NCBI GenBank assembly: GCA_013151955.1
Contig: JAADHH010000074.1
Coordinates: forward strand, 1 to 42,248
Length of the DNA stretch: 42,248 nucleotides
Source: Chloroflexota bacterium
Lineage (GTDB): Bacteria > Chloroflexota > Anaerolineae > Ardenticatenales > JAADHH01
Reading direction: 5' to 3'
Shown here: positions 1-42,248 of the stretch, one piece after another
Layout of the letters: every line of letters begins with the position of its first letter
Position numbering within the stretch: the stretch's first letter is position 1
Program-made: the position numbers and the translations under genes
The notes under the pieces: model-generated
Told to the model about the DNA's origin: nothing
Databases searched by the model: none
Seen by the model: only the letters and a program-made list of their open reading frames with translations

Positions 1-2
1 TG

Positions 3-977
3 GGCCTGACCCGCAAAACCCACAATACCTTGGATGACATGCTCCTGAAAGTCATCCGGCGTCCCATTATGGCGTTCTTTTTCCTCGCCGGCCTGTCGAT
101 TGCCTTGCCGCAGCTTTCGTTCCTACCGTCCGTATGGCTCTCTCTGGCCGGCAACGCGGTCTACGCCGGGTTTATCGCAATCGGCTACGTCCTCTCCTAC
201 CGGCTGATCAGCGAGCTCACAGGCTGGTACGCCGCCAACATGGCCCAGCAGACTGAGACCTCTCTGGACGACCAATTCATCCCCTTCTTTCGCCGGCTGC
301 TCTTGCTGACACTCACCGCCATCGTCTCCATCATGTTGATTCAGTATTTTGGGTACGACATCACCGCTTTTGTGGCCACATTGGGTATTGGATCCCTGGC
401 CGTGGCTCTGGCCGCACAGTCCACCTTCTCGGACATGATCAACGGTTTCATCATCATAGTAGACCGACCCTTTCGCATCGGCGATCGCATTGAACTGCGC
501 GACCTGAACACCTGGGGAGACGTGGTAGACATCGGGCTGCGCAGCACCCGCATCTTGACACGCGACAACCGCATGGTCATCGTACCCAATACGGCCATTG
601 GCAAGAGCCTTGTCGTCAACCATTCCTATCCAGACACGCAGTACCGCGTCCAAACCGCCGTGGGACTGGCGTACGGTACAGATATCGAAGCGGCCCGACA
701 GGTGATGATTGAGGCGGTGCGAAGCCAAGACTGGGTGATGAAAGAGAAGCCCATCGAAGCCCTCTTCCTCGAATTCGGCGACTCCGCTTTGGTCTTTCGC
801 GTACGGTGCTGGATCAAAAGCTACGTGGACACGCGACGTGTACTGGACAAACTCAACACCAGTCTCTACCACGCCTTGAACGAGGCCGGCATCGAAATCC
901 CCTTCCCGCAGCAAACGCTGTGGCATCGCCTCGAAACGGAGGCCAAGCAGGACTGGCGAGACGTCCTGCACGAATAG
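3..977 (+). CDS. MscS-family mechanosensitive ion channel, 5' end truncated by window start
   Basis: Frame is open to the window edge (GLTRKTHNTLDDMLLKVIRRP); MscS core signature VATLGIGSLAVALAAQSTFSDMINGFIIIVDRPFRIGDRIEL. Confidence 0.9.
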   Translation, partial: GLTRKTHNTLDDMLLKVIRRPIMAFFFLAGLSIALPQLSFLPSVWLSLAGNAVYAGFIAIGYVLSYRLISELTGWYAANMAQQTETSLDDQFIPFFRRLLLLTLTAIVSIMLIQYFGYDITAFVATLGIGSLAVALAAQSTFSDMINGFIIIVDRPFRIGDRIELRDLNTWGDVVDIGLRSTRILTRDNRMVIVPNTAIGKSLVVNHSYPDTQYRVQTAVGLAYGTDIEAARQVMIEAVRSQDWVMKEKPIEALFLEFGDSALVFRVRCWIKSYVDTRRVLDKLNTSLYHALNEAGIEIPFPQQTLWHRLETEAKQDWRDVLHE

Positions 978-984
978 TCCTCCC

Positions 985-2475
985 ATGCGCTGGCTCGATT
1001 TGATCCAACAGGTTCCGGATAGCCAACCGCACGGGGCCGGAAACCCGCTGATCTCCCGGGTCATGGGCGATTCTCGTCAGGTCGGGCACGGGGACCTTTT
1101 CGTGGCCATGCGGGGCCAGATCAGCGATGGTCACCGGTACATTCCCCAGGCGCTATCCCAGGGCGCGGCGGCCCTCGTCGTGGAGCGGGACATACCCGGC
1201 GACCTTCCCGTCCCCTGGGCCATAGTCCCCGATGGGCGCACGGCTTTGGGGCTCCTTTCGGCGGCCCGCTGGAATCACCCCAGCCGGAAGATGACGGTCA
1301 TCGGTGTGACCGGCACCGACGGCAAGACCACCACGCTTACCCTCATCGAAGCCCTGCTCCACGCCGCCGGATTGCGTACCGGCCTGGTCTCCACGGTCGG
1401 CGCACGCATCGGTCGCCGCAAACAGGACACCGGCTTCCACGTCACCACCCCCGACGCACCGGCCGTGCAAGCTTTCCTGGCCGAGATGGTAACCCACGGC
1501 ACGACTCACGCCCTGCTGGAAGCCACATCCCACGGCCTGGCCCAGCAGCGTCTGGCCGGCGTCGATTTCGACGTGGCCGTCATCACCAACGTGGCCCACG
1601 AACACCTCGACTATCACGGCACGCCGGACGCCTATCTGGAAGCCAAAGCCCGGCTGTTCCGCTCGCTGGCCCGCTCTTATCGCAAACCGAACAGGCCAAA
1701 GATTGCCGTCCTGAACGCCGACGATCCCGCTCTCGCGCGGCTTCGCCGGGAGCGCGCCGACCGGCAGATCACCTACGGGCTGGACCGGCCGGCCGACATC
1801 TCCGCCACAGCTATCGAACTATCGCCGGGGGGCACGCGTTTCACGGTGATCACACCCGCCGAACAATGGCCCGCGTACTTGCCCCTGCCGGGCCGCTTCA
1901 ACGTCTACAATGCCCTGGCGGCCATCGCCACCGGCCTGGGCCTGGGCCTGCCATCCACGGTCATGCGGAAGGGGCTGGCGCAGGTGCGGGGCGTCCCCGG
2001 CCGCATGGAGCGCATAGACGAGGGCCAGCCGTTCACGGCCATCGTAGACTTCGCGCACACGCCGCAAGCGCTGACGCAGGCCCTGCGAGCAACGCGCGGC
2101 ATGACGGAGGGGCACGTCATCGTCGTCTTCGGTTGCGCCGGCCTGCGCGACGTGCAAAAGCGCCCCCTGATGGGCCAGATCGCCGCTCGCCTCGCCGACC
2201 GCGTGATCGTTACGGCGGAAGACCCGCGCACGGAGAGCCTGGACGACATCATGGAGCAAATCGCGGCCGGCTTGCGCAGCGCCGGCGCACAGGAAGGCAA
2301 AACGTTCTGGCGCATCGGCGACCGGGCCGCAGCGATCCGCTTTGCCACGCGGCTGGCCGGAGACGGCGACCTGGTTCTGGTCACCGGAAAGGGCCACGAG
2401 CGCTCGATGTGCTTTGGCACCACCGAAACTCCGTGGAGCGATCAGGACGCCTTGCGAGCGGCCCTGCGGGAGTAG
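985..2475 (+). CDS. murE: UDP-N-acetylmuramyl-tripeptide synthetase (Mur ligase)
   Basis: Mur ligase P-loop GVTGTDGKTTT, HTPQALTQALRATR, VTAEDPRTESLDDIMEQI, GKGHE motif. Confidence 0.93.
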   Translation: MRWLDLIQQVPDSQPHGAGNPLISRVMGDSRQVGHGDLFVAMRGQISDGHRYIPQALSQGAAALVVERDIPGDLPVPWAIVPDGRTALGLLSAARWNHPSRKMTVIGVTGTDGKTTTLTLIEALLHAAGLRTGLVSTVGARIGRRKQDTGFHVTTPDAPAVQAFLAEMVTHGTTHALLEATSHGLAQQRLAGVDFDVAVITNVAHEHLDYHGTPDAYLEAKARLFRSLARSYRKPNRPKIAVLNADDPALARLRRERADRQITYGLDRPADISATAIELSPGGTRFTVITPAEQWPAYLPLPGRFNVYNALAAIATGLGLGLPSTVMRKGLAQVRGVPGRMERIDEGQPFTAIVDFAHTPQALTQALRATRGMTEGHVIVVFGCAGLRDVQKRPLMGQIAARLADRVIVTAEDPRTESLDDIMEQIAAGLRSAGAQEGKTFWRIGDRAAAIRFATRLAGDGDLVLVTGKGHERSMCFGTTETPWSDQDALRAALRE

Positions 2476-2565
2476 TTGGAATGAGCGAGTAAGCGAATGG
2501 GCGCCTCGAGTGCGCTCCACGCTCCCCACTCGACGCCCCACGCCTCCCGCTTCCCCGATTCACCA

Positions 2566-3636
2566 TTATTCTTCACCGTACAACTCGGCCAGTTGCTCGA
2601 CGACCAGGGGCAAATCGAATTCTGCGCGGGCCCGCAGCCGGTTTCGATGGGCCATCTGGCCGCACAACTCCGGGTCGTCGAGCAGGCGCAGGATGGCTCC
2701 GGCCAGCGCTTCGGCATTGCCCGGCGGGACGAGCAGCCCGTTGCCCCCCGATTCCACGACCTCCGGAATGCCGCCTACAGCGGTGGCCACCACTGGCCGT
2801 CCGGCGGCCAACGCCTCCAGGAGCGAGACGCCCAAGGCTTCGTAATGTGCCGGGTGGACGTAGAGCGTTGCTTCCTGAAAGCGCGCCACCTTTTCCCGTC
2901 CGGTCACGTACCCCGGACAGACGATGCGGTCGGCCATGCCCAGCGCGTGCGCGTGATTCCAGACGGCCCGCCGGTCTCCGCGACCGCAGAGGACCAGGCG
3001 CGTGCCGGCGTGTTGCGCTGCGATCAGCGGCACAGCGTCGAGCAGGTCGAACACGCCCTTGTGCGCGGCGAGATCGCCCATGAACAGCAGGGTGCCGGTT
3101 TGCCGGACGGCTCCTGTGCCTGCAAACACATCGCAATCAACCGGATTGGGGAGTACGACAACGTGGCGGTTGCTCGTGAGCCGGCCGATTTGCTCTTGCC
3201 ACACACGCGCCAACACAACGACCGCCGCCGACCGGTCCAGCGTATCCGTAATCAGCCGTTGCAACGCAGCGCTGCCGTGGCGATAGAACGCCACAAACCG
3301 CCCGCTGTGTATCTGGAAAACGACTCGCTTGTGGAAATGACGGGCCATCGCCGCCAAAATTGCCTTCCGGTAGAAGCTGGGGCCGGCCGAAGCGTGGAGA
3401 TGCACGATGTCCGGCGCTTCCCGGCCACGGAGCAAGGCCCACGTTTGCAGACACGCACGCGAAAATCGCGAAACCTTGCGCGGCACGCCATACTTGTTGG
3501 CCGAGGCGACGTACCGCAACCTGACGCGCTTCGTTAGCGCCGAATCGACCAGCAGGCTGGTCACGGCAGAAACCCCACCGTAGTGATGGAGCAAAGGCCC
3601 GATCATCAGCACGCTAGGCTGCCGGCCGGATTTCAT
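2566..3636 (-). CDS. Glycosyltransferase family 4 (GT-B)
   Basis: GT4 C-terminal motifs (YVHPAHYEALGVSLLEALAAGRPVVATAVGGIPEVVESGGNGLLVPPG); ATG at 3636 preferred over the upstream alternative start. Confidence 0.88.
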   Translation of the reverse strand: MKSGRQPSVLMIGPLLHHYGGVSAVTSLLVDSALTKRVRLRYVASANKYGVPRKVSRFSRACLQTWALLRGREAPDIVHLHASAGPSFYRKAILAAMARHFHKRVVFQIHSGRFVAFYRHGSAALQRLITDTLDRSAAVVVLARVWQEQIGRLTSNRHVVVLPNPVDCDVFAGTGAVRQTGTLLFMGDLAAHKGVFDLLDAVPLIAAQHAGTRLVLCGRGDRRAVWNHAHALGMADRIVCPGYVTGREKVARFQEATLYVHPAHYEALGVSLLEALAAGRPVVATAVGGIPEVVESGGNGLLVPPGNAEALAGAILRLLDDPELCGQMAHRNRLRARAEFDLPLVVEQLAELYGEE

Positions 3637-5128
3637 GTCCCTCCCTCTGGCGGCGGGCAACGCTTCCGGCGGCTACGGCAAGCCCCAGAACCGTCCAGAC
3701 GAACAGGCCATAAAGCCCCTGACCGGCCTCATAGCTGATCAGCAGGCTGTGTACGGTGACGATCAAAACATCCAGGAAGAGAACCTCGCCCAGTCCGTCC
3801 AGCAACGATGCCGGGAGAGTGTGGCGATAGGCAAAGCGCGCTTCCCGCCAGACCACGACGAGGATAGCCAGGAAAAGGAAGAGGCCCACGATACCCTGCG
3901 CATAGAGGTGGTAGAGATACGTGCTGTGTGATCCCAGAGGCAGTACGGGGTAGGGCCAGTGCCGGTACATCTGCGGGACACCGTGGCCCAGAACGGGATA
4001 CTCCAACCAGGTGCGCAAAGTCAGCGCGTAGGTCTGGCCACGGGTCACCACGCTGCTGGTACTTTCCGGATGTAAAAATTCGGCAAAGCGGGCGACAATC
4101 TGCCCCGTTCCCAGGAATCGGGTCGTCCAAAAGGCAAAGCCGGCGACCATTGCGCCGGCAGCACCGGCCCACGCTACCTTGCGCGACCGGGACAAACGTG
4201 GGCTCCGCAGGAGAAAGTAGAGCGCGCCGGTCGCAAAGGCCAGCCACGCGCTCCGGTCGATGGTGGCCAAGAAGCACATCACGGTTAGCAGAATGAAGAT
4301 CAGGTAAAGACTCTTTTGGCGCGTAGACCTCGCCCGGGCAAGCATAAAACCTTGCAACGGGAGCAGCAAGGCCAACGCCCCGGCAAACCCATTTATATAC
4401 GTGAAGAAGGAACCAATACGGAAGAAAGTCACGCCGCCCAGTTGCCGGAAGGTGACCCACCCCATTTCGCCCGTGCTCTTGAATTTGTCGGGAAACAGCA
4501 GGGGGTTCAGGGCCGCCGATGGAAAAAGAATCTGTAGCACCCCGACGAAAACGGCCATCGCCCCGAATACCATCACGCCCTGCAAGATGCGGTGGAGTTT
4601 CTCTTCATCCGTGGTCGCCGCGACAATCAACACAAAGAAGAGCAAGAAGGTGAGCACTTTGGCGACGCTCATCAGGTAGGAATAGCGCAGCGGCGCGGGG
4701 ACGTGTACGAAAGCGACGAGCGCCACCCCGGCCAGGACCGTAACCAGCCAGGGCAACGGGGAAAGCTGAAACACCCGGCCAGGAACCTGCCATCGCCATC
4801 GCGGCCCCACGGAGCGATAGCGCCCGGAAAGTAGCAGTGCCAAGAACCAGCGAATGCCTACGACCCCCACCAGAAAAGCTAAAACGGGCTGGGTGGAAAG
4901 GCTTCGCAACGGGCTGAAAGCCACGACCAGGGCCAGACTGACCTCCATTGGCGGGAGGAGCAGAAGGGGCAGCAGCACGATTGCCCCGCCGGCTTCGAGC
5001 AGCGAGCGGGCCGGAAGCCCCGACAGATTCAGCGCCGCAAGCACAATCAAGACGGCGGCGAGGCCCGCTCCCCACACCGATTTGCGCAGCGGGCCGCGTA
5101 CAGCACCGCGTGCGGGCGTCTCGATCAT
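3614..5128 (-). CDS. O-antigen ligase/polymerase-like multi-pass membrane protein (Wzy/WaaL-like)
   Basis: Many hydrophobic segments and O-antigen ligase-type motif (TYALTLRTWLEYPVLGHGVPQMYRHWPY); start set to MIETPARG, ATGA overlap with the upstream GT2 gene. Confidence 0.8.
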   Translation of the reverse strand: MIETPARGAVRGPLRKSVWGAGLAAVLIVLAALNLSGLPARSLLEAGGAIVLLPLLLLPPMEVSLALVVAFSPLRSLSTQPVLAFLVGVVGIRWFLALLLSGRYRSVGPRWRWQVPGRVFQLSPLPWLVTVLAGVALVAFVHVPAPLRYSYLMSVAKVLTFLLFFVLIVAATTDEEKLHRILQGVMVFGAMAVFVGVLQILFPSAALNPLLFPDKFKSTGEMGWVTFRQLGGVTFFRIGSFFTYINGFAGALALLLPLQGFMLARARSTRQKSLYLIFILLTVMCFLATIDRSAWLAFATGALYFLLRSPRLSRSRKVAWAGAAGAMVAGFAFWTTRFLGTGQIVARFAEFLHPESTSSVVTRGQTYALTLRTWLEYPVLGHGVPQMYRHWPYPVLPLGSHSTYLYHLYAQGIVGLFLFLAILVVVWREARFAYRHTLPASLLDGLGEVLFLDVLIVTVHSLLISYEAGQGLYGLFVWTVLGLAVAAGSVARRQREGHEIRPAA

Positions 5129-6084
5129 CCCTCCGGTCCTCCGGTGGCCGGCGGAAGGGGCGACGGCAGCCGGCTTCCCCCTTGCGCGATGGCCCGTAAC
5201 CCGCGCACCGCCCCCCGCGCATAGCCGAAATCGCGGCGCGCCAGCGCGTGTGACATGGCCCACAGCACCTCGCCGACCAGGGACCAGGAAAAGGCCAGCC
5301 GGTAAAGCGGCGTAGCGGGTAAGTTCTTGCGGGCCAGGTAGAAGTTGTTGATCAAGCGCATCTCTGTGCGCCGGCTGCTCCGGTCCCGTCCGACGGGCGA
5401 AGGATGGTGCTCCAGCCGGGCCCACGGCGTTTGCACCAGACGGTAGCAGCAACTGACGCGCCAGGAGAAATCAACGTCCTCCTTGAAGGCATAACCGCTG
5501 AGGGCCTCATCAAAACGCATCTGCAGGACGACCTTGCGCCAATAGCTGCTACAACATCCCGACATGACCTCGATCGGCCGCACACCCGCCGGCGAAGTGA
5601 GATACACCCCATTTCCGGAGGGCCACATCCGTCCCCGCCCATCGGCAACGTCCAGCGGCAGCAGGAAGAGCAAGCGGAGGAGGGCAGCCCACCCCGTCGT
5701 CGGGGGGCGATTGGCAATGGTTCCTTGCACGCCCCCCAGATTCTGCCCCGGAAATTGGCGGTACACGCGGAGGATCTCTTCGTGGTAATTGGGGAAGAGG
5801 ACTACGTCGTCGTCGAGGAAGCAGACGATCTCGCTCTGTGCTACGGCGGCTCCCCGGTTGCGTTGCCGGGGCAACCCTGCCTCCATGTGCAACAGGCGCA
5901 CGCTCGACCGGCCGGCAGCCACCCGCTGGACAACCTGTTTGACCTGGGACGCCTCGCCGGCGTCGCTTGCGTCCACGATGATCACCTCCTGCGGGGGCAC
6001 AGTCTGCCGCGTCAAGGAGGCCAGGCAGCGGCGCAGCTCGCCGGGGCGGTTTCGCGTGCAGATGACGTAGGAAGCGGTCAACAT
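5125..6084 (-). CDS. Glycosyltransferase family 2
   Basis: TASYVICTRNRPGELRRCLASLTRQTVPPQEVIIVDASD; VCFLDDDVVLFPNY (DxD-type); start at MLTASYV. Confidence 0.88.
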   Translation of the reverse strand: MLTASYVICTRNRPGELRRCLASLTRQTVPPQEVIIVDASDAGEASQVKQVVQRVAAGRSSVRLLHMEAGLPRQRNRGAAVAQSEIVCFLDDDVVLFPNYHEEILRVYRQFPGQNLGGVQGTIANRPPTTGWAALLRLLFLLPLDVADGRGRMWPSGNGVYLTSPAGVRPIEVMSGCCSSYWRKVVLQMRFDEALSGYAFKEDVDFSWRVSCCYRLVQTPWARLEHHPSPVGRDRSSRRTEMRLINNFYLARKNLPATPLYRLAFSWSLVGEVLWAMSHALARRDFGYARGAVRGLRAIAQGGSRLPSPLPPATGGPEG

Positions 6085-6085
6085 A

Positions 6086-7663
6086 CTACGACGACCCGTG
6101 GGGTTCACGAACGAGCAACGCCAACCGCCCCCGCACAACACGCAGCAGCACGCCGCCATACGCGACGGCAAACGCCACGACCCCGCCCACCAGTGAGAGG
6201 GGGCCGGACCAAACGCGCGTCGTCAGGTAGAGCACTGCTCCGGCCACGGCTCCGGCGAGCAAAGGTTTCATCTGGGACAACGCGTAAGGCTGCAGGCCGA
6301 CGATCCGATAGACCTCGAACACGCGCAACAGCGCAAGAAAGATGATCGCACCACTCGTGGCCATGGCCGCGCCCAAGATTCCATATCGCGGGATCAGGTG
6401 CACCGTGAGCGCGATGTTCACCCCGAAACTGAGCAGCACGTTCGCCAGATTGAGCGTCGGATGTCCGGTCATTTCCAGCATGGGACTGACGGAGCCGGTC
6501 GCGCTGTGCAGGGCAAATGCGCCACAAAAGAGGGCCAACGAGCCGGCCCCCACGGCAAAGTCCGGCCCAAAGAGAGACATGATCCGGGGAGTCAGCAGGG
6601 CCATGCCCAGGAATAAGGGGAGCGACAGGGTCAACTGCCATTGGGTGACGACGCGGTACAGGCGGGCCAATTGCTCCAGTTCCCCTCGATTGTACAGGTC
6701 GGCGATGACCGGTGCGAAGATAGCGTTGAACCCTTCCGGCACCAGCAAGCCCAGGCTCACCGTGCGAAACGCCGCGAAGTACACACCGGCCTGGCCGGCC
6801 ACGCCCAACGCGCCCAAAAGGACCGTGCCGGTGCGGGTCATGCCGGCGCTGACCAGGCTGAGCAAGTACATCGGCAGCGCAAAAGCGGCGATGGCGGCCA
6901 ATCCCACGTCGCCGGGGCTTTTGCGCCCTCCCGATTTTTCCGCGCCGGTGTTGCCTTGCGTCCGGCTTCGCCCTGATTCGGCAGACACCAGGCGGTTCAA
7001 GAGCCAGAGGGCCACGAGCGAACCGGTGATCACAGGAATCAGGTAAGCTGCCAGGGCGCCACGCAGCCCCCATCCCCAGGCGAGCAGGATTCCGGCGAGC
7101 AGGATCTGCATTGCCGGGCGAAGCAGGTCTCGAACAATGGCAACGTAGTGCATGGCCTTGAGGGACTGGATCGAGAAGACCCACAGAGCCATCAACGATG
7201 AGAAGGGCAGGGACAGGGCAAAGAGACGCAAAACGATTCGCAACTCCGGCTGGTGAAATACCTCCGTGGACAAGCGGCCGGCAGCGAGAAAAAGCGTGCC
7301 GCCGGCGATCAGGCCGGTCAAGCCAACGGCGCAGCTCGCCCGCCGGAGAAGGGTTCGCAACGGCCGCCAGCTCTTTTCGCCTTGCAGGATGGCCCCGTAG
7401 CGCAACAATGTGTGGTCCAGCCCCAAAAGCGCGGTGCGGTCTCCCACGTTGGCGATGGACAGGCCAATGGCATAGAGGCCAAAGAGGCTGCCCCCGATGG
7501 CCCGTGCTACGAAGACGTTGAAGAGATAGGCCAACGACGTCCGCGTCACGCTGCCCAGGAGGGCGATGGCCGCTCCACCGGCCACCAACCCCAGGTGGGG
7601 ATCCGGGGGCGCGCCGTCCGGCAAGGCCCCCGGCCCCGCTGCCGGAGAGGGAGGGGCGGTCAC
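6086..7663 (-). CDS. Polysaccharide flippase (Wzx/MATE-like)
   Basis: About 12-14 TM segments, flippase-like sequence (LAYLFNVFVARAIGGSLFGLYAIGLSIANVG); probable GTG start at 7663 in GTGA overlap with the TPR gene. Confidence 0.82.
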   Translation of the reverse strand: MTAPPSPAAGPGALPDGAPPDPHLGLVAGGAAIALLGSVTRTSLAYLFNVFVARAIGGSLFGLYAIGLSIANVGDRTALLGLDHTLLRYGAILQGEKSWRPLRTLLRRASCAVGLTGLIAGGTLFLAAGRLSTEVFHQPELRIVLRLFALSLPFSSLMALWVFSIQSLKAMHYVAIVRDLLRPAMQILLAGILLAWGWGLRGALAAYLIPVITGSLVALWLLNRLVSAESGRSRTQGNTGAEKSGGRKSPGDVGLAAIAAFALPMYLLSLVSAGMTRTGTVLLGALGVAGQAGVYFAAFRTVSLGLLVPEGFNAIFAPVIADLYNRGELEQLARLYRVVTQWQLTLSLPLFLGMALLTPRIMSLFGPDFAVGAGSLALFCGAFALHSATGSVSPMLEMTGHPTLNLANVLLSFGVNIALTVHLIPRYGILGAAMATSGAIIFLALLRVFEVYRIVGLQPYALSQMKPLLAGAVAGAVLYLTTRVWSGPLSLVGGVVAFAVAYGGVLLRVVRGRLALLVREPHGSS

Positions 7664-8886
7664 GGATGAGCCTCTTCGGTTTTTTGCAGTCCCTTCAGGG
7701 CATTTTCGTTTTGGGCGTTTTGTGTCAGGGCCTTCTCGAACGCGGCCCGGGCCTGGGCAATCTGCCCGGAGGCGAGATAAACTTGGCCCAACGCCTCGAA
7801 GATGTAGTCGTGCTGGGGATCCAGGGCAATCGCCCGCTGCAATGCGGCAATGGCTTGCGGCCAGTTTCTCTCCTGGGCATAGGTCTGCCCTACCAAGAAA
7901 TAGGCCTCTGCCTGTGGGGGAAACCATTCTATCACACGCTGCAAAGTCTTTCTTGCTCGCTGGGGGTTACCCCGCAGGAGAGCAAAGCGCCCTTCATAAA
8001 TGAGGGGCCAGGGGTCCGCCGGAAAGCGTCGCTCCGCATAGTGTACCAACTCCACGGCCTCGTCCAGACGACCCTCTGCCCGCAACAAGGCTACCAAGCG
8101 CAAGAGGGGCCACATTTCGTCGGGGAGCAAAGCCACGGCCCGGCGCAGGTAGGGCTCGCCCAGACGGGCATCGCCGGTTTGCTGGTAGACGGCCCAGCCC
8201 CACTCAAATTGCAGGTGGCCATCGTCGGGCAGTGTGGCCTCCGCCTGTTGATAGGCATCGACCGCTCCTCCCCAATCCATCTGCGCGGCGCGGACCAGCC
8301 CGATTCGATACCACGCTTCGCCGGCACCGGGATCGAGGGCCAGGGCCTGGTCATACCAAAACAGGGCCTCGTCGAGATTGCCCGCCGTGCGCTCGTCCTC
8401 CCCGTGACGAATCAAGGCTGCCGGGGAGACGCCGGCGTCACGCCAGGCTTCCCGCAAGCCCTGGCGGGCCCGTTGCGGGTCGGTCCGCGCCAGCGCCCGG
8501 TAGACGGCGGCTTCTTCCAGGGGTACGAGCGGGTCGCCGGGACGTATGGTACGGCAATAGCGGAAAATGGTGAGCGCCGTGTCGTATTCGCCGCGCCACG
8601 CGGCCGTGCGCCCCAGCAAGCGACAAGCCTGCATGTTCTCTTTGTCCTGGTTGAGCGCCGCCCGAAAGTGTTCAGCGGCCGGGATGAGGCGGTCGGGAGA
8701 AGGCGCGGGGCGGAGAATCGTGCCCGGATCGAGCGGCCCGGTCGCCTCCGGCCCCAGCGTGGCAGACAGGAGGTGTCCGCCCATCTCCAGGTGGTAGAAC
8801 GTGGCCAAGGGGTGACGGAGGAGCAAAATCGTTCCGCAAAATAGCACGAAGCCGATCACGGCCACCGTCCAGCCCGAACGCTTCAT
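7660..8886 (-). CDS. TPR-repeat membrane-anchored protein
   Basis: N-terminal TM; TPR repeats such as YFLVGQTYAQERNWPQAIAALQRAIALDPQHDYIFEALGQVYLASGQIAQARAAFEKAL. Confidence 0.85.
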   Translation of the reverse strand: MKRSGWTVAVIGFVLFCGTILLLRHPLATFYHLEMGGHLLSATLGPEATGPLDPGTILRPAPSPDRLIPAAEHFRAALNQDKENMQACRLLGRTAAWRGEYDTALTIFRYCRTIRPGDPLVPLEEAAVYRALARTDPQRARQGLREAWRDAGVSPAALIRHGEDERTAGNLDEALFWYDQALALDPGAGEAWYRIGLVRAAQMDWGGAVDAYQQAEATLPDDGHLQFEWGWAVYQQTGDARLGEPYLRRAVALLPDEMWPLLRLVALLRAEGRLDEAVELVHYAERRFPADPWPLIYEGRFALLRGNPQRARKTLQRVIEWFPPQAEAYFLVGQTYAQERNWPQAIAALQRAIALDPQHDYIFEALGQVYLASGQIAQARAAFEKALTQNAQNENALKGLQKTEEAHP

Positions 8887-10217
8887 TGTCGAACATGCAA
8901 AGAGGTGTATTGTGCCACCAGTACCGCGAGGATGCTGATGAGCAAACTCAACACGCCCGCCAGGGCAACGGTAGGTTTCTTGCGCGGCCAGACCGGGTAT
9001 TGGGGTTCGATGGCCGGTGAAGCAAAGCGCACGGTCGTGTCCGTGAATGGTGCCGTGGCGCGAAGTTCATCCGCTTTTTGGCGCATGGTTTGCGCCATCT
9101 TCCAACTGGCATCGCGCGCACTGGTCAACTCCCGCAGTGTGGATTCTTCGGCTGCTTGCCGTTTTTGCAGTTCCCGCACCTCTTGGGCATAGCGTCGAAT
9201 CTTTGGTTCGATGGGCGTGCCGTCCCCCTCCCCGGCTGGTTCTTGCCCGAGGAGGGCATCGGAATAGGACTGGAGTCTGTTTTGGAGTGTCTGTTGCTCC
9301 TCCTCCAAAACGCGGACCAGGGCGGCGATCTCCTGCCGTTGCGCTTCCGGCGAGCTGGAAGCAAGCGTTGCCGGGTCGATGGCGATTTGAAACTGGGTGC
9401 CGGATGGCGCCGACCCCGCAAAGGCGTTGGCCTGGAAGATAAGCAGAGCCAACTGGTTGCCCAAAGGCACGGAGGGCAAAGACGAGAGGGCAGCGATCTG
9501 TCGTTGTAGGGCACGGGCCTCGACGAGCAGCGTGCCGACTTGTTGCAGCGTATCGGTCACCGTCCGGTACGTATCGTCCAGCACCGCCTGGCGCCAACCG
9601 ATCTCCCGCCGGAGTATGGCCAGGTCGTTGTTTCCGAGGAATTCTTCCAACGCCTGCTGGGCCTTCTCGTATTGCGCCTTCGTCATCTGGGCTTGCGTGG
9701 CGACCGATTCGGGGGAGAGGGGGCGTGCTCCATAGACCTCGTTGACGTGCTGCGTGTAGGCCCGGGCCCAGACATTGGCCAGAAGGGCGGCCTGCGCGGG
9801 GTCGCTCCCTTCGGCCGTGATCAGGACGAAATCGCCTTGGGTTTCGGCGTGAATGCGCCGCAGCAAGTCGCCGGCGCGAAGGTTGGCGGTTGCCTCGGGC
9901 AAGTTGGCATCTTTGAGTACCATCTGGGCCACGGTGGTGCTGGTGGTCAGGATTGCCAACGCCTGGCGCCGGGCCCCCGCATCCGTCCACCGGCCTGGGT
10001 TGATTTGGTCCTCGGAGATCGTGCGAAATTCCGGCACAAGGCTGATATCGGAAATGGTTTTGGTGATGGCGACGCCGGCCGTGGCTTCGTAACGGGCCGG
10101 AAGTGCCAAGACGGCGACGACGGCGACCAGCGTGACGAACAGGGTGAAGCCGGCGATGGCTTTCCAATTTCGCTGCACAGCGTCCAGGTAGGGACGTGCA
10201 TCAAATTCGTCGGACAC
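8883..10217 (-). CDS. Wzz/chain-length-determinant-like polysaccharide export protein
   Basis: Two TM segments flanking a long coiled coil; Wzz motif with Pro-rich C-terminal segment (IEPQYPVWPRKKPTVALAGVLSLLISILAVL); GTG start inferred at 10217. Confidence 0.82.
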   Translation of the reverse strand: MSDEFDARPYLDAVQRNWKAIAGFTLFVTLVAVVAVLALPARYEATAGVAITKTISDISLVPEFRTISEDQINPGRWTDAGARRQALAILTTSTTVAQMVLKDANLPEATANLRAGDLLRRIHAETQGDFVLITAEGSDPAQAALLANVWARAYTQHVNEVYGARPLSPESVATQAQMTKAQYEKAQQALEEFLGNNDLAILRREIGWRQAVLDDTYRTVTDTLQQVGTLLVEARALQRQIAALSSLPSVPLGNQLALLIFQANAFAGSAPSGTQFQIAIDPATLASSSPEAQRQEIAALVRVLEEEQQTLQNRLQSYSDALLGQEPAGEGDGTPIEPKIRRYAQEVRELQKRQAAEESTLRELTSARDASWKMAQTMRQKADELRATAPFTDTTVRFASPAIEPQYPVWPRKKPTVALAGVLSLLISILAVLVAQYTSLHVRQ

Positions 10218-10225
10218 AGTCCCTC

Positions 10226-12751
10226 CTACTCCTGCTCCCGCAGAATTCCCAGCCAACGGACCAGCCGGTGTTTGGCAATTCTTTCGATAAGTTCGTCCCG
10301 CTGCTCGACCTGGTCTTGCCAGAACTGGACGGTACGCTGCAACGCTTGCGGATATTCGCGGGCACCGGCAGCGAGTCGCGTGGCGTCGCCTACGACCAGG
10401 GCGTCGGCCGCCAGTTCCGGCTCGTACATGAACTCGACGATGGGGCGAATCTGATTCTCCCAGGCAAGTTCGCCGGCCAAAGCCTGGAACCGTGGTCTGG
10501 CCCGTTCGCGGAAATCGGGATCGTCCAGCAGGGAAATCAAAGCCTTTGCCCATCCCTCGCGGTCATCCGCATCCACGACATGACCGAGTTCGTGCGTGCT
10601 CACCCAGTCCGCCAAGGGATCGCCGGGTGACACGACCAGGGGAAGCGAGGCCCAAATGGCATTGAGCAGTCCTGTCCGGCAGGCAAAGCCTGTTTCGATT
10701 CGACTCTGTTGCAGATGCACCACAAAGTCAGCCTCCAGCAGGTATCGCTGTCGTTCGTTGTAGGGCAGGGGAGCGAGGAAGAAGGCGTTCTTTTCCAGGA
10801 GACCAAATTGATCGGCCATCCGGCGCAGGTCATCCGCTTCAGGGGACTCCCCCTCTTCCTCCACGAGAAAGCACAGCTTGATGTGCGGGCGCTCTGCAAT
10901 CAACTCGGATAGGATTTCGAGCAGCAGTCCGGGGCCACTTGTGTCTTGGATACTCTCCGGCCAAAGGATAAGCCGGTCTTCGGCGGAGATACCGGGGTAC
11001 ACGCCTTTCAAGGTCGGTTCCGCCGGATGGGGAGGCTCGCCGGGTACGCCGGGAGGGACGATGGCGACCAAGCGGTTCAGCGCCCTTTCGTCCGCATAGG
11101 TGAGGGGGTTGATTCGGCCATGCGACCAGAGGACGCCCAGCCACAAATCGCGTTGTCGTTCGTTGCCGGCGATGAAGAAATCGCCGGCCAGCGCCGCGAT
11201 GTCCAGGTTGGCTACCGCTTCCCAGCCCAGTTTTTGTTGCACGGCGGGGGGCTGGTGCGCGGCACGGGCCAGCCCTTCGCCGATGAAAGTGTCGCCGAGG
11301 TCCACAATCAGGGGCTTGCCCAGATTGTGGAGGCAGGGCAATTGGGCAACCAGGGAAGCCGGCGCCAAGACCGCATCTGCGGCTGTGGCCAGACGCAACA
11401 GGGTCGCCTCTTCCTGCGCGTCATACGTGTAGAGCCGCAGGGCGGGATTTTCCTGCGTGATGGGGTCTGGAGCAGCCAGCAAGACCCCCATCTCTTCGGC
11501 CAGGGAACCGGCTATCTCCCAGCAGCGAGTGGCTGCGCGAGTCAGGTGCGACCCCAGGGGGTCTGGGCTTAGCACAAGAAGACTGGGGGTTCGTTTGTGT
11601 CCGACCACGTCATTCACCTCCACGGTGGAGAGTAGGTTTTTTTGCATTACACCATATTCCCGGCCCGGAAAGCTGGGGGGAGTGCGGGCGACGGGAAAGC
11701 GGGCGAAGATTTCCCGGTCGGGTCGTTGGCGGCGCAGTTGCACGATGTGACGGCGTGCCAACATCTGCGACCATCCGTTGCCGGCCTCTCGCAATCCGGC
11801 CAGGATAGCGGCCACCGCTGGGGACACCTTCGTTTCCGCTTCCGTTCCATTTTGTGCCGGCGGGTAAGTCTGGGGGATGGCAGCGTGGGCACGTTGGGAA
11901 GCGAGAAGTGTGGCCAGCGGAAGCAAGCGGCGCAGATGCTGTTCCTCGTAATTCTTGACCATAGACCAGACCGCGTTGCGTTCCACGATCACCCGGTCGC
12001 GGTAGGGCAAGGCCTCCGGTTCCAGCAAGGCCTGCCCGTCATAGGCGATGGAATCTTGCACCAGGTGTACTTGCTTTCCCAACACCCACAATCGCCACCC
12101 GAGGTCAACGTCGCACAATGCGGCATAATAGTCTTCGTCAAAGCCGCCGCAACCGAGGAACAAAGGGCGCTGCAAGAGCATGGCCGCGCGATTGGGAAAC
12201 AGGATTGGGCGAATTGGGCGGAGGGGGTTCGGTTCAAAGGGTACCCCGCGACCGGGGATCACGGCATGACCCGAAAAGGTGATTTCTCCCCCGGCGAATC
12301 GGACATTCGTCCCGTCTTCGTCCAGGATGACGGAAGAGACGCAAGACCTTTGCGGATCGTCTTGCAGTGCGGCAACGAGCGACCGCAGCCACAAACGGTC
12401 CACGCGGACCGTTGGGCTCAGGAAGGCGACCAAGTCGCTGGGAAATTGTTGCACGCCACGATTGCCGGCCGCAGATGGGCCTACGTCACGCGACAGGGCG
12501 ATGGTCTGTACGGCGGGGAAGGATTCGTGCAGCAATCGGAGAGAACCGTCTGTGGAGTGGCAGTCTACCACCGTCACCCACAAGCGGTCTGCCGGATAGT
12601 CCAGGGACAGCACCGAGGAGAGGCATGTCGCCAAAGACGATTGCCCGTTGCGATTCGGGATGATTACGTTTACGCTAGGCAGAGGGGATCGCGCGATCAA
12701 TGGAGTAGACTCCAGGTGTCTAGGCGACATCTCGCGTCGCCAACTCGCCAC
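10226..12751 (-). CDS. Two-domain glycosyltransferase (N-terminal GT2, C-terminal GT4-like)
   Basis: N-term VNVIIPNRNGQSSLATCLSSVLSLDYPADRLWVTVVDCHSTDGS; C-term GT-B-like segment LRRMADQFGLLEKNAFFLAPLPYNERQRYLLEADFVVHLQQ; start could be 12751 (GTG) or 12730 (ATG). Confidence 0.82.
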   Translation of the reverse strand: MASWRREMSPRHLESTPLIARSPLPSVNVIIPNRNGQSSLATCLSSVLSLDYPADRLWVTVVDCHSTDGSLRLLHESFPAVQTIALSRDVGPSAAGNRGVQQFPSDLVAFLSPTVRVDRLWLRSLVAALQDDPQRSCVSSVILDEDGTNVRFAGGEITFSGHAVIPGRGVPFEPNPLRPIRPILFPNRAAMLLQRPLFLGCGGFDEDYYAALCDVDLGWRLWVLGKQVHLVQDSIAYDGQALLEPEALPYRDRVIVERNAVWSMVKNYEEQHLRRLLPLATLLASQRAHAAIPQTYPPAQNGTEAETKVSPAVAAILAGLREAGNGWSQMLARRHIVQLRRQRPDREIFARFPVARTPPSFPGREYGVMQKNLLSTVEVNDVVGHKRTPSLLVLSPDPLGSHLTRAATRCWEIAGSLAEEMGVLLAAPDPITQENPALRLYTYDAQEEATLLRLATAADAVLAPASLVAQLPCLHNLGKPLIVDLGDTFIGEGLARAAHQPPAVQQKLGWEAVANLDIAALAGDFFIAGNERQRDLWLGVLWSHGRINPLTYADERALNRLVAIVPPGVPGEPPHPAEPTLKGVYPGISAEDRLILWPESIQDTSGPGLLLEILSELIAERPHIKLCFLVEEEGESPEADDLRRMADQFGLLEKNAFFLAPLPYNERQRYLLEADFVVHLQQSRIETGFACRTGLLNAIWASLPLVVSPGDPLADWVSTHELGHVVDADDREGWAKALISLLDDPDFRERARPRFQALAGELAWENQIRPIVEFMYEPELAADALVVGDATRLAAGAREYPQALQRTVQFWQDQVEQRDELIERIAKHRLVRWLGILREQE

Positions 12752-12778
12752 ATGCTTATGCCGACGTCAGGTTATTCT

Positions 12779-12807
12779 ATTATAACGCATTTACAGGGCA
12801 AAGGCAA
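12779..12807 (-). promoter_or_regulatory. Sigma70-type promoter for the exopolysaccharide cluster
   Basis: Minus strand TTGCCT-N17-TATAAT just upstream of the 12751 start. Confidence 0.6.
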
Positions 12808-12854
12808 AGCAGTCACCATGAGCGGCTGCTCGTCACCAAGGATGAAAATGGCGG

Positions 12855-12959
12855 GACGTGAAACGTGAAGACGTGAAACGTGTTGCGTATTGCGTGTTGC
12901 GTGTTGCGTCTTACGCATCACGCATCACGTTTTACCTGACACGTGACACCTGACACGTT
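12855..12959. repeat. Low-complexity intergenic short-repeat tract (ACGTGAAACGTG / GTGTTGCGTATTGC / GCATCACGCATCACG)
   Basis: Seen directly: repeated 7-9-nt units, with CACGCATCACG partly complementary to the GCGTGTTGCG units. Confidence 0.7.
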
Positions 12960-13009
12960 ATTTTCATAACAGCCGCTAAGTCCCATGGCCAACAGCGGTT
13001 GGTGATGGG

Positions 13010-13240
13010 TCAGGGGCCAAATAAATCACGAAATCCAATGCCCCTGTATATTGCTGCCGCACCGAAAATGAGAAGTAGCGCACACAACCAAGACAGGATT
13101 TTTGTGAAACGGGTGATGCGACCATTTCCGGAAAGGTGCCAGGTCACAGGGCCTATAAGCAATCCCAAGAGAATCAATATGATACCATTGATTACCAACC
13201 CAGGCTGAGGATCGAATAAAGGCTTGTTGTATGGACCCAT
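13010..13240 (-). CDS. Small membrane protein, unknown function (76 aa)
   Basis: Two predicted TM stretches (GLVINGIILILLGLLIGPVTWHL; ILSWLCALLLIFGAAAIYRG) in intergenic position. Confidence 0.5.
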   Translation of the reverse strand: MGPYNKPLFDPQPGLVINGIILILLGLLIGPVTWHLSGNGRITRFTKILSWLCALLLIFGAAAIYRGIGFRDLFGP

Positions 13241-13327
13241 TCCAGGCCTCCATTCCGCACCTATAACCCCTACCTCACCCGCTCTTGTGCTCTTGTCGCC
13301 GGAGGGGCACAGAAGCGTTAGCGATGA

Positions 13328-13487
13328 TCAAACGGTTCGAGTTACTACTCAGGCTTCCGTGGCTAGCGGTTGAAACCACGCCTACCACCGCAAAGTCGGC
13401 CTTCACCGACTGAAGATCGAACCGACGGCGGTGCAACGGTAGCCGCGAATTCATTCGCCAGGCTGAGTAGTAACCGGTTCGACGGTT
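13328..13487. repeat. Intergenic imperfect inverted-repeat structure
   Basis: Outer arms GGTTCGAGTTACTACTCAGGCT and AGGCTGAGTAGTAACCGGTTC are near-complementary; internal hairpin AGTCGG..CCGACT. Confidence 0.6.
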
Positions 13488-13972
13488 ATCTCTTGAATGT
13501 TACCATCTTCCAGGCGAAAAGCGCGCACAACAGGCTGCTCCGGCCGGGCCAGCGAGAGGATGATGTAACTGGCCTCGGGATAGAAGGCCAAACGCAGATC
13601 GGTGACAGAAGGGTAAGCCGGACTGGCCGGGTGAGAATGATAGATCGCCATCATCTCTTCTTCGCGTTCGTCAATATCTTTGAAGATACGGTATTGATCC
13701 TGCGGGGAGAAGTTGTAGGTCACGACCGGTTTTTCGGCCACATTCTGAGCACGATAGGCTCGTGTCACCACGTTGCCCTGGCCGGAGAGGATGCCGCAGA
13801 CTTCTTCAGGTTTTCCCTCTTTGGCATGGGCAATCATATCGTCTAGAATTGTCTGGGGGATGCGGATCACTTGCTTGTGCACGGTTGCTCCTGAAATCGA
13901 TAGGGCATCGCCCACCACGTAAGCAGGAATGTGGTGTAGCGTATGCGGTTTTGTAGGATGCGCAGAAGACAA
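13451..13972 (-). CDS. JAB1/MPN (JAMM) family metallopeptidase
   Basis: JAMM motif: EEVCGILSG...MMAIYHSHPASPAYPSVTD. Confidence 0.88.
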   Translation of the reverse strand: MSSAHPTKPHTLHHIPAYVVGDALSISGATVHKQVIRIPQTILDDMIAHAKEGKPEEVCGILSGQGNVVTRAYRAQNVAEKPVVTYNFSPQDQYRIFKDIDEREEEMMAIYHSHPASPAYPSVTDLRLAFYPEASYIILSLARPEQPVVRAFRLEDGNIQEITVEPVTTQPGE

Positions 13973-14001
13973 ATACTACCACAGCTTCAACCATCTGTCA
14001 A
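13973..14001 (-). promoter_or_regulatory. Sigma70-type promoter for the JAMM gene
   Basis: Minus strand TTGACA-N17-TAGTAT; nearly leaderless arrangement. Confidence 0.6.
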
Positions 14002-14003
14002 CG

Positions 14004-15722
14004 TCAGGGATGGACGACAACGCGGGTGCCCGGGGACTGGGCGGTGCTGTATACCGTGGTCTTCCCTTTTGGCATCGGCGGGCTGGCCCAATTGAAGAGC
14101 CATTTCGCGTCTGCGGTACGGAGGTTCACGCAGCCGTGGCTCATGGGATGGCCAAAGTTATTGTGCCAGAAGGTACCGTGCAGGCCGTAGTCTTTGTAAA
14201 AATACATGACATACGGCACATTCTTCAGGTTGTAATAGTTGTGCAGGGCCGGGTCTCCCCCCACCATGTTTGTCTTGCGTATTTTGACCCAAATATGGAA
14301 CGTGCCCTGCACCGTAGGGGTGCGGGAGAGCCCGGTGGAGACCAGCACGTTCAGGACGACTTTGTTCCCCTCGTAGGCCCGGAGGCGCTGCTCGGAGAGG
14401 TCCACGTCAATCCACTTCTCCGGCCCGGGGGTGGGGGTCACGGTGGGGGTTGGCGTGGGTGGAGTCAGGAGCCAGGTTACGTGGGCCAGTTGATCACGAA
14501 CGTCTTGCCGGTTCGGGTTGGCTGCCAGCGCTTCCCGGTAATCGGTGGCAGCCTCGGTAAGTTGTCCGGCCCGCTCGACAGCGCGTCCTTGTTGCCAATA
14601 GGATTCGCCAAGGAGCGACCTCACTTGCAGGTAATCGGCGTCGACGGCCAAAACGCGGGTGAGCATTCGGATGGCGGTGGGCCAATCTTCTTGAACCATG
14701 GCTTGTTGGCCGGCGAGGTAATTCTGGGCTTTGTCCTGCTCGCCGAGGGCGCGCACATCGCCCGGCCGGGCCGCGAGCGCTGCGTCGAAATGGGGCAATG
14801 CCGACTGGGGGTTGCCCTGACCGAGCAGGGACAACCCCCAGTTCATCTCCGCAGCAAATACTTTCTCCTGTACCAAAGGGTCATCGCGCACCCGCGACTG
14901 GCGAACGAGCGCGATCACCCGGGACCAGTCCTCGCGTTGCCATGGCAAAACCAACGATTCCAAGAGAACAGACATACGCTCCTGGTGACTGGGTGTGGGC
15001 ATGGGCACAGGCAGGATAAGTTGCGCTTTCGACGTGGCGTGCAGAGCGACGCCACCTTGTCGTCCCGGCTGAATCGCGGGCGTGGCCAGTGCCGCCGGTG
15101 ACGAATACCCACTCCAGGTTGCCATGGCAGGCACGATACCGGTGGTCAACAGGAGCAACAAGATGATCCCCGCAATGAAGGTCAATGTCAGAATAATCAG
15201 GAACAGTCGAAAGAGGTCTACCCGTGGGGCCCGTTCTGGCGCTTCCACTTTCGGTGTGGGTGGCGAAACGGCCGGGCGTGCTTCTTCTGCCGGATGGGCC
15301 GGCTTCACCGCCGAGGCGACGACCCTTTCCACCTGTTCACGGCCGGGCGAAGCTATCCTGGCCGAGGCCGGCGCGGTCTTGTCGGGGCCGGAGAGGTCGA
15401 CGTGTTCGCGCGCTTCCCCGGTGACGACGGCCGCTCGATCCGGTTGGCTGCTCTTCAATTGCTTTTCCACAGCAGTCAGGCCGGCCAGAGCCCTTTTATT
15501 TTCTGGATTTAGGGCAATGACGCGCTCCAAATGACGTTTCGTTTCCCGGGGGGAGGCAGCCACAGCCGCTCTCCACAGCCATACTTCCTCGTTGTCTGGA
15601 TCGAGATGCGCAGCCTCCCGCAACAAACGCCGGGCCGTGCCGGGCCGGCCTGCTCGTGCCGCGGCCTGGCCTTGACGCAAAGCCTGTTCGGCCTGGCCGG
15701 AGGAAATGGATTGATCTGCCAT
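14004..15722 (-). CDS. TPR-containing L,D-transpeptidase (YkuD/ErfK family)
   Basis: YkuD catalytic signature HGTFWHNNFGHPMSHGCVNLRTADAKWLF; N-terminal and central TPR-like helices; TM segment LFLIILTLTFIAGIILLLLL; start at MADQS. Confidence 0.9.
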   Translation of the reverse strand: MADQSISSGQAEQALRQGQAAARAGRPGTARRLLREAAHLDPDNEEVWLWRAAVAASPRETKRHLERVIALNPENKRALAGLTAVEKQLKSSQPDRAAVVTGEAREHVDLSGPDKTAPASARIASPGREQVERVVASAVKPAHPAEEARPAVSPPTPKVEAPERAPRVDLFRLFLIILTLTFIAGIILLLLLTTGIVPAMATWSGYSSPAALATPAIQPGRQGGVALHATSKAQLILPVPMPTPSHQERMSVLLESLVLPWQREDWSRVIALVRQSRVRDDPLVQEKVFAAEMNWGLSLLGQGNPQSALPHFDAALAARPGDVRALGEQDKAQNYLAGQQAMVQEDWPTAIRMLTRVLAVDADYLQVRSLLGESYWQQGRAVERAGQLTEAATDYREALAANPNRQDVRDQLAHVTWLLTPPTPTPTVTPTPGPEKWIDVDLSEQRLRAYEGNKVVLNVLVSTGLSRTPTVQGTFHIWVKIRKTNMVGGDPALHNYYNLKNVPYVMYFYKDYGLHGTFWHNNFGHPMSHGCVNLRTADAKWLFNWASPPMPKGKTTVYSTAQSPGTRVVVHP

Positions 15723-15786
15723 GATTAGCGGTCTCCCTCTCGCAAGGTATGGACATTTCAACGCGGATGGGCTTACTGCTTCTATG

Positions 15787-15815
15787 ATTCTATCATGACT
15801 TCTTCAGGGGGTCAA
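15787..15815 (-). promoter_or_regulatory. Sigma70-type promoter for the L,D-transpeptidase gene
   Basis: Minus strand TTGACC-N17-TAGAAT. Confidence 0.6.
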
Positions 15816-15835
15816 ACGGGGGATGTGCGGCAAAG

Positions 15836-16006
15836 TTTTGCGTTTTGGGTTGGTCAAGGGCCGGCCTGGACGCGACGGGATGAAGATTCCGTCGCTACGG
15901 TCAGACGTAGCCCTGGAATAGGGATTCCAGGGCGGTGTAGGAGTGATCCCTTGCGGTCGCCCTGGGCGGGCGCAAAACCCGCCTCTACCGGTGCCCCAAC
16001 GCAAAA
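15836..16006. repeat. Repeat family A copy 1 with terminal inverted TTTTGCGTT/AACGCAAAA
   Basis: Shares TTTTGCGTTTTGGGTTGGTCAAGGGCCGGCCTGGACGCGACGG and CCGCCTCTACCGGTGCCCCAACGCAAAAA with 35401-35525. Confidence 0.75.
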
Positions 16007-16036
16007 AATGACGGCTACCCCCGTGAGTTGACAAAG

Positions 16037-16065
16037 TTGACGGTTGCGCCGTTTTTTGGTACACT
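16037..16065 (+). promoter_or_regulatory. Sigma70-type promoter upstream of the MITE/repeat/HIT region
   Basis: TTGACG-N17-TACACT. Confidence 0.6.
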
Positions 16066-16098
16066 TGTACCATACTTACACGCTTAGGGCGTCAAGAT

Positions 16099-16201
16099 GT
16101 ATCTTCTCAATAAAACGGGGTGGGGCGACCCAGAAGTTCGACTTTTGGTAAAAGTCGAACTTCTTCGCCCCCTTCTTCGCCCCGGAATATTGAGAAGATA
16201 C
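16099..16201. mobile_element. MITE-like element, 103 bp, 14-bp perfect TIRs, flanked by 8-bp direct repeat GTCAAGAT
   Basis: GTATCTTCTCAATA...TATTGAGAAGATAC; direct repeats at 16091-16098 and 16202-16209; internal 15-bp perfect hairpin AGAAGTTCGACTTTT-GGT-AAAAGTCGAACTTCT. Confidence 0.85.
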
Positions 16202-16390
16202 GTCAAGATCGACAAAAAGCTGTCTATCTTTCTGTAGGACACAGATTCTCACAGAAAAACACGGATAAAACTTTCAGAAAAATCTGTGTGCGAAGCCTGC
16301 GGGAATCTGTGTTCCCTGCCCTTTTGTCAACTGCCCCGTCAGGGGCCACATTTTCTGAGCGAAATCTCGGACAATGCGTAGGGTCTTATG
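16202..16390 (+). repeat. Repeat family B copy 1 (GGACACAGATTCTCACAG...CTCGGACAATGCGTAG)
   Basis: Near-identical over ~180 bp to 37500-37684. Confidence 0.9.
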
Positions 16391-16900
16391 GACGAACCGC
16401 CACATAACCACTTACAACATCTGTGGGCTCCCTGGCGCATGGAGTACATCTTATCAGAAGAGAAGAAAAACTCCTGCGTCTTCTGTGCAGCGCTAAATAG
16501 CGGAAACGATAGGGACAAGTACATTGTATATCGAGGCCAATTGGGGTTCGTCATCCTGAACCTCTATCCCTACAACAATGGACACATGATGATCCTGCCG
16601 TATCGCCATATCGCCGAGCTAGGGTTGCTGACGCCCGCAGAACGGGCAGAGCTCATGGAGTTGACGGAACGAAGTATCGCAGCCCTAAAGGAGACCATGC
16701 ACCCCGAAGGATTCAACGTAGGCATAAACCTGGGCCATGCTGCCGGAGCCGGAATTGAAACGCACGTACACGTCCATGTCGTTCCTCGCTGGACCGGAGA
16801 CACAAACTTCACCACGGTCATCGGCGAAACGCGCACTTTGCCTGAGTTGCTTTCCCAAACCTATGAGCGGTTACACAAGGTCATGGCCAAAGAATCGTGA
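16388..16900 (+). CDS. HIT family protein (histidine triad nucleotide hydrolase)
   Basis: HIT motif GIETHVHVHVVPRW; N-terminal LWAPWRMEYI and CVFC as in Ap4A-phosphorylase/HIT proteins. Confidence 0.92.
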   Translation: MDEPPHNHLQHLWAPWRMEYILSEEKKNSCVFCAALNSGNDRDKYIVYRGQLGFVILNLYPYNNGHMMILPYRHIAELGLLTPAERAELMELTERSIAALKETMHPEGFNVGINLGHAAGAGIETHVHVHVVPRWTGDTNFTTVIGETRTLPELLSQTYERLHKVMAKES

Positions 16901-16909
16901 GGAGAGGCG

Positions 16910-19657
16910 ATGCCTCCAAACATAAATGACGCAGAACCTTACGACGTTCGGGTAAGGTCTGCTTCTGTGCCCGAAGGCGAGGCCTATTGGCGCGTCTCAC
17001 GGGTCCATCACCTGACCCCCTCGGAGAACCACGGGCTGAACCATCTTTTTGTGGATATCCTTGATGCGGCAGGCCGGCGGATCTATGGCAGCCGCGCCCA
17101 CGTATCCTGGGATGGCGGCAGTGGCGATCCCATCGTGGACAAGCCGGCCAATGAGCCGGGGACGAACTTCCCCATGTTCGAGGGCGGAGTCTTTGCAGTC
17201 GAAGCCCTGGGCCGCCCGGGAGATACCCCCCTCCCCTCGGACCGCGTAGAAAACATACACACCAATCACCCAGCCGAAGGCGAAGGCAATGCGCCCGGAC
17301 ATCATTCCTTCCTGGTCGTTTTCCAAAGGAGCATTGCCGGCGATTCCTTGCCGCCCCCCCCACCGGAGAAGAGCGCCATCCATGGCCGAATCATTCGCGG
17401 CGCGGGCCGGATCGTAGCCCTGCGCACCGGCAGTGACCACGAACTGGCCCGAAAAACGGTGGACAGCGACGAAACCTATCGTTTTGAAAACCTGGCTGCC
17501 GGCAATTACACGGTCTGGGTGGTGGGCACCAACCTATCTCAAGCCAACCTGCAGGCCAATGGAGTCGACGACCTTGCCGTTCCCGACATCGAACTTCCCC
17601 CCAGCAGTTGGGCTGTCGCCATTACAGAGAATACAAGCGGCTCCGTGCCCACGAACGCCAGCCGCTCCATCATCGTGGTCAGCGTCATAGATCAACCGGC
17701 CCTGCCCGTACGGCTCTTCACCTCCTACTGGACCGGCACGGTGAATCGTACGGGCACGAAACCGGAATACGGACCGTTTGCCTGCGAATTTGCGCCCCTG
17801 CAAGCAGGAGAATATACCATAGAACCTGAAGGACTCGGTATCCGCAGAACTGTGTGGGTTGATGGCATCGGAAGGGCGCAACTGGAATTCCGCCGGCTCG
17901 CCGCCGGCTCCGCAGAAGGCGTCATCTCCGGCGTACTGACGAAGGGTGAAGAGCACACACTTATCTTGTTGCGAGAAGGGAGCGAAGTCGCCCGCGCCCC
18001 CGTTTCAAGTGGAGGACGGTTCCGCTTCAGTGGATTGCCCGCGGGAACCTACCGCCTGCGCGTAAAAGATACTTCCGTTGTATCGGATGATCTTTTGCTG
18101 GACGGCAGCAGCGAGGTCAAGGTCTCCATGAGTATGCTTTCGGCAAGCACCGCAGCAGGAGCCATCGTGTTTGGCCACGTAGTCGGCGGCGCGGGACACG
18201 TCGTTACCTTGCAGAGTCAGGGTCAGACCATCCAACAGCAGACCGTCGCTGCCGATGACACCTACCGGTTTTCCGGCGTTCCGTCCGGGACCTACAGCCT
18301 GGCCGTGGCCAATTCTTCCGTGACTTCTCCGGAGTTCAGCATCGAGGTAAACCAATCACTGCAAATGGACCTCATTTTCTCCGGAAGCCAGCAGCAACAA
18401 AGCGCGATTCGCGGCCACGTTGCCGGTGAGCAGGGACAACCCGTCATCCTGGAAAGAGATGGGCAGGAGCTGTCCCGCACCACCCCAGACAATGACCGCA
18501 ACTTTGAGTTCAGCGGCCTGCCCGCCGGGGTCTATACCGTGCTCGTGGAAAACTCCGAGGCACAAGCCGGCCACATCGTCCTGAACGGCCTGAATCAGAT
18601 AACCATAACGCTTTCGCTAACGCCAGAAGAGCGGACGGACAGCGCCATCAGCGGCACAGTCCGGCACGGTGGGGGGCATATCTTGTCCCTGCAAAAGGAC
18701 GGCGCGGAGGTGGATCGCACCACGCTGGAAAGCGATGGGCAATTCCTTTTCACCGCTCTTGGTGCAGGCACGTACCTGTTGCACGTCATCGACAGCAACG
18801 TGGAACAGGCCAATCTGGTGCTGGACGGCACAAATCGCCTGGAAGTGACGCTGGAGTTGCCGGCGGAAGCCAGCATCCTGCACGGCACAGTCACGCACGG
18901 GGCCGGCTTCACGGTTGTCTTGTGGCGTGGGGCTACAGAGGTCAAGCGCCAGCCCGTTGGCCCGGACGAAACGTATCGATTCGCGAACCTGCCCGCGGGC
19001 GACTATCGTCTGACCATCGAAAACACCACGGTGCAAGCCACAGGCTTACACCTGGATGGCGAGCAGCAGTTGGAAGTGCCCCTGGTGGTGCCGGTGTTGG
19101 CCAACGACAGTCTCCTCTGGGGCGTGGTGTCCGGCGGCGACCAACATGAGCTGGTCCTCGTGGAGGAAGGGGCCGGCACAGAGGTCAGCCGCGTGACCCT
19201 GGATAACACCGGCCAATTCCGCTTCGAGCATTTGGCTGCCGGCACCTACCGGCTCTCCGTCGAGGGAACCTCTGCCGAGGTGGCCGGCCTGCGGCTGGAT
19301 GGCCACAATACGCTGCAAGCAAACCTGGAAGTCACGTCCGAGGAACCGGGGGTCGAACAACCTTCGCTGGATCATTACCTGTTGGCCGGGCCACCCGACC
19401 AGGAAAGAACGCGCGTCAACCTCCTGCTTCTCCAACCCTTTATTCTGACCTTTGCGCCGACCTGTGGGTTCAGCGAATCGGAAGCACGACATGCCAAACG
19501 TGTGACCATCGTTGGCAACAGGGACGCCGTATCGGGAGAGGCGGAGCAAAACTTGACTGCGGCAGGGTGTCAGGTACAGAGGCTTGTTGGCACCTCAAGC
19601 CACGAGTTGATGGACATGGTCCGTGCCCGTATCGAATCGGGTCAACCGTTCGCTTGA
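16910..19657 (+). CDS. Large protein with seven ~75-aa carboxypeptidase-regulatory/Cna_B-like repeats
   Basis: Recurring pattern GxVxxGxGHxVxLxxxGxxxxxxTVxxDxxYRFxxLPAGTYxLxVxxTxVxxxxLxLDGxxxLxVxL seen 7 times; no obvious signal peptide. Confidence 0.8.
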   Translation: MPPNINDAEPYDVRVRSASVPEGEAYWRVSRVHHLTPSENHGLNHLFVDILDAAGRRIYGSRAHVSWDGGSGDPIVDKPANEPGTNFPMFEGGVFAVEALGRPGDTPLPSDRVENIHTNHPAEGEGNAPGHHSFLVVFQRSIAGDSLPPPPPEKSAIHGRIIRGAGRIVALRTGSDHELARKTVDSDETYRFENLAAGNYTVWVVGTNLSQANLQANGVDDLAVPDIELPPSSWAVAITENTSGSVPTNASRSIIVVSVIDQPALPVRLFTSYWTGTVNRTGTKPEYGPFACEFAPLQAGEYTIEPEGLGIRRTVWVDGIGRAQLEFRRLAAGSAEGVISGVLTKGEEHTLILLREGSEVARAPVSSGGRFRFSGLPAGTYRLRVKDTSVVSDDLLLDGSSEVKVSMSMLSASTAAGAIVFGHVVGGAGHVVTLQSQGQTIQQQTVAADDTYRFSGVPSGTYSLAVANSSVTSPEFSIEVNQSLQMDLIFSGSQQQQSAIRGHVAGEQGQPVILERDGQELSRTTPDNDRNFEFSGLPAGVYTVLVENSEAQAGHIVLNGLNQITITLSLTPEERTDSAISGTVRHGGGHILSLQKDGAEVDRTTLESDGQFLFTALGAGTYLLHVIDSNVEQANLVLDGTNRLEVTLELPAEASILHGTVTHGAGFTVVLWRGATEVKRQPVGPDETYRFANLPAGDYRLTIENTTVQATGLHLDGEQQLEVPLVVPVLANDSLLWGVVSGGDQHELVLVEEGAGTEVSRVTLDNTGQFRFEHLAAGTYRLSVEGTSAEVAGLRLDGHNTLQANLEVTSEEPGVEQPSLDHYLLAGPPDQERTRVNLLLLQPFILTFAPTCGFSESEARHAKRVTIVGNRDAVSGEAEQNLTAAGCQVQRLVGTSSHELMDMVRARIESGQPFA

Positions 19658-19666
19658 GGTATCCAC

Positions 19667-20173
19667 TTGAACAAATATAGTGAGGACGTGTTGGTTCTGG
19701 CACTGGGTACGTTTGTGCTGGTGCTGGGCACAGTGGCCGTCGCGTTTGGTTTGATCAGTGGCAGCGGGTGGGGAATCGATAACAGCCTTCCCGTAGTGCG
19801 CCAGGGTACCCCGCACACAATTCGTCCCATCGCGGCCACGGAAGTGGTGCAACTTCAGCATACTCCCTTGCCGACCGTCACCCAGCGGCCAACCCTCACG
19901 CCGCCCGGAATACCCGCTGGCAAGCGCACGTCCACGTCCACCCCGGCCGTGCCTGTTGCCGCAACGCCAAATCACGCGGACAGCATCACGTCCGTGCCTT
20001 CGGCGACACCCGTCCGTCCACCCCCGCAGAGTCCGACCGCGCCGGCGGCCGGAAGCAGCCCCACGCCTACCGGTGCCGGCACACCGGCCTATCCACCACC
20101 TCCTGCCGGCACGCCCACGCCGATGCCCACCAGCGTTTCCAATGCCTACCCGGGGCCTGCCGGCGGCGGATAG
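19667..20173 (+). CDS. Membrane-anchored Pro/Thr-rich protein
   Basis: N-terminal TM (DVLVLALGTFVLVLGTVAVAFGLI) followed by a low-complexity P/T/A tail; follows the previous CDS by 9 nt. Confidence 0.65.
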   Translation: MNKYSEDVLVLALGTFVLVLGTVAVAFGLISGSGWGIDNSLPVVRQGTPHTIRPIAATEVVQLQHTPLPTVTQRPTLTPPGIPAGKRTSTSTPAVPVAATPNHADSITSVPSATPVRPPPQSPTAPAAGSSPTPTGAGTPAYPPPPAGTPTPMPTSVSNAYPGPAGGG

Positions 20174-20221
20174 CGGAAGCATGTAACAACAGGGATGTTC
20201 GTCGGGTGGCCGTCAAAGTTG

Positions 20222-20250
20222 TTGACAGGGGTAAAGAGTTGTGCTATACT
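20222..20250 (+). promoter_or_regulatory. Sigma70-type promoter
   Basis: TTGACA-N17-TATACT, 60 bp upstream of CDS 20311. Confidence 0.75.
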
Positions 20251-20310
20251 AGCGCTATCAACTAAGAGATATTCGTTTTCCTCCCATCCAAACCACAAGA
20301 GTACAGGAAT

Positions 20311-22494
20311 ATGAGTCAACAAAATCCAGACACCAGACCTGCCAACCCAGAGCCACGATTTCCATACCGGTGGCCAATTGTGATCATCGTTTTCATCCTC
20401 ATCGCCTTGATGGCCTTCTTCTACCTGGTGATCAACCGTCCTGGCCCGGTGGGCACACCGACAGTCACGCCGACCTCGCCGGCTGCGGCAACGCCGGTCG
20501 GGACACCCTCACCGGCGGGAGCCTTGGTCGTTCCCAAGCGGCCCTCGCCGCCCCCCGGAATGCTCTACAATCAGTCTGATTTCTTGCCGAGCGACCTGGG
20601 GACACTTTTCCCCAACTTTGGCCCGATGGGTGCGGAAAACAAAGACATGGAGTGGGTCGGTTGGGCATCGGAAATTCGCAGCTTCTTGAACAACGCCGAA
20701 AAGCTACAGGTGCGCCTGCTCAACGGGGACCTCATCGCCAAGCCGGCCATTGCCGGCATCATGCTGACGGGCGGCGCCGATGCCACCAGCTCGCCATCTT
20801 ACGGCAACGGGGGCGTCACCTGGGATTACTGGGCCGACTTCACCCCCCGCTCGGTATACGACAACATGGGGGTGAAAACCGGCTACATCCTGGACCCGGG
20901 GTGCGGAAAAACCGCCGTCATGCCCCGCTATGACGACCAGCGCTGGCAGCAAGCCCTTTTCGCTGCTGTTGCACAATTCGGCCGGGAGTACAAGAACGAC
21001 CCGCGTTTGACGGCCGTCGAAATCAATTCCGGCTTCGACGGGGAGCCCCGCTTTAGCAAGAGCGTCGCCGGCTGCAATTTCGATGCCGCCGCGGAGAAGA
21101 TCATCAACCATCGTGATTTCGACCTTTTCATGTACCGCATGATGGACGCTTATGCTACAGCCTTCGACGTGGATGGCGACGGCAAACCGGACAAACCCAT
21201 TTACGTCCACCTCTTTTGGGATAACAAGGCCCGCGCAGAATATGCCATTTCCAAAGGCATCGGCATCAAGTTCAATTCGCTCACCGACGACGCCAACTGG
21301 TTTTATAACTACGACAAGAATGGAAACCAGGAAAGCAGCGGGTTTGGCATGATGGCAATTGCCTACGACCTGGGGCCCAAAACGTTCCTGGCATTCGAAT
21401 CGGGCCAGCCCTGGAAGCCCTACCCCGATTCCTTCGTCTGGATGTCCTACCTGGCAGCGCTCTCTGCCCATCCCGATTTCATAGACAACTACCGTTCGTG
21501 GACAGAAGGTCTGTTGCAACAAGGAGGCAGTGCCTACGAACCGGATACCCCCTTGAACTTTATCCAGCGACACCTCGGCGTGACGCTGGAAACCACGCCC
21601 GATGTGTGGGTGGCATTGCGGGATACAGAGATCAACCAGTGTGACGACAAACGCTGCTATACCGGCTACCGGGGAGACTGGAACTTCTGGCTCTACCGCC
21701 GGGACAACCTCCCCGAAAACGGCACAGTCGTTGTGGGCCTGGAAAATAGCAAAACCTGGAAAGAAATTCCAGAGGCCGCGCGCAACCAAATCTATGCCCG
21801 CCGCGCCCGGCGCACAGACGAAGCACACGGCCAGCACTATATGTCCTTCGACATAGATGACGGCTACCCATACGTAAACCTGCGGCCCAGAAGCCAACCC
21901 GGCGGGACGGCTTCCTACGAGATAAGCATAATTTATCTGGATCAGGGCACAGACACCATGTCCCTGGAATATCTGGATAGCGCCGGCACGCTGCATTCAG
22001 CCCCCCTGATCAAGACCAACACACGACGTTTCCGCCGGCATACGTGGCAGATAGACGACGCCTACTTCAACAACGGCCTGCCCGGAAACACCGACTTTCG
22101 CATCAACAGCAACAACGATGGGGACGAGACCATCCATCTGGTGATGGTGCGGGGGACTGGGGATGTGAGTGATCGCGTCAGTCCGACAGCGACCAAGGAG
22201 CGCACGAACACTCCGGTGCCTCCGGCCAACACAGCGACGGCTACGCCCAGGCCGCCGGCAGTACCCACCGCCACAGACACGCCCCGCCCCCACCCCCCTT
22301 CGCCAACGGTGACCCCCACACCGAACTTTGGGGCAGAGGGGACTCCGCAAGCCGAGGTTTTGGCGCTGCAGACGCAGGTGGCGGATTTGAGTGGCCGCGT
22401 GGGGACGGTCGAAAAGCGACAAGCATTACTCGAACGCCTGATTGATCGCATGCAAACATTGATTGACCAGGCAATCTCGGCATTGACGCCGTAG
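20311..22494 (+). CDS. Membrane-anchored extracellular protein, glycoside-hydrolase-like (possibly DUF4832-type), with Pro/Thr linker and C-terminal coiled coil
   Basis: N-terminal TM; TIM-barrel-like Trp/Asp-rich segments ([54 protein letters not shown]); C-term [35 protein letters not shown]. Confidence 0.6.
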
Positions 22495-22532
22495 GACTGC
22501 TGCGCAAAGCCCCTTCTTTTGAGGATGGCACC

Positions 22533-24332
22533 ATGAAAAAAAACCGGCAAAGGTGGCAACAGTTGGGAAGTCTGGCCATGTCGCTGGGCATTGTCCTGAC
22601 GTTTGCCGCTTTGAGCAGCCGGCAGAGCGCCTTGGCCGGCCCGCCACTACAGTCGCCTCCCACCAAATCGATCACGACCCGGCGGCTGGCAACGCCTTTG
22701 ACCATAGATGGCCTCTTCTCCGATTGGGCCCCCGCCGCGTCTACGCCAATCACCATCAGTGCCGCCACAGCCGACCTGATCATCGGCTCGATTGACAGCT
22801 CGTCAGACGTAAGCGCGGCTGTGCGCAGCGCGTGGACAACGGACGCCCTCTATTTTGCCATCCACGTAAATGACGATCGCCTGATTTCGGACAGCACAGA
22901 CATCTGGCGGGACGATAGCATTGAGATCGGCATTGACGGTGCCGGCGACGGCAACGCGTGGGGGCGCGACGATCACCAATACACCGTTCGCATTGACGGA
23001 GCCACGGCGGACCGCGGCGTGCAGGGCACCGCGAATATCGCCGCCGCCGTACGGAAAGTGGCCACAGGCTACGACATCGAAGTGGCCATCCCCTTTTCCG
23101 AGTTGCAGGCAACCACGGTCGTCTCCGGCACAACGATGGGCGTGAGCTTCGGCGTTCACGACGACGACGACGGCGGTAGCTGGGACGCGTACCTGGTCTG
23201 GGGCGGCACGAACACGAACAGCGGCACAGACCAATTCGCCAGGCTGCAATTCCTCGACACCTTGCCGCAACCGACGGCAACACCCTCGGCGACGCCAACG
23301 CGCACCCCGTCCCCTACGCTGACCCCACTGCCAGGCACAACACCCACGCTGGCTCCCGGCTCAGGTTCCACCATCTTCCAGCAAGGGCTAAGCAACTACG
23401 CCGGCACAACAGACACCCACGTCTCCGTTTGGTTTCCAGATGAAACGAACGGTGAAGACACCATATTGCTGGTACGCTCAGGCGACATCATGGCCGCCCT
23501 GATCAAATTCGATGTTTCACAGTTTCCGTCCTACTCGACCATGCGGCGAGCGACATTGAGTCTCTACGTCACGGGGAGCAGCAACGATAACCCTCTGGAC
23601 ATAGCGGCATATCGCCTGCTAAGGCCGTGGTCAGAGGGGCAAGCCACCTGGAAACTTGCCGGCCGTGGGAGGCCCTGGGGGGAGCCGGGCGCAAACGGCC
23701 TGGGCAATGACCGAGATTCTACGCCGGCCGATAGCAAAACATTGCGCGCCGCAAAAACATGGGTTGAACTGGATATCACGGACATGGTACGCCGGTGGGT
23801 GGCAAATCCGAGCAGCAACTACGGCCTGGTCATAAAAGGGACCGGAGATGTTGCCGTGCGCTACGATTTCGCCTCTTCGGAATATCCATCCCGGAGCTTC
23901 CGTCCCCGACTGAACCTGCAATACTATTTCCCGTCGCCGACGCCCACCAACACACCGACACCAACATTCACGCCAACGCCGACCAACACGCCGACCTATA
24001 CGCCAACGCCGACCAACACGCCCACGCCCACCCATACACCGACACCGACCAACACAGCCACGCCGACGAATACGCCCACGATTACACCGACACCGACCCG
24101 GACGCCCACGCCGACTCAGACCAGGACGCCGACAAACACGCCCACACCAACGCGCACCAGCACACCGACCCGGACGCCGACGCCGTCGCCAACGCCAACA
24201 CTGACCCCTACCCCGACGAACACGCCCACTTTCGAAGAGCGGGTCATCCTGATGGACCAGAAGATGGGTGTGCTGGAACAGTTGTTACAAAACTTGTCCC
24301 AGGCGATTGCAGATTACAAGAATGGAAAGTAG
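22533..24332 (+). CDS. Secreted protein: CBM9-like domain, DNRLRE-like domain, (PTPT)n linker, C-terminal coiled coil
   Basis: Signal peptide; [12 protein letters not shown]...[15 protein letters not shown] (CBM9-like); [31 protein letters not shown] (DNRLRE-like); ~90-residue [11 protein letters not shown] tract. Confidence 0.78.
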
Positions 24333-24337
24333 CATAA

Positions 24338-25144
24338 ATGGCAAGCAAAAAACCTTTGATCCTGGTAACCAACGACGACGGGATTGATTCTCCTGGCCTG
24401 CGCGCAGCCGTCCAGGCCGTAGCGCACCTGGGAGACATTTTGATCGTTGCTCCCAAGATTCAGCAAAGTGGAGCAGCACGCAGTTTTCCCATGAAAGAAG
24501 GCGACTCCGAACAAGTATCCTGGCCGGTCAAGGGGCCTCACCAGATCATTGCGTACCGGACCGACGGGTCTCCGGCCCAGGCCGTGCGGCGAGCCGTGCT
24601 ATTGTTCGCTCCCCGCAAGCCGGTGTTGGTCGTTTCGGGCATCAACTATGGCGAAAACCTGGGGGCCGGAATTACAATATCGGGCACAGTGGGGGCCGCG
24701 CTGGAAGCGGCAAGTTTCGGCATTCCTTCTCTGGCCGTATCACTGCAAACCTACCTGGATCAGCACTTGTCGAACAGCCACGAGGTAGACTTCTCCGCAG
24801 CCAGATTTTTCACGCGGCAATTTGCAGAGAGTGTCCTGCGCCAGCCGCTGCCTCCCGACGTGGACATCCTCAAAATCGAAGTCCCCCAAGGAGCAACAGA
24901 GGAAACTCCCTGGCGCATCACGCGTGTTTCTCGCTCCCAATACTTCCACTCCATCGTCAAAGAGGAAAATGGGAAACGGCTGATCGATGGTTATGAGCCG
25001 CGCATCGAAGAGGGTCTGTTGGAGCCTGATTCTGATGTGAAAGCCCTGGCCATAGACCGGGTCGTCTCCGTTTCGCCTTTGTCGATTGACTTGACCTCAG
25101 CGGTAGATCGTCAATACCTCCGTATGATGTTCGAAGCCAGGTAG
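24338..25144 (+). CDS. surE: 5'/3'-nucleotidase SurE
   Basis: PLILVTNDDGIDSPGLRA; VVSGINYGENLGAGITISGTVGAALEA. Confidence 0.94.
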   Translation: MASKKPLILVTNDDGIDSPGLRAAVQAVAHLGDILIVAPKIQQSGAARSFPMKEGDSEQVSWPVKGPHQIIAYRTDGSPAQAVRRAVLLFAPRKPVLVVSGINYGENLGAGITISGTVGAALEAASFGIPSLAVSLQTYLDQHLSNSHEVDFSAARFFTRQFAESVLRQPLPPDVDILKIEVPQGATEETPWRITRVSRSQYFHSIVKEENGKRLIDGYEPRIEEGLLEPDSDVKALAIDRVVSVSPLSIDLTSAVDRQYLRMMFEAR

Positions 25145-25212
25145 TGTATCCCTTTCGGTGGAAACGGTTGCCAACTTTGGGAAAGCTGGCAACCTTCACG
25201 GGCCATAAAAAC

Positions 25213-25241
25213 TTGACAAGCCAGGGGATGTGCGATACAAT
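25213..25241 (+). promoter_or_regulatory. tRNA-Phe promoter
   Basis: TTGACA-N17-TACAAT, 18 bp upstream of the tRNA. Confidence 0.8.
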
Positions 25242-25258
25242 AGCAGCATCAGTTTATT

Positions 25259-25335
25259 GCCGAGGTAGCTCAGCCTGGTAGAGCATCGGACTGAAAATCC
25301 GTGTGTCCGCAGTTCGAATCTGCGCCTCGGCACCA
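25259..25335 (+). tRNA. tRNA-Phe (anticodon GAA), CCA encoded
   Basis: Folds by eye: GCCGAGG/CCTCGGC acceptor, GCTC/GAGC D-stem, loop CTGAAAA, CGCAG-TTCGAAT-CTGCG T-arm, ACCA end. Confidence 0.97.
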
Positions 25336-25347
25336 TGGAATCGTCAA

Positions 25348-25385
25348 GGCGAGACACAGTTCGTAGACCGTGTCTCGCCCTTTTT
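25348..25385 (+). terminator. Rho-independent terminator after tRNA-Phe
   Basis: GGCGAGACAC...GTGTCTCGCC followed by CTTTTT. Confidence 0.9.
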
Positions 25386-25409
25386 GTTATGAAAATCGTA
25401 TCTTCTCAC

Positions 25410-26267
25410 TTACAGAATCACCTGCCCCAGGGTCAGGGCCCCAATCAGAACAAAGAGCACACCCAGCCCGCGCTCGAGAACTTTCTGGGGAATGCGGCTG
25501 GCCACCTGCGATCCCAATTGCCCGCCCAGAATCACGCCCGGCACGGTGAAGATGACCAGACTCAAGACCGTATCGAGAACGCCACCGCCGGTCTGCACAA
25601 AACGAAGCAAGTGTCCGGCGGACGCGGCGAGTGCCGTGACCGCAACCACGAACACGCTGGTCGCCACCGACACCTTGCTGGGCACACGGCAGCGCTGCAA
25701 AAGAAAGTAGCCGTTCATTTCGCCCAAGCCGGTAGAGACCATGCCCATGAACATCGCCCCCAGGCCGGCCAGTATGCGCCCCTCCGTACGGTTGCAAACC
25801 GTGTAGCGAATTTCCTCGCCGTCTGATGTGATCAGGCAAGTTTCCGCGGACTCACCACCGTATTGCCCCTCGATGGCCTCGTCCATTCGCACAACGTCTG
25901 TGTGGTCCGGCGCGCGCAGAAAGCTGGCAGCCACGACAAATAGTCCGACCCCTAACGTAGTCATGAGGACCACAGGGGCCACAACGCCGGCAATCCAGGT
26001 ACCCAACAAAGCCATGGGCACACAGACTACCAGCAACGACACCCCCAACCGGTAGTCAATCAACCGTTGGCGAGCATAGGCAAACAGTCCGCTGGCAAAA
26101 CCGAAAACTTCGGTAATCAATGCCGTACCGATGGCCACTTCTGGGGGAAGACGCAGCGCCAGAAGAAAAAGGGGCGAGAAAAACGTGGCTCCCTCCACTC
26201 CAGAGGCCATAGCAATCGTGGCAATCAAAATGGAAACGGGAAACATAAACCAATATTGTAAGTCCAT
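25410..26267 (-). CDS. TauE/SafE family sulfite exporter-like permease
   Basis: Multi-TM; repeated (ATIAMASGVEGATFFSPLFLLALRLPPEVAIGTALITEVFGFASGL; GMVSTGLGEMNGYFLLQRCRVPSKVSVATSVFVVAVTALAAS). Confidence 0.88.
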   Translation of the reverse strand: MDLQYWFMFPVSILIATIAMASGVEGATFFSPLFLLALRLPPEVAIGTALITEVFGFASGLFAYARQRLIDYRLGVSLLVVCVPMALLGTWIAGVVAPVVLMTTLGVGLFVVAASFLRAPDHTDVVRMDEAIEGQYGGESAETCLITSDGEEIRYTVCNRTEGRILAGLGAMFMGMVSTGLGEMNGYFLLQRCRVPSKVSVATSVFVVAVTALAASAGHLLRFVQTGGGVLDTVLSLVIFTVPGVILGGQLGSQVASRIPQKVLERGLGVLFVLIGALTLGQVIL

Positions 26268-26326
26268 AGGGCTGTCCTTGAGAAATTACGCTGGCCGGAT
26301 GTACGAAGCGGCGTCCGAACATCCTC

Positions 26327-27214
26327 TCACGTATTCAACGTCCAATCGTACGCTCTGTGCGCGAATTCAATACGGTCCCCTTGCGCCGCAATCCAGCGAT
26401 GGCGTTCACCATCCTCCGGCAGATAGCGCAAAAGGAGAGAGTGCAGGCCCGGCTGCCCTCCGAAGTCGCCGGCATACCAGTGAAAAATCGAAGAAAGTCG
26501 CACAACGCCGGCATCCTCGTCCACCTCGACATCCGCATCCACAAAGTTTTGGGCGGCCAGGTCCAATTGGTCGTGAATCCTTTCCGCATCATAGACTCCG
26601 ACGGGAGGACACGAACGGCTGGCACAATTGAGCGCAAAATGGATGCGCGGGTCTGGTTGCGGCATGACCCAGGCAGCACGCGGATCGGTCGAGGCGAAGT
26701 GCGGCCCCGGCACGTAGGGGTTTCCACGGTTGCTGCGCAAGATGCCCTGTTCGATATCCTCGCAACTAAAACGATGCCCGCCGACCTCATAGGCGGCACG
26801 ACGAAAGAATCGAAACAGGCCAAACCGCTCTTCCGTGACGCTCTCCTGCACATCGAAAGCGATGACCGCATCGATCACCAGCGCATTATAAAGGTTGATC
26901 CAGAATGCAAGTCGTTCTTCCCGGGTCGTGAGCGTGGTTAAATCCAGGTTGCGCAATTGCGGCGTACAGGCAGTACGGTACATCGCATAAGCGTCACTCT
27001 CACGAAGGAGGCTGTAGTTCACGTGACGGCCGGGAGCGTCCATGGCCTCGGCTTTGAACGCATTGACCGCGCGTTTCAGCTCGGCCGAGAGCGCTTCCCC
27101 AGAGGGAGAGCCTTCCGGTGACGGTGCCCTGTTCAGCACTTCTTCTGCGCGCACGCCCAGCAGGGTGTTCAACAAACGCTCTCGCCCGGCGATCAGGTTG
27201 TCAATCAGTGTCAT
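26327..27214 (-). CDS. DUF547 domain protein
   Basis: TREERLAFWINLYNALVIDAVIAF; PRIHFALNCASRSCPPVGVYDAERIHDQLDLAAQNFV. Confidence 0.85.
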   Translation of the reverse strand: MTLIDNLIAGRERLLNTLLGVRAEEVLNRAPSPEGSPSGEALSAELKRAVNAFKAEAMDAPGRHVNYSLLRESDAYAMYRTACTPQLRNLDLTTLTTREERLAFWINLYNALVIDAVIAFDVQESVTEERFGLFRFFRRAAYEVGGHRFSCEDIEQGILRSNRGNPYVPGPHFASTDPRAAWVMPQPDPRIHFALNCASRSCPPVGVYDAERIHDQLDLAAQNFVDADVEVDEDAGVVRLSSIFHWYAGDFGGQPGLHSLLLRYLPEDGERHRWIAAQGDRIEFAHRAYDWTLNT

Positions 27215-27222
27215 TCGTCCTC

Positions 27223-27771
27223 CTAATAATCCTCCAGCGAGACGCCCAAACCATCGGCCAGCCGGTTCACATAGGCAAAGTAAGCGGTGATCTGGGCGAT
27301 GTCCAGGATGGCGTGGTCGCCGAAGCCGGCCAACCGCAACGTCTCCACGTCGGCCTCCACGACATCGGCCGGCGTACGGGTCAGCTTCGCCACATAGCCG
27401 AGCATGACCCGGTCCGCGCTGCTGAGGGGAGCGCGGGTGTAATCTTCCTTGAGTTGCGCGACCAGCGCATCGTCACGTGTAACCCTACGGAGAGCCTCCC
27501 CGTGGTGGGTGATTCAGTAGCGACAATGGTTCAATGTTGATACCACCAGGCCGATCATCTCCCGTTGATAGCGCTTGAGTGGAGACGGGCCAAACATCAG
27601 GGTATGATACAGGGCACGGTGGTCGAGCATGGACTGCGGGTTCAGGCTGTGAATCTTCATGATGTTTGCCGCCCGCCCGGTCCGCGGATCAGCACACAAG
27701 GCGTAAGCGTCAGACAGCGACTCGGTGGCCTGTTCCTCATCGATCATTTGGATCCAGGCTTTGTTCTTCAT
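27223..27771 (-). CDS. AhpD/carboxymuconolactone decarboxylase-like peroxidase-related protein, candidate selenoprotein (in-frame TGA at 27514-27516 in CxxU motif)
   Basis: ORFs 27514-27771 and 27223-27405 are in the same frame, separated by a single TGA; read-through gives ...GLVVSTLNHCRY[U]ITHHGEALRRVTRDDALVAQLKEDYTRAPLSSADRVMLGYVAKLT..., 182 aa. Confidence 0.85.
27487..27503 (-). promoter_or_regulatory. Candidate bacterial SECIS hairpin for the AhpD-like gene
   Basis: ACGGGGA-GGC-TCTCCGT, 7-bp stem, G at loop position 1, loop begins 18 nt after the TGA. Confidence 0.65.
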
Positions 27772-27836
27772 GGCTTTGCCCCCTCTCTCTTGATGGTTTT
27801 GTCAAATTCGTACAACTTGTGGCAGCTTCTCACTGC

Positions 27837-28385
27837 TCACGGAGCGGTTGCCAACTCCTGTAAACGGGCCAACAAGGCGGATACCGGAGGCCGGTCGGTG
27901 GGGTCGTGGCTGCGGTAGGCCAGGCGCACGATTCCGGTCGTGTCCACGATGAAATCGCCACCGAGTTGCGTGGAGTCTCCCTGAACGCCCCGCCAACGGC
28001 GGCCGGCACGCATGAGCTGTACGTACCGCCATGTCGTCCGCAGATTCCAAGAGCGCAGCCAGGAGCGTTCCAGCCCATAGGCACGATACACCTGCCGCTC
28101 CTCGTCCAGCAAGACGGGGAACGATACCCCTGTTTCCTCCAGCCAGGCATGGGCCAGCGGCGAAGAGCCAAAGGTAACCACCAAGACAGAAACGTTCAGT
28201 TTGAGGAGTTCGTCTTCCTGTTGGCGCAACTGCGCCACATGCTCGCGGCAGGGCAGTCAGCCAAGGTGGCGAAGAAACACCAGCAGGGCATTGTGCCCTC
28301 CCTGCAAGGTATCGTCCAGCGAGACGGCCCGGCCGTCCACGTCTGGTAATGAGAATCTGGGGGCCTGGTCGCCGGCCTCAATCAT
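27837..28385 (-). CDS. Peroxiredoxin-like (AhpC/TSA, Prx-like2/SelU-type) protein, candidate selenoprotein (in-frame TGA at 28257-28259 in UxxC motif)
   Basis: ATG 28385 preceded by AAAGGAG; read-through gives MIEAGDQAPRFSLPDVDGRAVSLDDTLQGGHNALLVFLRHLG[U]LPCREHVAQLRQQEDELLKLNVSVLVVTFGS..., 182 aa. Confidence 0.87.
28222..28237 (-). promoter_or_regulatory. Candidate bacterial SECIS hairpin for the Prx-like gene
   Basis: TGGCGC-AGTT-GCGCCA, 6-bp perfect stem, G at loop position 2, 27 nt after the TGA. Confidence 0.6.
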
Positions 28386-28484
28386 GGCGCATCTCCTTTA
28401 CTTGTGGTTGAACGAAGACATCAAGATACGCAATCCTGACGTTGTCGAGGGCAGGTATCTTACCTGTTTCGCGTTTTGGGTTTC

Positions 28485-28552
28485 GAGTGGCGTGTTGCGT
28501 GTTGCGTGTTGCGTATTCCGTCGCTCGACGCTCCCCGCCCCACGCTCGACGC
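28485..28552. repeat. Short-repeat tract (GTGTTGC units and CTCGACGC/CCCCACGCTCGACGCC)
   Basis: Resembles 12855-12959 and the minus strand of 2505-2560. Confidence 0.6.
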
Positions 28553-28602
28553 CATTTTCACCCCTGGTGGCGCGCGCGCAGCAGCGCGCATGGTTATTTG
28601 CT

Positions 28603-28641
28603 AACAAAACAACGAGAGGTCGGGACAAAAACCTCTCGTTG
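28603..28641 (-). terminator. Rho-independent terminator (minus strand)
   Basis: CAACGAGAGGT-N10-ACCTCTCGTTG followed by TTTTGTT on the minus strand. Confidence 0.75.
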
Positions 28642-28840
28642 TCATTCCAACGCCTCGCTCTACCTATCTGTACCGTCGCCAATCTTTCCTGTCCCTATGA
28701 GAGTAACCCTGTCCTGCGTGGACAGGGAGGGTTTTCTTTGTGCCGCACCAGGCACGAGCAGTTTTCCGACCATGGGGAGCATTCACCCCATGACGAAAGC
28801 CGGATTGAGCCGGCGGCCTACTCTCTCGCAGCCCGTATGG

Positions 28841-29377
28841 TCACGTATGGGCAACGTTTCGGAATGCCAGGGAGAGGTCTTCTAACAGGCGTTCCAGCGC
28901 TTCCCAAGTCAAATTGATCGGGACAGCAGTCCTCTGCCTGTTGCCTTTCACCATGCGATATCGGGCAAGAGTCAGCACGCAATGGCCGCTGGCCAGTTGG
29001 TTCGACACGGCCTCGTAATACTCGCGACGCCCATTACGGACTGACGGGCGCGTACTACGGATTTGGGCATAGCCCAACCGTGGTGCGACCTCGACAAGGC
29101 GCAGGGGTTCGAGCAGATAGGTCACGCGGGACACCGTTTCTTCGCCCAAGCGGCCAAGGTCCACCGGCAAAGCGTGGTTGGCCCAGACAACCAAACGGGT
29201 AAACGAACACCCCACGGGCCCCTGATTGCGGATGTCCATTTGCACCCCCAACCCTTCCACCTCGAACACCGAGCTTTCGAAAGGCTGTTGTGCCGAAACG
29301 GCCGGCAAAAATGATTTCCACATCCTGTTTGTCAATATATCAACCGTTTGTCTTCCTGCTGCAATTGTCTCTCTCAT
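28841..29377 (-). CDS. Hypothetical protein (178 aa)
   Basis: Coherent globular composition; followed on the minus strand by the 28603-28641 terminator; no family recognised. Confidence 0.55.
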   Translation of the reverse strand: MRETIAAGRQTVDILTNRMWKSFLPAVSAQQPFESSVFEVEGLGVQMDIRNQGPVGCSFTRLVVWANHALPVDLGRLGEETVSRVTYLLEPLRLVEVAPRLGYAQIRSTRPSVRNGRREYYEAVSNQLASGHCVLTLARYRMVKGNRQRTAVPINLTWEALERLLEDLSLAFRNVAHT

Positions 29378-29510
29378 GCTTCACCTCGCTCGCCATTCGC
29401 TATTCCACCGACGATTTCCAGAACGATTAAGTACTTGTACTATGCTTTTCGGCTCTTCCCCCTGTGTTGCTTGATAGCTCTTTAGTACTTGTTTCCGACA
29501 CCAGGTTCTA

Positions 29511-29640
29511 TGCATTGTCCGAGACTTCGCTCAGAAAATGTGGCCCCTGACGGTGCAGTTGACAAAAGGGCAGGGGACACAGATTTTCCGATAATTTTTG
29601 CCTGAAATCCGTGTTTCTCTGTGAGAATCTGTGTCTTAAT
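29511..29640 (-). repeat. Repeat family B copy 3 (inverted)
   Basis: Matches the reverse complement of 16230-16380, including GTCAACTGCACCGTCAGGGGCCACATTTTCTGAGCGAAGTCTCGGACAATGC. Confidence 0.85.
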
Positions 29641-29670
29641 AAGAAGAAAACAGACCTCTCCGACAAGCTG

Positions 29671-31158
29671 CTAGCCAATCTTACGTAGCGCATGTTCGCG
29701 TCCGTTGTAGGAGAGCAGCCGGCGAGTCCCATCCAGTGTAGTTTCCAGATAAACGGGACGAGACCAAATTTGGAAGAGATTCGCCAAAGTATCCCGGCCA
29801 TAGGTTATATCCAGGTCCACGCCATCATGTTTATGATGAAGATACAACTCTCCCCGGTTCCGAAAGTTCGCGTCCTGCACTTCGATTACGGGCTGGCCAC
29901 GGTTTGTCAATGAACGCAGCAACTGACTCTTGATCCTCTGAAATTCACGAGAGTCGATCTCGTAGTAGCCGGTTCGCTCATTGAACTTATAGGCAAAGAG
30001 CTTGTAGCGCAGACAGAACTCTTCTGTAAGGAAGGTATCAATGAAGCCGAGATCGTTGTAAATTCGGCGCACTTCGAAGATTTTCTCCCGCCCCAGGCCA
30101 AGTTTTTGGTCCCACGTAGCTTTTACGGCTCGATCATCACACGCCTCGTACTCCCGGCCAAATTGGCCCTTGTTCCAACGGTCTTCGATGTCCCGATACA
30201 ACTCCAGGCCGATTTTGTAGGGATTGATGCGATGGGGATTCATGGCTACGGTGCCTGCGTGATGGTCGGCATAATCCACCACCTCCGCCGGCTCCATGAC
30301 CCCCGACTGAGTCATGATCGTCGTATGCCAATAGCTTGCCCAGCCTTCGTTCATGATTTTGGTCATCGCCTGGGGTGCGAAGTAATAGGCCTCTTCGCGA
30401 ATGATGGCCAGGATATCCTGCTGCCAGGGGTCCAGGGGAGCATGATTCAAGAGAAAGAGGAGAACGTCCTGCTGCGGTTGCGCGGGGAACTTTTGCTTGC
30501 GTGCTTTGGCCTCTTCAGCTTGCCGGCGCGCATCTTCTCGCAGTTCTGCCGGGGGGTTGATGAAACGATCCATGTACCCTTTGCTGGGCAGTCGCGCAGG
30601 CTGCGGCGTTTCGCCTTCCTCGTTCGTTTCTTCCGGCGGATGTGCCGGTTGTTTCACGTAAGCGGCGTGTACATCAATCAGGTTATCCAGGGAGAGGCAA
30701 GTATCTATGAATTCCTCCACTTCTTCCAACCCATACCGGTCGATAAACTGGCGGACACGGGTGGCATGATTCGCCATCTCGTCCATCATCTTGCGGTTTG
30801 TCGGTGCAAACCAGAAATTTTTCTTGAAGAAATCGGCGTGCGCATAGACATGGGCCATGACGATCTTTTGATCTATCGTTGCGTTGCTCTTCAGCAGATA
30901 GGCATAGCAGGGATCGTTGTTGATGACCATCTCGTAAATCCGGTGCAATCCATACGCATAACTTTTGCGCATACGCTCGAACTCCATGCCGAAGCGCCAG
31001 TGGGGATAGCGCGTGGGGAAGCCCATGTAGGAAGCGACCTCGTTCATCTGGTGAAAATCGAGCACCTCGAAAATGACTTCGAAGAAGTCAAGGCCGTATT
31101 CCAGGGCCTGCGCACGAATCCGATCTCGCTCTTTCGCCAGTTCTTTGGGCAATGCCAT
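29671..31158 (-). CDS. spoVR: SpoVR family protein
   Basis: QALEYGLDFFEVIFEVLDFHQMNEVASYMGFPTRYPHWRFGMEFERM; LLKSNATIDQKIVMAHVYAHADFFKKN; adjacent to yhbH and prkA. Confidence 0.95.
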   Translation of the reverse strand: MALPKELAKERDRIRAQALEYGLDFFEVIFEVLDFHQMNEVASYMGFPTRYPHWRFGMEFERMRKSYAYGLHRIYEMVINNDPCYAYLLKSNATIDQKIVMAHVYAHADFFKKNFWFAPTNRKMMDEMANHATRVRQFIDRYGLEEVEEFIDTCLSLDNLIDVHAAYVKQPAHPPEETNEEGETPQPARLPSKGYMDRFINPPAELREDARRQAEEAKARKQKFPAQPQQDVLLFLLNHAPLDPWQQDILAIIREEAYYFAPQAMTKIMNEGWASYWHTTIMTQSGVMEPAEVVDYADHHAGTVAMNPHRINPYKIGLELYRDIEDRWNKGQFGREYEACDDRAVKATWDQKLGLGREKIFEVRRIYNDLGFIDTFLTEEFCLRYKLFAYKFNERTGYYEIDSREFQRIKSQLLRSLTNRGQPVIEVQDANFRNRGELYLHHKHDGVDLDITYGRDTLANLFQIWSRPVYLETTLDGTRRLLSYNGREHALRKIG

Positions 31159-31164
31159 CTTTCC

Positions 31165-32274
31165 CTACCGCCCTTTGCCAAGGAATTCTTTTATGGAATC
31201 GTAGATTCCGTCGCGGCCATCGATCTCCGAGAGTATGACCTGTTCATGTTCACGGGAGAAGTGATCCTCCAGGTCGTGAATGAACTCGCCACTTCCGTAA
31301 TAACTTTCCACCTGCCCGTAGCAAAACAGATTGGCGCTCGGCAACAGCGTTTCATCCAATATCTTCAAACACTTCTCCGTATCGCCGCCCCCCCAATTGT
31401 CCCCGTCGGAAAAATGGAATGGGTAGATGTTCCACTCGTCAGCGGGGTAATAGCGCGCGATGATTTCTGCGCAAAGGTCATAGGCCGAAGAAATTATCGT
31501 GCCACCGCTCTCCCGCGTGTGAAAGAAGGTCTCGCGATCTACTTCCCTCGCTTCCGCGTCATGGATAATGAACCGCGTTTCCAGATTGCGGTACTGGGAT
31601 TGAAGCCAAGTATCAATCCAAAATGCTTCGATACGCACGATGTCCTTTTGTTCATCGCCCATGCTTCCGGAAACATCCATCATGTAGATCACAACGGCAT
31701 TGCTCTCCGGAAGTTGTACCTCCTTCCACGACCGGTAGCGCTTGTCATCCGGTATGGGGACGATGAGGGGGGCCGAGCTGTTATACGAGCCGCTGCTCAG
31801 TTGCCGTTTGAGCGCTTGTTTGTATGTGCGCTTGAAATGGCGCAAGGATTCCGGCCCCGTGCGTCGGATTCCGCTGTAGCGGTCCTTTTCGCTGGTGATG
31901 TTCTTCTTTCCACGCGGTTCGATCTTGGGCAGTTCCAGCTCTTCGCCCAGGATCTGCGCCAGCTCCTCCAGGGTGAGCTCCACTTCCAAGATGTGTTGGC
32001 CGGGTTGGTCTCCCGCTTTCCCCATGCCGGCATCGTCCTGGCCGCGCCCAATCGGGGTACCCTTTTCACCATCGCCTTGCCCTACGCCGCCACCTTTGCG
32101 TTGGCCAAAGCGGAAGTGAGGTATTTCCACCTGAGGGATCGGGATGCTCACCAGGTTTTTCCCCCGCCGGCCGATTAGCTCGCCACGCGAGATATAGTTG
32201 CGCAGATTCTTGCGTACGTGACCGCGGGCAATCTCGTTGAACCGGCGGGTGTCTCGCTCGATTTTACTGATCAT
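31165..32274 (-). CDS. yhbH: DUF444 family protein (YhbH/YeaH)
   Basis: [55 protein letters not shown]-like N-terminus. Confidence 0.93.
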
Positions 32275-32299
32275 CAGGGTCCTCTTTCCTTGCCGGGTC

Positions 32300-34405
32300 T
32301 CAGGCCGTCTCCCTGTTTTTCACATCCCCTCGCGCAAAGATACTGGCAACGTAATTCAGCACGTCGGTAGCGCAAACCTCACAATAACCAAAGTTGCTCT
32401 TCATGCGACTCTTGACGACGTCTATTTTCTCCTGGGTCTCCTGATCCATAACGCTGGATACCAGACTGGTCAACTTGATAGAATCTTTCTGGTCCTCGAA
32501 GAGTTTCAGTTCCAGCGCCTTCTGCAACCGTGGGTTGGAAGTGTAGTCGAATTTCTTGCCGTCCAAAGCCAACGCGGCGATGTAATTCATGATTTCCCGG
32601 CGGAAGTCATCCTTGCGACTGGCGGGAATGTCTATCTTCTCTTCTACAGAACGCATCAAGCGCTCGTCTGGTTCCTCATCCTGGCCGGTGAACCGGTTTC
32701 GGACTCTCTCGTGCTGGGTATAGGCCCGGACGTTGTCGATGTAGTTTGCGGCCAGGCGCTTTATGGCTTCCTCGTCAGCGGTTATTGCGCGCTGCACCTC
32801 GTTCTTCACAATGTCTTCGTATTCTTCCTTGACGACGGCCAACAGTTCACGATACCGGAGGCGGGTGTTTTCGTTGCTGATGAGGGCATGATGCTTCAAC
32901 CCCTCCTCCAATTCTGTCAAGACCATGAAAGGGTTGACGCACCCATCGGGGTAACGTTCATCTACCGTTTCGTGATCGCCACTTCCATCGAAGTTTACCA
33001 GCGCATTGGAAATCTTATCCTGAATATAGCGTGGCGAGATACCGTCCAACCCTTCCCGCTTAGCTTCCTCGCGCAATTCCCGGACGCTGTCGTCGGTAAA
33101 GCCGCGCAGCGCTTTGCCGTCATAGAGTTTGAGTTTCTGCATCAGGGTGAGGCCGGCGTGTTTCGGCTCTTCCAGACGAGTGAGCACGGCCCACATGGCC
33201 GCTATCTGCAGGACATGGGGGGCAATATGCTTGCCGACGATCCGGTCTTGCAGGAAATCTTTTTCGTAAATCTGAACCTCGTCGCCGAGGCGCGTGATGT
33301 ATGGAATGTCAATCTTGACCGTGCGATCGCGCAGAGCTTCCATGTATTCATTGTTCTGTAGCCTGCGATACTCCGGCTCATTCGTGTGCGCCAGGATCAC
33401 TTCGTCGATGTCCGTCTGGGAAAACTTCTTTGGCTTGATCTTGTGTTCTTGGGAAGCGCCCAGCAAGTCATAGAGGAAGGCCACATCCAGTTTGAGCACT
33501 TCGATGAATTCGATCAGTCCCCGATTGGCGATGTTGAACTCGCCATCGAAGTTGAAGGCGCGCGGGTCCGAGTCGGAGCCATATTCGGCAATCTTACGAT
33601 AGTTGATATCGCCGGTCAGCTCCGTCGAATCTTGATTCTTTTCGTCCTTGGGCTGGAAGGTTCCAATGCCCACTCGATCTTTTTCCGAGATGGCGAGCCG
33701 TTTGACCCGCACATGTTCCACAACCTTCCCCCAGTCACCCTCATATTGCTCCATCAGTTGCCGATAGATGAATCGACAAGCCGGGCACATATCCCCTTCG
33801 ACGACAACATGCTCTTCCTCCGGCAGTTTCGCGTTAAGCTTCTCCAAAACTTGTGCCCGCAACTCGATAGGTATGAGGCGCAAGGGGTCCTCGTGCATGG
33901 GGCAATCGAAATCTTCGCTCTCGGTATGCCACCCAAACGTGTAGAGGGCACCCTCTTCCGTGCGCGAGTAGGCCTCTAATCCCTTTTTGAGCAAGCGAAC
34001 GATGGTACTTTTCGAACTGCCCACGGGGCCATGGAGCAGAAGCACCCGTCGCTCTGTTCCGTAACGACGCGCAGCGGAGTGGAAAGCGTCCACCAAACTC
34101 ATCAAGGACCGGTCCAGACCGAAGATGCCATCCTTGCCATTATCGAGCGGATCATCGAAGAAGTTGTAATGCACAAGACGCTCACGATTCTCTGTATATT
34201 CCCTCGTGCCATGCGACAGAATCATGTCGTAAATGCGCCGGAAGGCGCTGCGTGCCACCCTTGGATTGCGCGCAACAATGTCCAGATATTCCGATAACGA
34301 GCCTTCCCAGTGCTGCTCGCGGAACGCTGTGGTATCCTGTTTTTGCGCAATAAATGCGACCAGCTCTTGTCCCTTAACCCGATTTGCAGTTTTTTTCTTT
34401 GCCAT
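32300..34405 (-). CDS. prkA: PrkA/YeaG family AAA serine protein kinase
   Basis: [23 protein letters not shown] Walker [35 protein letters not shown]-terminal [11 protein letters not shown]. Confidence 0.95.
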
Positions 34406-34554
34406 CGTTTTCCCTCCCCAATCCGTATTCTCTCTTCAAGCAACCTGAGACAGAAAAACCCACCACGACCCGTAAAACGAAGCTAGGACGGATGGGCGAC
34501 AAAGGTCGTTTTTCTATTTGCTGCGATTCATAGCCATCAAAGGTTCTTATAGAA

Positions 34555-34595
34555 AACAGAAGCCGGCCCGTTCTCTTTGGGTCGGCTCATCTGTT
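34555..34595 (-). terminator. Hairpin with T-rich 3' flank in the prkA leader
   Basis: AGCCGGCCC/GGGTCGGCT 9-bp stem extended by AACAGA/TCTGTT; minus-strand flank TCTGTTTTCTAT. Confidence 0.5.
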
Positions 34596-34883
34596 AAGGT
34601 GTTTTTTCGTGTTGATAGCTGTGACGCTGGAAAAAGCGGAAATCATACCTCCAATACAGGCCATGACTTCGATATAGGGTATGGTGTTAGTCGTCTTGCA
34701 TCTGAGCCCTCACGGGTAAATGTGCCTTCGTTGGCTATTGGGCCTCAATGGTACGTAAACTGAGAAAGTGCAAGGGGTTCATCCAAGAAAGACGCCTACC
34801 CGGCCACGCTTCAACCCTTCGGTCGGGTTTCTTCCCTGGAAAATGGCCCCAAAAGAAATATTTTCCTGTGAATGGCTACTACA

Positions 34884-34912
34884 ATTATAGCGTAAGCGGC
34901 AAGTTTTGTCTG
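34884..34912 (-). promoter_or_regulatory. Possible promoter for the prkA leader or an upstream RNA
   Basis: Minus strand CAGACA-N17-TATAAT. Confidence 0.45.
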
Positions 34913-35169
34913 TAAAACTGTTGTAAACCTTCCGTAAAGCCCGCGTAAAACTGGGACCTGAAAAACAAAGACCACCCGCCACAATCCCGAACTTCGTTCA
35001 TCTGGTCGGATGGTAAAGTGCAGTCGTCTTGACTTAGCTCATCGGTCACGCAACTTTGCGCAGGTACTTCCTCCCCTACTGTACTGTGACTTCCCACGAA
35101 GGGAACTTAACGAAACTGTACATAGATTATAGCACGTCACCATGAATGTTGTCAAATCTCAACGACGAC

Positions 35170-35345
35170 CGCCAGGGCTTTTCAAAATTCCTACGACTGC
35201 CCGAGACCTTGATCGGAAAACGGGGTCCCTGACGGGACAGTTGACAAAAGGACGAGGAACACAGATATACACAGGCTTCGCACACAGATTTTTTCTACAT
35301 GTTTTATCTCTGTTTTTCTGTGAGAATCTGTGTCCTACAAAAACA
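35170..35345 (-). repeat. Repeat family B copy 4 (inverted, diverged)
   Basis: GGTCCCTGACGGGACAGTTGACAAAAGG ... TTTTTCTGTGAGAATCTGTGTCCTAC; left end (CAGGGCTTTTCAAAATTCCTACGACTG) shared with 42160-42190. Confidence 0.85.
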
Positions 35346-35400
35346 AACATAAGAACTTTGAAAAGCCCCGGACGACCGCTGCGCGGTGCCCGCCAAGGTT

Positions 35401-35525
35401 CGCGTTTTGGGTTGGTCAAGGGCCGGCCTGGACGCGACGGATTTCCCATTCCAGGGCGGTGGAACGTAGGGGCGGTCGCCCTGGCAGGTGCAAAAACCGC
35501 CTCTACCGGTGCCCCAACGCAAAAA
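35401..35525. repeat. Repeat family A copy 2
   Basis: GCGTTTTGGGTTGGTCAAGGGCCGGCCTGGACGCGACGG ... CCGCCTCTACCGGTGCCCCAACGCAAAAA as at 15836-16006. Confidence 0.8.
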
Positions 35526-35555
35526 TGCGCCAGACACCTCCCCTCTCGGCAGGCT

Positions 35556-35584
35556 TTGACTTGTACGCAAAACTATGGTACCAT
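35556..35584 (+). promoter_or_regulatory. Sigma70-type promoter for rmlD
   Basis: TTGACT-N17-TACCAT. Confidence 0.55.
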
Positions 35585-35635
35585 CCTTCCGTTGGAAGGA
35601 CCAGGTTCGTCAATATCAGTAAGGACTTTTGCTCT

Positions 35636-36466
35636 ATGCGGATTGCTCTCACCGGCGCCCGCGGCCAGCTAGGCCGCAGCCTGCAACAGATTCTACGCCA
35701 CGAAAAGGTAACGCCCCTGAGCCTGCCGGAAGGGGATGTCACCGACCCGGCGATTTGTGACCGGCTGGCAGACCTCAAGCCGGAGGTCGTCCTCCATGCT
35801 GCCGCGATGACCAACGTGGATGGCTGCGAGTTGAACCCGGAGGCAGCCTATCGTGTGAACGCGCTCGGCACACGCAACGTCGCCCTGGGCGCGCGAAAGG
35901 CCGGCGCGGATTTGCTTTATGTGAGTACCGACTATGTGTTCGACGGCCAGACGGATACGCCTTATTGGGAATTCGACGTTCCCCGCCCCCTCAGTGTTTA
36001 TGGAAAGTCAAAGCTCGCCGGCGAGGACTTCGTCCGCCATCTGATGGACCGCTACTACATCGTACGTACAGCGTGGGTCTATGGCCCCGGAGGTAAGAAC
36101 TTCGTGGAAAAGGTTTTGAGCCTGGCCTCCGAACGCCCCTCTCTGTCCATGGTGGCCACGGAGTTTGGGTCGCCTACCTACACTGTACACCTGGCGGAGG
36201 CGCTTGCTCGCTTGATTCGCACACGATTATATGGGACATACCATTTGACCAACACGGGCCTCTGTTCTCGTTATGCGTTTGCCCAGGCAATTCTGAGGCT
36301 GTCCGGCCAGCCAGAATACCCGCTGCAGGCCAGCACATCCTACCCCCGGCCGGCCCCGGTGCCGGCCCGCGCAGAATTGCGCAATTTCTGTGCCGCCGAA
36401 ATAGGGATTACGCTCCCTCCGTGGGAAGAGGGCCTGGAAGCCTACTTCCAGACACGTGAAGGGTAA
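35636..36466 (+). CDS. rmlD: dTDP-4-dehydrorhamnose reductase
   Basis: MRIALTGARGQLGRSLQ; STDYVFDGQTDTPYWEFDVPRPLSVYGKSKLAGE; start corrected from the ORF-track start at 35330, which runs through repeats. Confidence 0.93.
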   Translation: MRIALTGARGQLGRSLQQILRHEKVTPLSLPEGDVTDPAICDRLADLKPEVVLHAAAMTNVDGCELNPEAAYRVNALGTRNVALGARKAGADLLYVSTDYVFDGQTDTPYWEFDVPRPLSVYGKSKLAGEDFVRHLMDRYYIVRTAWVYGPGGKNFVEKVLSLASERPSLSMVATEFGSPTYTVHLAEALARLIRTRLYGTYHLTNTGLCSRYAFAQAILRLSGQPEYPLQASTSYPRPAPVPARAELRNFCAAEIGITLPPWEEGLEAYFQTREG

Positions 36467-36473
36467 GGGATCC

Positions 36474-37433
36474 ATGTCACAATCGCATCCCCTCGTCTCC
36501 GTCGTGATCCCCAATTGGAACGGCGCACACCACCTGGTCACCTGTCTCGATGCCCTGGGCCGCCAAACGTACCCAAACTTCGAAGTTGTCCTGGTGGACA
36601 ATGGCTCAACAGATCGCTCGGTGGCATTGGTGCAAGAACGTTACCCCGCTGTACGCCTGCTGGTCCTCCCGGAGAATCAGGGCTTCGCCGGCGCCGTCAA
36701 TGCCGCCATACGCGACCTGGCACAGGGCGAAATCATCGCCTTGCTCAACAACGATACGGAGGTACACCCAGACTGGCTCGCCGCTTTGCAGGACGCGCTG
36801 ACCCGCTATCCCCAGGCCGGCATGGCCGCATCGAAGATCCTTCTCTTCGACCGGCGCGACACCTTCCATTCGGCCGGCGACACTTTCGGCGTAGACGGTA
36901 TGCCTGTGAATCGGGGAGTGTGGCAACGCGACGTTGGTCAATTCGACCGCGAAGAGTTGATTTTTGGTGGTTGTGGCGGGGCTGTTGCCTACCGGCGGGC
37001 CATGCTGGATGAAATCGGCCTCTTCGACCGTCGTTTGGGCAGCTATTGCGAAGACGTGGACTTGAACTGGCGTGCGCAGTTGGCCGGGTGGCAGTGCATC
37101 TACGTCCCCAAGGCAATCGTCTATCACAAAGTGAGTGCGACAGGCGGCGGGCCGCTCTCCAGCTATCACGTGGGGCGCAATGTCCTCTGGGTATTGGCTC
37201 GGGATTACCCCACGGCACTTTGGCGACGGCACTGGCCGGCTATCCTGCGCCGGCAAGGACAAGTGGCCGTCGAAGCACTGCGTGCTTGGCGAGGTGCTGC
37301 CGCGCGTGCCCGATTGCGGGGACAAATGGCCGGTTTGTGGGGAATGGTTTCTATCTGGCTCCACCAACGCCCTGCCATACAGCAAACACGCCGGGTCAGC
37401 GAAGAATACCTGCACGCGCTTTTGGAAAGTTGA
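36474..37433 (+). CDS. Glycosyltransferase family 2 (rhamnosyltransferase-like)
   Basis: LVSVVIPNWNGAHHLVTCLDALGRQTYPNFEVVLVDNGSTD; LLNNDTEVHPDWL; GLFDRRLGSYCEDVDLNWRAQLAGW. Confidence 0.92.
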   Translation: MSQSHPLVSVVIPNWNGAHHLVTCLDALGRQTYPNFEVVLVDNGSTDRSVALVQERYPAVRLLVLPENQGFAGAVNAAIRDLAQGEIIALLNNDTEVHPDWLAALQDALTRYPQAGMAASKILLFDRRDTFHSAGDTFGVDGMPVNRGVWQRDVGQFDREELIFGGCGGAVAYRRAMLDEIGLFDRRLGSYCEDVDLNWRAQLAGWQCIYVPKAIVYHKVSATGGGPLSSYHVGRNVLWVLARDYPTALWRRHWPAILRRQGQVAVEALRAWRGAAARARLRGQMAGLWGMVSIWLHQRPAIQQTRRVSEEYLHALLES

Positions 37434-37458
37434 CGGATTGGGCAAGACGGTGTATGAT
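37430..37458 (+). promoter_or_regulatory. Sigma70-type promoter overlapping the end of the upstream GT2 gene
   Basis: TTGACG-N17-TATGAT. Confidence 0.55.
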
Positions 37459-37499
37459 TGAGGCGATAATTCGTTCCGGATAGGCGCTTGCGGCGCGAA

Positions 37500-37684
37500 C
37501 ATCGACAAAAAGTTGTCCATGTTTCTGTAGGACACAGATTCTCACAGAAAAACAGAGATAAACCTTTCAGAAAAATCTGTGTGCGAAGCCTGTGTAAATC
37601 TGTGTCTCCGGCCCTTTTGTCAACTGCCCCGTCAGGGGCCACATTTTCTGAGCGAAATCTCGGACAATGCGTAGAATCTTATGA
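37500..37684 (+). repeat. Repeat family B copy 2 (MITE-free counterpart of copy 1)
   Basis: Near-identical to 16202-16390. Confidence 0.9.
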
Positions 37685-37765
37685 GTCGCCTCTGGGAACG
37701 GGGACTATGAGCACTGGAGAGCAAACAGGGCTCAATGAATATTCGCGTGACCTTGTCAAAATAGA

Positions 37766-38539
37766 ATGTGCCTGATGTTACCCAACCAACCTTATCTTTC
37801 CATCGTAATTCCCGCTTATAATGAGGAGCGCCGCTTGCCCCTCACTCTGGAAAAAGTGATTGCCTTCTGCGAGACCCAGAAGTATGACTATGAAGTCTTG
37901 GTCGTGGACGACGGTAGTACCGATCACACCGTGGCCTCGGTGGAAGCCCTCGCCTCTAGCCTGCCCCAGGTTCAAATAATCCGCAACGATCACCGGGGAA
38001 AAGGATACGCCGTCCGCAACGGCATGTTGGCCGCTCATGGCCAGATCATCTTGTTCACAGATGCGGACCTCTCCACACCAATTGAAGAAACAGAACGCTT
38101 GCTTTCCTGGTTCAGCAAGGATTATGCTGTGGTCATAGGCTCGCGGGAAGGCGTTGGAGCGCAACGCTACGGAGAGCCGGGGTATCGCCACCTGATGGGG
38201 CGCGTGTTCAACCTGGTGGTCCGCCTGCTGGCGGTACGCGGCATCCAGGACACCCAATGCGGGTTCAAGGCGTTTCGGCACGACGCAGCCCACCGCATTT
38301 TCGAGCGTGTCCAACTCTACGGAGAGAAAGCAGGCGTCGTCACCGGCAGCATGGTTACCGGTTTCGACGTGGAGGTCCTCTTTCTGGCTCGCAAATTAGG
38401 GTATCCCATCAAAGAGGTCCCCGTGCAATGGTACTATGCGAATGAAAGCAAAGTAGACCCCCTACAAGATTCGCTGCGCAACTTTCGGGATGTCGTGCGT
38501 GTACGCTGGAACGACTTACGCGGGCGCTATCGCGAATAG
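37766..38539 (+). CDS. Glycosyltransferase family 2 (dolichyl-phosphate glucosyltransferase-like)
   Basis: YLSIVIPAYNEERRLPLTLEKVIAFCETQKYDYEVLVVDDGSTDHT; FTDADLSTPIEETERLL; QCGFKAFRHDAAHRIFERVQLYG. Confidence 0.92.
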   Translation: MCLMLPNQPYLSIVIPAYNEERRLPLTLEKVIAFCETQKYDYEVLVVDDGSTDHTVASVEALASSLPQVQIIRNDHRGKGYAVRNGMLAAHGQIILFTDADLSTPIEETERLLSWFSKDYAVVIGSREGVGAQRYGEPGYRHLMGRVFNLVVRLLAVRGIQDTQCGFKAFRHDAAHRIFERVQLYGEKAGVVTGSMVTGFDVEVLFLARKLGYPIKEVPVQWYYANESKVDPLQDSLRNFRDVVRVRWNDLRGRYRE

Positions 38540-38551
38540 AAGGAGAAGCAC

Positions 38552-40075
38552 GTGCTCGCTACCGTAAACAGTTGTGCCGTAATTGGCCTGGACGGTGCTA
38601 TTGTCAAGGTGGAAGTGGACATCTCGCGGGGCATGCCTTCTTTGATCATTGTCGGACTCCCCGATGCCGCTGTAAATGAAAGCCGCGAACGCGTGCGCAC
38701 TGCCATCAAGAACAGCAACTTGCGCTGGCCCGGCGGCCGAATGACGATCAACCTGGCCCCGGCGGACCTGCGCAAAGAAGGCCCGGCGTACGACTTGCCC
38801 ATAGCCATCGGCGTGTTGGTCGCCTCCGAACAAGTGTGGCCCGACTCGCTGGATAGCGCCCTCGCCATCGGTGAACTCTCTTTGGATGGGAGCACACGGC
38901 ACACAACAGGCGTGCTGCCCGTTGCCGCAACGGCCAAAGAGCAGGGATTCAAGCGTATCTTCGTTCCGATGGAAGATGCCGCAGAAGCGGCATTGATTGA
39001 GGATTTGGAGGTCATACCGGTGCGGTCTCTTTCCCAATTGACCGGACACTTGCAGGGCCTCACCCCTATTGCCCCGTACACCGTGCAGTTCGATACCGAA
39101 AGCGACACGCGACCCGACTACCCCACGGACTTTTCCGAAATCAAGGGGCAAGAACATGTGAAACGCGCGTTGGAAGTGACCGCCAGCGGCGGCCACAACG
39201 TCTTGATGTCTGGGCCTCCGGGAGCCGGCAAGACCCTGCTCGCCCGGGCCCTGCCCTCCATTCTCCCCCGCATGACGATTGGCGAAGCGTTGGAAACTAC
39301 CAAGATCTATAGTGTGGCGGGCATGCTGCCCCCCGAGACGCCGCTCATACGGCACCGGCCGTTTCGCGCGCCCCACCACACCATTAGTCATGCCGGCCTC
39401 GTCGGCGGCGGACGGTGGCCGCGTCCGGGCGAGGTCAGTCTGGCCCATCGCGGGGTACTCTTCCTCGACGAACTTCCGGAGTTCGGGCAGCGCACGCTCG
39501 AAGTGTTGCGCCAACCTTTGGAAGACCACATTGTGACGATCTCCCGCGCCGCCGGCACACTGACTTTTCCCGCAAACCTGTTGTTGGTCGGAGCGATGAA
39601 CCCCTGCCCTTGCGGATTCTACGGGGATAGCGTGAGGGAATGTACGTGCTCCATGAGTACGGTCAGTCGCTATCAGAAACGGATTTCGGGGCCGCTACTG
39701 GACCGCATCGACATTCATCTGGAAGTGCCCCGTGTGGATTACGACAAGTTGAGCAGTGACCGCCTGGGCGAACCAAGCGCCGCAATTCGGGAGCGTGTGG
39801 AGCAAGCGCGTACCCGCCAGCGAGAACGTTATGCCCACTCAACCCTCGCCTGCAACGCAGACATGGGGCCGGCCGAAGTCCGGCAGTTCTGCACCCTCGA
39901 TACGGCCGGCCGCAGTTTGATGCGCAGCGCCATGACCCAAATGCAGCTCAGCGCTCGTGCCTATCATCGCATCCTCAAACTGGCCCGAACCATCGCCGAC
40001 CTGGCCAGCAGCGACCAGATCGAAACCGTTCACCTGGCCGAGGCTTTGCAATATCGCCCTCGAAACCACGGGTAG
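38552..40075 (+). CDS. comM: YifB/ComM family Mg-chelatase-like AAA+ ATPase
   Basis: MLATVNSCAVIGLDGAIVKVEVDISRGMPSLIIVGLPDAAVNESRERVRTAIKNS; GPPGAGKTLLARALPSILP; NPCPCGFYGD. Confidence 0.95.
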   Translation: MLATVNSCAVIGLDGAIVKVEVDISRGMPSLIIVGLPDAAVNESRERVRTAIKNSNLRWPGGRMTINLAPADLRKEGPAYDLPIAIGVLVASEQVWPDSLDSALAIGELSLDGSTRHTTGVLPVAATAKEQGFKRIFVPMEDAAEAALIEDLEVIPVRSLSQLTGHLQGLTPIAPYTVQFDTESDTRPDYPTDFSEIKGQEHVKRALEVTASGGHNVLMSGPPGAGKTLLARALPSILPRMTIGEALETTKIYSVAGMLPPETPLIRHRPFRAPHHTISHAGLVGGGRWPRPGEVSLAHRGVLFLDELPEFGQRTLEVLRQPLEDHIVTISRAAGTLTFPANLLLVGAMNPCPCGFYGDSVRECTCSMSTVSRYQKRISGPLLDRIDIHLEVPRVDYDKLSSDRLGEPSAAIRERVEQARTRQRERYAHSTLACNADMGPAEVRQFCTLDTAGRSLMRSAMTQMQLSARAYHRILKLARTIADLASSDQIETVHLAEALQYRPRNHG

Positions 40076-40094
40076 AATCGCACCAGGCGTCAGG

Positions 40095-42065
40095 TTACGA
40101 TACACGCACCACAGGAAAGAAGAGTCTCCACGGAAAGGCAGGCACCGTTGTAGCCGTCGCTTCGGGCGTGGGTGAGGTCGTATGCGTCGGCGAAGGTGTC
40201 GCCGAAGGGGAGGGTGTCGGCGTGGGTGTGCTGTCCAGCGGAAGATCATAGACGATGGTCAACCGCGGGCGTTGGGACAGGTTCCAAAACTCCGATGAGG
40301 CAAAATCCATTTGGGTTGATGAAACCCCCGAAGGGTACAACAACAGCCCGTGATTGCTTTGTGGTGTGTTCACCCAGCGTTGGGCCAACCAGGTGACAGG
40401 AAAGTCATACCACCGTGAGTCGCCGGACAGAAAGGTTCGAAGAGCAAAGGAGGCCGGGTCACGATCTGTTGTGGTGTCACTGGCCCCCTGCTGACCCCAA
40501 AGGGAAGTCGTCGTGGCCGCATACCAGTCGGCAGCATCTTCCGACCAGGGTCGCTTCAGTCCGTACGCGCGCCCACAAGCATAGAGGCCATTGCTCTGCC
40601 AGGTGGCGTACAGGCTCAAGGTAGCGCTGACCACGTCTGCTTCGGCAGGGATAGCGTGCAGATCAAACTGAAGCAGGGGAAAGGATACATCCCCGGTACG
40701 CAAGGCCATCCCCGAATCCGTCCCATGAGTGATCGAAGATTCCCAGGCGCTTATGTAAGTGTCTGTTGTTCCTGCGTAGGCGTCGGCTCCTTCTTGCAGA
40801 GTCACCGTGATCCTTTGCGAGGGGGGGGCGGGAGTCCCTGTCGGCGTGGGGATCGTCGGCGGGGGCTCTGCCAGGGATTGTGGCGCTATGTCCGGCAAGC
40901 GGGTGACGGTAGCGAAGTCGTGGGCCAGGATGTAGCGATAGACATCTATGCTGGGAGCCACCCAAACCTCACCGGTGCCGCCTGCACCGTAGTGTGTGTA
41001 GAGATAGTCGCTGGAGATTTCCACCGGATCACAGGCCTCGGCCACACCATGCTCCAAGAGTGTGAGCCAGTAATGTGTGCCGGGGTGGGCCGTGGCCTTG
41101 TCGTGCATTTCGTCAAACAGGGGTTCCAGCGGCTGTACGGAGCGTCTGCCAATGAGGAAGTTGTCTTTGCCATGGATGAAACCGTCGACCTGTCGCCAGG
41201 CTTGTGCCCCCAAGCCCTCGACGAGGTATAAACCCAGCGCCTCGGAGTTCGCGGCGACAATGGGGTTGTAGTGGTCATCGTGAAACGGCGCTGTGAAAGC
41301 GTGGGCGGTATAGCCCGGCACAGCGGTCGAAATGGCCTCGCTGGCCATAGAGATGTCACGGAGCACAGCAGCGGTGTTTGGAAACTGTGACACATAGTAA
41401 TGGCTGTACGTGTGATTGTTGAGTGCCCATCCGTCTGCCAGCAATTGTTGCAACTCCGCCGGCCCCATGAAGCCGGGCTTGCCAATGTGGTTCCCAATGA
41501 TGGCGGCGCTTGCCGTGTAGCCGTAGCGGTCCAAAATGGGCTTTGCGTTGGTAAATGTGGAATCGGCGCCATCATCGAAAGTCAGGCTATAGGCCCAAGA
41601 CTTGTCATCTTTGAGGGGGGTTATTTCTGCCCGGCCCAGCGCAGAAGAGTCGGATATTGCGCCACGGACCCGTATGACCACATCGGAGGCCGCCGTAGAA
41701 AAGAGGAGTGCGCCGTGGCCGGCATCGTAAACCGAGGGGACATAGTCGCCATCGCCGTTGACCGTAGCACCAGTGGCCGGCCCCACCACGACCCGAAGGG
41801 TGAGCGGCGCTGCTCTCGCCCAATCTGGGATCGCGGTCCGGTCAATAGAGAAGTGCAAATAGAGGTCTGTGTTGCCTTCTGCCGGCATACGCGGGTAGAA
41901 AATACCAGTTAGCAAGAGCACAAAAAAAGTTGCGCAAACAAAGAGGCCGATTCTGGTGCCGGCAGAGCAATGGCCAGCTTCATGATTGGCAACAAAGGCC
42001 GTACTTGGGCAAGGTCCGCCAACGGAATGTTTCGCGGTGTGCGTGTTTCTGTTCCTTTCTTCCAT
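40095..42065 (-). CDS. Secreted polysaccharide deacetylase with DNRLRE-like domain and Pro/Thr tail
   Basis: WAYSLTFDDGADSTFTNAKPILDRYGYTASAAIIGNHIGKPGFM (NodB-type); DTYISAWESSITHGTDSGMALRTGDVSFPLLQFDLHAIP; signal/TM near N-terminus. Confidence 0.88.
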   Translation of the reverse strand: MEERNRNTHTAKHSVGGPCPSTAFVANHEAGHCSAGTRIGLFVCATFFVLLLTGIFYPRMPAEGNTDLYLHFSIDRTAIPDWARAAPLTLRVVVGPATGATVNGDGDYVPSVYDAGHGALLFSTAASDVVIRVRGAISDSSALGRAEITPLKDDKSWAYSLTFDDGADSTFTNAKPILDRYGYTASAAIIGNHIGKPGFMGPAELQQLLADGWALNNHTYSHYYVSQFPNTAAVLRDISMASEAISTAVPGYTAHAFTAPFHDDHYNPIVAANSEALGLYLVEGLGAQAWRQVDGFIHGKDNFLIGRRSVQPLEPLFDEMHDKATAHPGTHYWLTLLEHGVAEACDPVEISSDYLYTHYGAGGTGEVWVAPSIDVYRYILAHDFATVTRLPDIAPQSLAEPPPTIPTPTGTPAPPSQRITVTLQEGADAYAGTTDTYISAWESSITHGTDSGMALRTGDVSFPLLQFDLHAIPAEADVVSATLSLYATWQSNGLYACGRAYGLKRPWSEDAADWYAATTTSLWGQQGASDTTTDRDPASFALRTFLSGDSRWYDFPVTWLAQRWVNTPQSNHGLLLYPSGVSSTQMDFASSEFWNLSQRPRLTIVYDLPLDSTPTPTPSPSATPSPTHTTSPTPEATATTVPAFPWRLFFPVVRVS

Positions 42066-42076
42066 AGTCAGAGCGG

Positions 42077-42105
42077 AGTATAGGGCAGCAACGCAATATT
42101 GTCAA
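42077..42105 (-). promoter_or_regulatory. Sigma70-type promoter for the deacetylase
   Basis: Minus strand TTGACA-N17-TATACT. Confidence 0.75.
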
Positions 42106-42221
42106 GTGCACGCTTCCCCCGGGTGTCCGTCGAAGTTTTGCGTTTTGGGTTGGTCAACAGGGCTTTTCAAAATTCCTACGACTGTCCGAGACCTTGTCTA
42201 CATGTTTTATCTGTGTTTTTC

Positions 42222-42248
42222 GTATCTTCTCAATATTCCGGGGCGAAG
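42222..42248. mobile_element. Second, window-truncated copy of the MITE-like element, opposite orientation
   Basis: GTATCTTCTCAATATTCCGGGGCGAAG equals the reverse complement of 16175-16201. Confidence 0.8.

Follow-up and report, generated by a model that had tools for sequence, protein, structure and literature searches.

The question raised by this locus is whether a TGA codon inside a conserved reading frame ends translation or is read as an amino acid. On the minus strand of the window (the whole 42,248-nt stretch of DNA that was analysed), the frame of a peroxiredoxin-like (Prx-like) protein runs from an ATG at 28385 to a terminal stop, TGA, at 27839-27837. Its lone interruption is a TGA at 28259-28257, and the remainder of the frame is open and conserved. 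A preliminary description of this DNA had reported the start codon, the single TGA and a strong Shine-Dalgarno sequence, all of which direct reading reproduced at exactly the same coordinates. It had also stated that open reading frame prediction recovers only a truncated product, and the 133-aa ORF that begins with GTG (28238-27837) is indeed the sole standard ORF in this frame. When the TGA is read through, the product has 182 residues and includes the motif RHLG-U43-LP-C46-RE. The features of the gene are as follows.

27837..28385, minus strand: predicted Prx-like (SelL-related) selenoprotein gene, 182 aa, with Sec43 in a UxxC motif (from sequence, profiles, homologues and a structural model)
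28257..28259, minus strand: in-frame TGA, putative Sec43 codon (TGA in 22 of 24 homologous loci)
28393..28399, minus strand: Shine-Dalgarno-like AAAGGAG, 7 nt before the ATG (read directly)
28222..28237, minus strand: hairpin resembling a bacterial SECIS, 6 bp, with an AGUU loop that begins 25 nt after the UGA and G second in the loop (from covariation and shuffles)

The TGA codon of the Prx-like gene

Evidence that the TGA belongs to the gene came from a search for homologues of the Prx-like protein in 346 genomes of the same class (E <= 1e-25), which returned 24 matches in 23 genomes. TGA occupies the homologous site in 22 of the 24; one of the other two does not cover the site (in genome G150), and the other has TGT (locus L044 in genome G287). 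This last is the sole close homologue with Cys, and its genome has no selA match. Because both flanks of the TGA fall within one protein family (NF040769, residues 7-174) and 22 of 24 loci share the codon, the interrupted frame is more than a chance arrangement. The draft state of the assembly from which the window comes, with 166 contigs, would allow the TGA to have arisen through an error in sequencing or assembly, or the gene to be a pseudogene ended by a real stop. The same TGA, however, is found in about twenty other genomes whose proteins are 39-61% identical and in which both flanks are conserved; moreover, the rest of the frame remains intact, and the genome encodes a complete selenocysteine pathway. 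The conserved TGA refutes this explanation at the level of the family, and for the copy in the window we consider it very improbable.

The homologues that carry a name were found in metagenome assemblies of Chloroflexota/Anaerolineae; one from an Actinomycetota assembly likewise has TGA at this site. In the alignment of the homologues, which prints Sec as C, every sequence has Sec or Cys at positions 43 and 46. Alignment of the TGA column with Cys or Sec was a check that the preliminary description had proposed, and this is what was found. Some more distant homologues (L023, L025) have CxxC instead of UxxC. A SelL-related homologue, L042 (G107:C348:131-670), has TGA at both redox positions, making it a double-Sec UxxU variant; the best selA match in its host genome, G107, has an E value of 5.1e-61, which is weak beside values of about 1e-170 in other genomes. 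A UxxU variant has been reported among ocean Prx-like 2 proteins (PMC2398784).

The second line of evidence is the selenocysteine machinery of the window's own genome, a draft of 3.02 Mb in 166 contigs that is 86% complete. Profile searches identified selA (560 bits), selB (343 bits) and selD (382 bits), together with one tRNA-Sec (selC) above the cut-off (71.9 bits), which ARAGORN confirmed as tRNA-SeC with anticodon tca. All four genes whose presence had been proposed as a check are thus in the genome, as expected for a bacterium that makes selenoproteins. The selD locus (L008, G000:C136:10377-11309) is itself interrupted by a TGA within its SSCAGU motif, and SelD of this genome is likely a selenoprotein. 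In the class as a whole, selA scored above the cut-off in 277 of the 346 genomes. The drafts of three genomes with TGA-bearing genes gave no selA match: G111 and G130, where the TGA is in the Prx-like gene, and G005, where it is in the AhpD-like gene described below. These assemblies are probably incomplete.

A TGA that is translated could in principle specify another amino acid, such as Trp or Cys in a reassigned code, or be passed by near-cognate readthrough. Several observations argue against this: every homologue has Cys or Sec at the position; selA, selB and other genes lack inner stops; the TGAs that do interrupt genes sit at redox sites (U43, U86 of the AhpD-like protein and the CAGU of SelD); and a tRNA-Sec whose anticodon is UCA is encoded in the genome. 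Reassignment is rejected on conservation, and we regard it as more improbable still than an error or a pseudogene. The preliminary description had proposed decoding of the UGA as selenocysteine. The TGA occupies a site conserved as Cys or Sec, the sequence is coding on either side of it, and the Sec genes are in the same genome; taken together, the sequence data support this as a strong inference.

Bacterial SECIS elements have a small apical loop with a guanosine, as described earlier (PMC1088965), and the Prx-like gene has such a hairpin just 3' of the UGA, with G in its loop. The 51 nt after the TGA were aligned for 23 homologues. Two-sided changes were observed at five of the six pairs, and 23 cells of the alignment changed on both sides, compared with a mean of 5.7 in shuffled alignments, none of which reached 23, and with no more than 6 in slid controls. 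In one example, GCG...CGC is replaced by GCA...TGC, which substitutes Cys for Arg in the protein but preserves the pairing. The best stems after the TGA have a mean of 6.7 pairs; in 300 synonymous-codon shuffles the mean was 5.3 and the highest value 6.0. These data show that the hairpin is maintained by compensatory changes. When single downstream sequences were folded alone, the z-scores were weak (-1.85 to 0.06), and the alignment-based count of pairs was therefore needed. The minimum-energy fold of the window's own sequence is a longer stem that includes the UGA and is predicted to be more stable than the conserved short hairpin, which is thus a probable rather than a certain form of the active structure.

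Fold and active site of the Prx-like protein

The preliminary description had assigned the protein to the SelU-type Prx-like2 group. The nearest curated family is instead NCBIfam NF040769, "SelL-related redox protein", which the product matches over residues 7-174 with 168 bits, above the cut-off of 120, and which is matched by all 23 aligned homologues. Pfam matches are to AhpC-TSA (76.8 bits), AhpC-TSA_2 and Redoxin. An AlphaFold2 model, for which the input was an alignment of the window protein with the proteins of the homologous loci, has a mean pLDDT of 92.8 and a pTM of 0.90, and confidently predicts a thioredoxin/peroxiredoxin fold. The top PDB matches of the model are archaeal Bcp peroxiredoxins, ResA, AhpE and human prostamide/prostaglandin F synthase, which we take to be PRXL2B of the Prx-like2 group. 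The CxxC of the human enzyme aligns on U43xxC46.

U43 is aligned with the first Cys of the CxxC motif in both ResA and the human synthase, not with the peroxidatic Cys of classical peroxiredoxins: in 2cx3, that residue lies opposite C46, which places U43 three residues ahead of it. Classical peroxiredoxins have a TxxC or TxxU motif with the peroxidatic Cys or Sec at the fourth position, whereas the motif here is UxxC. Given that Sec takes the first position of CxxC and not that of the peroxidatic Cys, thiol-disulfide or PRXL2-like chemistry is more probable than simple peroxidase activity. Judged from the alignment, the chemistry is most likely thioredoxin-like: Sec43 would act as the nucleophile, attacking a disulfide or peroxide substrate, and Cys46 would resolve it as a selenenylsulfide. 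The substrate may be a peroxide, a protein disulfide or another compound.

A second TGA-containing gene and a possible relay

A neighbouring gene on the same strand, 65 nt from the Prx-like gene, also contains an in-frame TGA, which was absent from the preliminary description. It and the genes downstream of it are listed here.

27223..27771, minus strand: AhpD-like peroxidase-related protein (TIGR01926), 182 aa, C83xxU86 (from profile, homologues and PDB alignment)
27514..27516, minus strand: in-frame TGA, putative Sec86 codon of the AhpD-like protein (TGA in the best 25 matches in the class)
27487..27503, minus strand: SECIS-like hairpin of the AhpD-like gene, 7 bp, with a GGC loop 17 nt after the UGA (from folding and alignment)
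26327..27214, minus strand: DUF547 protein, 8 nt after the AhpD-like stop (from the ORF list and Pfam)
25410..26267, minus strand: TauE/SafE-family permease, further downstream (from the ORF list and Pfam)

The read-through product contains the motif NHC83RYU86ITHH and scores 143.4 bits against TIGR01926, above the cut-off of 81.8, with Sec as the second residue of the CxxC/CxxU pair. U86 lies opposite the second Cys of CxxC in PDB 2pfx and 3c1l. The codon is as well conserved as in the Prx-like gene: each of the best 25 matches in the class contains a TGA, and the closest homologue with Cys (L077) belongs to G101, a genome that gave no selA match. The evidence for a SECIS-like hairpin 3' of this UGA is weaker than for the Prx-like gene. 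Among the ten most similar sequences, pairing is retained in 95.7% of pair cells and one pair covaries, with three pair types; the hairpin is present in some homologues, not in every one. An Rfam search of both hairpins matched no family. When the window was scanned for further frames split by a TGA near a Cys, no third candidate was convincing; the remaining frames were judged by eye to be chance frames overlapping other ORFs.

The explanation that best fits the whole of the data is that both adjacent minus-strand genes encode selenoproteins, and on the sequence evidence we consider this very nearly certain; the presence of the second gene adds weight to the reading of the first. The UGA at codon 43 of the Prx-like gene would be read as selenocysteine by SelA, SelB, SelD and tRNA-Sec, with insertion directed by the hairpin just 3' of it, and Sec would be inserted into the AhpD-like CxxU protein in the same way. 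To judge from the homologues, Sec-based SelL-related and AhpD-like proteins are widespread across this Chloroflexota class. Conventional gene calling cuts both genes at the TGA, such that the enzymes would be lost or misnamed.

The DUF547 gene is likely in the same operon as the AhpD-like gene, and the TauE/SafE permease gene is a possible member. In locus L037 (G106:C3), which has no AhpD-like gene, a DUF547 gene with 56% identity to that of the window directly follows a TGA-bearing Prx-like gene, which suggests a recurring link between Prx-like and DUF547 genes.

Once oxidised, the Prx-like protein would be recycled by a donor of the thiol or dithiol type, a role that the AhpD-like protein encoded next to it may fill. 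The two proteins might then belong to a single pathway, a selenium-based counterpart of the AhpC/AhpD couple, with the UxxC protein reduced by the CxxU protein. The position of the genes, side by side on one strand, is consistent with this model, as is the finding of an AhpD-like gene in 10 of the 23 class genomes that have the Prx-like gene, compared with 71 of 346 overall (raw counts that ignore kinship). On the other hand, 13 of those 23 genomes have no AhpD-like match at the cut-off used, and among the fetched loci, many with flanks of only 1.5 kb, no genome but that of the window has the two genes side by side. Recharging of the Prx-like protein by its CxxU neighbour is therefore attractive but unproven, and we hold a shared pathway to be a tentative proposal, with the odds against it. 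Slightly more doubtful is a dedicated, selenium-only relay in which C83xxU86 recharges U43xxC46 and the DUF547 protein takes part as a so far unrecognised partner or target. With its two genes side by side, this locus lends itself to a simple test of whether Prx-like and AhpD-like selenoproteins cooperate, a question left open in the 2008 ocean study (PMC2398784).

Comparison with known systems

Among proteins of known structure, human prostamide/prostaglandin F synthase (PDB 9us9/9usa) shares the Prx-like fold, and its CxxC (C44, C47) lies opposite U43 and C46. It has Cys where the window protein would have Sec, and the sequence similarity is only distant, so its substrate is not transferable. 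The thiol-disulfide oxidoreductase ResA has the same fold, with its CxxC opposite UxxC. ResA is a membrane-anchored protein of which the solved chains are soluble domains, and the window's Prx-like protein has no export signal by eye.

Selenoproteins of the Prx-like UxxC and AhpD-like CxxU types have been on record since 2005. The NF040769 or "Prx-like" UxxC selenoproteins of ocean metagenomes, as far as the passages on them describe (PMC1088965, PMC2398784), share with the window gene a PF00578-type domain, the UxxC motif, TGA at the first redox position and a bacterial SECIS-like hairpin with G in the loop. Unlike them, the window gene belongs to an Anaerolineae-type Chloroflexota, a lineage that those passages do not describe, and adjoins genes for an AhpD-like CxxU protein and a DUF547 protein. 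The AhpD-like protein matches the same family (TIGR01926) as the known AhpD-like CxxU selenoproteins (PMC13188914) and has Sec at the second redox position, with no essential difference. An adjacent Prx-like/AhpD-like pair was reported in 2008 (PMC2398784); it comprises the same two kinds of selenoprotein, a likeness established at the level of kind. The pair in the window has DUF547 and TauE/SafE genes downstream of it. Both families appear in a 2026 review, which also notes the clustering (PMC13188914). Both genes are thus members of already described selenoprotein families rather than a new kind, and the find is real and largely expected.
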